Source: an uncultured Roseobacter sp. (GTDB lineage Bacteria; Pseudomonadota; Alphaproteobacteria; Rhodobacterales; Rhodobacteraceae). From it: a stretch of 64,000 nucleotides of DNA. The notes under the pieces were generated by a model, which saw only the letters and a program-made list of their open reading frames with translations, had not been told where the DNA came from and ran no database searches. Below are positions 1 to 64,000 of the stretch, piece after piece; position 1 is the stretch's first letter; every line of letters starts with the position of its first letter. The position numbers and the translations under genes are program-made. Where the stretch lies: NCBI GenBank assembly GCA_947501635.1, contig CANMWT010000008.1, positions 1-64,000 on the forward strand. Reading direction: 5' to 3'.

Positions 1-64
1 GCCCGTTCCAAGTGGCGCTGTCAACGCCGCCGCTGTTTGCCGACGTGCACGGGATGCGGCGAAT

Positions 65-140
65 GGTAGGTCTGTCCGCAGAACGCTCATTTAAAAAGCC
101 TAAATAAGCGGCTATACGGCAAACGGTAGGTTAGTCCGCA
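65..140. repeat. Pair of 16-bp direct repeats
   Basis: GGTAGGTCTGTCCGCA at 65-80 and GGTAGGTTAGTCCGCA at 125-140 match at 14 of 16 positions and are 60 bp apart start to start. They sit downstream of the DUF3631 gene next to the TGACGCTT cluster. A protein-binding role in replication or regulation is an inference only. Confidence 0.5.
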
Positions 141-221
141 TAGCGGAAGTAGACCGATTTTTCCGCAGCGTCCGGTTTTGAGACAAGCGGTCGTTCGGGT
201 TGTTGCGGTGGCCCGTGCCAG

Positions 222-391
222 TGACACTTAGGTGACGCATAGAATGACGCTTATCGCTTTCTTCCTTTGGGGGCGCAAACAAGCGTCACAAGCGTCACTG
301 TCGTCATGGGGCGTTGAAATCATTATGTTTTCTGTGACGCTTGTGGCGCTAGTTGCCAATTGCCGTGACGGGTATGACGTTTATGACGCTT
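222..391. repeat. Iteron-like cluster of TGACGCTT repeats, possible origin
   Basis: The 8-mer TGACGCTT occurs at 245-252, 335-342 and 384-391 on the plus strand and inverted at 281-288 and 290-297. Degenerate copies (TGACACT, TGACGCA, TGACGGG, TGACGTT) start at 222, 233, 366 and 375. Five exact copies of one 8-mer in 150 bp is far above chance. The cluster lies directly downstream of a DUF3631 replication-type ATPase in a mobile element. Satellites such as P4 carry iteron origins recognised by their own primase-helicase, so an element origin is the favoured reading. Confidence 0.5.
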
Positions 392-419
392 TTTTTGAGG
401 GGTGCCCTGAAGGATATGT

Positions 420-1700
420 TTAGACGTACCTCGCAACAGCGGCGCGCAGGTTATCTACAACATAGAAGCGTGACCCCGCATCTCTATCAGGGCGAACGTC
501 ATAAGGCTTCAGAAGCGATGCCACCATGCGGGTGGTGATTGGTTCGCCGCCACGCCAGACCTCCCAAGGGCCATCCTCAATTGCGATAAGTTCAGCCACC
601 AGATCAGCGCTTTTGATCCGCCCGCCTTTCCAACGCTCGAGAATGTCACCTATGTCCGTCAGCAGCATCACGCCTTTTGACTTCCGCTCTTCTCCGGCGC
701 GCATCGCTGCCATGCCAATAAGCGCGGATCGGATGCTCTCCGGCCAATCGCCACCAGCCACATCAGCAATGGCACAAAGGCAGCGCGCATTATCCTGAGC
801 GCGGTCGTTCAACTGGTCAGGTACTTCAGGATCGGCATTTGCCAGTGATATTTCATTGTCAGCCACCCATCGCGCCAGCATCCGGCGCAGCGGCAACAAT
901 TCATCTGCGCGGGTCGCCCTCATGCGCTCCACCGTTTCGCCGCTCTCCTTGCGTTTTAGCTGTATTACGAGCGCGCGGTCTTCGAGGGTGTCGGGCAGTT
1001 CGCCTATCATGGCGACCGCTTTGGGTGCCCAAACATCGAACTTCTTCGGTTCGAAGTCGTCACCCTCGCAGCGCCAGACAAAGGCCAGTTGCTTGTTGTG
1101 GCCGCCGTTTATCATCCCGCGCATTTCTTCGCGGGCTTCCAGAAACGTGTCCGCTTCATCAATCAGCAGGGTTGGCTTGTGTTTCGCGATCAGCCGGAAC
1201 ATGACGGCTGAAGAAAGATTGGCAGCAATCTCGGCCCTTGGTGTCAGCGCATGGACAACGGCCATCGCCGTTGACTTGCCACAGCGCTTCTCAGGGGAAG
1301 TGAAGGCTAACACCGGACTGATATCAGCCACATCATGTGCCCAGGCGTGGACGATCCACGAAGCTATCAAGGGGGCCGCGTGTTCTGGCAGGATACAAAA
1401 GCGCTCCACCGTTCTCACCAGCTTTCCAAGCAACTCGGCACCATCGACAGGCTCACCCCAAAGCTCAACCTCTTCAAAGGCAGCTGTGTCCCCGTCACCG
1501 ACAAGATTACGCGGACGCCTCTTCTGCACCTCGGCATCCAGCGTCGAGACGCGGATGTTGTGTGCTTTGGCGAACCCCTCACGTTTCTGGTCGTATGTAA
1601 TAAGATCCAGGCTAGCCAGATCAGCCAGCTCGGTGTCCATTTGCTCCGCGTCGGCTGGGCAGCCGCCTTCGACCCATTTTTCAAAATCATCTTTGGTCAT
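420..1700 (-). CDS. DUF3631 domain ATPase of the mobile element
   Basis: A 426-residue protein with a P-loop (SPEKRCGKST, about residues 135-144) and a Walker B strand (TLLIDEADT, about 177-185), followed by the region typical of DUF3631. This domain is found in replication and primase proteins of phages, plasmids and islands. In larger homologs it follows a primase or Toprim domain; here no primase domain is visible and the first 80 residues are not recognised. Its start overlaps the stop of the upstream 80-residue gene by 4 bp (ATGA), implying translational coupling. The role is probably ATP-driven DNA unwinding or loading during element replication, by inference from domain and context. 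Confidence 0.8.
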   Translation of the reverse strand: MTKDDFEKWVEGGCPADAEQMDTELADLASLDLITYDQKREGFAKAHNIRVSTLDAEVQKRRPRNLVGDGDTAAFEEVELWGEPVDGAELLGKLVRTVERFCILPEHAAPLIASWIVHAWAHDVADISPVLAFTSPEKRCGKSTAMAVVHALTPRAEIAANLSSAVMFRLIAKHKPTLLIDEADTFLEAREEMRGMINGGHNKQLAFVWRCEGDDFEPKKFDVWAPKAVAMIGELPDTLEDRALVIQLKRKESGETVERMRATRADELLPLRRMLARWVADNEISLANADPEVPDQLNDRAQDNARCLCAIADVAGGDWPESIRSALIGMAAMRAGEERKSKGVMLLTDIGDILERWKGGRIKSADLVAELIAIEDGPWEVWRGGEPITTRMVASLLKPYDVRPDRDAGSRFYVVDNLRAAVARYV

Positions 1701-1939
1701 ATAGCAGCCTCCACAACAAGAGCGGCGTGCTCGGCGCTGAGAGAGCGCAAAGAGCTATACGCAAGTGCCGCGCGTTCCGCGTCAGACAAGCGCAAGATCA
1801 AAAGCAGGGTCAACTTATCCCAAGAAGATGCATCCCCAAGGGTGAGGGCGTATCCAATAGCGCGGGCCACTGCTTTGTGAGCGCGCTTAGCGTAGAGCGA
1901 CATTGCATTAGGGTTTTGAGGCATTGTCTGGATGTTCAT
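1697..1939 (-). CDS. Small hypothetical protein of the element
   Basis: An 80-residue protein rich in alanine and leucine that looks largely helical; no family is recognised. It is supported by tight packing: it shares 4 bp with the DUF3631 gene downstream, and its ATG overlaps by one base (TAATG) the stop of the 49-residue gene upstream. It may be an accessory replication or regulatory factor, but that is only from position. No signal peptide or membrane segment is evident. Confidence 0.6.
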   Translation of the reverse strand: MNIQTMPQNPNAMSLYAKRAHKAVARAIGYALTLGDASSWDKLTLLLILRLSDAERAALAYSSLRSLSAEHAALVVEAAI

Positions 1940-2088
1940 TACTTCACCTCCCCATAATACAGACCCGCAATGACGCGGGCCTGTGCTTCGGTTAGGCCGT
2001 GTTTCCAGCGAATGCGGCGTTCCTGGCGCTTCTTTGATGTGGGCGCCGGTGGTGTTTTAATAATGGTATTCTTGTCGTTTCTGCTCAT
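1939..2088 (-). CDS. 49-residue basic protein of the element
   Basis: The reading frame runs from an ATG at 2088 to a TAA at 1939-1941 and encodes 49 residues with a very basic middle (KKRQERRIRWKHG). The stop overlaps the start of the next gene by one base, which is the main argument that it is real. Basic character suggests nucleic-acid binding, but no family is recognised. It could equally be a short leader peptide for the two genes that follow. Confidence 0.5.
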   Translation of the reverse strand: MSRNDKNTIIKTPPAPTSKKRQERRIRWKHGLTEAQARVIAGLYYGEVK

Positions 2089-2198
2089 GGTCCGCTTTTC
2101 CTTTTAGGTTGTGCGGACGGCCCGAATGCGGTATTTTCAAAGCTGTGAGGAAATGAAAATTTCGCCCCTGACCGTCTTGCTGCGGTTGGGGGTTTTCT

Positions 2199-2396
2199 TT
2201 ACCCGGCTGCGTTGATTTTCGCGTCGATGTAGCGGTTCAATTCATCGAACTCGATACGAGTTGAACCGCCCATTTTCACGAATTTGAGGTTGCCCTTCTT
2301 CATTTCCGCATAGAGCGTCGAGCGGCTTTCATTAGAGTGCGCGGACGCCTGTGGTATGCTCAGAAGGCGCGGTGGGAATGGGTAATCCTTGGCCAT
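2199..2396 (-). CDS. AlpA-family helix-turn-helix regulator / excisionase-like
   Basis: A 65-residue protein with a winged helix-turn-helix of the AlpA/MerR-like excisionase type: LLSIPQASAHS, then STLYAEMKKG and a basic beta hairpin VKMGGSTRIEF. AlpA proteins regulate integrase expression or act as excisionases in P4-like elements and islands. The frame is open to a GTG at 2471, but the ATG at 2396 is preceded by AGAGGA at proper spacing and gives the usual family length, so it is chosen. It lies between the replication genes and the integrase module, as expected for the element switch. Confidence 0.75.
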   Translation of the reverse strand: MAKDYPFPPRLLSIPQASAHSNESRSTLYAEMKKGNLKFVKMGGSTRIEFDELNRYIDAKINAAG

Positions 2397-2542
2397 GTAT
2401 TCCTCTATCCGTTCCACATACTGCAGGGGTATCCTGCGGTTCCGTGTGGACCGGTGAGGATCTTCTAACACGTTGTTTTAAAAACAAAGATTGGTAAATT
2501 ATGTTGTCAAAATCATAGAATTTACCAGCCTTGAAAACACTG

Positions 2543-3199
2543 TCATTTTGCTGACCTGAGCGCGTTTCTTACATAGTCGTATCGCGCATTGGCAACTGTA
2601 TTTGCCGGGAATCCCAAGCCCGGAAACTTGTCTTCCAGGGCACCGAGCAAATCAGTCAGTTTGCGGTTCTGGTTATTTGATACAGCCCCAGCATCTCGCA
2701 GTGTCGCCAGACATTCTCTAGCGAATTCTCGGTACGGGTCAGCCCGCCCGCCCAAGTCAACAAACCGGGCCTCGAATTGCTCTGAAACATATTTAAGCCA
2801 CTCGGCCACATCGTGCCATTGCGTCTTTTCTCCAGAACGGCGGTAATTGAAGTCGATGTCTATCTCGTCCAGCAAATGCCTGCCGTGAGGCAGCGACATT
2901 TGGCTTTCACCTGACTGAGAGATTTCGAGGATAGCTTTGCGAAGCCCAATTGCATGTTCAATCAACCCAACTGCGGGCCCTTTTACCTCTGCCCACGTCA
3001 GGTGTTGGTTTCTGGTATGTGTTATTCGCCAATTGATTTGCGCTAGAAGCGTTTCTTGAGCATCCGGGTTTAAGTTCAGTTCGCATTCATCCAAAATCTC
3101 GGACAGCGTTGCAGGACTGACCTCAAAGTTCCCTGTCGTTTCCGGATACACCCTATCATCCTCGGATTTCCGGCCACGCGTTACCTTGGTTTTTCTCAT
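2543..3199 (-). CDS. Unknown protein co-translated with integrase
   Basis: A 218-residue soluble protein with a basic N-terminus (MRKTKVTRGRK) and a mostly helical, charged body; no domain is recognised. Its ATG overlaps the stop of the integrase gene by 4 bp (3196-3199), so both are probably made from one message. Genes in this position in other islands can be excision factors or cargo such as defence functions; nothing in this sequence decides between those. Confidence 0.65.
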   Translation of the reverse strand: MRKTKVTRGRKSEDDRVYPETTGNFEVSPATLSEILDECELNLNPDAQETLLAQINWRITHTRNQHLTWAEVKGPAVGLIEHAIGLRKAILEISQSGESQMSLPHGRHLLDEIDIDFNYRRSGEKTQWHDVAEWLKYVSEQFEARFVDLGGRADPYREFARECLATLRDAGAVSNNQNRKLTDLLGALEDKFPGLGFPANTVANARYDYVRNALRSAK

Positions 3200-4431
3200 T
3201 GCTCGGCACCAAGAGCATTTGGGAAATCTACGACTGTCACTTCTTCACCCGTCACCATCTCCGCCCACCGATCCAAGGCGGCAGCACGTTGCGGCAACAT
3301 TTCAGCCTTGTTGTAGACACGAGCAACCGCACTCGGAGCTGATCCCACGGCGGAATGGTTTAAGATGCGATCAACGATACCCTCAGGCTGGCCAGTTTCT
3401 GCCAAGGCAGTAGCTAAAGCAGTGCGAATATCGTGAATACGCCATTTTTCGAAATCTTCTCCCAACAGTCCATCCAAACGCGCTTTAGCATGCGAAGGGT
3501 TCGCGACAGGATTTTTTCCATCAAACGAAAAAACAAAGTCGCCCCTTGCACCTTTAGCCTTAAGGCTCTGAAATTCTTCGAATGCTGCGCTTGATAAATG
3601 TGTTTGATGCGCCTTTTTGTTCTTGGTTTCGCTACCTGGCTTAACAATCAGTTGCTTTTCCAGTTGGATCTCTTGCCAGCGCAACTTGGCTATCTCGCCC
3701 CTCCTCTGCCCTGTCAAAATTAGAATACGAAAAAACGGCCCCCATACATCGCCCATTTCAAAGGTTGCGTCGTAGACCTGCTTGCATTCATCAATTGACA
3801 AAACACGGTCTCGGCTTGTTTCTTTCGTCGCCTTGGCAATACCCGTTGCAATCGGCTCATCAATGTAACCTCTGACAAATGCCCAGTTAAAAAAAGCCAG
3901 CAAGGCCGCTCTGATCCTATTCGCATAAGGACGCGCGCCACTTTGCGCCTTACGATCAATCGCAGCCTGAATATCTTTGCGTTTCACTTCGATGATTGGA
4001 ACGTCAATGAGGCCACCGAGAGATTGAGTGATTTGACGTTGGCGCTCTTCGCCTGTTCTCAACGTACTTAGATGCAATTCTGAGTACGCATCCAATACGC
4101 TCCTGCACGTCAGCATCTTTGCATCTTCAACCTTTTTGCGTTCTTGCTGCAGCTTTTTGTCTTCAACACGGTCAAAACCCCGTGCCGCTTCGGCTTGTAT
4201 CTCCCAAGCTAGAGCACGAGCATCAGACAAGCTGACGGGTTTCGGCCACGTCCCCAAAGTAAACTTACGCTTGGGACCGCCTTTTATTCGCTTCTCATAA
4301 ACCCATGTTGCCCTTCCCTGTGGCGTCAATCGAAACCTGAGACCTGCGCACTTCGTATCTGATACTTCTAGTCTTTGTTCTTTTGGCGCCTCAAGGCTGC
4401 GCAGATATCTATCGTTTAGTTCACGTTTCAT
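3196..4431 (-). CDS. int: Tyrosine-type site-specific integrase
   Basis: A 411-residue recombinase with an N-terminal arm-binding domain of the DUF4102 type (about 1-90), a core-binding domain (about 105-200) and a catalytic domain. The catalytic set is visible: R243 in TGQRRGE, H333 and R336 in HDIR, H359 in LNH, and the nucleophile Y373 in RVYN. It would integrate and excise the element at the tRNA-Cys 3' end that lies about 200 bp upstream of its start. The promoter region holds tandem 11-bp repeats that may be arm sites or regulator sites. The gene looks intact. Confidence 0.93.
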   Translation of the reverse strand: MKRELNDRYLRSLEAPKEQRLEVSDTKCAGLRFRLTPQGRATWVYEKRIKGGPKRKFTLGTWPKPVSLSDARALAWEIQAEAARGFDRVEDKKLQQERKKVEDAKMLTCRSVLDAYSELHLSTLRTGEERQRQITQSLGGLIDVPIIEVKRKDIQAAIDRKAQSGARPYANRIRAALLAFFNWAFVRGYIDEPIATGIAKATKETSRDRVLSIDECKQVYDATFEMGDVWGPFFRILILTGQRRGEIAKLRWQEIQLEKQLIVKPGSETKNKKAHQTHLSSAAFEEFQSLKAKGARGDFVFSFDGKNPVANPSHAKARLDGLLGEDFEKWRIHDIRTALATALAETGQPEGIVDRILNHSAVGSAPSAVARVYNKAEMLPQRAAALDRWAEMVTGEEVTVVDFPNALGAEQ

Positions 4432-4446
4432 TCAAGATTTCCATTT

Positions 4447-4477
4447 GGGGGACACATGGGGGACACATGGGGGACAT
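4447..4477. repeat. Tandem GGGGGACACAT repeats before int
   Basis: GGGGGACACAT occurs at 4447-4457 and 4458-4468, followed by a shortened GGGGGACAT at 4469-4477. They lie 16 bp upstream of the integrase start and about 160 bp from the tRNA core site. Arm-type integrase sites or a regulator site are the likely explanations; the 11-bp period puts each copy on the same helix face. Confidence 0.6.
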
Positions 4478-4636
4478 TTTAGGTTGGATTACAGTAAACA
4501 CACTGAGACAAGTGCAGACGGATTTTAGCACCTAACAAGTAACGATATCCGATAATATACTGATTTCTAAAATACTTTAAAGACAACTATGGACGCACCT
4601 AGAAACTAGCATACAGAAATCAAAAGATAAATGGGT

Positions 4637-4685
4637 GCGGATTGCAAATCCGTGTACACCGGTTCGATTCCGGTACTCGCCTCCA
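4637..4685 (+). repeat. attR: 3' fragment of tRNA-Cys
   Basis: The stretch begins with the anticodon stem GCGGATT, anticodon GCA at 4644-4646, and continues through variable loop, T-arm (GGTTCGATTCCGG), acceptor strand CTCGCC, T and CCA at 4683-4685. The 5' acceptor partner (GGCGAG) and the D-arm are absent upstream, so this is not a complete tRNA gene. It is the duplicated 3' part produced by integration. The intact tRNA-Cys is expected beyond the left end of the window. Confidence 0.85.
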
Positions 4686-4813
4686 CATAAAATCTAAAAC
4701 ACATGTGTTTTTGGCCGACAATCTGGCTGCGCAACTCTTCCGCTTTGTTCGATTTCTCGGGCTTTATCTGTCAATTTGCGCCAGTGTTTAGGGCAATCAG
4801 ACGGAGCAAGCCC

Positions 4814-5209
4814 ATGATGAACACGCGCACATTGATTTCAAACGGCAACCCGATGGAGAAAATTGTAGGCTTCAGCCGGGCGGTACGGGTGGGCCCGTTC
4901 ATAGCCGTTGGAGGCACTGCGCCAGTCGACGGCGATGGCAAGACGGTGGGTGTTGGCAACGTGCGTGTGCAAACCAGACAGTGCTTCGAGATCATTAAAA
5001 CTGCTCTTGAGAACGCCGGATCGGGCTTGCACGACATTGTCCGAACGCGGGTCATTCTGACAGACATCGACAACTGGAAAGAGGCCATCGAAGCCCGCAA
5101 GGAATACTGCCAGGAAGCGCGCCCTGTTGATACAATCATGGCGATTGAGCGGTTCGTGAATCCTGAATGGCTGGTCGAAATCGAAGTGGATGCCTACGTC
5201 GCGGACTGA
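4814..5209 (+). CDS. RidA family protein
   Basis: A 131-residue RidA/YjgF/UK114-like protein: SNGNPMEKIVGFSRAVRVG near the N-terminus, the trimer-core segment VGGTAP, and RTRVILTDIDNW and PVDTIMAIERFVNPEWLVEIE near the C-terminus. RidA enzymes hydrolyse reactive enamine/imine intermediates of pyridoxal-phosphate enzymes; some relatives do other deaminations, and this divergent member cannot be placed exactly. The frame is open further upstream, but GGAG at 4803-4806 favours the ATG at 4814. It is the first chromosomal gene after the element. Confidence 0.85.
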   Translation: MMNTRTLISNGNPMEKIVGFSRAVRVGPFIAVGGTAPVDGDGKTVGVGNVRVQTRQCFEIIKTALENAGSGLHDIVRTRVILTDIDNWKEAIEARKEYCQEARPVDTIMAIERFVNPEWLVEIEVDAYVAD

Positions 5210-5796
5210 TTGCCAGGTTGGTGATTGGCTGGTATGGGCGCATGTTTTTTGATTGGCGCTCGCTCTGATATACGACAGACACCTGCCGGATCATTTTTCA
5301 AAAGCTGTTTCTTGCAGTGGGTTTTCCAGTTTTGCCAATCCGCACTCATCGTTTTGGTTCCGGCGCGCGTCTTCAGCCAAATCTACGCCCTGCAAGTCCC
5401 GGACGGGTTTTTGCCGCCGAACCTTTGAGGAGTGGTTCTGACATGCATCAGTTACCCATGGGTAACTGTCTGAAAAAAATAATTTAAATAAAATTTTCGG
5501 TATAAATCCCGGGCATGAGAAACGCGGCTGGCGGCAAATCTCTGGTGCCGCGAGCGCGCGCGACACGTGGTGGTTGACGGCGGCGGAGACAGATGTGTGA
5601 AGCAGCTGTGATCCGGCCATATTGCGACGGATGACCAGCGTCGCCCGCGCAGCGAACCACGGCGGAGTCCGGCGCCACGTCCGCCGCCATTTCAGGGATT
5701 TTAACGGTTTCAGAAGGCGTTGCACCCTTACAATTCCTGTAAAAGTTTTCAAAACGCCCGCTTGACGTGCAGAAATTTGCCCTCAATGCTGAAAAT
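5210..5796. other. Gene-poor stretch
   Basis: No convincing gene is seen in about 590 bases. Open frames here lack ribosome sites and family resemblance. The stretch holds a perfect 20-bp palindrome (5449-5468) and an AT-rich tract (about 5472-5506) ending in TATAAA. It may be decayed sequence beside the integration site. Confidence 0.5.
5449..5468. promoter_or_regulatory. Perfect 20-bp palindrome, operator-like
   Basis: CAGTTACCCA at 5449-5458 is followed directly by its reverse complement TGGGTAACTG at 5459-5468. TTACC..GGTAA dyads are common for TetR-type repressors. An AT-rich promoter-like tract follows. No regulator gene is adjacent, so the ligand protein is unknown. Confidence 0.5.
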
Positions 5797-6180
5797 ATGA
5801 GCGGAATTAAAACAATATTAACAGCCGCCATCGCGGCAGTCTTGTGGGCAGGCCCCGTCACGGCGGAAATCAATCTGCCGCAGGTCTTTGCAGGCTGTGC
5901 GGGCCGGCTTTCTGCGGAAATGGAAAGATCGTGGCTGCTGTCGCAGGACGAGGCTGCGCATTTTGAGGCGCAGCGCGAAAGCTTTCAGACCCTTCTTGAT
6001 GCGGTTGTCCCCAAAGAAGAGATGCGAACGGTACTGATCTACAGGATCGAGACCAAAATCGCCCACGCCTCTTTGTTGACCACGGCTGATTTCGGTGTTG
6101 ACGCCGCCCGTGCCGCGCGCGCCCGCGCGGTCGCTCAGAAACATGTTGCAGCCTGCGAAAGGCTACTGCTGGGCACCTGA
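5797..6180 (+). CDS. Small exported hypothetical protein
   Basis: A 127-residue protein from the ATG at 5797 (a GTG at 5767 is also in frame). It begins with a signal peptide: K, a hydrophobic stretch of alanine, isoleucine and leucine, and a likely cleavage after GPVTA. The mature part has two cysteines (GCAGRL and VAACERL) that could form a disulfide, and helical alanine/arginine-rich segments. No family is recognised. It precedes urtA by about 290 bp on the same strand; a role in urea uptake is not supported by anything but position. Confidence 0.6.
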   Translation: MSGIKTILTAAIAAVLWAGPVTAEINLPQVFAGCAGRLSAEMERSWLLSQDEAAHFEAQRESFQTLLDAVVPKEEMRTVLIYRIETKIAHASLLTTADFGVDAARAARARAVAQKHVAACERLLLGT

Positions 6181-6199
6181 AAAACCGCCCCTTTGTCAT

Positions 6200-6243
6200 T
6201 CGCCTAAAAATCGGGCTGAATTCGATCGCTCGCCCAAAAATTG
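6200..6243. promoter_or_regulatory. Direct repeat upstream of urtA
   Basis: TCGCCTAAAAATCG (6200-6213) and TCGCCCAAAAATTG (6230-6243) match at 12 of 14 positions and are exactly 30 bp apart, about three helical turns. They lie in the 290-bp leader region before urtA and could bind a regulator of nitrogen control. No clear NtrC dyad or promoter was identified in the rest of this region. Confidence 0.3.
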
Positions 6244-6472
6244 TGCGTCCAATCCTGAAAGCGGCCGCATGCGACGCCAAACGACTCCAGTCTTGGGAAA
6301 GTATCAGGCTACCAAAAGCGCGGGGGCCAACCGGTCTCATTTTAGAAACGTGCGATGGTGCCGGCCTAGCATCCACAGACGCCACCGCACGCCGCATAAA
6401 ATGCGTGGGATGCATATGGGAACGCCTTGCGTTTTTCTCAAGCACACCACGCATCGTAAGAGAGGAATTACG

Positions 6473-7747
6473 ATGTCACGAAAACTGCTTGCCGCGACAA
6501 CCGCACTTGTATGTGCCGGCGCTCTGCCCGCGCTGGCCGACTGCCCGGTCAAAGTTGGTGTTTTGCACTCGCTGTCGGGAACCATGGCGATCTCGGAAAC
6601 GACGCTGAAGGATACGATGGAAATGCTGGTGGACCAGCAAAATGAAAAAGGTGGCCTGCTGGGCTGCGAGATCGAAGCCGTGGTGGTCGATCCGGCCTCT
6701 GACTGGCCGCTCTTTGCTGAAAAAGCGCGCGAACTGCTGACCGTACAGGAAGTCGACGTGATCTTTGGCTCCTGGACGTCCGTGTCGCGCAAGTCCGCCC
6801 TGCCCGTTCTGGAAGAACTGAATGGCCTGATGTTCTACCCTGTGCAATATGAAGGGGAAGAAAGCTCAAAGAACGTGTTTTACACGGGTGCGGCGCCAAA
6901 CCAACAAGCCATCCCGGCCACAGACTATTTTCTGGAAGAGCTTGGTGTAGAGAAATTCGCGCTGCTGGGTACCGACTATGTCTATCCGCGCACGACAAAC
7001 AACATCCTCGAAGCCTATCTGCAGGACAAAGGCATCGCGGCTGAGGACATCTTTGTGAACTACACGCCCTTCGGCCACTCTGACTGGTCCAAGATCGTGG
7101 CGGACGTGGTTGCCTTGGGCGCGGACGGCAAGAAGGTCGGTGTGATCTCGACCATCAACGGCGACGCGAACGTGGGCTTTTACAAAGAGCTGGCGGCGGC
7201 TGGCATCTCTGCCGATGACATCCCTGTTGTTGCATTCTCGGTCGGTGAAGAAGAGCTTGCGGGCCTTGATACATCCAACCTTGTCGGGCACCTCGCCGCG
7301 TGGAACTATTTCCAGTCTGCGGAATCCGAAGCAAATGACGCCTGGGTTGCAGCATGGAAAGCGCGTATGGGTGAAGATCGGGTGACAAACGACCCGATGG
7401 AAGCGCATTACATCGGCTTTAACATGTGGATCAACGCGGCAACTGCGGCCGGCACCACTGATGTGGATGCGGTGCGCGAGGCCATGTACGGGCAGGAATT
7501 CCCGAACCTGACCGGCGGCACGGCTGTCATGCTGCCGAACCACCACCTTGCCAAGCCGGTTCTGATTGGTGAGATTCAAGCCGACGGCCAGTTCGACATC
7601 ATCAGCCAGACCGAAGAGGTGCCGGGTGATGCATGGACGGATTTTCTGCCTGAATCGGCTGTTCTGAAGTCGGACTGGGCCGAGTTGGGCTGCGGTATGT
7701 ACAATACCGAGACCAGCTCCTGCGTGCAGATCAAGTCCAACTACTAA
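6473..7747 (+). CDS. urtA: Urea ABC transporter, substrate-binding protein
   Basis: A 424-residue periplasmic binding protein. The start at 6473 is preceded by AGAGGA and gives a clean signal peptide ending near ALPALA. The mature protein opens with VKVGVLHSLSGTMA and has the type I fold of amide/urea binding proteins; FYPVQYEGEE and PNHHLAKPVLIGE are typical of UrtA. It would bind urea or short amides and deliver them to UrtBC. It heads the urtABCDE operon and is likely induced under nitrogen limitation, as in relatives; urease genes are not in the window. Confidence 0.95.
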   Translation: MSRKLLAATTALVCAGALPALADCPVKVGVLHSLSGTMAISETTLKDTMEMLVDQQNEKGGLLGCEIEAVVVDPASDWPLFAEKARELLTVQEVDVIFGSWTSVSRKSALPVLEELNGLMFYPVQYEGEESSKNVFYTGAAPNQQAIPATDYFLEELGVEKFALLGTDYVYPRTTNNILEAYLQDKGIAAEDIFVNYTPFGHSDWSKIVADVVALGADGKKVGVISTINGDANVGFYKELAAAGISADDIPVVAFSVGEEELAGLDTSNLVGHLAAWNYFQSAESEANDAWVAAWKARMGEDRVTNDPMEAHYIGFNMWINAATAAGTTDVDAVREAMYGQEFPNLTGGTAVMLPNHHLAKPVLIGEIQADGQFDIISQTEEVPGDAWTDFLPESAVLKSDWAELGCGMYNTETSSCVQIKSNY

Positions 7748-7827
7748 GTTGTTCTGACATGACACCGGGGCGTCCGATCTGTTTTCGGGCGTCCCTCACC
7801 TGCTGCTGACACAGGGACCTTCCCCTC

Positions 7828-9789
7828 ATGATGACTTACCTTTTGCGTGTTCTGGCGTGCCTTTTCATATGCGCGGCCATCCCGGCCCCCGCCCATGCGC
7901 AGGATCAGGCGGCCCCGGTGCAGCAGGTGCTGCAGGCCCACGGTGAAGTCATTATCAAATCATCGCGCCGCACGATCGGCCCCACGATTGACGCGCTTGG
8001 CGCGAGCGGGCTGCCAGAGGCGCAGACGGTTTTGCAGCGCTGGCAGGACAAGGAGATGTGGTTTGAGCGCGAGACCGGCCTGTTTGTGTTTGCCCAAGAG
8101 CAGGACGACGGGCAGCTTATGCTGTTTGACGTGTCGGATGGCGCAGAGATCGGCCTCGCCGACAAGAAGGCCTACAAACAACTCAAGCCCAATTCGGGTA
8201 TTCGCGGTCTGATCGCGGCCGCGCTGGTGCAGTTTCAGCTGAACGCGCCGGCGCTTGAAGAGCGGCTGGTGGCGGTGAATTCAATCGAGCGCGATGCCGA
8301 TCCGTCGCATCTGGAGGCCCTGCGCGGGGCCATCGAAAACGAGCCCGATGCGGCGCTCAAGGCGCGCAAGCTGCGTCTGGAGCGTTTGCTGACGATCCGG
8401 TTTGCGCAAGATGACGCAGAGCGGATCACGGCGATTGAAAGCTTTTCCGGCGATCTTGGCGTCGACCTGCGTGCGGCGCTCAATCCGCTGGTGGCGACCC
8501 GGATTGATGCCGGTGCCGAAGTGCCTGAGGGTGCGCGCGTGATCGAGGCGGGATCAGAGCAGCTGTCGCGCGAGGATGCCCATGCGATCCTTGTGGAGAA
8601 GGGATTGGCCCGGCCGCAGATCAGCCGCGATGCCTTGCGTGCGGCCCTGATCGAGAACATCGAGGGTGACGCGGTGGCGGGCATTCGGGTTGCCACACTG
8701 GATACAGATGACGCCCGCACGGGGGCTTATGCTGCGCTGGTTGAGGCGGGGCTTGCCGATCCGCTGGTCAGTGATGCCGACATCACCGAAGCGTTGCAGG
8801 CCGTGCAGTTTTACGAGGTTTTCACCGGTGCGCCTGTGTCGGTTGCGCAGGCCGCACAGATCGCGCTGGACGATATCGAGACCCGTGTGGCGCTGAGCCA
8901 GACCGCAGATCTGGCGCTGGACGGGTTGTCACTGGCGTCGATCTACTTTCTGGCCGCGATCGGGCTGGCAATCACCTTTGGGGTCATGGGGGTCATCAAC
9001 ATGGCCCATGGCGAGTTCATTATGATGGGAGCCTATACGGGCTATGTGGTGCAGTTATTTGTGCCGGATTACACGCTCTCTATTTTGCTGGCGATCCCGC
9101 TGGCCTTTGCAGTGACATTCGGCGCGGGCGTCGCGATGGAGCGGCTGGTGATCCGCTGGCTTTATCATCGCCCGCTGGAGACGTTGCTGGCCACCTTCGG
9201 GGTGTCGATTGCGCTGCAGCAGCTGGCCAAGAACATCTTTGGCACGCAAGCGCGTCCGCTGACGGCACCCGGGTGGCTGGACGGGTCATGGGTCATCAAT
9301 GATATCATATCGATCAGCTATATCCGCATTGCGATATTCGTGCTGGCGCTGTTGTTTCTGGGACTGTTCCTGTTTGTGATGAAACGCACGCGTCTGGGGC
9401 TTGAAGTCCGCGCGGTGACGCAGAACCCGCGTATGGCGGCATCCATGGGCATCAACCCTGACAAGATCAACATGCTGACTTTTGGTTTCGGGTCGGGCAT
9501 TGCGGGCATCGCCGGTGTGGCCATCGGGCTTTATGCCAAGGTCACCTCGGAGATGGGCAGCGATTACATCGTGCAGAGCTTTATGACCGTTGTGGTGGGC
9601 GGGGTCGGCAACATCTGGGGCACGCTGCTGGGGGCGACGATGGTCGGGTTCCTTCAGAAGGGCATCGAGTGGATGAACCCTTCCAACACGCTGGCGGCAC
9701 AGACGTACATGATCCTCTTTATCATTCTGTTCATTCAGTTCCGTCCGCGCGGGATCATCGCGCTCAAGGGCCGGGCGGCGGAGGCGTGA
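7828..9789 (+). CDS. urtB: Urea ABC transporter permease UrtB
   Basis: A 653-residue protein. After a signal peptide (cleavage near AHAQ) comes a roughly 320-residue exported N-terminal region rich in helices, then a branched-chain amino acid type permease domain (about 365-650) with several membrane spans, including IYFLAAIGLAITFGVMGVINMAHGEF. The long N-terminal part is usual in proteobacterial UrtB and absent from LivH. With UrtC it forms the membrane channel. It follows urtA by 80 bp. Confidence 0.93.
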   Translation: MMTYLLRVLACLFICAAIPAPAHAQDQAAPVQQVLQAHGEVIIKSSRRTIGPTIDALGASGLPEAQTVLQRWQDKEMWFERETGLFVFAQEQDDGQLMLFDVSDGAEIGLADKKAYKQLKPNSGIRGLIAAALVQFQLNAPALEERLVAVNSIERDADPSHLEALRGAIENEPDAALKARKLRLERLLTIRFAQDDAERITAIESFSGDLGVDLRAALNPLVATRIDAGAEVPEGARVIEAGSEQLSREDAHAILVEKGLARPQISRDALRAALIENIEGDAVAGIRVATLDTDDARTGAYAALVEAGLADPLVSDADITEALQAVQFYEVFTGAPVSVAQAAQIALDDIETRVALSQTADLALDGLSLASIYFLAAIGLAITFGVMGVINMAHGEFIMMGAYTGYVVQLFVPDYTLSILLAIPLAFAVTFGAGVAMERLVIRWLYHRPLETLLATFGVSIALQQLAKNIFGTQARPLTAPGWLDGSWVINDIISISYIRIAIFVLALLFLGLFLFVMKRTRLGLEVRAVTQNPRMAASMGINPDKINMLTFGFGSGIAGIAGVAIGLYAKVTSEMGSDYIVQSFMTVVVGGVGNIWGTLLGATMVGFLQKGIEWMNPSNTLAAQTYMILFIILFIQFRPRGIIALKGRAAEA

Positions 9790-9818
9790 GGGTGATGATG
9801 GACAAGGTGCGCGCTTGT

Positions 9819-9837
9819 GCCACCGCGTGCCGGTGGC
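9819..9837. other. Stable hairpin between urtB and urtC
   Basis: GCCACCG and CGGTGGC form a 7-bp stem with a 5-base loop. No T-run follows, so it is probably a stabilising or processing hairpin that adjusts expression within the operon. It is directly followed by a copy of a dispersed repeat. Confidence 0.45.
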
Positions 9838-9842
9838 AGCCT

Positions 9843-9873
9843 GCGGGATTTTTGAGTTTATTTGGCAAGATGA
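9843..9873 (+). repeat. Dispersed intergenic motif, copy 1
   Basis: GCGGGATTTTTGAGTTTATT followed by TGGCAAGATGA resembles a short motif I recognise as common next to gene ends in Rhodobacteraceae. Two better-matching copies lie at 31751-31780 and 60926-60953. Function unknown. Confidence 0.35.
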
Positions 9874-9888
9874 CAGGGAGGCCAGCCC

Positions 9889-11145
9889 ATGGCTGATACG
9901 GCTTTACCAGCGCCACGCCGTCCTTTTGTCGCGCGATATCCGTCGGTTTTGATTTTTATCGGTTTGCTGGCCGTCTTTACCGTGGCCGTCACCGTGCTGG
10001 CGGAGGGCTTTGGGATCGGGGTGGTTTCGACCTCTTTTGTCAAGACATTGGGCAAGACCCTGTGTCTGTGTCTGGTCGCACTCGCCATGGATCTGGTGTG
10101 GGGCTATTGCGGGATTTTGAGCCTTGGCCATATGGCGTTTTTCGGGATTGGCGGCTATGCGATCGGCATGTGGCTGATGTATGCCCGGACCGAGATCATT
10201 GTTACCGAAAGCCTGGCTGCGGCACCTTTGCCGCCCACCGCGCAGGAGATTTCGGACGGTATTGCCACGCAGATTTTCGGAGTCGTCGGGGCATCGGAGT
10301 TTCCGCCGATCTGGACTTTTGCCCATTCCCTGCCCTTGCAGTTGCTGGCTGTGGTGCTGGTGCCCGGTCTGATCGCGCTGGTTTTCGGATGGCTGGCGTT
10401 CCGCAGCCGGGTGACGGGCGTTTATCTGTCGATTCTGACGCAGGCGATGACGCTGGCGCTGGCTTTGTATCTGTTTCAGAACGACAGCGGCCTGCGGGGC
10501 AACAACGGGCTGTCCGGCCTGCAGAACCTGCCCGGGATGGATGATGTGCCGCAGGCGACCATTTCCATCGTGTTTTTCTGGGCCTCTGCTCTGGCGCTGG
10601 GGCTTGGGTATATTGTCTGCGCCTGGGTCGTGTCGGGCAAGTTCGGGTCGGTCATCCGGGCCATTCGCGACGATGAGGCGCGGGTGCGGTTTCTGGGATA
10701 TTCCGTGGAGGCCTACAAGCTTTTCATCTTCACCTTTTCGGCTGTTCTGGCCGCCATTGCAGGGGCGCTTTACTATCCGCAGGCCGGGATCATCAACCCC
10801 GCCGAGATTGCGCCCATCGCATCGATTTATCTGGCGGTCTGGGTCGCCATCGGCGGACGTGGGCGGCTTTATGGTGCGGTCATCGGCGCGGCCTTTGTAT
10901 CGCTGTTGTCGACATGGTTTACCGGCGGGCAAGCGCCTGATGTGAACCTTGGGTTTTACACGGTGCAATGGGTGGACTGGTGGACCATCCTCTTGGGTCT
11001 GTCCTTTGTCTGTGTCACGCTGTTTGCGCCACGCGGTATGGGCGGGCTGATTGATGTCATCATCGAACGGCGCAGTCCGGACCGGCACGGGGCCGATCTT
11101 GGCCCTGAACCCGGCGCGCTGCAGGAGAAGGAGGCTGACCGATGA
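9889..11145 (+). CDS. urtC: Urea ABC transporter permease UrtC
   Basis: A 418-residue LivM-type permease with about ten hydrophobic spans. LWGYCGILSLGHMAFFGIGGYAIGM and the cytoplasmic loop GSVIRAIRDDEARVRFLGY, which contacts the ATPase, are diagnostic. A ribosome site (GGGAGG) precedes the ATG. The end overlaps the start of urtD by 4 bp. It pairs with UrtB in the inner membrane. Confidence 0.95.
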   Translation: MADTALPAPRRPFVARYPSVLIFIGLLAVFTVAVTVLAEGFGIGVVSTSFVKTLGKTLCLCLVALAMDLVWGYCGILSLGHMAFFGIGGYAIGMWLMYARTEIIVTESLAAAPLPPTAQEISDGIATQIFGVVGASEFPPIWTFAHSLPLQLLAVVLVPGLIALVFGWLAFRSRVTGVYLSILTQAMTLALALYLFQNDSGLRGNNGLSGLQNLPGMDDVPQATISIVFFWASALALGLGYIVCAWVVSGKFGSVIRAIRDDEARVRFLGYSVEAYKLFIFTFSAVLAAIAGALYYPQAGIINPAEIAPIASIYLAVWVAIGGRGRLYGAVIGAAFVSLLSTWFTGGQAPDVNLGFYTVQWVDWWTILLGLSFVCVTLFAPRGMGGLIDVIIERRSPDRHGADLGPEPGALQEKEADR

Positions 11146-11882
11146 GCACACTTCTGGAGGTGTCCGGTGTCTCTGTGTCGTTTGACGGGTTCAAGGCGAT
11201 CAACAATCTGACCTTTCAGATCGGCGAAGCGGAGATGCGTGCGGTCATCGGCCCCAACGGAGCGGGCAAGACGACCTTTATGGACATCATCACCGGCAAG
11301 ACCAAACCTGACAGCGGCAAGGTGATCTGGGGCGAGCGGTCGGTGTCTTTGCTAAGCATGTCCGAAAGCCGGATTGCGCAGGAGGGGATCGGGCGCAAGT
11401 TCCAGCGGCCGACCGTGTTCGAAGACCAGACGGTTGCCGATAACCTTATGCTGGCGCTGAAGAAAAACCGCAGCCCCTTTGCGGTGTTGCGTTTCCGCCC
11501 AGGGCGGGAGGACCACGATAAGGTGGCAGAGCTGGCCGAGAGGATCGGTCTTTCGTCAGCGCTGCAGCGCAAATCCGGCGAGCTGTCGCATGGGCAAAAG
11601 CAGTGGCTGGAAATCGGCATGCTTCTGGCACAGGATCCGCGGCTGTTGCTGGTGGATGAACCCGCGGCCGGCATGACACCGGCAGAGCGGGAACATACCA
11701 CCGAGCTGTTGGTCGAGGCAGCCAAAACGCGGGCTGTTGTCGTGGTGGAACATGACATGGAATTCGTGCGCAGGCTCAACTGCAAGGTCACGGTCTTACA
11801 CGAGGGGTCTGTGCTTGCGGAAGGCTCTCTTGACCATGTGACCAACGACGACAGAGTGATTGAGGTGTATCTTGGGCGATAG
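11142..11882 (+). CDS. urtD: Urea ABC transporter ATPase UrtD
   Basis: A 246-residue ABC ATPase of the LivG type. Walker A is GPNGAGKTT (about residues 38-46), the signature is LSHGQKQW, and Walker B is LLLVDEPAAGM followed by the switch histidine in VVVEHDMEF. It couples ATP hydrolysis to urea import with UrtE. It overlaps urtC by 4 bp, and urtE begins inside its last codons. Confidence 0.95.
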   Translation: MSTLLEVSGVSVSFDGFKAINNLTFQIGEAEMRAVIGPNGAGKTTFMDIITGKTKPDSGKVIWGERSVSLLSMSESRIAQEGIGRKFQRPTVFEDQTVADNLMLALKKNRSPFAVLRFRPGREDHDKVAELAERIGLSSALQRKSGELSHGQKQWLEIGMLLAQDPRLLLVDEPAAGMTPAEREHTTELLVEAAKTRAVVVVEHDMEFVRRLNCKVTVLHEGSVLAEGSLDHVTNDDRVIEVYLGR

Positions 11883-12579
11883 TCTTCTTGAGATCGAAAA
11901 TCTGACACTGCATTACGGCGGCAGCAAGATCCTGAACGGGATTTCAATGTCGGCGGAACGCGGCGAGGTCACCTGTGTCATGGGGACAAACGGTGTCGGC
12001 AAGACGAGCCTGCTGAAGGCTATTTCAGGCACCCATCCGCGCAGCGGCGGCAGCTACAGGCTGCAGGGCAAAGAGGTCGACCGTGCAAATGCGCATATGC
12101 TGGCGCAGAGGGGGGTCGCTTATGTGCCGCAGGGGCGCGAGATTTTCCCCTTTCTCACCGTGCGTGAAAACCTTGAAACCGGTTTTGCCTGTCTGCCCAA
12201 GCAGGAGCGTCATATTCCCGATGAAGTCTTTGAACTCTTTCCCATTCTCAAGGAATTCCTGTCGCGCCGCGGCGGCGATTTGTCGGGCGGGCAGCAGCAG
12301 CAACTTGCGATCGCGCGCGCGCTGATCACGCGCCCCAGTCTGTTGTTGCTGGACGAGCCGACCGAAGGCATTCAGCCCAATATCATCAAGCAGATCGGTG
12401 AGGTTATCAAACTGCTGCGCGAACGCGGCGACATGGCGATTGTGCTGGTCGAGCAGTTCTTTGACTTTGCCTTTGAGCTGGGCGACAAATTTGTCGTGCT
12501 GGAACGGGGCCAGATCAAGCTGGATCAGCCCGCTGCACGAACAGAGCGCGACGTTCTGCACGCCGCCGTTTCGGTTTAG
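11872..12579 (+). CDS. urtE: Urea ABC transporter ATPase UrtE
   Basis: A LivF-type ABC ATPase of about 235 residues: Walker A GTNGVGKTS, signature LSGGQQQQ, Walker B LLLLDEPTEGI. No ATG is available near the conserved N-terminus (LLEIENLTLHYGG). A TTG at 11872 has GAGG 6 bases upstream and is preferred; an in-frame TTG at 11860 is possible. The start lies inside urtD, so the two ATPases are translationally coupled. It ends the operon. Confidence 0.93.
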   Translation: MGDSLLEIENLTLHYGGSKILNGISMSAERGEVTCVMGTNGVGKTSLLKAISGTHPRSGGSYRLQGKEVDRANAHMLAQRGVAYVPQGREIFPFLTVRENLETGFACLPKQERHIPDEVFELFPILKEFLSRRGGDLSGGQQQQLAIARALITRPSLLLLDEPTEGIQPNIIKQIGEVIKLLRERGDMAIVLVEQFFDFAFELGDKFVVLERGQIKLDQPAARTERDVLHAAVSV

Positions 12580-12711
12580 CCTGTACGGTTTTTGCCCCGC
12601 GCTGCGTGAAGCATCGGTCGTTTACGATCTGGCCATCTCTTCCTGCTAGCTGTTTGTTGCCGTGGCGCGCTTGGCCTGCGGCATCGATCAAGCAGGAAAA
12701 GTGAGACAGCG

Positions 12712-15282
12712 ATGATGATGGCCCGTATGGCGAACGCAAGAATTGGCCTGAAACTGCCGTTGCTGATTGGCGCTCTGGTCGCGCTGACAATCATGGCCAT
12801 GGGGGCGGCAAATGCCTTTCTGACCAGTGGGATAATCGCACAGAGCGCGCAGGAAAAGCTGCAAAGCATCGCCTTGATGAACAGCAAGCGCATCCATAGT
12901 TTGCTGACCGGGATAGACCGCGACATTCGCCTGCAATCGGATGCGCCTGCCACCTCTGTCGCCCTGATCGCTTTGGCTGACGGGTATGATTCTCTGGACA
13001 ACGCAGAAGAGGTGTTGCGCCGCGTCTATATCGAGGACAACACGCATGCCCTTGGCGAAAAGGACAAACTTGTATCTGCGGACACAGGGTCAAGCTATGG
13101 GTTCATCCACGCGATTTACCATCCAACATTCGATGCCCTGCAGGATGAGATGGGGTATTACGATGTCTTTCTCTTCGATACCGAAGGCAATCTGGTCTAC
13201 AGCGTGTTTAAGGAAAACGATTTTGCAACCAATATGATAACGGGGCCCTGGTCAGACTCGGGCCTGGCAGAGGCCTATAGGCGTGCGGCCGCGCAGGCGC
13301 CTGGTGCACCATCGGTGTTCGTCGATTTTGCGCCTTACGGGCCCAGTTATGACGCGCCCGCCGCCTTCATTGCCAGACCGGTGTTCAATGACCAGGGTAC
13401 GCGGCTGGGGGTTCTGGCCTATCAAATGCCGGTGACGCAGTTGGATGCGGCAGCGGGCGATCTGCAGGGCTTGGGCGAAACCGCGGACGGTTTTTTGGTC
13501 GGCAGCGACGGATACATGCGTACAGACTCGTCGCTCACCCCGGAGACGGATACATTGGCCAAGCATTTGAGTTTTTCCGAACTCTCTGTGGCGCTGGCCG
13601 GTGAAGAGAGCCGCTTTGAAGGCATGGGCCATCACGGTGACAGCGTAATGGGCTATATGGTACCGCTGGAGTTTCTGGGCAGCCGCTGGGTCACCGTGGT
13701 GCAACAGGACACGTCCGAGTTATTCGCCGGACTGACCCGCGCGTTGGTCAAGATTGTGGTCTTGTCGGTGGTCATTTTCTGCGGCGCGCTGGCGGTTTCG
13801 GTCTTTTTCTCCCGCGGCATTTCCCGCCCCGTTCAAAGGCTGACGCATGCCGTCAACAAAGTGGTCGACGGCACGCTTGACACCCATGTGCCCTGTACGG
13901 ACCGCGCCGATGAGATTGGCGAACTCGCACGGCAGACCGAAGTGTTCAGGCAAAACGCGTTGCACATCGAACAGCTGGTTCAGGAGCAATCCGCAGCCAA
14001 TGACAAGATGGTTGCCCTGAACAAGGAACGTGAAGACGCCGCGCAACGCGAGGCCGCGCTTGCCGCGGAAAAGGAGAATGCCGACAAAAAGGCCGAGCAG
14101 GAACGCGAGCGGATGATAAAGCAGTTGGGTGCGTCCTTCGGTCAAGTCGTCAGCGCTGCTTCCGCGGGAGATTTCAGCACCCGGATCGAAGACAGTTTCG
14201 ATGACGCTGTGCTCGGCTCATTGGCGGTAAATATGAATACTTTCATGCAGGAAATCGAAACCGGACTCAGCCGCACGAACAGCGTACTTGCCAAAGTGGC
14301 CGAGGGAGATCTGACACAAAAGATGGAAGGTCGCTTTCAGGGCGCGTTTCTAGACCTGCAAAGCAATGTGAACGGCATGCTGGCAGCACTGACAGCCCTG
14401 ATCGGCGACATTTCCGAAAGCGGCGACGTGTTGAACGGTTCATCACTGGAGTTGCGGCAAACCGCGGATGTACTGTCCCGGCAGGCAGAGCAAAACGCTG
14501 CATCCATGCAGGAAACCTCCGCCGCACTGGAGGAGCTTTCCGCCAGCGTCGCGCAGGTAAACAACAACATAGCCGATGTAAGCGCCAACGCGCAGGACGC
14601 CAGACAGACCGCTGCGCAAAGCGAACAGGTGGCAGCCGACGCCGCCGCTTCCATGGTGCGCATCACCGAAGGTTCTGCAGAGATTACCCGCGTCACCGAC
14701 GTCATCAACGACATTGCCTTTCAAATCAACCTTCTCGCTTTGAATGCCGGCGTCGAGGCTGCCCGCGCGGGAGACGCGGGGCGCGGGTTCTCTGTCGTTG
14801 CGTCTGAAGTGCGCCTGTTGGCTCAGCGCGCCGGAGAAGCCGCAAAAGAAATCTCGCAGGTTCTGGGCGAGAGCGATGCCGCGGTAACGGAAGGCGTGGC
14901 GAATGTTGCCAACGCAAAGACCGCACTGGACGGGATCGCGGCCAGTGTCGTGCGGATTTCAGAGAGCGTCGATGAGGTCAACCGCGCCGTTTCGGAACAG
15001 GCCGCCGGCATACAGGAGATCACCTCTGCCATGGCGCAGGTCGACGGGAATACACAAAAACAGGCCGCCGCTTTCGAAGAACTGACGGCGTCTAGCCACG
15101 TGCTTGCCGCCAAGGCCGGTGATCTCAAAAGCGCGACCGCACAGTTCACCGTTTCAGGGACCATAACCGCCCCTCCGGAGTTGAGGCCCGCAGCCCCCGA
15201 GGCGCCTGCCGTCACCACCGTCGCGGCGGCGCCCCGCGTGGCGGTCGGAGCGGAAGACCTGGACGGCTGGAGCGAATTCTGA
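12712..15282 (+). CDS. Methyl-accepting chemotaxis protein
   Basis: An 856-residue chemoreceptor. A first membrane span (about 14-36) is followed by a large periplasmic Cache-like sensor, a second span (about 345-365), a HAMP domain (about 366-418), a charged coiled coil, a second HAMP-like region (about 505-560) and a signalling domain. The signalling tip is recognisable at [21 protein letters not shown]. The protein ends in GWSEF, fitting the xWxxF tether that binds CheR/CheB in other receptors. The ligand is unknown; no che genes are nearby, and the urea transporter upstream is probably a separate transcript. Confidence 0.93.
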
Positions 15283-15372
15283 TGCGAACCGCACGCCATC
15301 CCGAAAGCGGCTTGTGTGCGCCGTCGGCTTTTGCAACCCTGCGTCAAACTGCAAGGACACAGGAAAAACACC

Positions 15373-15774
15373 ATGTCTGGAGAAACCCGTCTGACGACGC
15401 TTCTGGCGAATATGACCGCCACTTTGACACCGGGTGTCTTTGTCTTCGCCACACTGGAGGACGGCGAGATACCGGCCGGCATTGCGCCACAGATGATTTT
15501 TCGCGAAGCGGAAGGCACGACGCTGATTGCACCGCTCCAGCAGGCAGAAGCGGCCGATCTTGCCTATACTTTCCGCTGCAGGATGATCACGTTGCAGGTG
15601 CATTCCTCCCTCGAAGCCGTGGGGTTCATTGCCAGAGTTGCAACCGCTCTGGCCGCGGAAGGCATGGGCGTGAACCCCGTGTCGGGCTATTTCCACGACC
15701 ATCTTTTTGTACCCGAAGACCGCGCGCAGGACGCGATGGAAATCCTCAACGATCTGGCAAACCGGACGGCGTGA
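15373..15774 (+). CDS. ACT domain-containing protein
   Basis: A 133-residue protein of the small ACT-domain family once called DUF2241: MSGETRLTTLLANMTATL, VFVFATLEDGEIP, and a second ACT-like half with GFIARVATALAAEGMGVNPVSGYFHDHLFV. Such proteins are thought to bind amino acids or act as small regulators; no enzyme activity is established. GGAA precedes the ATG at 15373. It follows the chemoreceptor by 90 bp on the same strand. Confidence 0.85.
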   Translation: MSGETRLTTLLANMTATLTPGVFVFATLEDGEIPAGIAPQMIFREAEGTTLIAPLQQAEAADLAYTFRCRMITLQVHSSLEAVGFIARVATALAAEGMGVNPVSGYFHDHLFVPEDRAQDAMEILNDLANRTA

Positions 15775-15811
15775 CAGCCCGAGCTCTGGAAAAGCGGAGG
15801 ATTGAGCCGGT

Positions 15812-18055
15812 TTACCCCTGCTCGCGCAACCAATCCATGATCGCGGGACGTACCGACATCTCGCCGCGATGCCGGGCATTCGCGATGACCGTGCGCACCT
15901 CGTCCAGATCGCAACGCCGCAACAAGCTCTTGACCGGACCGATGGAGGCCGGGCGCATGGAGAGGGTGCGCAGACCAATCGCGGCGAAACACAAGGCTTC
16001 GATCGGCCGGCCCGCGTCTTCGCCGCAAAAAGAAACTGCTGTGCCCGTTTGCTCACACCGCTCCACAATACGCTCAACCAGACTGAGAAAGGAGACGTTC
16101 AGCGTATCATATCGGCGCCGGACCCGCTCGTTTTCGCGATCCGCCGCGAAAAAGAACTGCTTCAGGTCATTGCCGCCGATCGACAGAAAATCGACATCTT
16201 CAAAGAATTTGACCGGCGCAAATGCAAGGCTGGGCGTCTCGAGCATCGCGCCGACCTCAATTTTTTCCGGCAGGACATGTCCCAGCCGGGCCTCGGCGGC
16301 AAGGGTCTTGTCCATGAGGCGACGGGCCTCGGTATACTCTTCCATCTGCGCAACAAAAGGAAACATCACGGTCAGCGGCCGCCCGTTGGCCGCCCGGATC
16401 AGCGCCTGCAGTTGCATGCGCATGATACCCGGCTTGTCGAGCCCCACGCGGATAGCGCGCCAGCCAAGCGCCGGGTTCGGCTCGTCATTGGGCTTCATGT
16501 ACGGCAGCACCTTGTCAGAGCCGATATCAAGCGTGCGGAAAACAACGCGTTTGCCCTGTGCCGCATCCAACACCCGCGCATATAACGCCACAAGTTCGGA
16601 CCGCCGCGGCATCTGGTTGCGCACGAGAAACTGCAGCTCGGTGCGAAACAGCCCGACACCCTCAGCGCCGGACGTTGGCAAGGACGGCAGATCGGCCATA
16701 AGACCGGCATTCATCTGCAGGCTGATGGTCTGGTTGTTCTTCGTGACAGCAGGCTTATCACGGATCGAGGCATACCTCTCTTGGGCGGCGGCGAGCATCG
16801 CAATCTTGTCGCGAAAGGCTGAAACGACCGTCTCGTCGGGCCGCAAATGCGCGATTCCCTGCTCCCCGTCGACCATGATATGATCGCCATTCAACGCCTC
16901 TGTCGTGACGCCGGAAGCATGCACAACAAGCGGGATCGCCAACGCGCGCGCCACCACAGCGGCATGGCTGCCGACGGAGCCTTCTTCGAGCACGATCCCC
17001 TTGAGGCTGCGCCCGTATTCCAACAGCTCGGCCGGACCGATATTGCGGGCAATCAGTATTGGATCCGCAGGCAATTCGGCGCCTGTGTCAGATCCCTGCC
17101 CCGTCAGTATCCGCAGCAGCCGGTTAGACAGATCGTCAAGATCGCTCAGCCGCTCACGCAAATAGCTGTCTGTCACCTGAGACATACGCGCGCGCGCTGT
17201 TGACTGCTCTTTTTCCACAGCTGCTTCGGCAGACAGACCGTTGGAGATGTCTTCCTCCATCCGCCGCATCCAGCCCTTGGAATTGGCAAACATCCGGTAG
17301 GCTTCGAGTACCTGCAGCTGCTCTTTGTCCTGCCGCCCCGCGATTTGCAGCATCCGGTCCACGCCAACGCGCAGCTGTTCAACCGCTTCGCTGAGGCGCA
17401 CCAGCTCTTTTTGCGGATCATCCGCGATCGGGTTGGTGACAACAACGCGCGGCTCGTGCAGCCAGACGTGCCCCTCTGCCGCCCCTTCCTGACCGACCGT
17501 GCCGCGAAACATCACCGGCTGAGAGTGCCGGGCGGACATCGCAGCCCCCTCGCCCACAAAGGCGCCCAGTTCGGTCATCTCGGCCAACACCATTGCCACG
17601 ACTTCCAGCGCGTAGACCTCGTCGGCGGAAAACTCGCGCGCGGCCTTGGACTGCACGACAAGAACCCCAAGCGCTTCGCCCAGACGCTGGATCGGGACGC
17701 CCAGAAAGCTGGAGTAGATTTCCTCGCCCGTCTCAGGCATGTAGCGAAAGCCCTTCTCGGCCGGGGCGTCAGGCGTGTTGACCATCGCGCGCAGCTTGGC
17801 CACGCGCCCCACGAGGCCTTCTCCCATTTTCATACGGGTATGGTGCACCGCTTCCTTGTTGAGCCCTTTTGTGGCGCAAAGCTCAAGCGTTTCGGCGTCG
17901 CGAAACAGATAGATGGAGCACACTTCACAGCCCATGCTGCCCGCGATCAGAGAGGTGATTTCGTCCAGACGGGCCTGACCGGCGACATTTCCGGCCATTG
18001 CATCGCGCAGCCGCCCCAGCAGCTTGCGCGACTCACTCTCCGGACGATCAGACAC
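15812..18055 (-). CDS. ptsP: Phosphoenolpyruvate-protein phosphotransferase (EI-Ntr)
   Basis: A 747-residue enzyme of the nitrogen PTS. An N-terminal GAF domain (about 20-160, with CEVCSIYLF and MGEGLVGRVA) is followed by the enzyme I domains: swivelling phosphohistidine domain with GSHAAVVARA carrying the active His, and the PEP-binding barrel with GLFRTELQF and SIGGNDLKQF. It takes phosphate from PEP and passes it to NPr and EIIA-Ntr, regulating potassium and nitrogen/carbon balance. It lies 40 bp downstream of lysC, a pairing common in Alphaproteobacteria. Confidence 0.95.
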   Translation of the reverse strand: MSDRPESESRKLLGRLRDAMAGNVAGQARLDEITSLIAGSMGCEVCSIYLFRDAETLELCATKGLNKEAVHHTRMKMGEGLVGRVAKLRAMVNTPDAPAEKGFRYMPETGEEIYSSFLGVPIQRLGEALGVLVVQSKAAREFSADEVYALEVVAMVLAEMTELGAFVGEGAAMSARHSQPVMFRGTVGQEGAAEGHVWLHEPRVVVTNPIADDPQKELVRLSEAVEQLRVGVDRMLQIAGRQDKEQLQVLEAYRMFANSKGWMRRMEEDISNGLSAEAAVEKEQSTARARMSQVTDSYLRERLSDLDDLSNRLLRILTGQGSDTGAELPADPILIARNIGPAELLEYGRSLKGIVLEEGSVGSHAAVVARALAIPLVVHASGVTTEALNGDHIMVDGEQGIAHLRPDETVVSAFRDKIAMLAAAQERYASIRDKPAVTKNNQTISLQMNAGLMADLPSLPTSGAEGVGLFRTELQFLVRNQMPRRSELVALYARVLDAAQGKRVVFRTLDIGSDKVLPYMKPNDEPNPALGWRAIRVGLDKPGIMRMQLQALIRAANGRPLTVMFPFVAQMEEYTEARRLMDKTLAAEARLGHVLPEKIEVGAMLETPSLAFAPVKFFEDVDFLSIGGNDLKQFFFAADRENERVRRRYDTLNVSFLSLVERIVERCEQTGTAVSFCGEDAGRPIEALCFAAIGLRTLSMRPASIGPVKSLLRRCDLDEVRTVIANARHRGEMSVRPAIMDWLREQG

Positions 18056-18094
18056 CAGCAGATCCCTCCCATACGAGCCTGTCGCAAAGTGCTG

Positions 18095-19333
18095 TCAGGC
18101 CGCTTTCTCCAATTCGAAAGCATCATGCAGGGCTTGGACGGCAAGTTCCATGTATTTCCGGTCAATCAGCACGGAAATCTTGATTTCTGACGTCGTAATG
18201 ACCTTGATGTTGATGCCTTCGGCGCTGAGCACCTGAAACATTTTGGCTGCGACGCCCGTATGGCTGCGCATACCGATCCCGACGACGGAAACCTTGGCAA
18301 CATCCACATCGGCGATCACTTCGTGATAATTGATCGTGCCGTTTTCCTTGGCTTCCTCAACCGCCTTTTGTGCCCGCTGGACCTCAATGGTTGGGCAAGA
18401 CCACGTCATATCGGTGCGGCCTTCTTCGGCGATGTTCTGAACGATCATATCCACATTGACACCTGCATCGCTGAGCGCTGTGAAAATACGCGCAGCGATC
18501 CCCGGACGGTCGGCGACGCTCACCAGTGTCATTTTTGCCTCGTCCCGGCTGAAGGCCACACCGGCAACAACTTTGCTTTCCATGATCTCTTCCTCATCGC
18601 AGACCAGCGTTCCCGCCGTGTCAGATTGTTCCTCAAAACTGCTGAGCACTCTCAGCTTTACCTTATAGCGCATCGCAAGTTCGACAGATCTGGTTTGCAG
18701 GACCTTGGCCCCCAGAGAGGCAAGTTCAAGCATTTCTTCAAAGGCGATCTTGTCAAGCTTGCGCGCTTTCTCACTGACCCGGGGATCGGTGGTATAGACC
18801 CCGTCCACATCGGTGTAGATGTCACAACGTTCGGCGTCGAAGGCGGCGGCAAAGGCAACGGCGGTGGTGTCCGACCCGCCCCGCCCTAGCGTCGTTATCC
18901 GGCCTTCCGCGCTGACGCCCTGAAACCCCGCGACAACGGCCACGCGCATGCCTTCGGCGAATTTTGCGTTGATATTGTCGGTCGGGATGTCTTCGATGCG
19001 CGCGGATGAATGCGCGCTTGTGGTCAATACCGGCACTTGCCACCCCTGCCAGCTGCGCGCCGGCACGTCCATTTCCTGCAAGGTCAGGGCCATCAGGCCC
19101 GCCGTTACATTCTCGCCTGACGACACAACGGCGTCATACTCGCGCGCATCATAGAGCGGCGAGGTTTCGTTGACCCAGCCGACGAGTTCGTTCGTTTTAC
19201 CCGACATCGCGGACACGATCACAATCACGTCGTAGCCTTTGGCCACTTCGACACCGACACGTTTGGCAACGCGCCTGATACGGTCGAGGGTGGCGACAGA
19301 TGTGCCACCGAATTTCATCACCAGAACAGGCAT
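18095..19333 (-). CDS. lysC: Aspartate kinase
   Basis: A 412-residue aspartokinase that phosphorylates aspartate in the first step to lysine, threonine and methionine. The N-terminal kinase domain has VMKFGGTSVA, VSAMSGKTNEL, and GRGGSDTTAVAFA; the C-terminus carries two ACT domains (about 265-400, with VADRPGIAARIFTALSDAGV and GMRSHTGVAAKMFQVL) for feedback control. Length fits the monofunctional class. It precedes ptsP in the same direction; thrC elsewhere in the window acts later in the same pathway. Confidence 0.96.
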   Translation of the reverse strand: MPVLVMKFGGTSVATLDRIRRVAKRVGVEVAKGYDVIVIVSAMSGKTNELVGWVNETSPLYDAREYDAVVSSGENVTAGLMALTLQEMDVPARSWQGWQVPVLTTSAHSSARIEDIPTDNINAKFAEGMRVAVVAGFQGVSAEGRITTLGRGGSDTTAVAFAAAFDAERCDIYTDVDGVYTTDPRVSEKARKLDKIAFEEMLELASLGAKVLQTRSVELAMRYKVKLRVLSSFEEQSDTAGTLVCDEEEIMESKVVAGVAFSRDEAKMTLVSVADRPGIAARIFTALSDAGVNVDMIVQNIAEEGRTDMTWSCPTIEVQRAQKAVEEAKENGTINYHEVIADVDVAKVSVVGIGMRSHTGVAAKMFQVLSAEGINIKVITTSEIKISVLIDRKYMELAVQALHDAFELEKAA

Positions 19334-19428
19334 AGTTTGTCCCTTGCAGAGTTCGCGGCGGGTTTACGCGCAATGGCTGCAACAAACAAGCGGGGTGCGA
19401 CCAATTCTCCGGTCCTGCACGATCTGTT

Positions 19429-20067
19429 TTAGTAGGCGTGTGGCCGACCGTCCCATGTTTCAAAGGCACCGGTTGTCGCCATGGACAAATCATCAAAACG
19501 CGCGACCAGCCCCTGCACCGCTTCGTCCACGGTGATGTCAGCCGCCGCGCCGCCCATATCGGTGATGACCCAACCGGGATGGTAGATGCCCACGGCAACG
19601 CCCTGCGGCCGCAGGTCTGCGGCAAGGTTGCGGCCGAGGTTCAGCACCGCCGCTTTGGACGCACGGTAGATATAGCTGCCGCCGGGCGCGCGCTCGCTGG
19701 AGGCCATGGTCGAGGAAATGATTGCGATCTTGCCGTTTTGTGCCGCCTGCAGGTTGGGCAGGAGCGATTTGATGGTCAGGAACACGCCGGTCACGTTTGT
19801 GGCGAAAGTGTCCGCCCACAAAGCGCTGTCATAACCGGCATCCAGACTGTGCCCCTTGTCGAGGTACACGCCCGCATTGCAGACGAGCAGATCGATCGGG
19901 CGGCCCTGCAAGCGCAGGCTCAGTGCGGTCTGGCTGTCAGGGTCTGTCACATCAAGCGACCAGTCACCGCTGCGCGTGGTGCCGATCACATCTTCACCGC
20001 GCGCGCGGTAGGCGTCGGCCAATCCCGCGCCAATCCCGCGGCTGGTTCCGGTAATAAGTACTGTCAT
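19429..20067 (-). CDS. Short-chain dehydrogenase/reductase
   Basis: A 212-residue SDR. The nucleotide motif TGTSRGIGAG is at the N-terminus, NAG follows (VCNAGVY), and the catalytic set is S in ISSTMAS and YxxxK in YRASK. The frame extends upstream, but the ATG at 20067 puts the Rossmann motif at the usual place. It is related to C-signal-like/sniffer-type SDRs; the substrate is unknown. Five bases separate it from the DUF1178 gene upstream, so the two are co-transcribed. Confidence 0.88.
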   Translation of the reverse strand: MTVLITGTSRGIGAGLADAYRARGEDVIGTTRSGDWSLDVTDPDSQTALSLRLQGRPIDLLVCNAGVYLDKGHSLDAGYDSALWADTFATNVTGVFLTIKSLLPNLQAAQNGKIAIISSTMASSERAPGGSYIYRASKAAVLNLGRNLAADLRPQGVAVGIYHPGWVITDMGGAAADITVDEAVQGLVARFDDLSMATTGAFETWDGRPHAY

Positions 20068-20071
20068 GTGT

Positions 20072-20497
20072 TTAGTTTGCCTTTCGGTTGGGCACAAAGG
20101 GCAGCGGGGCCACGGGAATGCCGTCTTCGATGAGCGCTTTTGCCTCGGCACCGTTGGCTTCGCCGTAGATCGCCCGTTCTGGCGTCGCGCCCAAAAACAT
20201 TGAACGCGCCTCTTCAGCAAAGCGCGGACCCACGTAGTCCGCGTTTTCCTCCACTTGCTTGCGCAGGGCGGCAAGCGCTTTTTCCTTGTCCGTCGTGGGA
20301 TCTGTCAACGGTTTGGGCGTGGTATCGCCATCGTGGGTCGCCACACGCGGCGCCATCACCGCTTTCTTCACCTTGTTGCTCGCGCAGACCACACAGCTTA
20401 GATGGCCGGATTTCTCCAACGCCTCAAAAGCTGAGGCGGATTGAAACCAGCTGTCAAAGACATGGTCGTTTTCACATTTCAACGCGTATTGGATCAT
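20072..20497 (-). CDS. DUF1178 family protein
   Basis: A 141-residue protein of the DUF1178 family, widespread in Alphaproteobacteria. It opens with MIQYALKCENDHVFDSWFQS and has an N-terminal zinc-ribbon-like pattern: C at residue 8 and CxxC in LSCVVCAS. A helical C-terminal half follows, with YVGPRFAEEARSMF and PERAIYGEA. The function is unknown. Confidence 0.88.
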   Translation of the reverse strand: MIQYALKCENDHVFDSWFQSASAFEALEKSGHLSCVVCASNKVKKAVMAPRVATHDGDTTPKPLTDPTTDKEKALAALRKQVEENADYVGPRFAEEARSMFLGATPERAIYGEANGAEAKALIEDGIPVAPLPFVPNRKAN

Positions 20498-20569
20498 AAG
20501 ACCCTGTGCACTCCGTTTGAGACCTACAGATTAGAAAATGGGGCGCGCCACGGGTGGCGTCAAGCGCCT

Positions 20570-21052
20570 CTAGCCAAGAACACGCGGGTCAAAGTCGCGT
20601 ATGATGCGCGACAACTCAGGCTCATCGACAAGCCTGGCCGCCTTTTTGCGCGACATCCAGCGGCGTTTGCGTTCGGCTGCTTCGGGATAGGTATCGGCCA
20701 TCGACTGCACCTCGATCGCAAAGACCATTGCAACGCAGGGCAATTCGCCCAGATCATCGGTCGCCTTGCTATAGGAAAAGATGCCAATGCAGCGGCCATC
20801 CGACACACCCGACACGCCTGCTTCTTCCCAAGCCTCTATTGCCGCACATTCCGCCGGCGTCTTGCCGTCCATCGGCCAGCCTTTCGGGACGATCCAGCGC
20901 TTGGAGGTGCGCGAGGTAATCAAAAGAACCTCAACCTTCTTTTTGCGCAAGCGGTAACAGAGCGCGCCAAACTGCGTGCGCACATCGGTTTTGGCACCTT
21001 TGGGCAGCGATATGGGGAGCTGTTTGATCATATTTCGCTGATGCGAACTCAT
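20570..21052 (-). CDS. NUDIX hydrolase
   Basis: A 160-residue NUDIX protein most like the diphosphoinositol polyphosphate/dinucleotide phosphohydrolase branch: RWIVPKGWPMDGKTPAECAA then IEAWEEAGV. The Nudix box keeps the metal-binding EAWEE core, but the residue normally arginine before it is isoleucine (AIEAWEE) and the first conserved Glu is lysine. Activity on a nucleoside diphosphate linked substrate is expected; the substrate is not predictable. A CtrA-like site lies about 75 bp upstream of its start. Confidence 0.85.
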   Translation of the reverse strand: MSSHQRNMIKQLPISLPKGAKTDVRTQFGALCYRLRKKKVEVLLITSRTSKRWIVPKGWPMDGKTPAECAAIEAWEEAGVSGVSDGRCIGIFSYSKATDDLGELPCVAMVFAIEVQSMADTYPEAAERKRRWMSRKKAARLVDEPELSRIIRDFDPRVLG

Positions 21053-21126
21053 AGGGTGTCAAAACCTGCTTTAACGATACGGCAAGGATGCATTATTCCA
21101 GCTGATTTGCCAACCTGTGTCGTCAA

Positions 21127-21141
21127 TTAACCACTAATTAA
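21127..21141. promoter_or_regulatory. CtrA-like box TTAA-N7-TTAA
   Basis: TTAA at 21127-21130 and TTAA at 21138-21141 are separated by exactly 7 bases, matching the CtrA consensus of Alphaproteobacteria. A further TTAACC is at 21148-21153. It lies upstream of the NUDIX gene and downstream of the EcsC-family gene. Confidence 0.35.
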
Positions 21142-21193
21142 GCATGGTTAACCACGTGTAAACACCAGATTTGGTAGGTTGCCAAAGGGCGCA

Positions 21194-21958
21194 CTAGTTT
21201 GCAAGGCTGCGTTTGGAAACGCGCAGCCTGAGGCGATCGACCAGTGTCTCGACCGGTACATCCGCCTCAGTCGCCAGACGCCGAAGGCCGAAATGTACAT
21301 GCGCCATCTCCTGATAGTAGCTGGTATAGGCATAGTTGGTCGCAGCACCCGCAACAGCACCCAGCACGGGCACCGTCTGTGCGGCCAGCTTCTGGCCCAA
21401 CACGGTTGCAAGCCGTGGTGAGACGCGCGCGATCAGGCCGTGCACCGCGGCACCCGTCAACGTGACGCGCGCCGATATAAACGCCAGATCCGCGCCGTCG
21501 TCCGCTTCGAGCGGGCCGGCAGACGCAAAGACCTGAACGCAGTCGAACTGCACGCCCTCTTCTGCGGGGTCAAAGCCGTGCTCCGTGGCCACGCCCTGAA
21601 TAACCCGCAACAGCAGCGTTGTTGTCACAGGCAGTTCCGCAAGCGCCGTTGGCAGCCCGCCGATACCGCCCACCGCGCCCATCGCCGCACCCACTGCCGA
21701 GTTCAGCCAGCCCTTTTGGTCCGGCACCACATTGCGGCTTTCGTGCGCAACCTTCATGGCCTGCTCAAGCGCGCGTTGCGTCGCCTGTTCGAGCCCCCCG
21801 CGCACCTGTGACGGCAGCTGATCCAGCAGCCCCTCGGCTTTGCCGCCCACGAGGTTGAGCAAGTCGATACCCAACCCACCGGCACGTTGGTACCGTGCGG
21901 CCAGCGCATCCAACTGAGCATCTACATCCAGCGGTCCGGTCGTCGAAATCAGGTCCAT
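21194..21958 (-). CDS. EcsC family protein
   Basis: A 254-residue protein of the EcsC family. Recognisable parts are the glycine-rich amphipathic segment AVGAAMGAVGGIGGLPTALAELPVTTTLLLRVIQGVA and the C-terminal VPVLGAVAGAATNYAYTSYYQEMAHVHFGLRRL. Homologs are membrane-associated proteins of unclear role in secretion or envelope functions. The frame continues upstream, but the ATG at 21958 (MDLISTTG) is the sensible start. Confidence 0.82.
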   Translation of the reverse strand: MDLISTTGPLDVDAQLDALAARYQRAGGLGIDLLNLVGGKAEGLLDQLPSQVRGGLEQATQRALEQAMKVAHESRNVVPDQKGWLNSAVGAAMGAVGGIGGLPTALAELPVTTTLLLRVIQGVATEHGFDPAEEGVQFDCVQVFASAGPLEADDGADLAFISARVTLTGAAVHGLIARVSPRLATVLGQKLAAQTVPVLGAVAGAATNYAYTSYYQEMAHVHFGLRRLATEADVPVETLVDRLRLRVSKRSLAN

Positions 21959-21999
21959 AGCGGCCTCCCTATGCGTAGATGGGGACCCACGGCGACATT

Positions 22000-22545
22000 T
22001 CAATCGGCCTGCCAACGCGTAACGCCACCGGTGACGCCATCCCAGGCGGCATCGGTCAGCGCATGGCCAAGGACGCGGTCGGGATTGGTGGGCGGCGGCA
22101 TGGTCACATCGGGCAGCTGGCGAAAGCCGAATTTCCCATAGTAGGGCGCATCCCCCACAAGCATTACACGCTCCCAGCCGGCGTGCCGCGCGATGGCCAG
22201 CGTTTCGCGTATCAACATCGCTGCCAGACCTTCGCCCTGACGGGTCGGGTGCACCGCCACGGGCCCCAGTAGCAGCGCCGGCGCGGTGGCCACGCGCACC
22301 GGCCAGTAGCGTATTGCACCGGCAAGGATGCCCTCGGCGTCCCGCGCGACATGGTTGAGCGCGGCAACCGACGGCACGTCGTCGCGCAGCCGGTAGGACG
22401 ACAACGCCTCGCGCCCCGGCGCAAAGCACAAGTCAAAAAGCGCTTCGACCTCGAAGAAGTCAGGATCGGTTTCTACGGAGAGGGCGTACACGAGGCTTGG
22501 GCTGCCAGTCTTGGGTTTCGGTTTCAGGTGGTTTGGCCCTAACAC
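22000..22545 (-). CDS. GNAT family N-acetyltransferase
   Basis: A protein of up to 181 residues with a GNAT fold. The acetyl-CoA loop is VHPTRQGEGLAAMLI, preceded by the beta strand LLLGPVAV; APYYGKFGF near the C-terminus is typical of the YhbS-like branch. The only upstream start is GTG at 22545; an in-frame GTG at 22491, closer to the conserved SVETDPDFFEVEALF, may be the true one. The acceptor substrate is unknown. It is divergent from the flavin reductase gene. Confidence 0.85.
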   Translation of the reverse strand: MLGPNHLKPKPKTGSPSLVYALSVETDPDFFEVEALFDLCFAPGREALSSYRLRDDVPSVAALNHVARDAEGILAGAIRYWPVRVATAPALLLGPVAVHPTRQGEGLAAMLIRETLAIARHAGWERVMLVGDAPYYGKFGFRQLPDVTMPPPTNPDRVLGHALTDAAWDGVTGGVTRWQAD

Positions 22546-22582
22546 ATGCGCTATGTGCGCTGCAAACCTTCAGGAGACGCAT

Positions 22583-23188
22583 ATGTTTTACCGCCCTGCA
22601 GACGGCCATGGTCTGCCGCACAACCCCTTCAATGCCATCGTGACCCCAAGGCCGATCGGGTGGATTTCAACGCGCGGCAGCACCGGCCTGAACAACCTTG
22701 CCCCCTATTCGTTTTTCAATGCCGTGGCCTACGTGCCCCCACAGGTTATGTTCGCGTCGACAGCCGCCAAGGAGGATCGCGACGACACCAAGGATTCCGT
22801 TGCCAATATTCGCGAAACGGGCGTGTTTTGCGTCAACATCGTCGAGTATGCGATGCGCGACGTTATGAACGCCACTTCAGCGAGCCTGCCCCGCGAGATA
22901 GACGAATTCGAGCATGCCGGCGTGCTGCAGGCGCCCTGTTCCCAGATCGACTGCGCACGCGTGGCACAGGCACCTGCATCGCTGGAATGCCGGATGACGC
23001 AGATTGTCCAGATCGAAGGCGCGCATAATTTCGTTGTTTTCGGAGAGGTCGTTGGCGTGCATATCCGCAATGACGCGCTGGTGGACGGCCGGTTTGACGT
23101 GACCACCTTCTCGCCGCTCAGCCGTATGGGATACCGCGATTACACCCGCGTGCGTGAAGTATTCGAACTGGCACGCCCGGACGACTGA
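22583..23188 (+). CDS. Flavin reductase family protein
   Basis: A 201-residue FMN-binding split-barrel protein. TPRPIGWIST and NLAPYSFFNAVAYVPPQVMF are the flavin-binding motifs of this family, and FVVFGEVVGVHI is the conserved C-terminal strand. AGGAG sits at good distance before the ATG at 22583. Members reduce or bind flavin for partner monooxygenases or act alone; no partner is adjacent, so its role is open. Confidence 0.9.
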   Translation: MFYRPADGHGLPHNPFNAIVTPRPIGWISTRGSTGLNNLAPYSFFNAVAYVPPQVMFASTAAKEDRDDTKDSVANIRETGVFCVNIVEYAMRDVMNATSASLPREIDEFEHAGVLQAPCSQIDCARVAQAPASLECRMTQIVQIEGAHNFVVFGEVVGVHIRNDALVDGRFDVTTFSPLSRMGYRDYTRVREVFELARPDD

Positions 23189-23243
23189 AGCGCCATGGCT
23201 TGAGACCCAGGCGCGGCGCGCGCGGGCCGGCGGGCGGGGCGTG

Positions 23244-23264
23244 TTGACCCTTGCAAAGGGTCAA
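23244..23264. terminator. Hairpin between convergent genes
   Basis: TTGACCCTT and AAGGGTCAA form a perfect 9-bp stem with a GCA loop, between the 3' ends of the flavin reductase gene and sulP. There is no flanking T-run, so it may protect 3' ends or aid termination in both directions. Confidence 0.45.
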
Positions 23265-23281
23265 GAGCGGCCGACCGGCCG

Positions 23282-24910
23282 TCAGTGTCCGCCCAGCACA
23301 CCGGTGCGCACCTGATAGTTCACCGCGAGTTCGTAGTCAGGGTCGTCATCACTATCGACCATCAGGTGTCCGGCCTTATTCAGCAGGCGGTGGCAGTCGC
23401 GGCTGAGGTGGCGCAGCTGGATGCGTTTGCCCTGCGCCTCGTATTTGCCGGCAATCGCTTCGATGGCCTGCAGGGCGGATTGATCGACAACGCGGCTGTC
23501 GGCAAAATCCACAATCACTTCAGACGGATCGCCCGCGACATCGAAGAGTTCCGCAAAACCGTCGGAGGATCCAAAAAACAATGGCCCCTGCACCTGATAG
23601 ACTTTCGCACCTTCGGGCGTTCTGTAGGTCTTGGCGTGTATCCGCCGAGCGTTGTTCCAGGCATAGGCCAGCGCGCTGACTATCACGCCGACCACCACAG
23701 CAACCGCCAAATCCTCCATCACGGTGACGACCGTCACCAGAACGATCACAAAGGCATCCGTCAACGGCACCTTGCGCAGGATCATAAGTGAATTCCACGC
23801 GAATGTGCCGATCACGACCATAAACATCACCCCGACCAGCGCCGCCAGGGGGATCAGTTCAATCACGGACGAGCCCACGAGGATGAAGAGCAGCAAAAAA
23901 ACCGCTGCGGAAATCCCGGCAACGCGCGTGCGGCCGCCGGATTTCACGTTGATCATCGACTGGCCGATCATCGCACAACCGCCCATGCCGCCGAAAAATC
24001 CCGTGACGGTGTTGGCCACACCCTGCGCGATACATTCTTGCGAGGCACCGCCGCGCTGGTTGGTCATATCGCCCACCAGGTTCAGCGTCAGCAGGCTTTC
24101 GATCAGGCCGATCGCCGCGAGGATGATGGCGTAGGGCAGAATAATCTCGAGCGTTTCCAGGTTAAGCGGCACCAAGGGGATGTGGAAACTGGGTAAACCT
24201 CCCTCGATCGACGCCAGATCGCCCACGCGGGGCACGTCGAGACCAAAGAAGATGACAATGCCTGCAATGATCCCGATGCCCGCAAGCGGTGCGGGAACGA
24301 CGCGTGTGATTTTTGGCATGACCCAGATGATGGCCATTGTCGCGGCGACCAGCGCCAGCATCAAAAAGAGCGGCTGCCCCGAGAGCCATTCGCCCCCGCC
24401 CATGCCGTGACCAGTGTTTTCCATCGTTCCGGGCACTTTGAACTGGCTCATCTGGGCGAGGAAAATGACGATCGCAAGGCCGTTCACGAACCCCAGCATA
24501 ACGGGATGCGGCACCAGCCGGATAAACTTGCCCCATTGCATGACGCCGGCAAAAACCTGCAACAGCCCCATCAACACAACGGTCGCGAACAGATACTCAA
24601 CGCCATGCTCGGCCACCAGTGCCACCATGACCACCGCCAGCGCGCCCGTAGCGCCGGAGATCATGCCCGGACGCCCGCCGATCAGCGCCGTAATCAAGCC
24701 CACCAGAAACGCAGCATAAAGCCCCACCAGCGGGTGAACCCCGGCCACAAAGGCAAAGGCAACAGCTTCGGGCACCAGCGCCAGTGCCACGGTAAGACCT
24801 GACAACAACTCGATCCGCAGACGGCCCGGCGTGAACCCGTTGTCGGGCATCCAGCGCAGATCGGTGACATCAAGATTTTTGGCAAAGCTGCGAAACGACG
24901 TATATGCCAT
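23282..24910 (-). CDS. SulP family anion (sulfate) permease
   Basis: A 542-residue SulP transporter. About 11 to 12 membrane spans include VALALVPEAVAFAFVAGVHP and the conserved GLYAAF and GGRPGMISGATGA; a C-terminal STAS domain (about 425-530) has VIVDFADSRVVDQSALQAIE. Family members move sulfate, bicarbonate or other anions. The frame extends upstream, but the ATG at 24910 (MAYTSFRSF) is chosen. Its leader carries a stem-loop and an intrinsic terminator that suggest transcription attenuation. Confidence 0.9.
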   Translation of the reverse strand: MAYTSFRSFAKNLDVTDLRWMPDNGFTPGRLRIELLSGLTVALALVPEAVAFAFVAGVHPLVGLYAAFLVGLITALIGGRPGMISGATGALAVVMVALVAEHGVEYLFATVVLMGLLQVFAGVMQWGKFIRLVPHPVMLGFVNGLAIVIFLAQMSQFKVPGTMENTGHGMGGGEWLSGQPLFLMLALVAATMAIIWVMPKITRVVPAPLAGIGIIAGIVIFFGLDVPRVGDLASIEGGLPSFHIPLVPLNLETLEIILPYAIILAAIGLIESLLTLNLVGDMTNQRGGASQECIAQGVANTVTGFFGGMGGCAMIGQSMINVKSGGRTRVAGISAAVFLLLFILVGSSVIELIPLAALVGVMFMVVIGTFAWNSLMILRKVPLTDAFVIVLVTVVTVMEDLAVAVVVGVIVSALAYAWNNARRIHAKTYRTPEGAKVYQVQGPLFFGSSDGFAELFDVAGDPSEVIVDFADSRVVDQSALQAIEAIAGKYEAQGKRIQLRHLSRDCHRLLNKAGHLMVDSDDDPDYELAVNYQVRTGVLGGH

Positions 24911-25016
24911 GAGACCTGTCCCGTATGGGTAAAAAAACAAAGCGCGCCCCGCGGCGCGCCCTTTGCGGCGTCCTAGACCCATTTGGCGCAAAAGGAAACC
25001 CCGCTCCTTATACGCC
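24911..25016 (-). promoter_or_regulatory. Structured leader of sulP, possible riboregulator
   Basis: Read on the minus strand the leader has a bulged stem-loop (GGCG/CGCC and AAGGA/TCCTT, positions 25016-24985), a linker, and then a GC-rich hairpin with a U-tract ending about 20 bases before the start codon. There is no upstream minus-strand gene for that terminator to serve. A conserved RNA called the sul1 motif has been reported before sulfate transporter genes in Alphaproteobacteria; whether this is one needs a covariance search. Confidence 0.45.
24931..24964 (-). terminator. Intrinsic terminator in the sulP leader
   Basis: On the minus strand GCGCGCC and GGCGCGC form a 7-bp stem with a 4-base loop, followed by TTTG and seven T. 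It lies between the sulP start codon and any promoter, so it would abort transcripts before the gene unless antitermination occurs. Confidence 0.65.
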
Positions 25017-25180
25017 GGTTCAATTAATCCCCCGTGAATAGCGGCTATGCACAGTGCTTCTGGCCGCAACAGGCGGCGCGCGGCGGCTTCACGGGGTGTT
25101 TAGCAAACGCGGCGATTTGTGCCTTTTCAAGTCCGCGATGTGCGGGCAGAGTATTCCGGAATGAAAGAAGGAAGGGCACG

Positions 25181-26053
25181 ATGACGCAAACCATGATCGC
25201 GGTGATCGGAGGCTCAGGCATCTACGATATTGACGGTTTGGAAGCCGCTGAATGGGTGTCGCAGGACACACCCTGGGGCCGTCCGTCGGACGATATTCTG
25301 ACCGGTGTGCTGAAGGGTGTTCCCATGGCCTTTTTGCCACGTCATGGGCGCGGCCATGTCCACAGCCCAACCACCGTGCCCTATCGCGCCAATATCGACG
25401 CGCTCAAGCGGCTTGGGGTCACCGATGTCATCGCTGTCTCTGCCTGCGGTTCGTTTCGCGAGGAAATGGCGCCGGGGGATTTTGTTATTGTAGATCAATT
25501 CATTGACCGCACTTTTGCGCGTGAGAAATCGTTCTTTGGCACCGGGTGCGTGGCCCATGTGAGCGTGGCTCATCCCACCTGCCCGCGCCTGTCGGACGCC
25601 TGCGCGACCGCGGCACATGAGGCCGGCATCAAGGTCCACAAGGGCGGTACGTATCTGGCCATGGAAGGGCCGCAGTTTTCCACGCTGGCGGAATCCAGAA
25701 TGTACCGCGAAAGCTGGGGGGCGGATGTGATCGGCATGACCAATATGCCCGAAGCGAAACTCGCCCGTGAGGCAGAGCTGTGTTATGCCTCTGTCGCCAT
25801 GATTACCGACTATGACAGCTGGCACCCGGACCATGGCGAGGTGGATGTGGCCGAGATCATCCGGACATTGATGGGCAACGCCGACAAGGGCCGCGACTTG
25901 GTGCGCCGCCTGCCGGATCTGCTGGGCGCTGCGCGCGCGCCCTGCCCGCACGGCTGCGACCGCGCCCTTGAATACGCCATTCTGACACAGCCCGACGCGC
26001 GTGATCCGGTTCTGATGGCCAAGTTGGATGCTGTGGCGGGACGCATCCTTTGA
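25181..26053 (+). CDS. mtnP: S-methyl-5'-thioadenosine phosphorylase
   Basis: A 290-residue MTAP of the purine phosphorylase superfamily. Motifs are GGSGIYDIDGL, RHGRGHVHSP, the substrate loop AMEGPQFSTLAESRMYR and GMTNMPEAKLAREAELCYA. It cleaves methylthioadenosine to adenine and 5-methylthioribose-1-phosphate. AGGAAGG precedes the ATG at 25181. Adenine is then recovered by Apt, encoded three genes downstream in what looks like one operon. Confidence 0.95.
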   Translation: MTQTMIAVIGGSGIYDIDGLEAAEWVSQDTPWGRPSDDILTGVLKGVPMAFLPRHGRGHVHSPTTVPYRANIDALKRLGVTDVIAVSACGSFREEMAPGDFVIVDQFIDRTFAREKSFFGTGCVAHVSVAHPTCPRLSDACATAAHEAGIKVHKGGTYLAMEGPQFSTLAESRMYRESWGADVIGMTNMPEAKLAREAELCYASVAMITDYDSWHPDHGEVDVAEIIRTLMGNADKGRDLVRRLPDLLGAARAPCPHGCDRALEYAILTQPDARDPVLMAKLDAVAGRIL

Positions 26054-26727
26054 AGCTCGGTGTTCTGGCCTTTCTGTGTTGTCTGGGCAGCGCGCTTGCC
26101 GCGCAAGACTATGTGTCCGTGCCGGATGAAGCGCTTGAGGATGAGGCCTTTTACAGGCTTGTCGCCTGCGCCGCAGAGCCGCGGCAGGGTTGCAAAAAGC
26201 CCATCGTGCGCTGGTCCAACAAAGACGCGCCGCACCTGACCTTGCGGATCGTGTCAGTGTCACCACAGTATCCCAACCAGAGCCACAGCAAGATACACGA
26301 TGCGCTGGATCATGCGATTGCACAGATCAACGCGGCTGGCACGGTGGTGCAGATCACCCGTGTGCCGGCCCGCGAAACGCCCGATATCGCGGTGCATCTT
26401 GTTGCCCAGACCGAAGGCGAGGTTTTGCGCTCCCCCCCCGATCCGGATATTGCGGGCCTTACTTTACCGTCTGGTTATGTACATGTCTGGTGGGACGAAA
26501 AAACCCGCCTGACGCGTGCTCTTATCCTGTTTTCAAGCGATATTCCCTTTGAGGAGATTTACTCAATCGCACTTGAAGAACTGCTGCAGTCGACGGGCCT
26601 CGTGACAGATATCAAAAGCGATTACTACGTTGACAAGTCTATCTTTTCCGAAGACGGGCCAAATGAAATCGAAACGTTGCAGGGTCAGGATCTGTTCGCC
26701 TTGCAACGCCATTATCCCGCCAGGTGA
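26050..26727 (+). CDS. DUF2927 domain exported protein
   Basis: A 225-residue protein with a signal peptide (cleavage near ALAAQ). The TTG start overlaps the mtnP stop codon (TTGA), indicating coupling. The mature part has a CAAEPRQGC segment with two cysteines and the central region with HVWWDEKTRLTRALILFSS, then SIALEELLQSTGL, which resembles the DUF2927 family of putative metalloprotease-like folds; the usual HExxH is replaced by LEELLQS, so peptidase activity is doubtful. Its role beside purine salvage is unknown. Confidence 0.75.
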   Translation: MKLGVLAFLCCLGSALAAQDYVSVPDEALEDEAFYRLVACAAEPRQGCKKPIVRWSNKDAPHLTLRIVSVSPQYPNQSHSKIHDALDHAIAQINAAGTVVQITRVPARETPDIAVHLVAQTEGEVLRSPPDPDIAGLTLPSGYVHVWWDEKTRLTRALILFSSDIPFEEIYSIALEELLQSTGLVTDIKSDYYVDKSIFSEDGPNEIETLQGQDLFALQRHYPAR

Positions 26728-26736
26728 CAGGAGAAT

Positions 26737-27360
26737 ATGATGCCTTTGGATCTATGGCTTGCCTTCGTGGCCGCTTCAACCGCTCTTTTGCTGATCCCCG
26801 GTCCAACCGTTCTGTTGGTGCTGAGCTATGCTTTGTCAAAGGGGCGTTCAGTTGCCGTGGCCAGTGCGGCAGGCGTGGCGTTTGGTGATTTTATCGCCAT
26901 GACCGCGTCGCTGCTGGGTCTGGGGGCCATCGTGCTGGCCTCGGCCACCGCTTTTACCGTTCTGAAATGGGTGGGTGCACTCTATCTGATATGGCTTGGC
27001 ATCAAGCTGATACGCTCTGCGCCGCGCGAAGGTCTCACCCCGGCGCGCGACGTCAGCGCCAACGGTGTGTTCGGCCATACCGCCGCAGTCACGGCGCTGA
27101 ACCCCAAATCCATTGCCTTTTTCATTGCTTTCGTACCCCAGTTCATCCGGCCCGACGCGCCGCTGATGCCGCAGTTTGCGATCCTGATCGCAACTTTCGT
27201 GACGCTGGCCGCTGTCAATGCACTTGCCTACGCGCTGCTGGCAGACCGTTTGCGCCGCATCATAAGCCGCCCCGGTATTCTGGCATGGATCACCCGCGCC
27301 GGTGGCGCCACCCTTGTGGGGATGGGTGTGCTGACCGCGACCCTGCGCCGCGCCACATAA
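26737..27360 (+). CDS. LysE family translocator
   Basis: A 207-residue inner-membrane protein with six hydrophobic spans. The LysE/RhtB motif [19 protein letters not shown] is near the N-terminus, and [18 protein letters not shown] is the second conserved segment. These carriers export amino acids or related small molecules. AGGAG precedes the ATG. It sits between mtnP and apt. Confidence 0.92.
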
Positions 27361-27376
27361 CTTCGAAAGAGAGACC

Positions 27377-27907
27377 ATGAAAACTGTTCAGGACTACATC
27401 CGCAACATCGTCGACTTCCCGATAGAAGGCATCATTTTCCGCGATGTCACGACGCTTTTCGCTGACCCGCGCGGGTTTCGCATGGCCATTGATCAGATGC
27501 TTCACCCCTATGCAGGCCTGAAGATCGACAAGGTTGTCGGGCTGGAGGCGCGTGGTTTTATCCTTGGCGGTGCCATTGCGCATCAGCTGTCCAAAGGGTT
27601 CGTTCCGGTGCGCAAAAAGGGCAAACTTCCCGGCAAAACGCTGAGCGAGGAATACACGCTGGAGTATGGCGAGGCGATTGTGGAAATTCATCATGACGCC
27701 ATCGAGCCGGGCGAACGCGTGCTGGTCGTTGACGATCTGCTGGCGACCGGCGGCACGGCAGAGGCTGGTATCAAACTGATCGAGCGGTTGGGCGGGGAAA
27801 TCATTTCAACGTCATTCATTGTCGATCTGCCCGACCTTGGCGGCCGCGAACGGCTTGAGGCCATGGGTTTGGAGGTCAACGCGCTGTGCACCTACGACGG
27901 CCACTGA
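27377..27907 (+). CDS. apt: Adenine phosphoribosyltransferase
   Basis: A 176-residue enzyme converting adenine and PRPP to AMP. The PRPP loop is [33 protein letters not shown] and [11 protein letters not shown] are typical APT motifs. It lies 16 bp after the LysE gene and completes a salvage route begun by MtnP. Confidence 0.97.
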
Positions 27908-28001
27908 TCCGAAAGCGGCGCAATAGACGCAGGCCGGAGGGTGTGATAGTCAGAGGTAGTGCCTAGCACGTTGACGCTCTACACGACTATGGGTTGAAAG
28001 A

Positions 28002-29351
28002 TTGATCTCGGTACCGCGCAAAGTTTTCCGCAAGGCACAGGCCTCCCCATTTTCGCTGTTGGCGCTTTTTGTCGCGATGGCCTTGCACTGGGCTTCGGCA
28101 GTTGCCGCACAGGATTTCTTTACGCTGAAAGGCCACGGCGGCCCGATCAAAGGCATTGCCGTAGGCCCCGACGGATCAATCGTAACTGCCAGTTTCGACA
28201 ACTCGGTCGGATTGTGGCGCAGCGGTACACCGGAATGGATGGAGCGCCACGATGCCGCGGTCAATGCCGTGGCCTATCTGGGGCGCGGGCGCATCGTTTC
28301 CGCCGGTGACGACTATACCGTGCAATACTGGGACAGCGACGCGGGCGTGGTACGGCAGCTGGGTCAGCATCAGGCCAAAGTGCTGCAACTCACCGCAGCA
28401 CCGGACGGCAGCGCGGTGGCCGCAGCAAGTTGGGACCGCACGGCGCAGATCTGGTCACTGGATCCGGATGTCGCCCCGGTGGTCTTTGAAGGGCACGACA
28501 ACACGGTCAATGACGTGGCCTTTTCTCCAGACGGAGCGCGCCTTTATACGGCTTCGAGTGACGGCACAATCCGCATGTGGGACGCCGCGAGCGGTACCTA
28601 TATCCAGCGTCTCGTCGCACATGGATTTGGCATAAATACAATCGTCGTGGCCCCTGACGAAAGCTGGCTGGCCTATGGCGCGGTGGATGGCGGAACCCGT
28701 GTTATCAGCCTGCCCGACGGCGCGGAAATGGGTGACTACACAGCAGATCGGCGCCCGGTTCTGGCCATGGCATTCAATGCCGAGGCAGCGCGCATCGCGA
28801 TTGGTGACGCGCATGGCTACATCATGATGATCGACACGGATGCCTGGCGCATCGCCGACGACTTTCAGGCGACGCTTTCAGGCCCCATCTGGGCGCTTGC
28901 CTTCTCTCCGGATGGGCGCAATATCCACGCCGGCGGGCTCGACAATGCGATGTACAGCTGGCCCGTCGCGCGGCTGAGCACCGAAAACGCCATGGCCGAC
29001 ACCAAACGCAGCTTTCTCAAAAACCCCGAAGAGATGTCCAACGGCGAGCGGCAGTTCCAGCGCAAATGTTCCATCTGCCACACACTCGGCCCTGACAGCG
29101 AAAGGCGCGCGGGCCCCACGCTCTACAATCTGTTCGGCAGGCCCGCAGGTGCGATCGAAGGATACCCTTACTCCCCGATCCTGCAAAACTCCGAACTGGT
29201 CTGGTCTGAACAAACGGTCGACCAACTCTTCGACATCGGCCCGGATCATTTTATCCCCGGCTCCAAGATGCCGATGCAACGGATTACCGCCCAGAATGAC
29301 CGCGATGATCTGATCGCCTTTCTCAAAACCGCCACAGGACCCGGGGAATAA
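28002..29351 (+). CDS. WD40 beta-propeller fused to cytochrome c
   Basis: A 449-residue exported protein starting at TTG 28002. A signal segment (SLLALFVAMALHW, cleavage near AVAAQ) precedes seven WD-like repeats (about 38-325), each ending near a W or related residue (SFDNSVGLWR, SGTIRMWD type). A C-terminal class I cytochrome c domain follows, with heme motif CSICH and a likely axial methionine in GSKMPM. It probably acts in the periplasm as an electron carrier with a protein-binding propeller. It converges on the FAD oxidoreductase gene with a 5-bp gap. Partner and pathway are unknown. Confidence 0.88.
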   Translation: MISVPRKVFRKAQASPFSLLALFVAMALHWASAVAAQDFFTLKGHGGPIKGIAVGPDGSIVTASFDNSVGLWRSGTPEWMERHDAAVNAVAYLGRGRIVSAGDDYTVQYWDSDAGVVRQLGQHQAKVLQLTAAPDGSAVAAASWDRTAQIWSLDPDVAPVVFEGHDNTVNDVAFSPDGARLYTASSDGTIRMWDAASGTYIQRLVAHGFGINTIVVAPDESWLAYGAVDGGTRVISLPDGAEMGDYTADRRPVLAMAFNAEAARIAIGDAHGYIMMIDTDAWRIADDFQATLSGPIWALAFSPDGRNIHAGGLDNAMYSWPVARLSTENAMADTKRSFLKNPEEMSNGERQFQRKCSICHTLGPDSERRAGPTLYNLFGRPAGAIEGYPYSPILQNSELVWSEQTVDQLFDIGPDHFIPGSKMPMQRITAQNDRDDLIAFLKTATGPGE

Positions 29352-29356
29352 ACCCG

Positions 29357-30772
29357 TCAACCGCGCAGGACAGCACCGGGGTTCATGATGCTATGCGGGT
29401 CCAGGACGGATTTGATCGCCCGCATGGCGGCCAGCTTCGTCGGATCGCCGTAGCGTTCAAGATCCTCTACCTTCAGCCGCCCGATGCCATGCTCCGCGCT
29501 GACCGACCCGCCCATCTCGTCCACAAGATCATGCAGGGCGCGCTGCACCTCACCCCGGCGCGCGGCATGCTCGGCCACGCCATGCCCCGCGGCGGGGAAC
29601 ACATTGTAATGCAGGTTGCCATCGCCAACATGACCAAAACAGTTCACCCGGAAATCGCCCATCCCCGCGATCAGGTCATCCGCGCGGGCAATAAACTCGG
29701 GCAAGACGCCCAGCGGCACCGACATATCATGCGAGGAAACCGATCCGATCCGCCGGTTGGCCTCGGGGATATGCTCGCGCACGGACCAGAAGTCAGCCGC
29801 CTGCGCCGCACTCTGGGCAATGACGCCATCAACCACCAGACCTTGCTCCGCCGCCTCTTCAAAAAGGCCAGCCAGAACCTCTTGCGGATCCAGCCCTCTG
29901 GTCAGGCCAACCTCGATCAGGACAGACCACGCCGGCACCTCGGCAAACGGCTGACGCACCTCCGGCACTGTCTGCTGCAAAAACGCAAGGCCCTGCCCGG
30001 CCATCAACTCAAAAGCGCTGACCATCTCACCCAGATGGCTGCGCGCAAGCGCCAGCAGCGCCAGAGCCGCGCGCGGTGACCGCACCACAAAGATGGCTGT
30101 TCCCATATGCGCAGGCCGCGAACTGAGCTTGAGCGACGCGGCCGTGATAACGCCCAGCGTGCCCTCCGAGCCGATCAGCAAATGCCGCAAATCATAGCCG
30201 GTATTGTCTTTGCGCAACCGCTTGAGCCCGTGCCAGATACGACCATCCGGCAACACCGCTTCAAGGCCCAGACATAAATCGCGCGTATTCCCGTATCGCA
30301 GCACACCGGTGCCGCCCGCGTTGGTGGCAAGATTACCCCCCAGTGTCGCCGTGCCTTCCGCGGCAAGCGACAAGGGAAACAGCCGGTCCACTTCCGCCGC
30401 AGCCTGCTGGACATCGGCCAGAATGCATCCCGCCTCGCAGATCAATACGTTTTCTTCAGGATAGACCGCGCGGATGCTCCGCATGCGCTCCAGCGACAAC
30501 AGCAAAGGCGCCGGTCCTTCGGGCATGACCTGGCCCGCGACCAGCCCCGTGCCCCCGCCATAGGGCACCACAGCGACACGCGCCTGCGCGGCAAGCGACA
30601 CAATCGTAGAAACCTCCTCCACCGCACGTGGCGCCGCAACCAACCCGGCCTGCCCATGCCAGCGCCCGCGCGGCTCCTCAAGATAGCGCGCCGCTGGCGC
30701 CCGCAGCACCCCGTCCGGCAGATGTGCCGCAAGCAATGCCTCAAATGCGGCGTCCACAGAGTTCAGTGTCAT
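29357..30772 (-). CDS. FAD-binding oxidoreductase, GlcD/D-lactate dehydrogenase type
   Basis: A 471-residue flavoenzyme of the VAO/PCMH family. The FAD loop is PYGGGTGLVAGQ; ATNAGGTGVLRYGNTRDLCLGLEAVLPDG is the second FAD segment; the C-terminus has FGHVGDGNLHYNVFP and SAEHGIGRLK, as in D-lactate dehydrogenases and glycolate oxidase GlcD. It would oxidise a 2-hydroxy acid. GlcE and GlcF are not adjacent, so a stand-alone D-2-hydroxyacid dehydrogenase is more likely. Confidence 0.9.
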   Translation of the reverse strand: MTLNSVDAAFEALLAAHLPDGVLRAPAARYLEEPRGRWHGQAGLVAAPRAVEEVSTIVSLAAQARVAVVPYGGGTGLVAGQVMPEGPAPLLLSLERMRSIRAVYPEENVLICEAGCILADVQQAAAEVDRLFPLSLAAEGTATLGGNLATNAGGTGVLRYGNTRDLCLGLEAVLPDGRIWHGLKRLRKDNTGYDLRHLLIGSEGTLGVITAASLKLSSRPAHMGTAIFVVRSPRAALALLALARSHLGEMVSAFELMAGQGLAFLQQTVPEVRQPFAEVPAWSVLIEVGLTRGLDPQEVLAGLFEEAAEQGLVVDGVIAQSAAQAADFWSVREHIPEANRRIGSVSSHDMSVPLGVLPEFIARADDLIAGMGDFRVNCFGHVGDGNLHYNVFPAAGHGVAEHAARRGEVQRALHDLVDEMGGSVSAEHGIGRLKVEDLERYGDPTKLAAMRAIKSVLDPHSIMNPGAVLRG

Positions 30773-30814
30773 GCGTTTACTTTCATCCTGTCGCGCGCCT
30801 GCAGCACGCGCACG

Positions 30815-31639
30815 CTAGCGCTCAACGTTCAGATAGGCGGGCCGTAGGACCATAATGGTCGGACGCGAAGGCAACCTGTCCAGCGACATTTCCAACGCAG
30901 GACCCCCAACCTCTACAACGGCGAATTCATCGGACATCCCCTGCAAAAACGCGTCCAGCGCGAAACCGGAAAACCAGTGCATGGGGATCACAACCGAGGA
31001 CCGAAGCCGTTTCAAAACCCGCGTCATCGTCTCCAGATCCAGCGTATACCCCCCGTCAACAGGGGCCATGACAACATCCAGACGCCCCAAAGCCGCATAT
31101 TGCTCGGCATCAGGCTCATGATGCAAATGTCCCAGATGTCCGACACAAAGCCCCGCAAGCTCGAAGACGAAAATCGAGTTCCCCTTCGGCTCAACTGCCG
31201 CAAAGGCTGACCTTATGTCTGTCGAAACATTGCGGATCAGAACCTCCCCCAAATCAAGCTCATGGGTGATCCCCTCACCAAAAGAGCCCCACCCCGGTAG
31301 TACATGCGCAATCGCAGGGTCCGGATTGGGCGTCCAATGCGTGTCATGGGCGTGGTTCATGGTCACAACATCAGGCACAAAAGGCAGTGTTCCGGTAAAC
31401 CCCGTGTAATCCGTGACCATATTCAAACCGCCATGGCTGCGGATCAGAAAACTGGCGTGTGCAATATAGTGAATGCGCAATGTCTCCAATGGCACCGGCG
31501 CGAAACTGGCGGGCACGACATACTCCAGACCCGGTGTGTTCTGCGCCAAAGCCACGCAATGGCTCGGTGTACGTTCCACAGGTTGCGCCTGCACAAGCCC
31601 TCCCCATACCACAAACAGGGCGATCAAAAGTCTGGTCAT
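30815..31639 (-). CDS. Exported MBL-fold metallo-hydrolase
   Basis: A 274-residue protein with a signal peptide (cleavage near GLVQAQ). The zinc motif HAHDTH matches HxHxDH only loosely, with LGHLHH and PMHWFSGF providing later ligands, in the style of UlaG/RomA-like metallo-beta-lactamase folds. The ATG at 31639 is chosen over the open upstream frame because it begins the signal peptide. The substrate is unknown. Confidence 0.82.
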   Translation of the reverse strand: MTRLLIALFVVWGGLVQAQPVERTPSHCVALAQNTPGLEYVVPASFAPVPLETLRIHYIAHASFLIRSHGGLNMVTDYTGFTGTLPFVPDVVTMNHAHDTHWTPNPDPAIAHVLPGWGSFGEGITHELDLGEVLIRNVSTDIRSAFAAVEPKGNSIFVFELAGLCVGHLGHLHHEPDAEQYAALGRLDVVMAPVDGGYTLDLETMTRVLKRLRSSVVIPMHWFSGFALDAFLQGMSDEFAVVEVGGPALEMSLDRLPSRPTIMVLRPAYLNVER

Positions 31640-31750
31640 CTCGAATACCTCCCGTCCTCCAAAGCCTAGCACGCCGCGCCAAATGTCCAGAGCAGCACGC
31701 CCTCTCACGACACTAAAAGCGTACCGCCTTCTGAATTCCCGGGCACCTGA

Positions 31751-31780
31751 TTTCTTTGGTCTGAAAAATATCCCCGCCGG
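31751..31780 (-). repeat. Dispersed intergenic motif, copy 2
   Basis: The plus strand shows TTTCTTTGGTCTGAAAAATA then TCCCCGCCGG. It shares TTCTTTGGTC and TATCCC with the copy at 60926-60953. It lies between the MBL-hydrolase and acetyltransferase genes, next to a hairpin TTTTTTCG/CGAAAAAA at 31791-31808. Confidence 0.45.
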
Positions 31781-31790
31781 AGGCTCCGTC

Positions 31791-31808
31791 TTTTTTCGCC
31801 CGAAAAAA
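31791..31808. terminator. A/T-flanked hairpin downstream of the acetyltransferase
   Basis: TTTTTTCG and CGAAAAAA form an 8-bp inverted repeat with a CC spacer, 33 bp past the stop codon of the minus-strand acetyltransferase gene. It could end transcription of the long ctaC-to-acetyltransferase run; the stem is weak. Confidence 0.3.
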
Positions 31809-31841
31809 GGCGGACACCCAGCGCACCGGTCCCCTCTCCGG

Positions 31842-32429
31842 TCACGCGGCGGTTGTTTTACCGCGCCGGTCAGATCGCAACGCCGCATAAAGCACATGCG
31901 TGCGCCACCGCCCGTCAATCTGCAGATAACTCTGCGCCACCCCCTCATACTTGAACCCCGACGTCTCCAGCAAACCGCGCGATGCGCCATTCTCGGGCAA
32001 ACAGGCCGCTTCGATCCGGCTCAGATCAAGCCGTGTGAAAGCATGATGCACGACGGCAAGGATCGCCTCGCGCATATAGCCCTGCCGCGCGAAGGGCTCG
32101 CCGGTCCAGTAGCCCAAAGTACCCGCCTGCGCAGGACCACGCCGGATATTGTCAAGCGTGATCGCCCCTATCAGCTGCTCATCCTGCCGTCGGATCAAAA
32201 AGAGCGGCATGGCCGTCCCCCCGGAGACCGACCGCTGCGCCCAGTATACGCGGTTGGTGAAGGCCTTGCGGCTCAGATGATCGTCGGCCCAGGCCGGCTC
32301 CCACGGTGTCAGGTAATCGCGGCTTTGCGCGCGCAAATGCGACCACGGGCGGAAATCCGAATGCATCGGCGGGCGCAGCGTCATCCGCTCCGTTTCGATC
32401 CTGAGTTTCCTAAACCCCCGCAGGATCAC
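31842..32429 (-). CDS. GNAT acetyltransferase, RimJ/RimL-like
   Basis: A 195-residue GNAT protein. The N-terminus IETERMTLRPPMHSDFRPW, LGYWTGEPFARQGYMREAI and IEAACLPENGASRGLLETSGF are typical of ribosomal-protein alanine acetyltransferase-like enzymes. Its start overlaps the end of the M16 peptidase gene by 4 bp, so it is translated from the same message. The actual acceptor is unknown. Confidence 0.9.
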   Translation of the reverse strand: MILRGFRKLRIETERMTLRPPMHSDFRPWSHLRAQSRDYLTPWEPAWADDHLSRKAFTNRVYWAQRSVSGGTAMPLFLIRRQDEQLIGAITLDNIRRGPAQAGTLGYWTGEPFARQGYMREAILAVVHHAFTRLDLSRIEAACLPENGASRGLLETSGFKYEGVAQSYLQIDGRWRTHVLYAALRSDRRGKTTAA

Positions 32430-33688
32430 GCGGCCCGACGCTCTTGCAACTCAGCCAGCGAAGGTGCCCCGTCGATCGGTCCATACAGCGCCAACGCGGC
32501 CGGGGCCGCCTGCGCCATATCCTGCGCGAAAGCCCGGACATCCCCGGTGGTCACGGAATCGATCAGGCTGACGGTTTCCTCAAGCGGAGGAATGCGGTCC
32601 CAGATCTGGATCAGCCGCGCCAGCCGTTCAGCACGATTGGAAGGGCTCTCCAGCCCCATCAGCAGACCGGCCTTCATCTGCGCGCGCGCACGTGCCACTT
32701 CCGCCGGCGACATATCCTCTGCGACGCGCTTCATTTCATCGATCGTGATCTCGGCAAGCTGCGGAAGCTGTTCGGCACTGGTGCCGGCGTAAATCGTCGT
32801 CATGCCTGTGTCAGCATAGGCCCCGGCCTGCGCAAAGATCGAATAGCACAGTCCGCGGTTCTCGCGGATTTCCTGAAACAACCGGCTCGACATGCCGCCC
32901 CCAAGCGCAGAGGCGTAAATCTGCGCCGTGTAAATTGCCGCATCGCGGTAGCCCGGGCTTTCGAACGCAAGCGCGAAATGCGCCTGCTCCAGCGCCTTGG
33001 CCTGCCGGCGCTCGCCGCCTGTGAAACGTGCTTCATGGACTTCCGAGAAAGGTTTTGCCACCATCGCGCCGAACAGCGTCTCGGCCAGCTTGACAATCTC
33101 CTCGTGATCCACGGCGCCAGCTGCAGACAGGATCATCTGTTCGGGCCCATAGTGCTGCTGGATGAAGGTCTGAAGATCACTGCGTCCGAAACCCGCCACC
33201 CTCTCGGATGGGCCCAGTATCGTGCGGCCCATGGGATGGTCGGGATAGGCTTCTTCCTGCAGCCAGTCAAAGATCACGTCATCCGGCGTATCCAGCGCCT
33301 GACCGATCTCTTGCAGGATCACGCCGCGTTCGACCTCGATCTCCGCATCCTCCAGCGTTGGGTTAAGCAGGATATCCGCGATCACATCCAGCGCCAGCGG
33401 CACGTCATTCTGCAGCACGCGCGCGTAGTAAGCGGTCACTTCCCGACTGGTATAGGCGTTGATGTAACCGCCCACGTCCTCAATACTTTCGGCAATCTGC
33501 AGCGCGGTCCTGCGTTTGGTTCCTTTGAACGCCATATGTTCGAGAAAATGCGCAATACCGTTCTGCGCCGGCGTTTCATGGCGTGCGCCGGCCGTCACCC
33601 AAACGCCAATGGCAGCAGACGCAAGCCCCGGCATATGTTCTGTCACGATGCGAAAGCCGTTCGAGAGGCGGTGCTGTTTCAGTGTCAC
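32426..33688 (-). CDS. M16 family zinc peptidase
   Basis: A 420-residue pitrilysin-type peptidase resembling mitochondrial processing peptidase beta. The inverted zinc motif is HFLEH (about residues 46-50) with the distal glutamate in EVERGVILQEI; GGGMSSRLFQEIRENRGLCYSI is the conserved second-half motif. It overlaps thrC by 4 bp, an arrangement conserved in Rhodobacterales. The substrate is unknown. Confidence 0.95.
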   Translation of the reverse strand: MTLKQHRLSNGFRIVTEHMPGLASAAIGVWVTAGARHETPAQNGIAHFLEHMAFKGTKRRTALQIAESIEDVGGYINAYTSREVTAYYARVLQNDVPLALDVIADILLNPTLEDAEIEVERGVILQEIGQALDTPDDVIFDWLQEEAYPDHPMGRTILGPSERVAGFGRSDLQTFIQQHYGPEQMILSAAGAVDHEEIVKLAETLFGAMVAKPFSEVHEARFTGGERRQAKALEQAHFALAFESPGYRDAAIYTAQIYASALGGGMSSRLFQEIRENRGLCYSIFAQAGAYADTGMTTIYAGTSAEQLPQLAEITIDEMKRVAEDMSPAEVARARAQMKAGLLMGLESPSNRAERLARLIQIWDRIPPLEETVSLIDSVTTGDVRAFAQDMAQAAPAALALYGPIDGAPSLAELQERRAA

Positions 33689-35073
33689 GCGGTCAACTGC
33701 CCTTTTATATGCTCTTTCAGTGCGGCCAGATCGTTTGGCACACGGGTCACCCGTTCCTCTCTTTCATACAGGTCAGCCATACGGGCAGGCAAGGGCGGGT
33801 GGACGCCTGAAGCCTCTTCCACCGCTGCGGGAAACTTGGCGGGATGCGCTGTGGCCAGCGTCACCATCGGTGTGCCGGCCACCCGTTGCTTTTCGGCCAC
33901 TTTCACGCCAATCGCCGAATGTGGACACAAAAGCTCTGACGCCGATTTCAGCGTCGCTGCGATCGTATCGGCGGTTTCCTCTTCCGACGCACGACCTGAC
34001 GCGTAGTGCTGCTGCAGAACCTGCATCGCACCCTGGCTCACGTCAAAGCCTCCTTCCTTCAGCTCATCCATTAGCTGAACAATTGCAGGGGCTTCGCGGT
34101 CATAGGCGTCAAACAGCGCCCGTTCAAAGTTGGAGCTGATCTGAATATCCATCGAAGGGCTGATCGAAGGAATGGTCTTGCCTTTGTGATACCCCTGCCC
34201 GCTCAGGCAGCGGTGCAGGATGTCGTTCTGGTTTGTCGCAACCACAAGACGGTCCACGGGCAGACCCATCCGTTTGGCGATGTATCCGGCGAAGATGTCG
34301 CCGAAGTTTCCCGTGGGCACGGTAAAGCTGATTTTGCGATGGGGCGCGCCCAGTGCCACGGCCGAAGAGAAGTAGTAGACCACCTGTGCCAGCACCCGCC
34401 CCCAGTTGATCGAGTTCACCCCGGCAAGCCGCACCCCGTCGCGGAAGTCGAAATCGTTGAACATGTCCTTCAGACGCGCCTGACATGCATCGAAATCTCC
34501 ATCCATCGCCAAAGCATGAACGTTGCTTTCCTGCGGTGTCGTCATCTGGCGGCGCTGCACTTCGGAAATGCGGCCGTGCGGGAAGAGGATGAACACATCC
34601 ACATTTTCAAGACCACGAAACGCCTCGATGGCGGCAGACCCGGTATCCCCGCTGGTCGCGCCAACGATGGTCACGCGTTCCCCCTTGCGGCCCAGGGCGG
34701 TCTGGAACATCTGGCCGATCAGCTGCATCGCAAAGTCCTTGAACGCCAGTGTCGGGCCGTGGAACAGCTCAAGCAGGAAGTGCCCCTGATCCAGCTGCTT
34801 GAGCGGGGCCCGCGCGGCGTGACCGAAACCGGCATAGGCGCGGTCAATGATCCCGCGGAATTCCGCATCAGTGAACACGTCACCGACAAAGGGGCGCATC
34901 ACACGGTAGGCGATCTCTTCATAGCTCTGGCCCTCCATGCCCGCGATCTCCTCTGCGCTCAACTGCGGGATCGTTTCGGGTACGTAAAGACCGCCATCGC
35001 GGGCAAGACCGCTGAGCATCGCCTCTTCGAAGTTCAGAACAGGAGCTGTGCCGCGGGTAGAAATGTAACGCAT
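33685..35073 (-). CDS. thrC: Threonine synthase
   Basis: A 462-residue PLP enzyme converting O-phosphohomoserine to threonine. The N-terminus MRYISTRG and LARDGGLYVPE are characteristic; FKDFA carries the PLP-binding lysine (LAFKDFAMQLIGQ), and GATSGDTGSAAIEAFRG binds the phosphate. It starts 6 bp after surf1 and overlaps the M16 gene. Confidence 0.97.
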   Translation of the reverse strand: MRYISTRGTAPVLNFEEAMLSGLARDGGLYVPETIPQLSAEEIAGMEGQSYEEIAYRVMRPFVGDVFTDAEFRGIIDRAYAGFGHAARAPLKQLDQGHFLLELFHGPTLAFKDFAMQLIGQMFQTALGRKGERVTIVGATSGDTGSAAIEAFRGLENVDVFILFPHGRISEVQRRQMTTPQESNVHALAMDGDFDACQARLKDMFNDFDFRDGVRLAGVNSINWGRVLAQVVYYFSSAVALGAPHRKISFTVPTGNFGDIFAGYIAKRMGLPVDRLVVATNQNDILHRCLSGQGYHKGKTIPSISPSMDIQISSNFERALFDAYDREAPAIVQLMDELKEGGFDVSQGAMQVLQQHYASGRASEEETADTIAATLKSASELLCPHSAIGVKVAEKQRVAGTPMVTLATAHPAKFPAAVEEASGVHPPLPARMADLYEREERVTRVPNDLAALKEHIKGQLTA

Positions 35074-35079
35074 ATCGTT

Positions 35080-35778
35080 TCAGCTTTTGTTGGCCGCATG
35101 TCCGCGACGAAGGAAAAAGAAGGTCATGGCCGACCAGATGGCCGCCAAAGAGAACCAAGTGATCGCATATTGCAAGTGATCGTTTGGAATTGCGCTGGTG
35201 TCGACGGGCATGGGCGACAAAGGACCGCCCAATTGCGGCGCTTCGCGTCGGACGAGCAATACCGGCCTTGTGCCAAGCGCGCGGGCCATCGCGTCCACAT
35301 CCCGTGCAAACCAGATGTTGTTTTCCAGATCGGGTGCCGGCGTAAAGCTGTCGGTTTCCTGTGGCCACTGCAGATTGCCGACAATGGTGATCGGGGGGCC
35401 TTCTTCGAACTTCAGGTCCGATGCATCGCCAGTGGCCACAAAACCCATATCAATCATGATACGGTCCGCGTCACGGATCATGGGCCGAATGATCCGGTAG
35501 CCTGCCCCGGCCCCTTTTTTGGACACAAGAACCTGAAGAAAGCCCGCCCCCAAAACCCCAGTGGTTTCCACCGGAAGATAGGCATCGCGTTCAGGGTCCA
35601 ATACCGCAGGCAAAGCCACGGGCGGTGCCGCGATACGCGCGTCGATGTCTGCAATTACGCCCTCTTTCCAGGCCAGCCGCTGTGTTTGCCAGACGCCAAG
35701 ACTGATCAGCAGAGCCGCGCCGCCGACCCCGACAATCACCAGAAATACAAGCCGTCCCATGACCCGAAAACTCTCCAA
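35080..35778 (-). CDS. surf1: SURF1 family cytochrome oxidase assembly protein
   Basis: A 232-residue membrane protein with one span at each end (LVFLVIVGVGGAALLISLGVW and YAITWFSLAAIWSAMTFFFLRR) and a periplasmic domain between. GVWQTQRLAWKEG and RDVDAMARALG match SURF1. SURF1 helps insert heme into oxidase subunit I. It follows ctaE after a 54-bp gap that holds a strong hairpin. Confidence 0.93.
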   Translation of the reverse strand: MESFRVMGRLVFLVIVGVGGAALLISLGVWQTQRLAWKEGVIADIDARIAAPPVALPAVLDPERDAYLPVETTGVLGAGFLQVLVSKKGAGAGYRIIRPMIRDADRIMIDMGFVATGDASDLKFEEGPPITIVGNLQWPQETDSFTPAPDLENNIWFARDVDAMARALGTRPVLLVRREAPQLGGPLSPMPVDTSAIPNDHLQYAITWFSLAAIWSAMTFFFLRRGHAANKS

Positions 35779-35782
35779 AGGA

Positions 35783-35808
35783 AAAGCGCGCGAAAAGACG
35801 CGCGCTTT
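35783..35808 (-). terminator. Hairpin between ctaE and surf1
   Basis: AAAGCGCGCG and CGCGCGCTTT form a perfect 10-bp stem with a 6-base loop. On the minus strand a short TTTTCC follows, so it may terminate part of the ctaC-ctaE message and lower expression of surf1 and thrC relative to the oxidase genes. Confidence 0.55.
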
Positions 35809-35832
35809 GGTTTTAGTGCAAGGTTGTTGCGC

Positions 35833-36654
35833 CTAGTGCGCGCCCGGCATTTGCCCGACACCGTAGATGTAGACGGCGAAGAACAGGAACAGCCAGACCA
35901 CATCAACAAAGTGCCAGTACCAGGCTGCGGCCTCGAAGCCCACGTGCTTTTCGGGCGTGAAATGCCCTTTCATGGCCCGCACAAGGCACACGGCCAGGAA
36001 GATCGTCCCGATGATAACGTGCAAGCCATGAAAGCCTGTTGCCATAAAGAAGTTGGAGAAGAACTTGTCGCCGCCGAACTCCCAGCCTTTATAGAGCAGG
36101 TAGGAGTATTCGTAAGCCTGCAGCGCCGTAAAGAGCACACCCAGAATGATCGAGATCGCCAGTCCCCAGATGAGGTCCTTGCGGTTGTTCTCATGCACCA
36201 GAGCGTGGTGCGCCCAAGTCACCGCACAGCCTGACAGCAGCAGGATCAGTGTATTGATAAGCGGCAGGTGGAAAGCGTCCACGTGGTAGATTTCCGGCTG
36301 CACATACTCGGTGCCGACATATTCACTCATCGGGTAGATGGCGTGTTTGAAGAAGCTCCAGAACCACGCGGCAAAGAACATGACCTCGGACATGATGAAA
36401 AGGATGAAACCGTAGCGCAAGCCGATCCGCACCACCGGCGTGTGATCGCCGATGCTGCTTTCGCGGACGACTTCCATCCACCAGCCGAACATCACGTAGA
36501 GCACACCCACAAAGCCGATCCAGAACATCCACGGCGTAATGCCCTGCATCCACAGCACACCGCCGAAGAGCATAACAAAACCACCCAGCGCACCCAGCAG
36601 CGGCCAGATCGAGGGGTTTAGAATGTGATAGTCATGGTTCTTTTCATGCGCCAT
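35833..36654 (-). CDS. ctaE: Cytochrome c oxidase subunit III
   Basis: A 273-residue, seven-span subunit III of the aa3-type oxidase. [19 protein letters not shown] at the N-terminus, [26 protein letters not shown] and [13 protein letters not shown] and [16 protein letters not shown] are diagnostic. It lies 25 bp downstream of ctaG. Subunit I (ctaD) is not in the window, as is usual for this group. Confidence 0.97.
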
Positions 36655-36679
36655 GGATTAGTCCCTTACCTTATATTGG

Positions 36680-37264
36680 TCAGTTCAGACTTGTGTCTGA
36701 ATTTGCGTCACTGTTCTGCACGGAGGCTGTGTCTTCGGGCAGGTCGATTTCGTAGAATGTATATGACAGCGTAATCGTATGGATATGCTTGCCGTCACGG
36801 TCGTCCACGATTTCAGGATCCACGTAGAAGGTCACCGGCATCTGCACCCGCTCGCCCGGCTGCAGAACCTGCTCTTCAAAGCAGAAACACTGGATCTTGT
36901 TGAAAAAGCCACCCGCCTGATAGGGGGTCACGTTATAGCTGGCCGATCCCGCTATGGGGCGGTCTGTCGGATTGTAGGCTTCGTAAAAGGCGAGGCCCGA
37001 CTCTCCGATGCGGACTTCCATTTCGCGCACGACCGGTTTGAATTCCCACGGCATGCGATTGTTCAGCGAGCCGTCAAAGCGGATCGTGATGGTCTGGTCC
37101 AGAACGTCTTCGGGGGCGACTTCGGACACACCTGTCACGCCGCCAAAGCCGGTGACGCGGCAGAACCAGTCGTAAAGCGGGACGGACGCCCAGGCGAGAC
37201 CGCCCATGAAGATGACGACGCTGACGGTTTGTGCCACTGTTTTTGCAGGTCCTGTAAGTGCCAT
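36680..37264 (-). CDS. ctaG: Cytochrome c oxidase assembly protein CtaG (Cox11)
   Basis: A 194-residue copper chaperone with one N-terminal span and a periplasmic immunoglobulin-like domain. The copper motif CFCF is present (IQCFCFEEQVLQPGE), with PVTFYVDP after it. It delivers copper to the CuB site of subunit I. The ATG overlaps the stop of the small membrane protein upstream by one base. Confidence 0.96.
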   Translation of the reverse strand: MALTGPAKTVAQTVSVVIFMGGLAWASVPLYDWFCRVTGFGGVTGVSEVAPEDVLDQTITIRFDGSLNNRMPWEFKPVVREMEVRIGESGLAFYEAYNPTDRPIAGSASYNVTPYQAGGFFNKIQCFCFEEQVLQPGERVQMPVTFYVDPEIVDDRDGKHIHTITLSYTFYEIDLPEDTASVQNSDANSDTSLN

Positions 37265-37428
37265 TAGTTTACAAGCTCCGATGTGCTGGGAACTTCAAAA
37301 TCGTCGCTGGTCACCTTGGCAAAGGTAATGGCCAAAACCAGCACCACAAAGGCCGCCAGCATCAGGCCGACACCAACGTTGCGCCCTTTGCGACGCGTGT
37401 GGATTTCATGTTCCGCGCGAATTGCCAT
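37264..37428 (-). CDS. Small single-span protein of the oxidase cluster (CoxF-like)
   Basis: A 54-residue protein starting at ATG 37428, just below common length cut-offs. A basic N-terminus (HTRRKGRN) precedes one membrane span (VGLMLAAFVVLVLAITFA) and a short acidic tail. Its stop overlaps the ctaG start (TAATG), and it begins 3 bp after ctaB. Short proteins in this exact place are common in alphaproteobacterial oxidase operons and are annotated as CoxF; their function is unclear. Confidence 0.8.
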   Translation of the reverse strand: MAIRAEHEIHTRRKGRNVGVGLMLAAFVVLVLAITFAKVTSDDFEVPSTSELVN

Positions 37429-37431
37429 GGA

Positions 37432-38370
37432 TCACCATCCTCCGAAACCGAAAGGCCGCAGCGCAGCCTCAGCCAAGATAACACCGAAATGCGCAAAGAG
37501 GTACCAAAGCGACAGTCGGAAGAATTTCTTTTCGACCGCATAGTCGTCGGCAAGGGCGGACTGTTCATCACGGCGCCAGATGTGCAAGGCCCCCTTCAGG
37601 AACAGCGCGTTCAATACAACGGCCGTGGTAAGGTACAAGGGCCCGCCGATCGCTGTAAAGCCCGTACCAACGGCCAAAACCGCCAGCAGCACCGTATAGA
37701 CGATGATATGAACACGCGTCGATTTGCGCCCATGCGTAACCGTCAGCATCGGGACGCCCGCATCGTCGTAATCCGACTTCATAAAGAGCGCCAGCGCCCA
37801 GAAGTGCGGCGGCGTCCACATGAAGATCAGCGCGAACATCAGCCACGCCTCGACAGAAAAGCTGCCCGTCGCAATCACCCAGCCAATGACAGGAGGAAAG
37901 GCGCCTGCGGCACCCCCGATGACGATATTCTGCGGCGTGGAGCGTTTGAGCCACATCGAATAAATCACGGCATAGAAAAAGATGGTGAATGCCAGCAGAC
38001 CGGCGGCCAGCAGGTTTGCTGTCACCGCAAGCATCATCACCGACAGGAAAGACAACCCCATGCCGAGGTTCAGCGCTTCGCCCGGCTGGACCCGTCCTGA
38101 CGGGATCGGACGTTTGGAGGTGCGGCGCATGACGCCATCGATGTCAGCGTCCCACCACATGTTCAAAGCACCCGAGGCCCCTGCCCCGATGGCGACGAAA
38201 AGGATCGAGGCGAATGCGATCACAGGATGTACCGTCACAGGCGCGGCCAGCAGGCCCACCAACGCAGTGAACACCACAAGTGACATCACCCGCGGTTTAA
38301 GCAACGCAAAGTAGTCGCCAAGTTGCGCGTCATGTTCCTTGGATGTTGCGCTGTAGCCTATGTCAGCCAT
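37432..38370 (-). CDS. ctaB: Protoheme IX farnesyltransferase
   Basis: A 312-residue polytopic enzyme that makes heme O from protoheme and farnesyl diphosphate. LLKPRVMSLVVFTALVGLL, NMWWDADIDGVMRRTSKRPIPSG (the allylic diphosphate binding region) and YKSD-like YDDAGVPMLTVTHG are diagnostic. The ATG at 38370 (MADIGYSAT) is chosen over the open upstream frame. It follows ctaC by about 60 bp. Confidence 0.96.
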   Translation of the reverse strand: MADIGYSATSKEHDAQLGDYFALLKPRVMSLVVFTALVGLLAAPVTVHPVIAFASILFVAIGAGASGALNMWWDADIDGVMRRTSKRPIPSGRVQPGEALNLGMGLSFLSVMMLAVTANLLAAGLLAFTIFFYAVIYSMWLKRSTPQNIVIGGAAGAFPPVIGWVIATGSFSVEAWLMFALIFMWTPPHFWALALFMKSDYDDAGVPMLTVTHGRKSTRVHIIVYTVLLAVLAVGTGFTAIGGPLYLTTAVVLNALFLKGALHIWRRDEQSALADDYAVEKKFFRLSLWYLFAHFGVILAEAALRPFGFGGW

Positions 38371-38433
38371 CTGAAAGCCTCTGAAACCAAGTCGAACTGA
38401 GGACGCACCGCAGGGCACGCCCCGTGAAATCGG

Positions 38434-39348
38434 TTAATTGGATGCGACGACGCGTGCGCGCGGTACACCTGCATATTCCTCTTTGGCCTCTGCCAGCCAC
38501 TCCGCATATGCCTCTTCCGAGACCACTTTGACAGTGATCGGCATATATGCGTGGTAGAAGCCACACAGCTCGGAGCACTGGCCAAAGTAGATGCCTTCTT
38601 TCTCTGCGCTGAACCACAACTCGGCCAGTCGGCCCGGCACGGCATCCTGCTTCACGCCAAAGGCGGGGATGGTCCACGCGTGGATGACATCCGCCGCGGT
38701 GACCTGCATGACCACCGTTTTGCCGACAGGCACGACAACAGACGTATCGGTCGCCAGCAGGAATTCGTCACGGCTGTAGCCGGCGTCGACCAGCTTGGCT
38801 TCCATATGTTCATCCAGAACAAATGGCGTCACATCTGCATCACCGGGACGGTCAGCTTCGCTCAGCGTCGCGGGCGAGCCCAGCATGTAGCTGTCAAACT
38901 CGAACCCCTCATCCACGTATTCGTAGCCCCAGTACCACTGGTATCCGGTCACCTTGATTGTCAGGTCGGCCTCGGGAATTTCCTGCTGCTTGAACAGGAC
39001 AGGCAGCGAGAACGCACCAATGAACACCAGAATGACGATTGGCACCACCGTCCAAGCGATTTCAATCGGCGTGTGGTGGGTAAAGCTCGCCGGGTTGGGG
39101 TTGCGCTTTTGGTTATAGCGGATCGCAACCCAGACCATCAGGCCGGTGACAAAAAGCGTAATGAGCGTGATGATCACAAGGATCATGCCGTCGAGCCACT
39201 GCAGGTCCCGAGCAAGTTCGGTCGCCGCTGGCTGGAAGCCTGTTGCCCCGTCTACTGGCTTACCGATGACCTCAAGTCCGTCCTGAGCTTGTGCCGCGGT
39301 TGTCGAAAGTGCGGCCACAAGGCCTGCGAGCGAGAAAAATCGTGTCAT
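38434..39348 (-). CDS. ctaC: Cytochrome c oxidase subunit II
   Basis: A 304-residue subunit II with a signal peptide (cleavage near AAQAQ), two spans and a periplasmic CuA domain. [10 protein letters not shown] is the aromatic electron-entry motif, and [14 protein letters not shown] carries CuA ligands, with the first histidine in DVIHAW. It begins the minus-strand oxidase block and is divergent from tldD. Confidence 0.97.
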
Positions 39349-39535
39349 TTGCCGTCCTGATCTATTGCTGATCGTTGGATCATGTTGCCCATTGTGATCG
39401 GGGAATTGGTTTGCGCACCGTCCCGACCGTTGTAATCTCTGTCCTTACAATCATATTCTCACAACAAGATAAAGACTTCAGCGTGCGTTATTAGGCCGCT
39501 TTTTTTCAGAATCATCGCAGCCAGTGGAGCTTGAC

Positions 39536-40957
39536 ATGACCGACGCCCCTTTTTCGCCGTTTCAGGACACCTTGGACCGGCAAACCGCAGCGCGAATTTT
39601 GAAGATGGCCACCGATGGCGCGGATGATGGCGAACTTTTCCTGGAACGCAGGCGCGCCGAGGCGCTGGTTTTCGATGATGGCCGGTTGAAAACGGCAAGC
39701 TATGACGCGTCTGAGGGATTCGGGTTGCGTGCAGTACGTGGAGAAGTTTCAGGTTACGCGCATTCGACTGAAATAAGCGAAAACGCTCTGAAACGGGCAG
39801 CTGAAACAGCGCGACTGGCGGTTGGCGCGGGCGGCGGCACCTGGGCCGATGCGCCCGCCGCCACCAATACCAGACTATACACCGACGCGGACCCCATCGC
39901 AGGCGCTTCCTTTCCGGTAAAGGTCGAAACCCTGCGGGCGATTGACGCCTTTGCACGTGGTCTGGATGCGCGTGTTGTGCAGGTGTCCGCCTCTATTGCG
40001 GCCAGCCTGCAGGAAATCGAAATATTGCGACCGGATGGCTATTCGGTCCGCGATGTCCGCCCGATGACCCGCGTCAACGTGTCCGTCATTGTCGAACAGA
40101 ACGGACGGCGCGAAACCGGTTCGGCCGGCGGCGGCGGACGCGTCGGCCTTGACGGCATGCTGGAGCCCGAAGACTGGCAGCAAAAAGCGCGCGAGGCGCT
40201 GCGCATCGCCTGTGTCAACCTGGAGGCGGAGCCTGCCCCCGCGGGCGTTATGGATGTGGTACTTGGCCCGGGCTGGCCGGGTATCCTGCTTCACGAGGCG
40301 ATCGGGCATGGGCTTGAAGGAGACTTCAACCGCAAGGGCTCGTCTGCATTTGCCGGGCTGATGGGGCAACGGATCGCAAGCGCCGGTGTCACGGTACTGG
40401 ATGACGGCACAATCCCCGACCGCCGTGGCTCAATCACCGTGGACGACGAGGGCACGCCTTCGGGAAAAAACACATTGATCGAGGACGGCATCCTTGTGGG
40501 CTTTATGCAAGACCGCCAGAACGCCCGGCTAATGGGTGTTGCGGCCACAGGTAACGGCCGGCGCGAAAGCTACGCCCATGCGCCAATGCCGCGCATGACC
40601 AACACGTATATGCTGGGCGGCGATACGGAGCCGGGCGACATCGTGGCCGACCTCAAAGACGGGATCTACGCCGTCGGCTTTGGGGGTGGTCAGGTCGATA
40701 TCACCAATGGCAAATTCGTCTTTTCCTGCACCGAAGCTTACCGCGTCAAAGACGGCAAAGTCGGCGCGCCTGTCAAAGGGGCGACGCTGATCGGGGATGG
40801 TGCGACAGCGCTCAAGCAGATCCGGGCCATCGGCAACGACATGGCACTCGACCCGGGGATGGGAAACTGCGGCAAGGCGGGCCAGTGGGTACCGGTTGGT
40901 GTGGGCCAGCCGACACTTATGATCGGCGGCCTGACGGTGGGCGGATCCGCCTCCTGA
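39536..40957 (+). CDS. tldD: Metalloprotease TldD
   Basis: A 473-residue member of the TldD/PmbA family. The zinc motif HEAIGH is followed by GLEGDFNRKGSSAF; IPDRRGSITVDDEGTPS and RQNARLMG are also characteristic. TldD with TldE degrades unfolded or modified peptides and matures some RiPPs; tldE is not in the window. A GTG at 39524 is in frame, but GGAG within it serves the ATG at 39536. Confidence 0.96.
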   Translation: MTDAPFSPFQDTLDRQTAARILKMATDGADDGELFLERRRAEALVFDDGRLKTASYDASEGFGLRAVRGEVSGYAHSTEISENALKRAAETARLAVGAGGGTWADAPAATNTRLYTDADPIAGASFPVKVETLRAIDAFARGLDARVVQVSASIAASLQEIEILRPDGYSVRDVRPMTRVNVSVIVEQNGRRETGSAGGGGRVGLDGMLEPEDWQQKAREALRIACVNLEAEPAPAGVMDVVLGPGWPGILLHEAIGHGLEGDFNRKGSSAFAGLMGQRIASAGVTVLDDGTIPDRRGSITVDDEGTPSGKNTLIEDGILVGFMQDRQNARLMGVAATGNGRRESYAHAPMPRMTNTYMLGGDTEPGDIVADLKDGIYAVGFGGGQVDITNGKFVFSCTEAYRVKDGKVGAPVKGATLIGDGATALKQIRAIGNDMALDPGMGNCGKAGQWVPVGVGQPTLMIGGLTVGGSAS

Positions 40958-40993
40958 AAAAGATCAAATCAAGCTCGAAGCGAAGGCAAATAA

Positions 40994-41009
40994 TTCATCC
41001 GTTGTTAAC
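40994..41009. promoter_or_regulatory. CtrA-like box before dprA
   Basis: TTCA at 40994-40997, seven bases, then TTAAC at 41005-41009 differs from the CtrA consensus by one base. It lies about 45 bp before dprA. In Rhodobacter capsulatus DNA uptake genes including dprA depend on CtrA, which is why it is listed despite the mismatch. Confidence 0.3.
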
Positions 41010-41051
41010 CAACAAGCTCTAAACCTGATTCTGCAACGGACGGAGCTACGG

Positions 41052-42224
41052 ATGACTGACAGGGACCAAAATCCTTCTTCCACTCACCCCCCACTCCCAC
41101 CCACCTCGGAAGACGACCAGTTTTCCCGGCTCCGTCTGTTGCGCTCTCGCCGGGTTGGCATAGCGACGTATAAACGACTGCTGACTGAACACGGCACGGC
41201 GCAGAACGCGCTGGCCGCGCTGCCCGAGGTAGCGCGCGCCGCCGGCGTTGATAACTACGAAGTTTGTCCTGAGGCTGTGATACAGGCCGAACTCAATGCC
41301 GCGCGGGCGGCAGGCGCGCGCCTTGTTGCGCAAGGCACCCCCGCCTACCCCGAACTGCTGGACAAAATTGACGATGCGCCCCCATTTTTATGGGTCACGG
41401 GCAATACAGATTTGCTTAAACGCCAGATGATTGCCCTCGTTGGCGCTCGCAACGCATCGTCTTTGGGCACGCGGATGGCCCGCAAACTCGCGCGCGACCT
41501 CGGCGCGGCGGGGTATGTGATCGTTTCAGGGCTTGCACGGGGGGTCGATGCGGCCGCGCATGAGGCGGCCCTGGCAACCGGCACGATTGCGGTGCAGGCA
41601 GGCGGCATCGATATCCTGTACCCCGCAGAAAATGTGCAACTGGCCCATACGATTGCCGATCAGGGCCTACGCCTCTCGGAACAACCCATCGGGCTGCAGC
41701 CCATGGCGCGCCACTTTCCTGCCCGCAACCGCATCATATCGGGGCTGTGCCGTGCAACGGTGGTGGTGGAAGCGGCCGCGAAATCGGGTAGCCTCATCAC
41801 CGCGCGCGACGCGCTGGATCAGGGGCGCGACGTCTTTGCGATCCCCGGCAGCCCGTTTGACGCCCGTGCCGCGGGCTGCAACCAGTTGATCCGGGACGGG
41901 GCGCCACTGGTTCGCCACGCACAGGATGTCATTGACGCGCTGGCCCCGCTGCACGGGCAACCCGACATGTGCGATCTGCCCGAGACACCGCCCCAACGGC
42001 CAGTCCCGCCTAAACAGCCGAAGAGCGACGCCGCCCGAAATCTACGCAAAACGGCCAAGTTGCACGAACGGATCATTGCCCGGTTGAGCCCTGCACCCTT
42101 GGCAGAGGATCAGTTGATCCGTGATCTGGCCGTCTGCGCCTCCGAGGCGGCTCCCGCCCTGCTGGATCTGGAAATGGACGGCAAGATCACCCGGCAGTCC
42201 GGCGGCATGCTGTCGCGCAGGTGA
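41052..42224 (+). CDS. dprA: DNA-processing protein DprA
   Basis: A 390-residue protein. A central Rossmann-like domain has ALVGARNASSLG, VSGLARGVDAAAHEAAL, and FPARNRIISGL and SGSLITARDALDQGRDVFAIPG, the hallmark segments of DprA; a C-terminal winged helix (about 325-385) ends the protein. DprA binds incoming single-stranded DNA and loads RecA during transformation or gene transfer agent uptake. Confidence 0.95.
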   Translation: MTDRDQNPSSTHPPLPPTSEDDQFSRLRLLRSRRVGIATYKRLLTEHGTAQNALAALPEVARAAGVDNYEVCPEAVIQAELNAARAAGARLVAQGTPAYPELLDKIDDAPPFLWVTGNTDLLKRQMIALVGARNASSLGTRMARKLARDLGAAGYVIVSGLARGVDAAAHEAALATGTIAVQAGGIDILYPAENVQLAHTIADQGLRLSEQPIGLQPMARHFPARNRIISGLCRATVVVEAAAKSGSLITARDALDQGRDVFAIPGSPFDARAAGCNQLIRDGAPLVRHAQDVIDALAPLHGQPDMCDLPETPPQRPVPPKQPKSDAARNLRKTAKLHERIIARLSPAPLAEDQLIRDLAVCASEAAPALLDLEMDGKITRQSGGMLSRR

Positions 42225-42395
42225 CGCGCTTTACCGCGCAGCAACAGCGTCTCACGGCAGCGCAACACGCGACTCAAATCGAGATTTAACATCATATTTT
42301 CAGCAACTTACGCCACAATTTAACGGGCTCACCTTCGCGCTCAGCCGGTGGACCAAGGCAAAGAACTTTCGTGCCTCCGCACAGAGCCTGGGCCG

Positions 42396-42425
42396 TTGAC
42401 TTCACCAACCGTCATTGAAAATAAG
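42396..42425 (+). promoter_or_regulatory. Possible topA promoter
   Basis: TTGACT at 42396-42401 is followed about 18 bases later by AATAAG (42420-42425), some 65 bp before the topA start. The -10 match is weak. The rest of the gap 42225-42491 shows no gene. Confidence 0.25.
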
Positions 42426-42491
42426 GTCTTGCACACCATTTGTCTCACCGCCATAGACACAAGATATCATTGCTCAGAGGTACCAATATTT

Positions 42492-45077
42492 ATGCCGGTA
42501 GTTGTCGTCGAGTCCCCAGCAAAAGCAAAGACAATCAACTCCTATCTGGGTGACAATTATACGGTTCTGGCCTCTTACGGTCACGTGCGCGACCTGCCGC
42601 CCAAAGACGGCTCTGTCGATCCGGACGCCGCATTCGAGATGCAATGGGAAGTGGCAAACGACAGCCGCAAACACGTTAAAGCAATTGCGGATGCCCTCAA
42701 GGAAGACAACGCGCTGATCCTCGCGACCGACCCGGATCGCGAAGGCGAAGCAATCAGCTGGCACTTGCAGGAAGCGCTCACCAAGCGCAAATCGATCAAG
42801 AAGGACACACCGGTCAGCCGTGTGGTCTTCAATGCCATCACCAAAGCCGCCGTTACCGAGGCCATGCAAAACCCCCGTCAGGTGGATATGCCCCTTGTCG
42901 AAGCCTATTTGGCACGGCGCGCGCTGGACTATCTTGTGGGCTTCAATCTCAGCCCCGTCTTGTGGCGCAAACTGCCGGGGGCCAAGTCGGCCGGCCGCGT
43001 GCAATCGGTCACCCTGCGGCTGATCGTGGAGCGCGAGATGGAAATCGAAGCCTTCCGGGCGCGCGAGTACTGGTCTGTCAAAGCGCTGCTGGCCACACCG
43101 CGTGGACAGGAATTCGAAGCCCGCCTCACGGTTCTGGCAGGCAAAAAGCTTGAACGCTTTGATATCGAGAATCAGACACAGGCGGAGATGGCCGTTCAGG
43201 CGATCACCAGCCGAGACCTGAAAGTTACGTCCGTTGAGGCCAAACCAGCCACGCGGAACCCCTCTGCGCCTTTCATGACCTCTACGCTGCAGCAGGAAGC
43301 CAGCCGCAAATTCGGAATGGGCGCGCGCCAGACCATGAGCACGGCCCAACGCCTGTATGAAGCCGGATACATTACGTATATGCGTACCGACGGTATCGAC
43401 ATGGCCCCGGAGGCCGTGAGCGCCGCGCGCGATGCGATTAAATCGCTCTATGGCGATCAATACGTGCCCAAAAGCCCACGCATGTACAAAAACAAAGCCA
43501 AAAATGCGCAAGAAGCCCACGAATGCGTGCGCCCAACGGATATGATGACCAAGGCGGAAGATCTGAAAACGACCGACGCGGATCAACGCAAACTCTACGA
43601 TCTGATCTGGAAACGGACGCTCGCTTGCCAGATGGAAGCAGCACGCCTTGAGCGGACAACGGTCGATATCGGCAGCGCGGATGAGCAGGTCGGGCTGCGC
43701 GCAACAGGTCAGGTGATGCTTTTTGACGGTTTCCTGCGCGTCTATGAAGAAGGACGCGACGATGTCGTAGTGGACGATGACGACAAACGCCTGCCCCAGA
43801 TCGACCAATCGGATGTGCTTGAAAAGCGTACCATCGCGCCGGAGCAGCACTTTACCCAACCGCCCCCGCGCTACACCGAGGCCACGCTTGTCAAACGTAT
43901 GGAAGAGCTTGGGATTGGGCGCCCATCGACATATGCGTCCGTGGTCACCACCATTCAGGACCGCGAATATGTCCGCAAAGAGAAAAATAGGCTGATCCCG
44001 GAAGACAAAGGGCGGCTGGTCACGGCGTTTTTGTCGAACTATTTCCGCAAATACGTAGGCTATGATTTTACCGCCGATCTTGAAGATCAACTTGATACGG
44101 TCAGTGCGGGTGAAGCAGACTATAAGGAAGTGTTGGGCCGGTTCTGGCGCGATTTTTCAGCCGCCATCGCCGAGACGGCTGATTTGCGCATCACCGAGGT
44201 ATTGGAAAAGATCAACGAGGTGCTTGAGCCGCACCTTTTCCCGCCGAACGAAGACGGCAGCGATCCGCGTTTGTGCCCCAACTGCGGGGCCGGTCGCCTG
44301 AGTATGCGCACCGCGAGGTCCGGTGGCGCCTTCATCGGCTGTTCAAACTACCCTGAATGCCGCTACACGCGCGCCTTTGGCCCCCCCGGTCAGGAAGACG
44401 ACAGCGGCATCCCGCCAGAGGGCAAGCTGTTGGGTGAAGACGCGGGCGACAAGATTTACGTCTTTAAGGGCCGCTTCGGACCTTATGTTCAGCGTGGTGA
44501 AGTGTCTGATGACAACAAAAAACCGCCGCGACAGTCGATTCCCAAAGAATGGCCCCCTGAGGAAGTCGATTTGCCGCAGGCACTTAAACTGCTCTCGCTT
44601 CCGCGCGAAATTGGCCCGCATCCCGAGGATGGCGTGACGGTCTGGTCGAATATCGGGCGCTACGGCCCCTATCTCAAACATGCGCCTTCCACATCGGATC
44701 GCGGCGGGACCAACGCAAACCTTGAAAGCATTGACGAAGTCTTCACCGTCGGGATGAACCGTGCGGTACAGCTGCTTGCTGAGAAAGTTGCAAGTCGTGG
44801 GGGTCGTGGCGGCGTCGCGAAAACCCTGCGCGAATTGGGTGAACACCCTCATGAAGGCGGGCCTGTCAACATCATGGAGGGCAAATACGGGCCCTATGTG
44901 AAGTGGGATAAAATCAATGCGACGCTGCCCAAAGACAGCAACCCGGAAGAGCTTACGCTGGACACGGCCGTGACCCTGATCGAGGAGAAAGCCGCGCAGA
45001 AGGGCAAAAAGCGCCGCAAGACACCCGCCAAAAAGCCGGCCGCCAAGAAAAAAACAGCAGCCAGCAAAAAGGCGTGA
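42492..45077 (+). CDS. topA: DNA topoisomerase I
   Basis: An 861-residue type IA topoisomerase that relaxes negative supercoils. The Toprim domain opens at VVVVESPAKAKTI and has TDPDREGEAISWHL; the active tyrosine is in ITYMRTDG. A four-cysteine zinc ribbon (CPNCG and GCSNYPEC) and repeated C-terminal modules (YVFKGRFGPYVQRG, NIGRYGPYLKH, EGKYGPYVKW) follow, ending in a lysine/alanine tail. The ATG at 42492 matches the family start; the frame is open upstream. Confidence 0.97.
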   Translation: MPVVVVESPAKAKTINSYLGDNYTVLASYGHVRDLPPKDGSVDPDAAFEMQWEVANDSRKHVKAIADALKEDNALILATDPDREGEAISWHLQEALTKRKSIKKDTPVSRVVFNAITKAAVTEAMQNPRQVDMPLVEAYLARRALDYLVGFNLSPVLWRKLPGAKSAGRVQSVTLRLIVEREMEIEAFRAREYWSVKALLATPRGQEFEARLTVLAGKKLERFDIENQTQAEMAVQAITSRDLKVTSVEAKPATRNPSAPFMTSTLQQEASRKFGMGARQTMSTAQRLYEAGYITYMRTDGIDMAPEAVSAARDAIKSLYGDQYVPKSPRMYKNKAKNAQEAHECVRPTDMMTKAEDLKTTDADQRKLYDLIWKRTLACQMEAARLERTTVDIGSADEQVGLRATGQVMLFDGFLRVYEEGRDDVVVDDDDKRLPQIDQSDVLEKRTIAPEQHFTQPPPRYTEATLVKRMEELGIGRPSTYASVVTTIQDREYVRKEKNRLIPEDKGRLVTAFLSNYFRKYVGYDFTADLEDQLDTVSAGEADYKEVLGRFWRDFSAAIAETADLRITEVLEKINEVLEPHLFPPNEDGSDPRLCPNCGAGRLSMRTARSGGAFIGCSNYPECRYTRAFGPPGQEDDSGIPPEGKLLGEDAGDKIYVFKGRFGPYVQRGEVSDDNKKPPRQSIPKEWPPEEVDLPQALKLLSLPREIGPHPEDGVTVWSNIGRYGPYLKHAPSTSDRGGTNANLESIDEVFTVGMNRAVQLLAEKVASRGGRGGVAKTLRELGEHPHEGGPVNIMEGKYGPYVKWDKINATLPKDSNPEELTLDTAVTLIEEKAAQKGKKRRKTPAKKPAAKKKTAASKKA

Positions 45078-45118
45078 CTGTCCTCTCAAGATGTTTTGCA
45101 GCGAAAATGGATATGATC

Positions 45119-45149
45119 TTTCTCTAGGACCCTGTCCTAGCGATATAAT
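45119..45149 (+). promoter_or_regulatory. Promoter with dyad operator before scoA
   Basis: CTAGGAC (45124-45130) and GTCCTAG (45134-45140) form a perfect 7-bp dyad with a 3-base spacer. TATAAT follows at 45144-45149, and a weak -35 (TTCTCT or near) lies about 19 bases before it. A dyad in a long spacer recalls MerR-type promoters, including LiuR-like regulators of acyl-CoA metabolism; simple repression is equally possible. The start of scoA is 110 bp downstream. Confidence 0.5.
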
Positions 45150-45259
45150 CTTGTGCTAGCATGACCTGTGAAATACAAAAGCGCCAAAGCTACCACCATA
45201 ATGGTGAAAGCAAACGATCGGCGACTTCTGGTTTAGCCGACCAGATGTGAGGAAGCGAA

Positions 45260-45955
45260 ATGAAGAAAGTGTATAGTTCGGCGTCTGAAGCGCTGGATGG
45301 GGTGTTGAAAGACGGCATGTTGATTGCCGCAGGGGGTTTCGGTTTGTGCGGAATTCCAGAACTTTTACTTTCTGCAATCCGCGATGCAGGCACCAAGGAC
45401 CTGACATTTGCCTCCAACAACGCGGGGGTCGATGACTTTGGCATCGGCATTCTGCTGCAGACCCGGCAGGTCAAAAAGATGATCTCTTCCTACGTTGGCG
45501 AGAACGCCGAGTTTATGCGCCAGTATCTGTCAGGTGAGTTGGAACTGGAGTTCAACCCGCAAGGCACATTGGCCGAGCGGATGCGCGCAGGTGGCTGTGG
45601 CATCCCGGGTTTTTACACCAAAACCGGCGTCGGCACGGTGATCGCCGATGGTAAGGAACACAAAGACTTTGACGGTGAGACCTATATTCTCGAGCGCGGG
45701 ATTGTAGCAGATTTGTCCATTGTCAAAGCGTGGAAAGCGGATGCGACAGGCAATCTGGTGTTCCGCAAGACTGCGCGCAACTTCAACCCGCCAGCTGCAA
45801 TGTGCGGCAAAATCTGCGTCGTGGAAGTGGAAGAGATCGTGCCGACCGGCAGCCTTGATCCGGACAGCATCCATCTGCCCGGTATCTACGTGCATCGATT
45901 GATTCAAGGCGAACATGAAAAGCGTATCGAACAGCGGACAACACGTGCCGCCTAG
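45260..45955 (+). CDS. scoA: 3-oxoacid CoA-transferase subunit A
   Basis: A 231-residue alpha subunit of family I CoA-transferase. GGFGLCGIPE is the characteristic N-terminal loop, with SNNAGVDDFGIG and SYVGENAEF following. With ScoB it transfers CoA from succinyl-CoA to acetoacetate, linking ketone-body or polyhydroxybutyrate metabolism to acetyl-CoA. GAGGAAG precedes the ATG. The next gene, 11 bp on, is not scoB but a LOV histidine kinase. Confidence 0.96.
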   Translation: MKKVYSSASEALDGVLKDGMLIAAGGFGLCGIPELLLSAIRDAGTKDLTFASNNAGVDDFGIGILLQTRQVKKMISSYVGENAEFMRQYLSGELELEFNPQGTLAERMRAGGCGIPGFYTKTGVGTVIADGKEHKDFDGETYILERGIVADLSIVKAWKADATGNLVFRKTARNFNPPAAMCGKICVVEVEEIVPTGSLDPDSIHLPGIYVHRLIQGEHEKRIEQRTTRAA

Positions 45956-45966
45956 GGCAATCATTT

Positions 45967-47019
45967 ATGGCTGACACCACTCTTAAACATAAACACGACA
46001 GCGAAGCCGATGCGCCGCAGTTTGACGATCTCAACTTCGAGGGCTTTGCGCGTGCCAAAGTGTCGATGGTTCTGACCAATCCGAACCTTGAAGACAACCC
46101 GATCGTCTATGTGAACGAAGCGTTCACGCGCACCACCGGATATGCCCGTAGCGCCTCTATCGGGCGCAACTGCCGGTTCCTTCAGGGCGATAAAACCGAC
46201 AAGGCAACCGTGGACGTGCTGCGCAGCGCAATTGGTGTGGAACAGAACGTCACCGTCGACATTCTGAACTATAAAGCCAGCGGTGCGCCCTTCATGAACC
46301 GTCTGATCGTGTCGCCCATTGTCGATGAAAAAGGCGTGACACAATATTTCGTCGGGATCCAAAAAGAGCTGCGCAATGGCGAACGTGACCCAAGCGCAGA
46401 CAAGATCAACGAACAGTTGATGGAAGTGCAAAACCGCGTCCACTCCGATCTGTCGATGATCATCTCGATGATCCGTCAGCAAACGACGGCGACTTCGGTG
46501 CCCGATGACTTTGCCGCCCTCAGCCGGCGGATCGAAACGTTGCAGCTTCTCTATGAAGAGATGAAGCTCGCGGATCAGCAGTCAAATCGGGATACGATCC
46601 AGATGGGCAGCTTTATTTCGCGGCTTGCAAGCGCAATCGCCCACGTCGAAGGGCGCTCTGGTGTCCGCATGAACATGCAAATCGAGCCATTGGAGGTCCC
46701 GATTGAGGTGGCCACGCGGGTTGGTCTGGTTGCATCAGAGCTTTTGACGAACGCCTTCCAGCACGCCTTTCACCGCATGGACACAGGGCTGGTCGAGATG
46801 CGCATGTCCCAGTTGAGCGCGGGCGGGCTTCGCCTGATCGTGTCGGATGATGGCATTGGCATTCCATCCTCGATGGAATGGCCGTCGCGCGCGACCGTCG
46901 GCGGGCGGATCATATCGGGCCTGATTGAAGGCCTTGAAGGCACATTGCATCTGGGCCGCGGTGCCGCGGGCAGCTTCGTAACAATAGACGTGCCCGCTGG
47001 CGCGTCGGTCACTGATTAA
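45967..47019 (+). CDS. LOV-domain blue-light sensor histidine kinase
   Basis: A 350-residue protein. The LOV domain (about 20-135) has the flavin-cysteine motif GRNCRFLQG with the adduct cysteine C69. A HisKA_2-type helical region (about 145-220) and an ATPase lobe (about 235-345, N-box SELLTNAFQHAF, G-box DDGIGIP) follow. Aligned to the family pattern EVHHRVKNNL, the sequence reads EVQNRVHSDL: the usual phospho-accepting histidine is Q155, and a histidine is present four residues later (H159). It is soluble and sits between scoA and scoB, 11 and 15 bp from each, clearly in the same operon. No response regulator is adjacent. Confidence 0.93.
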   Translation: MADTTLKHKHDSEADAPQFDDLNFEGFARAKVSMVLTNPNLEDNPIVYVNEAFTRTTGYARSASIGRNCRFLQGDKTDKATVDVLRSAIGVEQNVTVDILNYKASGAPFMNRLIVSPIVDEKGVTQYFVGIQKELRNGERDPSADKINEQLMEVQNRVHSDLSMIISMIRQQTTATSVPDDFAALSRRIETLQLLYEEMKLADQQSNRDTIQMGSFISRLASAIAHVEGRSGVRMNMQIEPLEVPIEVATRVGLVASELLTNAFQHAFHRMDTGLVEMRMSQLSAGGLRLIVSDDGIGIPSSMEWPSRATVGGRIISGLIEGLEGTLHLGRGAAGSFVTIDVPAGASVTD

Positions 47020-47034
47020 GAATAGGACAGTTTT

Positions 47035-47661
47035 ATGCCTTGGGATCGCAACCAGATGGCCGCGCGTGCCGCACAGGAATTGGAAGACGGCTGGTACGTT
47101 AATCTAGGAATCGGCATTCCGACGTTGGTCAGCAACTATATTCCCGAGGGAATAGAAGTCACGCTGCAGTCTGAAAACGGGATGCTGGGCATGGGTCCCT
47201 TCCCCGTTGAAGGCACAGAAGATGCCGACCTTATCAACGCGGGCAAGCAAACCATCACCGAATTGCCCCAGACCGCGTATTTCGACAGTTCGCAGTCCTT
47301 CGGGATGATTCGTGGCGGCAAGATCGCCATGGCGATCCTTGGCGCGATGGAAGTTGCCGAGAATGGTGACCTGGCCAACTGGATGATCCCGGGCAAACTG
47401 GTCAAGGGCATGGGCGGCGCGATGGATCTGGTTGCCGGTGTGGGCCGTGTTGTTGTCGTGATGGACCACACGTCGAAACATGGTGACAGCAAACTGCTTA
47501 AGGAATGCACGCTGCCCCTGACAGGCAAAGGTGTGGTTGACCGCATCATAACCAACCTTGGTGTGCTGGATGTTGTCGAAGGTGGTCTCGCGATTGTGGA
47601 GACAGCAGAAGGCGTCACCGAAGACGAACTGCGCGCCGCGACCGAAGCGACGATTGTTTAA
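47035..47661 (+). CDS. scoB: 3-oxoacid CoA-transferase subunit B
   Basis: A 208-residue beta subunit. [30 protein letters not shown] is the family start, and [12 protein letters not shown] holds the catalytic glutamate that forms the CoA thioester. It completes the enzyme with ScoA although the genes are separated by the LOV kinase gene. Confidence 0.96.
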
Positions 47662-47692
47662 CGGCCGCAGGCGCGCGCCAACGCTCTCAACG

Positions 47693-48541
47693 TCAATTAA
47701 GACCAGCAAACACGCAGCCGTCCGAAACTAGCTCGGGTGGGGTCAGGCATAGTCCGCGCGCCACCTGAAACGCCGCCAGCACCTTGGGCACATAGTCTCG
47801 TGTCTCAGAATAGGGCGGAACACCGTCATACTTCTTAATAGAGCCCTCGCCCGCGTTGTAGCCGGCCAGTACAACGATCGGGTCTCCGTCAAACTCTTCC
47901 ATGAGCCAGTCAAGGTATCGCACGCCGCCGCGAATGTTCTCACGGGGCGACATCGAATCTTCCACGCCGAAGCGGGCTGCGGTTGCAGGCATTAGCTGCA
48001 TCAGGCCCTGCGCGCCCGCGGAACTGACAGCGTCGGTCTGTCCTGCCGATTCCACCGATATTATTGCGAGGACCAATGCGGGTGAGACGCGCGTGCCAAC
48101 GGTTGTGCGCAGAATATCCGCTCCGTTGCTGCGTGCTATTTCCTGCAAGTGCTGCAATCTTGGCTGCGGAATACCGCCTGTACCCTGCAAGACATCCAGC
48201 GCCGTAAAGAGCCGACCCGGCCCCGAAGCCCTCAGAGACGGAGAAATCTGGTTCCAGAACCAGCTGTAGGCGCCAATTTCCAGATCCTCTTTGTCCACGC
48301 CTTCGGGAAAAACCTCGGGCGTGGCACGCGGTTCTCTGTCCGGCGCAGTGGCGTTCGGCAACGCAGCAAGCAGGCGTGCCTGCTCTGCAGGGTCGATCTG
48401 AACGATGCTGCGCCTTTCGCCCGCTTTCGGGACGGACACGCGTTTTGCGCTGAAATCAGGGAACGTGTTGGATGTTTCTGAGAAAACTGGTGCACTGAAC
48501 GCCAGCGCCGCCATGAGACTCACGGAGATCGTCATTTTCAT
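47693..48541 (-). CDS. Lytic transglycosylase (SLT domain)
   Basis: A 282-residue exported protein: signal peptide (cleavage near FSAPVFSE), an unassigned N-terminal region (to about 140), and a C-terminal SLT domain with catalytic glutamate in ISVESAGQ, then GAQGLMQLMPATAARFG and LAGYNAGEGSI. It cleaves peptidoglycan. It is divergent from the Tad pilus genes and could open the wall for the pilus, although housekeeping is as likely. Confidence 0.93.
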   Translation of the reverse strand: MKMTISVSLMAALAFSAPVFSETSNTFPDFSAKRVSVPKAGERRSIVQIDPAEQARLLAALPNATAPDREPRATPEVFPEGVDKEDLEIGAYSWFWNQISPSLRASGPGRLFTALDVLQGTGGIPQPRLQHLQEIARSNGADILRTTVGTRVSPALVLAIISVESAGQTDAVSSAGAQGLMQLMPATAARFGVEDSMSPRENIRGGVRYLDWLMEEFDGDPIVVLAGYNAGEGSIKKYDGVPPYSETRDYVPKVLAAFQVARGLCLTPPELVSDGCVFAGLN

Positions 48542-48893
48542 ATGTGCTGCTCGAGTTCTTGTTTTGCTATTTTGTAAACAATATCGCAGGTTTGGGCCCT
48601 TCTGGCCAGAAAATCCGCGACGGGATCACGGCGATTTCGCCACATTCTCCCTCCACTTTAACAAACAGTAAACACTAGACCCAAAATTATTTGTTTAAAA
48701 TCAATATACTAAAAAGTTTTTTCCGACTTTCTTTATGCAAACTGCAAAAGTCACATTTGTCGCCAAATTCGCGCCCCAATCAAACGGCTATATAGCTGCA
48801 TACCAAGTCGGACAGACCACCAGAGAGAAACGGTCACTGAGTACGGCAAGGTTAGTAAGTGTGAAATCAAGTGATCCTTTGGAGGGACAAACC
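48542..48893. other. Intergenic region upstream of flp
   Basis: A 350-bp AT-rich region between the divergent transglycosylase and first pilin genes, with no gene seen. It should contain both promoters. TTAAC-(N6)-TAAAC at 48658-48673 resembles a CtrA box with one mismatch; in Caulobacter the pilin gene is CtrA-controlled. GGAGGGA at 48881-48887 is a strong ribosome site for the pilin. Confidence 0.5.
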
Positions 48894-49094
48894 ATGATGA
48901 AATTTATCAAAAACTTTCGTAAAGACGAAGACGGCGCCGTTACAGTTGACTGGGTTGTACTGACAGCTGCTGTTGTCGGTCTCGCGGTTGCAGCGTACAG
49001 CACCATCTCCGATGGCGCAGACAACCTGACAGCGAACACGTCAGACTACCTGAACCAGCAAGACCTGTCTGCCTTCGAGAACATCTCTGACTAA
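48894..49094 (+). CDS. flp: Flp family type IVb pilin, copy 1
   Basis: A 66-residue prepilin. A charged leader (MMKFIKNFRKDEDG) is followed by cleavage at G/A and the hydrophobic helix AVTVDWVVLTAAVVGLAVAA. The usual E5-Y6 of Flp pilins is D5-W6. The frame is open upstream, but GGAGGGA before the ATG at 48894 sets the start. This would be the main pilus subunit, processed by the peptidase encoded at 58999. A terminator follows, allowing high expression as a single-gene message. Confidence 0.92.
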   Translation: MMKFIKNFRKDEDGAVTVDWVVLTAAVVGLAVAAYSTISDGADNLTANTSDYLNQQDLSAFENISD

Positions 49095-49124
49095 TATCCG
49101 TTCAGCTTAACGGACAGACATTCA

Positions 49125-49164
49125 AGGGGGGCCGCTTTCCGATTAATTCGCGCGGCCCCTTTTA
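49125..49164 (+). terminator. Terminator after flp copy 1
   Basis: GGGGCCGC and GCGGCCCC with a loop of about 15 bases, followed by TTTTAC, form an intrinsic terminator about 30 bp past the pilin stop. Confidence 0.7.
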
Positions 49165-49202
49165 CTTATCCATGACCACGTTCCAGTCATAAGGGTTTTG
49201 AT

Positions 49203-49469
49203 ATGTTGAAGTTTATGAAGCGATTTTCAGCGGACGAAGATGGTGCAGTCACCGTTGACTGGGTCGTGTTGACTGCCGCAGTTGTAGGCCTTGCCGCGGC
49301 ATCCGTCGCCGAGATCAGAGGCAGCAGTGGCGCCTTGAGCGGCCAGACCGCCGACTACCTGAACCGCCAGGATCCATCGACACGAGGCAACATTCAGGAC
49401 TTTGTTAACCGCAGCCCGGCCAGTACCGAAAACAACACGCCCTCGGATCAGACCAATACCGGCGGCTAA
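49203..49469 (+). CDS. Flp family type IVb pilin, copy 2
   Basis: An 88-residue prepilin paralogous to the preceding gene: leader MLKFMKRFSADEDG, cleavage G/A, then TVDWVVLTAAVVGLAAA. The shared DYLNxQDxS segment follows, but this copy has about 20 extra residues rich in Asn, Thr and Ser (ending NTPSDQTNTGG). It may be a minor or alternative pilin. It has its own terminator. Confidence 0.9.
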   Translation: MLKFMKRFSADEDGAVTVDWVVLTAAVVGLAAASVAEIRGSSGALSGQTADYLNRQDPSTRGNIQDFVNRSPASTENNTPSDQTNTGG

Positions 49470-49477
49470 AGGACCAA

Positions 49478-49506
49478 CCCGCTGACTCCAGCGGGCTTTG
49501 TCATTT
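49478..49506 (+). terminator. Terminator after flp copy 2
   Basis: CCCGCTG and CAGCGGG form a 7-bp stem with an ACTC loop, followed by CTTTGTCATTTT, about 10 bp past the stop codon. Confidence 0.7.
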
Positions 49507-49720
49507 TATATGACGGTCACAAAAGAATTTTCTCTGCGCCGCGCACCTGAATTGTCACCAGCCCCCCAAAGCATGGAAACAATTGTCTGAAAACATTCCG
49601 ACAGTTCGCCGCGCAGATACCATCAGTCAAACCACAAAATGCCACAATCAGGCAAAATATTAGCGATTGAAGCTCTTACCATACCGATGGCCGGGCACAG
49701 TCAAACAACGAGGTGACAAA

Positions 49721-50569
49721 ATGCGAGTAATTTTCGGACTGGTACTTCTGGCGGGCGTCGCGCTTGCTGGCGGTGCCGTGTACATGGCCAAAGACTACAT
49801 CGGCCAATACCAAACCGAGCTGGCACGCGCGAAACAAATGCAAAGTGCCATTGTGCCGACACAGACAGTTTACGTAGCATCCCGCATGCTGAGCTATGGC
49901 GATGTACTTGAACCCGACGATGTGCGCGCAGTGAACTGGCCCAAGGATGCGATCCCTGCCGGCACGTTCAGCGACCTCGCAGCCCTGTTTCCGGAGGATA
50001 CTGACCAGCCGCGTCTGATCGTGCGTGCCATGGAAGAGAACGAAGCGGTTCTTGCAGTCAAAGTCACCGAGCCAGGTGAGGACATCGGCCTGACCACACG
50101 TCTTGAAAAAGGCATGCGCGCCTTTACCATCCGCGTGGACGTTGCAAGCGGCGTGTCTGGCTTCCTGCGCCCTGGCGACAAAGTTGATGTTTATTGGACA
50201 GGCCAAATCGCCGTGGGTGATGGTGCACAAGATGTCACCAAGCTGATCCAGACGGCTGTGCGGCTTATCGCCGTTGACCAGACGGACAACCAGATGAACG
50301 GCACACGCATTGCCAGAACAGTCACGGTCGCCGCCAAACCCGAGCAGGTTGCGGCGCTCGCCCAAGCCCAGTCGACCGGCAAACTTTCCCTGTCGCTTGT
50401 GGGTGCCGGCGACGATACTGAAATCGACGAGATCAAAGTGGATCAGGTTTCATTGCTGGGACTGAAGCAGGCCGCACCGGTGGCAAAAGCGCCCGAAGAA
50501 AAGGTTTGCACCATCAGAACGCGCCGTGGCGCCGAGTTGGTGGTCATTCCAATCCCCTGCACAAACTAA
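49721..50569 (+). CDS. cpaB: Flp pilus assembly protein CpaB
   Basis: A 282-residue CpaB/RcpC protein with one N-terminal span (FGLVLLAGVALAGGAVYMA) and a SAF domain (about 55-120, VYVASRMLSYGDVLEPDDV). The C-terminal part VRAMEENEAVLAVKV and GFLRPGDKVDVYWTGQ is typical. It helps pilus assembly at the secretin. GAGGTGAC precedes the ATG. A strong terminator follows, so cpaC starts a new transcript. Confidence 0.93.
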   Translation: MRVIFGLVLLAGVALAGGAVYMAKDYIGQYQTELARAKQMQSAIVPTQTVYVASRMLSYGDVLEPDDVRAVNWPKDAIPAGTFSDLAALFPEDTDQPRLIVRAMEENEAVLAVKVTEPGEDIGLTTRLEKGMRAFTIRVDVASGVSGFLRPGDKVDVYWTGQIAVGDGAQDVTKLIQTAVRLIAVDQTDNQMNGTRIARTVTVAAKPEQVAALAQAQSTGKLSLSLVGAGDDTEIDEIKVDQVSLLGLKQAAPVAKAPEEKVCTIRTRRGAELVVIPIPCTN

Positions 50570-50586
50570 GCAAAATCAAACCCTTA

Positions 50587-50617
50587 AAAAGGCGCAGCGT
50601 CCCCCGCTGCGCCTTTT
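50587..50617 (+). terminator. Terminator after cpaB
   Basis: AAAAGGCGCAGCG and CGCTGCGCCTTTT form a 13-bp stem with a short C-rich loop, ending in TTTT, 18 bp after the stop of cpaB. Confidence 0.85.
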
Positions 50618-50761
50618 GCTATTTCTGCGTGTTGCCAATTATCCACATAAGCTGCCTCGCAGAAGTCATTGATTATTGCAAAAAATTGGATTTCCGCGCA
50701 CAGTCATCCACATGCGGGCAGTAGACCCGTTCCCGAGGCGTGATCAAAAAGGGCAGGTCAC

Positions 50762-52153
50762 ATGAAAAATTATGGAATACTGAAAGCAGCCCTACTCGGG
50801 CTGACGATCGGCGTGAGTCCACTGGCCTTTACGGCTCCAGTGACCGCTCAAGCTGAAACACTTCGCGTTATAACGCGCGACACAAACGACGCGCTGTCTG
50901 TTGCACAGAACCGCGCGGTTGTTGTTGAAAGCGAAATTCCTTTCGCCGAACTCAGCATCGCCAATCCTGGCATTGCTGATATCTCCTCTCTCTCGGATCG
51001 CAGCATCTATGTGTTGGGTAAAATCCCCGGCATCACGACGCTGACACTTTTGGATGCAGCCGGACAGCTCATCACAAACGTGGAAGTACGCGTGGCACCG
51101 GATCTGACCGAGTTTAAAGAACGTCTGCAGCAGATCCTGCCAGGCGAAAACATTCAGGTACGCACTGCGAACGATGGGATTGTCCTCTCCGGACAGGTGT
51201 CCAGCACGCAGCGTTTGTCTAAGGCACTGGAACTGGCAGCACGTTATGCACCAGACCGGGTGTCCAACCTGATGTCAGTCAGCGGCGTTCAGCAGGTAAT
51301 GCTGAAAGTACGCTTCGCAGAAATGAGCCGCGGTGTCTCCAAGTCGCTGCAAAGCTCACTGCGTATTAACGGCACAGACGCCCAAGCAGGCGTAGGTCGC
51401 GGCATTGCCGGCGTCCCCAACCTTGCCGGCGACAGCTCGCAAGGCGCTGTTTTCTTTGACTTCGGGCTTGGCTCTGTCCAGGTACAGCTGCTGCTTGAAG
51501 CACTGGAAACAAAGGGCGCAGTCAGAACACTGGCTGAACCAAACCTTGTTGCACTCTCCGGACAGGAAGCGAACTTCCTTGCGGGTGGTGAATACCCCGT
51601 CCCTGTTCAAAGTGACGACGGTATCAGCATCGACTACAAACCTTTCGGTATCGAGCTGAACTTCGTACCGCGTGTTGTCGACCGCGATCTGATTAACCTG
51701 CAGCTTTCTGCCGCGACTTCGACAATCGACCCCTCCAACGGGATCACCGTCGATGGTGGCTTTACAGTCGATGCCTTTATCCGCCGCGAAGCAGCCACAA
51801 CGGTTGAAATGCGCGACGGGGAAAGCTTTGCAATTGCGGGTCTTCTCGAAGACAGCTTCAACGATTCGGTTTCTCAGGTACCATGGATCGGCGACGTGCC
51901 GATACTGGGCGCGCTTTTCCGCTCGACGGACTATGCACGCAACCAGACAGAGCTTGTGATCATCATCACTGCCCATCTGGTCAGCCCGACTCGCGGTGAA
52001 GCACTCGCCTTGCCAACGGATCGTATCAAACCCCCGTCCGAGGCGGACCTGTTCCTGAACGGGCACACTGTCAAAACACTGAATGCCAGTGGTGCTGCTG
52101 GCGAAGTCGCCAAACAGGACTTCATCGGCTCCTATGGCTACGTGATGGAGTGA
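50762..52153 (+). CDS. cpaC: Flp pilus secretin CpaC (RcpA)
   Basis: A 463-residue outer-membrane secretin with a signal peptide. The N-terminal BON/STN-like part includes AVVVESEIPFAELSIANPGIADI and ITTLTLLDAAG; the secretin core (about 240-420) has LAEPNLVALSGQEANFLAGGEYPVPV and VPWIGDVPILGALFRS. It forms the pilus pore. It is followed 4 bp later by a small lipoprotein gene. Confidence 0.95.
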   Translation: MKNYGILKAALLGLTIGVSPLAFTAPVTAQAETLRVITRDTNDALSVAQNRAVVVESEIPFAELSIANPGIADISSLSDRSIYVLGKIPGITTLTLLDAAGQLITNVEVRVAPDLTEFKERLQQILPGENIQVRTANDGIVLSGQVSSTQRLSKALELAARYAPDRVSNLMSVSGVQQVMLKVRFAEMSRGVSKSLQSSLRINGTDAQAGVGRGIAGVPNLAGDSSQGAVFFDFGLGSVQVQLLLEALETKGAVRTLAEPNLVALSGQEANFLAGGEYPVPVQSDDGISIDYKPFGIELNFVPRVVDRDLINLQLSAATSTIDPSNGITVDGGFTVDAFIRREAATTVEMRDGESFAIAGLLEDSFNDSVSQVPWIGDVPILGALFRSTDYARNQTELVIIITAHLVSPTRGEALALPTDRIKPPSEADLFLNGHTVKTLNASGAAGEVAKQDFIGSYGYVME

Positions 52154-52157
52154 TAAA

Positions 52158-52541
52158 ATGACTAGCAACCTTAACAAATCAGCCCGCGCAGTTATCCTGC
52201 TCACCGGCATGGCAGCACTCGCCGCCTGCTCCGCTGAACAGGGATACGGAAACGCCTTCTTCAAAGAGGCAGGCGGCCAGATCGACGGTGGCGAATTCGG
52301 CAATGCAACCTTGCACAACCAACTGGTACAGACATGCCGCACAAACGGCGCCATTGGCAAAGCAGGTGCGGTCGCCGGAGACCCTGTCGTGGTTCTCGAT
52401 CCGGTCAGCACACCAACCCGCAAAGTGTACCGTGTACACTGCAGCGGTCAGCTGGATGGCAAATACGCGCAGATTATCTATCGCGACTATGTCGCCAGCG
52501 CCGAACAGGCGATCAGCGTAGAAGACGCAGACGGCGAATAA
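52158..52541 (+). CDS. Small lipoprotein of the Tad locus (CpaD position)
   Basis: A 127-residue predicted lipoprotein: signal segment AVILLTGMAALAAC with the lipobox LAAC. The mature part has two more cysteines (QTCRTNG and HCSG) and no clear family match. It occupies the cpaD position between secretin and cpaE but is only about half the usual CpaD length, so it may be a secretin pilotin-like replacement. A terminator follows. Confidence 0.75.
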   Translation: MTSNLNKSARAVILLTGMAALAACSAEQGYGNAFFKEAGGQIDGGEFGNATLHNQLVQTCRTNGAIGKAGAVAGDPVVVLDPVSTPTRKVYRVHCSGQLDGKYAQIIYRDYVASAEQAISVEDADGE

Positions 52542-52569
52542 TACCTCCGACCTGCCAATACCCTCGAAG

Positions 52570-52598
52570 AAAGGCAGAGCCCCGGCTCTGCCTTTTTT
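52570..52598 (+). terminator. Terminator after the lipoprotein gene
   Basis: GGCAGAGCC and GGCTCTGCC form a 9-bp stem closed by CC, preceded by AAA and followed by six T, about 30 bp after the stop. Confidence 0.85.
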
Positions 52599-52835
52599 CT
52601 TTGCGAAACAAACCCACCCCACAATTTCTGATCGCAACGGCCATTGTGTCTAGAAACCCAACAATTGGGCGGTTTAAGCCCTAATCTCGCCCAACTTCGC
52701 TGCGACCTTCCATCCAATGGGACAAGTATTTCCGGCCGCAGGGTCGGTAGTAGGCGTCACTGAGGGTGTCGGGGCGACACAAAATTACTGCCTCACTCTT
52801 CGGTAACGCTCAGAAACACGAAGGATTAAGAGGCA

Positions 52836-54068
52836 ATGAGCAGCACAATGCCAAACCAGGACAATTCACTGATTGTCGCATGCACCGTCAGCCGCGACGT
52901 GCAGAATTTCGATCTGCTGATCGAAGACATGGAACTCGCGCTCGGGGAAAACTGGGGTGATCTCGGTTTTGCAGAAGCCTTGGCCTTCTTCGGACAACCC
53001 GAAGCGCAGGCGTTGGAATTCATCGCCCTGGCGATAGACGAAACAGATGAAGAGAACCTTGTGCTAATGGGGGAAATCATCGGCCAGGCCAAAGCGCGGA
53101 AGATCAAGGTAATTCTGATTGCGGAGGACGTCACACCAGCATCGCTGCACTCGCTGTTGCGTCAGGGTGCGGATGAGTTTGTCCCCTACCCCCTTCCTGA
53201 AAATGAATTGGCCGAAGCGATTGAACGCGTGCGCGCTGCCGAACAAGCCGTGCCGGCCGCGGACACACCGCAATTGCAATCCGGCAACCAGAAAGAAGGC
53301 GCGGTTATCGTCGTGCACGGTCTTGCAGGAGGTACGGGCGCCACAACCCTTGCCGTGAACCTCGCATGGGAACTGGCGACAAGTCAGAAGGAAAACGGGC
53401 CCAGCGTGTGCCTGCTTGACCTCGATCTGCAATATGGTTCGGTTGCGACTTATCTCGACCTGCCACGGCGCGAAGTTGTTTATGACATGCTGACGGATAC
53501 CGACAGCATGGACGATGAAACCTTCGGCCAGTCGCTGGTGACATTTGAAGACAAGATGCAGGTGCTGACAGCACCGGCAGACATGTTGCCGCTTGATCTG
53601 ATCACTTCTGACGACGTGACCAAGATTTTGACCATGGCACGTCGCCATTTTGATTACGTCGTGATCGATATGCCATCAACGCTCGTCAACTGGAGCGAGG
53701 CCGTCCTGAACGCAAGCCACGTCTATTTTGCGACAATCGAACTGGACATGCGCTGCGCGCAAAACACACTCCGCTTCAAGCGTGCCCTTCAATCCGAAGA
53801 TCTGCCGCTGGAAAAGCTGCGTTATGTGATGAACCGCGCGCCCAAGTTCACCGACCTGTCGGGCAAGAGCCGCATAAAACGCATGGCGGAAAGTCTGAGC
53901 ATCTCAATCGACTTGCAAATGCCGGACGGCGGCAAACCGATCACTCAGGGCGCCGATCACGGTGTCCCCCTCGCCCTCTCCGCATCCAAAAATCCGTTGC
54001 GTCGGGAAATCACCAAGCTTGCAGAATCCATTCTGGAACTTGGCGACGACAGTATCAAAGCAGCCTGA
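52836..54068 (+). CDS. cpaE: Pilus localisation ATPase-like protein CpaE (TadZ)
   Basis: A 410-residue protein: a receiver-like N-terminal domain (about 10-130) and a MinD/ParA-like domain (about 145-400). The deviant P-loop reads AGGTGATTLAVNLAWEL, lacking both lysines of the classic KGGxGKTT. DLDLQYGSVATYLDL and VVIDMPSTLVNWSEAVL are conserved further on. CpaE/TadZ places the pilus at a cell pole. AGAGG precedes the ATG. It starts the third transcript of the locus. Confidence 0.94.
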   Translation: MSSTMPNQDNSLIVACTVSRDVQNFDLLIEDMELALGENWGDLGFAEALAFFGQPEAQALEFIALAIDETDEENLVLMGEIIGQAKARKIKVILIAEDVTPASLHSLLRQGADEFVPYPLPENELAEAIERVRAAEQAVPAADTPQLQSGNQKEGAVIVVHGLAGGTGATTLAVNLAWELATSQKENGPSVCLLDLDLQYGSVATYLDLPRREVVYDMLTDTDSMDDETFGQSLVTFEDKMQVLTAPADMLPLDLITSDDVTKILTMARRHFDYVVIDMPSTLVNWSEAVLNASHVYFATIELDMRCAQNTLRFKRALQSEDLPLEKLRYVMNRAPKFTDLSGKSRIKRMAESLSISIDLQMPDGGKPITQGADHGVPLALSASKNPLRREITKLAESILELGDDSIKAA

Positions 54069-54087
54069 TCCCTGAAGGAAAACGTGC

Positions 54088-55533
54088 ATGTTCTCTAAGT
54101 ACAAAAAAGAAAAAACGGCGATGCCTGCTGCGCTGGATGCGCCTACAGACAAGGTAGCACCCAAACAAACTCCGCAAGAGGTGCCTGCAAAAACCCTGAT
54201 GCGCAAAGCGGCCCCGGCTGCGCCCGCTCAGGTCACGCCAATTGACAAAGAGCGTAAGCGCAAAGAGCGCATGGGCGAGATCAAGCTTGATCTGCACCGT
54301 GTCCTGCTCGACAACCTGAACCTGTCCGCCTTGGAACATGCGACAGAACAGGACCTGCGCCAGGAAATCAGTGCGATCGCCAGCGAACACCTGCAGGCAC
54401 AAAGCATTGTTCTGAACCGCGAAGACCGCCAAACCCTGACATCCGAGCTTTACGACGAAGTCACCGGTCTGGGTCCGCTGGAAACCCTGCTGAAAGACGA
54501 CACGGTTAACGATATTCTCGTCAACGGCCCACAACAGATTTTCGTGGAACGCGATGGTAATCTGGAACTGTCGGACATCACGTTCAAAGATGAGCGGCAT
54601 CTGCTGCGTATCATCGACAAGATCGTGTCCGCGGTCGGCAGGCGCGTCGACGAATCTAACCCCTATGTGGATGCGCGCCTGAAGGACGGGTCGCGTTTCA
54701 ACGCTATGGTGCCACCGGTTGCGGTTGACGGCTCGCTCGTCTCGATCCGTAAGTTCAAAAAGGACAAACTGGGCATCGACGATCTGGTGCAATTCGGTGC
54801 GTTTACCGAAGAAATGGCGGCCTATCTGCAAGCGGCGGTTGCGACGCGCCTCAACGTGATCGTCTCGGGCGGTACGGGTTCAGGTAAAACAACAACGCTG
54901 AACGCGCTTTCAAGCTTTATCGACAACTCTGAACGGATCCTGACAATCGAGGATACGGCGGAACTTCAGCTGCAACAGACACACGTTGGCCGGATGGAAA
55001 GCCGCCCGCCGAACGTGGAAGGCAAAGGCGAGGTTTCCCCGCGGGACTGTCTGAAAAACGCCCTTCGGATGCGCCCTGACCGCATCATCGTCGGCGAGAC
55101 ACGCGGCGAGGAAGTGATCGACATGCTTCAGGCCATGAACACCGGCCACGACGGGTCGATGACCACGATCCACGCCAACTCCGCCCGCGACGGTATCTCG
55201 CGTCTGGAAAACATGATTGCCATGGCCGGTATCGAAATGCCGCTCAAGGCGGTGCGCAGCCAGATCTCGTCTGCTGTGAACCTGATCGTGCAGGCGTCGC
55301 GCCTGCAAGACGGATCCCGCCGCATGACTTCCATCACCGAAATCACCGGCATGGAAGGCGAAGTCATCTCGATGCAGGAAATCTTCCGCTACCAGCGCGT
55401 TGGCCTGACACCGGACAACAAGATCATTGGTCACTTCACCGCAACCGGCGTGCGTTCAGCCTATGCCGAGCGGTTCCGCCTGTGGGGCTATGATCTGCCC
55501 GCATCCATCTACGAACCCATCGCAGCACAATAA
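54088..55533 (+). CDS. cpaF: Pilus assembly ATPase CpaF (TadA)
   Basis: A 481-residue secretion ATPase powering pilus extension. After a variable basic N-terminus come the Walker [15 protein letters not shown], the Asp box ([12 protein letters not shown]), Walker B region [23 protein letters not shown] and the His box [20 protein letters not shown] precedes the ATG. Confidence 0.97.
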
Positions 55534-55545
55534 GGAACACCGAAA

Positions 55546-56508
55546 ATGAGCGCAGAACCAATTATTTACGGATTGATCTTCTTCGGCGTCCTTGTGCTGG
55601 TCGAAGGGCTGTACCTGGTGACATTCGGTAAATCCATCAGCCTGAACAGCCGCGTGAACCGCCGGCTTGAGATGCTCGACAAGGGCACGGGCCGCGAAGA
55701 GGTGCTGGAAAAGCTGCGCAAGGAAATGCAGCAGCACATGAAAACGCGGTCGATCCCTCTCTATTCGCTGTTGGGTGAGAAAGCACAAAAAGCTGCGATC
55801 GCGTTTACGCCACAGCAGCTTATCATGATCATGGGCATGCTTGCCGTTGTAGCCTTCATGGGCCTGACGGTCAGCACCGCGTCTACACTGCCCGTGCGGA
55901 TCATGATGTCCATAGGTATTGGCGTGGGCGCGGTTTACTTCTGGGTCTCCAGCAAGGCCAACAAGCGCACCGCCATGATCGAAGAGCAGCTGCCCGACGC
56001 GGTAGAGCTTATGGTGCGGTCCTTGCGGGTCGGACACCCCTTTTCGTCTGCCGTGCAGATCGTATCGAAAGAGGTTCAGGATCCACTGGGCTCAGAGATG
56101 GGCATTATCGCAGACGAGTCCGCTTATGGGCGTGACGTGGGAGATGCGCTCAAGGAAATGGCCGAACGTCTGGACATGCAGGATTTGCGCTTTCTCGCCG
56201 TTGCTGTGAACATCCAGCAGACATCGGGCGGCAACCTCGCGGAAATCCTCGCTGGCCTTGCAAAGGTGATCCGGGCGCGCTTCCGTCTCTTCCGCCGCGT
56301 GAAAGCCATTACGGCCGAGGCCAAATGGTCAGGTAAATTCCTGTCTGCCTTCCCAATTGTAGCACTGATCGTCATCAACGTTGCCGATCCGCACTACTAC
56401 GACGAAGTACGCGACCACGCCTATTTCATCCCGGCTTGTTTTCTTGTCGGTATCTTTCTCGCACTCAACCTGCTGGTCATGCGTGTTCTGACCGACATCA
56501 AGGTTTAA
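55546..56508 (+). CDS. tadB: Type II/IV secretion inner-membrane protein TadB
   Basis: A 320-residue membrane protein with spans at the N-terminus, centre (about 90-135) and C-terminus, and a T2SF domain (about 155-290) containing LPDAVELMVRSLRVGHPFSSAVQIVSKE and RLFRRVKAITAEAKWSGKFL. It forms the platform for CpaF with TadC. It starts 12 bp after cpaF. Confidence 0.94.
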   Translation: MSAEPIIYGLIFFGVLVLVEGLYLVTFGKSISLNSRVNRRLEMLDKGTGREEVLEKLRKEMQQHMKTRSIPLYSLLGEKAQKAAIAFTPQQLIMIMGMLAVVAFMGLTVSTASTLPVRIMMSIGIGVGAVYFWVSSKANKRTAMIEEQLPDAVELMVRSLRVGHPFSSAVQIVSKEVQDPLGSEMGIIADESAYGRDVGDALKEMAERLDMQDLRFLAVAVNIQQTSGGNLAEILAGLAKVIRARFRLFRRVKAITAEAKWSGKFLSAFPIVALIVINVADPHYYDEVRDHAYFIPACFLVGIFLALNLLVMRVLTDIKV

Positions 56509-56520
56509 GGAGCTACCGTC

Positions 56521-57507
56521 ATGGAAATGCTGAGCAATTTGAACGCTTTGGTCATCGAGTATCTGGGACCTCTTGGTCCGATCATCGTTCTGGGCACCTT
56601 GGGTGTCATCATGGTGGCTTTGACAATCTCGCTGATGCTTTCGCAGCCAGAGGACCCTATGTCCAAGCTGAAAAAGCAGATCAACGCGCCGGATGAAAGC
56701 AAACCGGAACAGCGGCTGCGTCAGGGCGGGCGCAACGAAAAACTGGAGAAATTCGCGTCCTTCCTTGAGCCGAAGGACGTAGCCGAGCTTAGCAAACGGC
56801 AGCTTGAGTTACGGCAAGCGGGCTATCAAAGCCAGGACGCGGTGCGCTTTTTCCACTTTGCGCAATTCGCCTTGGGCATCGCGGGTCTTGTACTGGCCTT
56901 TGTCTATCTGAACCTTTTGGGCGGTGGCGAAGGCTTCAGCACCCAAAAGATGATGGTCTACACGATCGTTCCGGGTGCCATTGGGTACTACCTGCCCAGC
57001 TACTGGGTCCGACGCCGTGTCGACTCGCGCAAGGAAGAGATCACCGCAGGCTTCCCGGACAGTCTTGATATGATGCTGGTCTGCGTGGAAGCCGGTCAGT
57101 CGCTTGACCAATGTATCGTGCGCGTCGGCAAAGAGCTGCATGCATCCTATCCGGCATTGGCGCAGGAATTTGACGTGGTTGCCTATGAAATGAAGGCCGG
57201 TAAAGACAAAACGACCGTTCTAAACGACTTCGGCACACGCTGCGGCGTTCAAGACGTGTCTTCATTCGTCACCGTACTCAACCAGTCCGCGCAGTTTGGT
57301 ACCTCGATTGCCGAGGCGCTGCGGGTCTATGCCGGAGAAATGCGTGATAAACGCGTAATGCGCGCCGAAGAGGCCGCAAACAAGTTGCCAACCAAGATGA
57401 CGCTTGCCACTATGATGCTAACCGTTCCACCGCTTTTGATTATTCTGGTGGGACCATCGGTACATAGCATCACGAAGTTGGGTGATCTGGGCGTCGGGGG
57501 ACAATAA
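56521..57507 (+). CDS. tadC: Type II/IV secretion inner-membrane protein TadC
   Basis: A 328-residue platform protein. Spans near the N-terminus (IIVLGTLGVIMVALTISLML), the centre and the C-terminus flank a T2SF domain with FPDSLDMMLVCVEAGQSLDQCIVRVG and MRAEEAANKLPTKM. It follows tadB by 12 bp, and its last base is the first base of the tadD gene. Confidence 0.94.
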   Translation: MEMLSNLNALVIEYLGPLGPIIVLGTLGVIMVALTISLMLSQPEDPMSKLKKQINAPDESKPEQRLRQGGRNEKLEKFASFLEPKDVAELSKRQLELRQAGYQSQDAVRFFHFAQFALGIAGLVLAFVYLNLLGGGEGFSTQKMMVYTIVPGAIGYYLPSYWVRRRVDSRKEEITAGFPDSLDMMLVCVEAGQSLDQCIVRVGKELHASYPALAQEFDVVAYEMKAGKDKTTVLNDFGTRCGVQDVSSFVTVLNQSAQFGTSIAEALRVYAGEMRDKRVMRAEEAANKLPTKMTLATMMLTVPPLLIILVGPSVHSITKLGDLGVGGQ

Positions 57508-58103
57508 TGCAAGCACACAGGCGGGCTATCCGGCTCACCATACTTGCAACATCGCTAATCGGTCTGGCCGCTTGTGAAAACACAAGCGGCCTTTCCGCGC
57601 CTGAAGAACAAGTCATGGCACCGGGTGTGGACCTTGACGCTTTGGCCAACAGCGAAGGCGCCTCCAACGTGGAGACGGGACACAGGCTAATCGCTGCGGG
57701 CGAATACGAACTGGCCATAAGGTCATTCAACCGCGCGGCGCTGGAACGCGGCACGCTGGATGCGGAAATCCTGTCAGGTCTGGGCACAGCCAACCTCGGC
57801 ATGGGTCGACTGGGAGAGGCCGAAAAGCTTCTGCGCCGTGCGGTGGAAATGGAGGACGCAGAGCCCGTCGATTTCAACAATCTGGGCGTTTTGCTTATGG
57901 AAAAAGACAAGCCCAGCGAGGCAGTCGCCTATTTCAAACGAGGATTCGCTCTCAGCAATGGCGAAAACATCGCAATTCGCGACAATTTGCGCTTAGCACT
58001 CGCAAAATCTGAAAATTCTGTTACAACATCAGAAGAAAAACAAACCGACTATAAGCTGGTGCGGCGCGGGAACAGCGAGTTTGTGATCCGTCCGACACCG
58101 TAA
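57507..58103 (+). CDS. tadD: TPR lipoprotein TadD
   Basis: A 198-residue lipoprotein (lipobox GLAAC) with three or so tetratricopeptide repeats (ALSGLGTANLGMGRLGEAEKLLRRA type, about 60-160). TadD proteins act as outer-membrane pilotin-like factors for the pilus secretin. The ATG overlaps the end of tadC by one base. Confidence 0.9.
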   Translation: MQAHRRAIRLTILATSLIGLAACENTSGLSAPEEQVMAPGVDLDALANSEGASNVETGHRLIAAGEYELAIRSFNRAALERGTLDAEILSGLGTANLGMGRLGEAEKLLRRAVEMEDAEPVDFNNLGVLLMEKDKPSEAVAYFKRGFALSNGENIAIRDNLRLALAKSENSVTTSEEKQTDYKLVRRGNSEFVIRPTP

Positions 58104-58134
58104 GACAGGCCAGAGCAGTAAAAGGACGCACAAT

Positions 58135-58992
58135 ATGCGCCACCCCTATCTTATTTCAGCCTGCGTTGCAGGCGCTATCCTCGTATCCGGTTGTTCACAG
58201 GACCCGTCGGATGACGAAACAGTCGAGCGCGCCTTTCAGGACGTAAATGTTGTCGATGAGTCTAACCTGTCAGACATTATGCTGACAGTCGCGGACCCGA
58301 ATGAAGCGATCAGTTATTTCCAGCGCACGCTGCAGTCTGATCCGTCGCGCATCGACCTCCGCCGCGGACTGGCCACCTCCTATGTCCGTGCCCGACGTTT
58401 CACCGAAGCGGCAGGCGCATGGAAGTCCGTCACCGAACACCCTCAGGCCGGCGCAGGCGACAGCATCAACTATGCCGATGCTCTTATTCGCAGCGGCGAT
58501 TGGGCAACCGCTGAAACGGTTCTCGACAAAGTACCGCCAACCTACGAGACGTTCGACCGCTACAGGCTCGAAGCCATGGTTGCGGATGCGAATAAGGAAT
58601 GGAAAAAATCCGACAGCTTTTACGAAATTGCTGTGGGTCTGACGACCAATTCTGCAGGTGTCTTCAACAACTGGGGATACTCAAAGCTGACACGCGGTGA
58701 CTATGCCGGTGCCGAACAGCTCTTCGGGGAATCAATCAAACAGGACAGCACGCTTTTTACGGCTAAAAACAACCTTGTACTGGCCCGTGCGGCACAGCAA
58801 CGCTATACTTTGCCTGTTATCCCGATGGACCAGACAGAGCGGGCGCAGCTGTTGCACACAATGGCGCTTTCAGCGATCAAACAGGGCGATATCGCAACTG
58901 GCGAAACCTTGCTGCGCGATGCGATCGAAACCCATCCGCAACACTTCGAAGAGGCCATCCGCGCGCTGGAAGCACTGACGCGTAGCGGCTAA
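58135..58992 (+). CDS. TPR lipoprotein, second TadD-like protein
   Basis: A 285-residue lipoprotein (lipobox VSGC) with several tetratricopeptide repeats, e.g. RGLATSYVRARRFTEAAGAWKSV and GVFNNWGYSKLTRGDYAGAEQLF. It lies 31 bp after tadD in the same direction. It is longer than TadD and only similar in repeat pattern; it probably also supports pilus assembly in the periplasm. Confidence 0.88.
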   Translation: MRHPYLISACVAGAILVSGCSQDPSDDETVERAFQDVNVVDESNLSDIMLTVADPNEAISYFQRTLQSDPSRIDLRRGLATSYVRARRFTEAAGAWKSVTEHPQAGAGDSINYADALIRSGDWATAETVLDKVPPTYETFDRYRLEAMVADANKEWKKSDSFYEIAVGLTTNSAGVFNNWGYSKLTRGDYAGAEQLFGESIKQDSTLFTAKNNLVLARAAQQRYTLPVIPMDQTERAQLLHTMALSAIKQGDIATGETLLRDAIETHPQHFEEAIRALEALTRSG

Positions 58993-58998
58993 GCACAT

Positions 58999-59496
58999 AT
59001 GGCCGTTTCCGCCTATGCGGCACTGTGGTTCGCCCCTTTCGTGCTGCCCATCTGTCTTTACGTCGCCTACACAGATCTTGCTTACATGAAGATCACCAAC
59101 AAGGCGGTCCTGGCACTCGGGGCTGTCTATGCTCTGATCGGGCCCTTCGCTCTGCCCGACGTCTCTGTCTATCTATGGGGGTTCGCCTATTTCGCGATCA
59201 TGCTGCTGGCAGGCATTGCACTGAATGCGGCAGGAGCAATGGGGGCGGGAGACGCTAAATTCATCGCCTTCGCCGCACCTTTCATCGCTCCCGCCGATGC
59301 ACCGCTGGTGATATCCATTCTTGCCGCACTGCTGCTAGCCGCCGTGGTGACACACCGCAGTGTGCGCGCAACAAAGCTGCGCGAGATTGCGCCCGACTGG
59401 GAAAGCTGGAAACAGGGAAAACGTTTTCCCATGGGGCTTGCACTTGGCCCCACCCTCGCCCTTTATCTGTGCCTCGGCGCCCTTAATGGCGCCTGA
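58999..59496 (+). CDS. cpaA: Prepilin peptidase CpaA (TadV)
   Basis: A 165-residue membrane aspartic protease of the short CpaA type, with about six spans. The two catalytic aspartates are in TDLAYMKITN and GAGDAKF. It cleaves the leader of Flp pilins, two of which start this locus. It begins 6 bp after the preceding TPR gene. Confidence 0.93.
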   Translation: MAVSAYAALWFAPFVLPICLYVAYTDLAYMKITNKAVLALGAVYALIGPFALPDVSVYLWGFAYFAIMLLAGIALNAAGAMGAGDAKFIAFAAPFIAPADAPLVISILAALLLAAVVTHRSVRATKLREIAPDWESWKQGKRFPMGLALGPTLALYLCLGALNGA

Positions 59497-59576
59497 ATTA
59501 CGCCACAGTCGCTCTCTAGTATCTGATCCAAGCGCCCGAGCGCATACCATGGACCGAGCAACTCAGAGGCATACCA

Positions 59577-60884
59577 ATGAATATGCAAACCGCAGACGTC
59601 ATGTCACCACCCGCACCGCGGACACTGGCCGACATGAAACTCTCAACCGTGATGATGAGGGATATTGTCCTCAAAACCATGTTCCGCAAGAACGTCGACA
59701 TGGTCACAGAGCTGAGCGAAGCGGTCTGCCTGCCCATCCCCGTGACCCAGGAACTGGTTGATCTCGCGCGCACTCAAAGGCTTGTCGAAGCGACAGGTAC
59801 TCTAAATGCCAATAACGGCAACGAAATGGGCTATCAGCTGACCGAACAGGGCAAAGCACGCGCCCTCGACGCGCTCGCGCAATCCGAATACTTCGGCCCG
59901 ATGCCAGTTCCCCTCGACGTGTACCGCGAACAGGTCAAGCGCCAGTCCATCCGAAACATTCAGGTAACCCGGGACCAGCTCACCGGCGCCATGGGCCATC
60001 TGGTCCTGCCAGACAGCCTGCTCGACCAATTGGGCCCCGCCGTCTCTGCAGGTCGTTCAATTCTTATGTACGGCCCCCCCGGAAACGGTAAATCCTCGAT
60101 CTCCAACGGCATTCGCGATGCTCTGGGCGACAATGTCTATGTGCCACGCGCAATCGAATACGCAGGTCAGGTTATCACGGTCTATGATCCGATTGTTCAC
60201 GCCGCCGTCCCCGAAGAAGCAGACGACCCCAACGCGCTGCGCCGCAAAACACGCTTCGATAAACGCTACGTAAAATGCGAACGACCCACCGTCATCACTG
60301 GCGGCGAGTTGTCCCTCGACATGCTCGACCTTGTCTATAACCCCACAGCGCGCACCTATCAGGCACCGCTGCAGCTCAAATCCACCGGCGGCATCTTCAT
60401 CGTCGACGACCTTGGCCGCCAGGCCGAACCGCCACAGGCACTTGTCAACCGCTGGATCGTGCCTCTCGAAGAAAGCAAGGACATCCTTGCGCTGCAATCG
60501 GGTGAGAAATTCGAAGTACCTTTCGACACGCTGGTCATCTTCTCAACCAACTTCCACCCTAACGAAATCTTCGACCAAGCGGCCTTGCGGCGGATCTTCT
60601 TCAAGATCAAGATTGACGGCCCGAACCAGGAAAACTTCCTCAAAATCTTCGCCATGGTCGCCAAGAAACGCGGCATGCCCCTCGACGAAGCGACGCTGGT
60701 TCATTTGCTCAAGGTTCGCTACCCGGAAATCGAAAACGTCTATGCCAACTACCAGCCGATCTTCCTGATCGACCAGATGATCTCCATCTGCGAATTTGAA
60801 GGCATCCCCTATCAAATGCGCCCCGACCTGCTCGACCGCGCATGGGCAAACATGTTCGTGAAAGACGAAAAGATCGTTAAATAA
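59577..60884 (+). CDS. AAA family ATPase at the end of the Tad locus
   Basis: A 435-residue ATPase. The N-terminal region (about 15-110) looks like a winged helix (STVMMRDIVLKTMF, MGYQLTEQGKARALDAL). The AAA core has Walker A GPPGNGKSS (about 166-174), Walker B GGIFIVDDLG and a sensor-1 region VIFSTNFHPNEIFD with arginine finger candidates in ALRRIFFKI. It is on the same strand, 80 bp after cpaA. Function is not known; co-location suggests a link with pilus regulation or assembly. Confidence 0.85.
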   Translation: MNMQTADVMSPPAPRTLADMKLSTVMMRDIVLKTMFRKNVDMVTELSEAVCLPIPVTQELVDLARTQRLVEATGTLNANNGNEMGYQLTEQGKARALDALAQSEYFGPMPVPLDVYREQVKRQSIRNIQVTRDQLTGAMGHLVLPDSLLDQLGPAVSAGRSILMYGPPGNGKSSISNGIRDALGDNVYVPRAIEYAGQVITVYDPIVHAAVPEEADDPNALRRKTRFDKRYVKCERPTVITGGELSLDMLDLVYNPTARTYQAPLQLKSTGGIFIVDDLGRQAEPPQALVNRWIVPLEESKDILALQSGEKFEVPFDTLVIFSTNFHPNEIFDQAALRRIFFKIKIDGPNQENFLKIFAMVAKKRGMPLDEATLVHLLKVRYPEIENVYANYQPIFLIDQMISICEFEGIPYQMRPDLLDRAWANMFVKDEKIVK

Positions 60885-60925
60885 CATCAGCCTCTGCGCA
60901 AATCCGACGCGACTTGCGCAAAGGC

Positions 60926-60953
60926 ATTCTTTGGTCCGGAAGTATCCCGGGGG
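60926..60953 (-). repeat. Dispersed intergenic motif, copy 3
   Basis: ATTCTTTGGTCCGGAAGTAT then CCCGGGGG on the plus strand shares TTCTTTGGTC and TATCCC with copy 2 at 31751. It sits directly beside a hairpin. Confidence 0.45.
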
Positions 60954-60973
60954 TTTGGGGGCTGGCCCCCAAA
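60954..60973. terminator. Hairpin between AAA ATPase and helicase genes
   Basis: TTTGGGGG and CCCCCAAA form an 8-bp stem with a CTGG loop, 70 bp after the ATPase stop. There is no strong T-run downstream, so termination is uncertain. Confidence 0.4.
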
Positions 60974-60997
60974 GACAACAGCGCTACACTGCTGGTC

Positions 60998-63451
60998 ATG
61001 CAGCAACTGCCCCCCCGCTTCGCAGACTGGTTCGCCGCCAAAGGCTGGTCCGTGCATCCGCACCAACAGGACATGCTCAGGCACAGCAATGATCCCGCAC
61101 TGCTTTTAATCGCGCCAACCGGCGGCGGGAAAACCCTCGCCGGTTTCCTGCCAACGCTCGTCGATCTGGCCGACACCCCCCGATCCGGCCTTCACACGCT
61201 TTATGTCTCCCCGCTCAAAGCCCTTGCAGCAGACATCAAACGCAATCTCACCACACCCGTCACGCAGATGAAGCTGCCCATCCGTATCGAAGACCGCACC
61301 GGCGACACCTCCGCCACAGTCAAGAAACGTCAACGCGCCGATCCCCCACATATCCTGCTGACAACACCCGAAAGCCTCGCTCTGCTGACCAGCTACGAAG
61401 ACGCCCCGCGCATGTTCAAAGGGCTGCAGCGCGTGGTCATCGACGAAATACATGCATTGGCGGACTCCAAGCGCGGCGATCAGTTGATGCTGGCACTTGG
61501 CCGGCTCGAACGGCTCTGCCCGGGCCTGTGCAGGGTCGGGCTGTCTGCCACAGTTGAAGATCCTGACGCAATCGCACAGATGCTGGCACGCCACCCCAAC
61601 CCCTGCCGCATATTGCTGGCAGACCCCGGCCCGGCGCCTGATATCTCGATGCTGGCAACCCGCGAGCCGCCGCCCTGGTCGGGTGGCAACGCAGCCTATG
61701 CTATTCCGGCGGTACTCGAAGAGGTCAGATCTCACAAAACAACGCTGATCTTTCACAACACACGCGCGCAGGCCGAGATTTTCTTTCATAACCTCTGGCT
61801 GGCCAATGACGATGCGCTGCCCATCGGCATCCACCACGGGTCCCTTGACCGCCAACAGCGCGAGAAAGTCGAAGCTGCCATGGTACGGGGCGATCTGCGT
61901 GCCATTGTCTGTACCGGCAGTCTCGATCTCGGCATCGACTGGGGCGATGTGGATCTGGTTATCCAGATCGGCGCGCCCAAGAATGTCAAAAGGCTGGTGC
62001 AGCGGATAGGGCGTGCAAATCACCGCTACAACGCCCCCTCGAAAGCTTTGCTGGTTCCGGCTAACCGTTTTGAAGTGGTGGAATGCCACGCAGCGCTCGA
62101 CGCCGTGCGCGACGGCACACTCGATGGTGACCCACGCGGTCGCGGTCCGCGCGATGTTCTGTGCCAACACATCTTGATAACCGCCTGTGCCGGCCCCTTC
62201 GATGCAGGTGCCCTTTTCGATGAAATCCGCACTGTCGGTGCCTACAAAGACCTCACGCAGTCCGAGTTTGATGCCTGTCTCGATTTCTGCGCTACCGGCG
62301 GCTATGCGCTACGCGCCTATGACCAGTGGCAACGGCTGATCCGCAACACGGACGGGACATGGCAGCTGCGCGATCCCCGCGCCGCACAGAAAATCCGAAT
62401 GAACATCGGCACCATTCAGGACACAGACACGCTCAAGGTGCGCCTGCAACGGGCTCGCGGTGGCAAACCATTGGGCGAGATAGAAGAAGGTTTTGCAGCC
62501 ACCCTTACCCCTGGTGACACCTTCCTCATCGGCGGGCAGATCGTACGCTATGAAGGCTTGCGCGAAATGACCGTGGAAGTCAGCCGAAATGCCGCTAAAA
62601 AGCCCAAGGTCGCCACGTTTCTGGGAACCAAATTTGCCACGTCGACCCAGCTCAGTGCCCGCGTCATCGACATATTCCAAAAGCCGGACTGGCCGGAGTT
62701 GCCCGCCCACACAGCCCAATGGCTGGCGCTTCAACGCAGCGTCAGTCAACTGCCCAAACCGGGCCGACTTTTGATCGAGAGCTTTCCCCATGACGGCCGC
62801 GAGCAAACGGTCGTCTATGGCTTTGCAGGACGCAATGGACAACAAACGCTAGGGCTGCTGCTCAGTAAACGTATGGAAGAATTGGGCCTTAATCCTTTGG
62901 GCTTTGTCGCAACTGACTATGCCACCCTGATCTGGGGTCTGGACCCGCTGCAAGACCCCGCGCCGCTGTTTGATCTGACCGCCCTTGAAGACGGGCTTGA
63001 GACCTGGCTGGCCGGCAATGCTGTCATGAAGCGCACATTCCGCGCCAGCGCTACCATCGCCGGGCTTATTCAGCGCAACACACCGCAAACCCGCAAGACC
63101 GGGCGTCAGGCAACATTCAGTTCCGACATTCTGTATGACACCCTGTTGAAATACGATCCCGAGCATCTGCTGATGCAAATCACACGGGAAGAAGCCCGGC
63201 GCGGGCTCGTTGATTTTGGACGCATCCGCGAAATGGCCGAAAGGATCGATGGCCGCATCGACCATCTGCGCCTGTCGCGTGTCAGCCCGCTTGCCGCCCC
63301 GATGTTTCTGGAAATGGGGCGCGTTCCTGTCAAAGGTGCCGCCGAAGAACAGCTACTCGAGCAAGAAGCGGCACGCCTTATGGAAGCCTCCGGGCTGGCC
63401 AACATCACACCGCAACCAAGCGACAGGCCAAAGTGGCGCGTTGGATGGTAG
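60998..63451 (+). CDS. Ligase-associated DEXH-box DNA helicase
   Basis: An 817-residue superfamily 2 helicase of the Lhr-like group linked to DNA repair ligases. Walker A is APTGGGKT, the Walker B box is DEIH, and motif VI is QRIGRANHR. The ATG at 60998 (MQQLPPRF) matches the family start. With PdeM, encoded next, and often an ATP-dependent ligase and an exonuclease, it forms a DNA damage response set; those other genes would lie past the window end. Confidence 0.93.
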   Translation: MQQLPPRFADWFAAKGWSVHPHQQDMLRHSNDPALLLIAPTGGGKTLAGFLPTLVDLADTPRSGLHTLYVSPLKALAADIKRNLTTPVTQMKLPIRIEDRTGDTSATVKKRQRADPPHILLTTPESLALLTSYEDAPRMFKGLQRVVIDEIHALADSKRGDQLMLALGRLERLCPGLCRVGLSATVEDPDAIAQMLARHPNPCRILLADPGPAPDISMLATREPPPWSGGNAAYAIPAVLEEVRSHKTTLIFHNTRAQAEIFFHNLWLANDDALPIGIHHGSLDRQQREKVEAAMVRGDLRAIVCTGSLDLGIDWGDVDLVIQIGAPKNVKRLVQRIGRANHRYNAPSKALLVPANRFEVVECHAALDAVRDGTLDGDPRGRGPRDVLCQHILITACAGPFDAGALFDEIRTVGAYKDLTQSEFDACLDFCATGGYALRAYDQWQRLIRNTDGTWQLRDPRAAQKIRMNIGTIQDTDTLKVRLQRARGGKPLGEIEEGFAATLTPGDTFLIGGQIVRYEGLREMTVEVSRNAAKKPKVATFLGTKFATSTQLSARVIDIFQKPDWPELPAHTAQWLALQRSVSQLPKPGRLLIESFPHDGREQTVVYGFAGRNGQQTLGLLLSKRMEELGLNPLGFVATDYATLIWGLDPLQDPAPLFDLTALEDGLETWLAGNAVMKRTFRASATIAGLIQRNTPQTRKTGRQATFSSDILYDTLLKYDPEHLLMQITREEARRGLVDFGRIREMAERIDGRIDHLRLSRVSPLAAPMFLEMGRVPVKGAAEEQLLEQEAARLMEASGLANITPQPSDRPKWRVGW

Positions 63452-63490
63452 GCACTTGCCAAAACACCGTTGATGCGCAATGAACAAAAC

Positions 63491-64000
63491 ATGAACTGCT
63501 TTGATTTCTCTTTCCACTCCGCAGACCTCAGAGCGATGCCATCCGGCGCGCTATGGTGGCCGAAAGAGGCACTTTTATGTGTATCCGACCTGCATCTGGG
63601 CAAATCAGAGCGCGTGGCCCGCCGTATGGGCATGTCGCTGCCCCCCTATGAGACCCGCGAGACGCTCGAAAGGCTAGGACAGGATCTCGCGACCAGCCAG
63701 GCACGTACCGTTGTCTGTCTTGGCGACAGTTTTGACGATTTGCAGGCCAGCCACAGCCTGAGCGATGAGGACCAGATGTGGATCACCCGCTTGCAGGCAG
63801 GGCGCCGTTGGATCTGGATTGAAGGCAACCACGATCCAGGTCCGGTGGAGTTTGGCGGAACCCACCTGAAACAACTCAACATAGACCGCCTGATCTTTCG
63901 TCATATCGCCCAACCGGAAGCCGCAGGCGAAATCTCGGGCCATTACCACCCGAAGGCACGCCTGCATACCAAAGGCCGGACCATCTCGCGCCCGGCTTTT
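63491..64000 (+). CDS. pdeM: Ligase-associated endonuclease PdeM (partial)
   Basis: The first 170 residues of a calcineurin-like metallophosphoesterase, running off the window end. The metal-binding motifs are in order: SDLHLGKSER, GDSFDD, GNHD and GHYHPK. The ATG at 63491 gives the usual N-terminus; the ATG at 63480 is out of frame and stops at once. It follows the helicase by 39 bp. Confidence 0.92.
   Translation, partial: MNCFDFSFHSADLRAMPSGALWWPKEALLCVSDLHLGKSERVARRMGMSLPPYETRETLERLGQDLATSQARTVVCLGDSFDDLQASHSLSDEDQMWITRLQAGRRWIWIEGNHDPGPVEFGGTHLKQLNIDRLIFRHIAQPEAAGEISGHYHPKARLHTKGRTISRPAF

Follow-up and report, generated by a model that had tools for sequence, protein, structure and literature searches.

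A predicted LdaP ortholog of Roseobacter: a LOV protein without phosphoacceptor histidine, encoded between scoA and scoB

What does a light sensor built like a histidine kinase do between the two subunit genes of a CoA-transferase, and how does it act once the residue to be phosphorylated is gone? The question is raised by a LOV gene in the window, i.e., the whole stretch of 64,000 nucleotides of an uncultured Roseobacter sp. analysed here (Table 1). The packing of scoA, the LOV gene and scoB on a single strand with gaps of 11 and 15 bp, described in an earlier note on this DNA, is confirmed, and the statement that no response regulator is adjacent fits the genes seen around the LOV gene. Beyond the transglycosylase gene, an apparent start of a Flp pilus locus occupies positions 48735-52153, with Pfam matches to RcpC/CpaB (49667-50569) and secretin (50762-52153) and a small ORF (48735-49094) having no Pfam match. 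A promoter scan gave 3 promoter-like sites, compared with 1.4 (sd 1.3) in shuffled sequence, none of them upstream of scoA on the + strand; the terminator scan found 2, compared with 3.5 in shuffles.

Table 1. Features of the LOV gene and its neighbours, in window coordinates.
Feature	Position	Strand	Basis
Predicted LdaP ortholog, 350 aa: N-terminal LOV, degenerate HisKA_2/DHp-like helices, HATPase	45967..47019	+	
LOV domain, residues 34-134	46066..46368	+	PAS_9 E 1.8e-15; YtvA_fam E 8.8e-40 (under its cut-off)
C69, predicted flavin adduct cysteine	46171..46173	+	aligned to EL346 GRNCRF; Cys in 37/37 His-less rows
DHp-like helix pair, residues 143-203	46393..46575	+	AlphaFold model; HisKA_2 E 8e-05
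N156, site of lost phosphoacceptor His	46432..46434	+	alignment to EL346
H159-S160-D161 (K, N, H in His-bearing relatives)	46441..46449	+	family alignment
HATPase/CA domain, ~residues 210-345, N/G1/G2/G3 boxes intact	46594..47001	+	profile, alignment, AlphaFold model
scoA, 3-oxoacid CoA-transferase subunit A	45260..45955	+	TIGR02429 (pcaI_scoA) E 6e-70, over cut-off
scoB, 3-oxoacid CoA-transferase subunit B	47035..47661	+	TIGR02428 (pcaJ_scoB) E 9.9e-99, over cut-off
topA, DNA topoisomerase I; upstream border of conserved locus	42348..45077	+	PF01131 E 1.9e-127
Lytic transglycosylase (SLT); downstream border in many relatives	47693..48541	-	PF01464 E 3.9e-25

Phosphoacceptor box, LOV cysteine and ATP site

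Among proteins of solved structure, the best match to the window protein is EL346, a monomeric LOV kinase from Erythrobacter litoralis (PDB 4r3a, E 4.7e-87); the two are alike over their full length, with 44% identity. EL346 is also the best structural match (Foldseek E 1.6e-34) of the AlphaFold model, in which mean pLDDT is 79.1, residues 1-28 and 173-179 fall below 50, and blocks within 141-170 reach 64-77. EL346 keeps the acceptor His in an HRVKNH box, whereas the window protein has N-R-V-H-S-D. In the alignment, the acceptor of EL346 (EVQ-H-RVKNHL) falls on N156 (EVQ-N-RVHSDL), and the phosphoacceptor His of the HRVKN box is absent from the window protein. The earlier note had named Q155 as the lost acceptor; this residue is Gln in EL346 as well, and the motif used for the comparison (EVHHRVKNNL) contains two His, the first of which was mistaken for the acceptor.

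Homologs were sought in 395 Rhodobacteraceae genomes at E 1e-40 or better and were found in 41 of these (46 genes, 17 encoding His-less and 29 His-bearing proteins). Plasmid relatives (11 records) have 31-33% identity. The LOV protein LdaP (Dshi_1135), described from Dinoroseobacter shibae, has 338 aa and carries R148 in the place of the acceptor His (PMC10890935). By its length (338 aa), GRNCRFLQ at 58-65, C61, R148 and 42% identity to EL346, locus L027 corresponds to this protein. His-less proteins, including LdaP and the window protein, form one clade with support of 98/97 when the H-box columns are excluded, and a quick tree also groups them together. Various residues occupy position 156 in these proteins (N, D, S, R, G, E), suggesting several independent losses of His; this was rejected, as the tree needs one change only, a result recovered in 98% of 200 bootstrap trees. 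In nine of the 17 Marivita genomes (L115-L123), the copy located at sco is His-less and a second LOV kinase, encoded elsewhere, retains the His; the two may divide the labour.

The residues after the former acceptor were compared in 78 aligned rows (49 His-less, 29 His-bearing; sample, genus members and named loci, some genomes entered twice). Positions H+3, H+4 and H+5 are K, N and H in all 29 His-bearing proteins. The Asn at H+4, a residue that takes part in phosphatase chemistry, is missing from 48 of the 49 His-less rows (S160 in the window protein), so that a phosphatase of the usual kind, one of the options in the earlier note, is unlikely. At H+5, 47/49 His-less rows have Asp (D161, replacing His). 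Class-specific positions beyond the H-box are few (K133, D161, L201, D203, F264, T326, A334 and some more).

H159 had been put forward as an alternative acceptor. On this reading, the protein would still be an active kinase whose acceptor has moved to H159 or some other residue, and it would phosphorylate an unlinked response regulator. Both the intact ATP-binding boxes and the location of H159 three residues from the usual acceptor place speak for this reading. However, the alignment puts H159 at H+3 and not at the canonical acceptor position, and the residue is not conserved, His being found there in 7/49 His-less rows and Gln in an 81%-identical ortholog (L004/L019). Autophosphorylation of LdaP was detected neither by 32P nor by Phos-tag in the assays described in passages of its paper (PMC10890935). 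A kinase with a shifted acceptor is therefore very improbable. The term pseudokinase, also proposed in the earlier note, is supported, as both the acceptor and the remainder of the H-box are gone across a single clade that includes LdaP.

Two further readings of the earlier note were confirmed: the LOV adduct motif is intact, C69 lying within GRNCRFLQ, and so are the ATPase boxes, with N-box and G1 residues verified by alignment. Among the 37 His-less rows of a 72-row set, the LOV Cys is kept in all, and 36-37 retain the residues of the N, G1, G2 and G3 boxes; the sole departure, L052 (G184), has changed N-box Asn and His and G2 Gly. As judged from these alignments, loss of the phosphorylation site while the ATP site is fixed is the most unusual feature of these proteins. 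dN/dS of LOV genes is 0.04-0.09 in five pairs (rough values, as dS is 0.9-2.5), which indicates purifying selection. One His-bearing homolog, L061 (G054), has Trp replacing the LOV Cys and resembles PAS kinases mentioned in a passage of PMC10359499.

Position between the CoA-transferase genes

Both scoA and scoB flank 28 of the 46 homologous genes of the sample (16/17 His-less, 12/29 His-bearing), so the arrangement is not due to chance, and the survey proposed in the earlier note upholds the synteny. The 12 sco-linked His-bearing proteins branch outside the His-less clade, which suggests that the gene already sat at sco before the His was lost. At 8 of these 12 loci, the fetched stretch includes topA and/or the transglycosylase gene; it is short for L037, L042 and L043, and in L064 its 7 kb contain neither border gene. 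Although sco linkage requires 9 changes on the tree, the position was probably inherited from a kinase ancestor already there, repeated insertion being the less probable alternative.

Eleven His-less loci are not flanked by both sco genes, and eight of them were inspected in wider stretches (G404, G411, G395, G407, G397, G151, G402, G398). All eight have an intact LOV gene in the interval from topA to the transglycosylase gene, and none has scoB in this interval. Next to the LOV gene, scoA is whole in G404 and broken into two fragments in G411. G395 and G397 retain only a short remnant of it, G398 gives a weak match (E 2.7e-4), and no scoA was detected there in G407, G402 or G151. Six of the eight genomes were searched, and each has both scoA and scoB elsewhere; in G151 the two are separated by other genes. 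Three LOV-gene pairs involving scoB-less loci have dN/dS of 0.04-0.07. In G404, the whole scoA beside the LOV gene (L093, G404:C1:1437300-1444300) coexists with a complete scoAB elsewhere, and ppsR and pufM are absent.

The tight packing in 28/46 genes would suit a protein through which light controls the CoA-transferase itself or the use of acetoacetate/PHB, and the earlier note had coupled the sensor to ketone-body metabolism. However, the LOV gene is not kept only with scoA/scoB: it stays intact at eight loci with no adjoining scoB and with scoA ranging from whole to undetected, while sco genes reside elsewhere in the genomes searched. Furthermore, scoAB is present in 37 of the 40 LOV-less genomes searched. 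As the sco neighbours are eroded and the LOV gene is not, the sensor does not appear to work through the CoA-transferase; coupling as a function is unsupported, and a regulator of these enzymes is highly unlikely.

In those 40 LOV-less genomes, the distance between scoA and scoB is within ~60 bp in 29 (judged by eye), ~220-280 bp in five, and 1.9-4.6 kb in three (G018, G055, G063); three have no match. The idea that the LOV gene is the only interruption of scoAB was rejected on these distances. Loci L082-L085 contain, between scoA and scoB, a GSCFA-family gene (G151), a KptA-family gene among others (G055) or other sequence (G018, G063). The scoA-scoB junction may tolerate insertions. The sco location of the LOV gene is real, probably old and probably incidental, and it may supply transcription to the gene without being its target.

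Orthology to LdaP and the company of ppsR

The window protein and LdaP are 57% identical and share their domains, the His-less clade, the LOV Cys and the ATP boxes. Their loci have the same order, topA-scoA-LOV-scoB-SLT, and both genomes have ppsR and pufM. LdaP differs in having R148 where the window protein has N156, and its function has been shown, whereas the window protein is known by sequence. On this comparison, the window gene is assigned as the Roseobacter ortholog of LdaP. A literature search for LOV domains with CoA-transferase in Rhodobacter found nothing, and the LdaP paper does not use the word scoA in its main text (PMC10890935).

Passages of that paper describe LdaP as an antirepressor, in its dark state, of PpsR, the repressor of photosynthesis genes, with a photocycle requiring C61 (PMC10890935). 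Derepression in E. coli took place in the dark only, and two-hybrid contact with PpsR was seen in one orientation only. LdaP co-purified with PpsR, with a Western signal mainly in the dark and PpsR peptides in light too, and according to the same passages no cognate response regulator was recovered (PMC10890935).

The window's own genome contains ppsR (TIGR02040, E 1.2e-121) and pufM (E 7.2e-162), both on contig G000:C12. Sample-wide, ppsR is found in 158 and pufM in 155 of the 395 genomes; all 17 genomes with the His-less form have both, and 12 of the 24 having only His-bearing homologs have ppsR. The window's genus has the gene in 18/19 genomes, 17 of them ppsR-positive; the other member, G401, has neither the gene, nor ppsR, nor a scoAB match, and may simply have lost the whole locus. 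In Marivita, the His-less gene is present in 13/17 genomes, 12 of these having ppsR. When pooled (the sample's 17, the window's genus, Marivita and G425, three shared genomes counted once), 44 of 46 His-less genomes are ppsR-positive, the exceptions being G404 (99% complete) and G436 (87% complete), both without pufM. Genomes of the named loci are ppsR-positive in 13/14 cases; judged by contig coordinates, 13 of these 14 are already counted elsewhere, the negative G422 equals G436, and the genome of L012 is outside the count. Fisher tests, which ignore kinship and are descriptive only, gave p 0.013 within the two genera, 4e-4 in comparison with genomes having only the His-bearing form, and 1e-7 in comparison with all other genomes of the sample.

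Since His was lost once on the tree, this association represents retention within one clade and not independent events. PpsR does not need an LdaP-type protein, as the His-less gene is missing from 141 of the 158 ppsR-positive sample genomes, among them G341, which shares its genus with G028, the genome of LdaP. It is also missing from the ppsR-positive Marivita genomes G432 and G435. Substitution of LdaP for BLUF proteins was considered and rejected: 10/17 His-less sample genomes also have a BLUF match, AppA and short BLUF proteins being counted together, and there is no exclusion. PpsR-type sites (TGT-N12-ACA) are absent from window positions 44800-47700, and among the loci of 21 relatives one match was found, just upstream of scoA in L016. 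With these sites nearly absent, the loci give no sign of PpsR feedback.

A different output was considered, in which the kinase fold binds PhyR or the His-bearing LOV paralogs and acts in the general stress response as a light-gated phosphatase or competitor, with no phosphorylation. In passages of the respective papers, EL346 is said to act in this response (PMC10890935), and HWE/HisKA2 kinases at large are tied to it (PMC12148442); Marivita genomes with both forms (9/17) also agree with such a role. However, the H+4 Asn is lost almost throughout the clade, no cognate response regulator is reported among the proteins co-purified with LdaP (PMC10890935), and ppsR is in near-constant company, all of which makes the stress-response role unlikely.

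The window protein is, with good confidence, a soluble photoreceptor derived from EL346-type HisKA_2 LOV kinases that has lost self-phosphorylation and acts by binding, as a dark antirepressor of PpsR. By analogy to LdaP, it would bind PpsR in the dark and block repression, so that photosynthesis genes are transcribed; in blue light, the FMN-C69 adduct would form, PpsR would be released, and photosynthesis genes would be turned off. Both the PpsR binding and the dark-on polarity would thus be carried over from LdaP to this species.

Relation to other sensory proteins

The LdaP kind, previously known from one species, would extend to a clade of marine phototrophs. This clade is a clear example of descent from histidine kinases with a single loss of the acceptor and an ATP site that remained fixed. 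It also makes neighbourhood and function separable, as the sensor persists where the sco genes erode. Two genomes of the window's genus, which we take to be R. denitrificans OCh 114 and R. litoralis Och 149, have a sco-linked N-type ortholog (79% identity) plus ppsR. In R. denitrificans, blue light is reported to block specifically the synthesis of bacteriochlorophyll, which suggests that a photoreceptor is involved (Iba and Takamiya 1989, cited in a passage of PMC10890935), and the one LdaP-type gene is a candidate for it.

Among the structural matches of the model, the NifL-NifA complex (9qq6) ranks 22, with 13% identity. NifL combines a flavin-PAS domain with a kinase-like ATPase domain and controls a transcription factor by binding; it senses redox, not light, and controls an activator. 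Tentatively, the nucleotide pocket of LdaP-type proteins might be retained because the output depends in part on ATP/ADP binding and not on phosphotransfer, giving a NifL-like switch that combines blue light and energy charge before PpsR is released or bound; the near-invariant D161 and the drifting position 156 might then mark a new surface at the former phosphorylation helix.

One sentence of PMC10359499 mentions a subgroup of EL346-like LOV-HKs missing the phosphoacceptor, very likely the same group as the LdaP clade; the section with this sentence reports neither a function nor the neighbouring genes. AppA and PpaA/AerR are, like LdaP, sensory proteins that bind PpsR/CrtJ, but they sense through BLUF or cobalamin, unlike the LOV-based LdaP, as described in a passage of PMC10890935.
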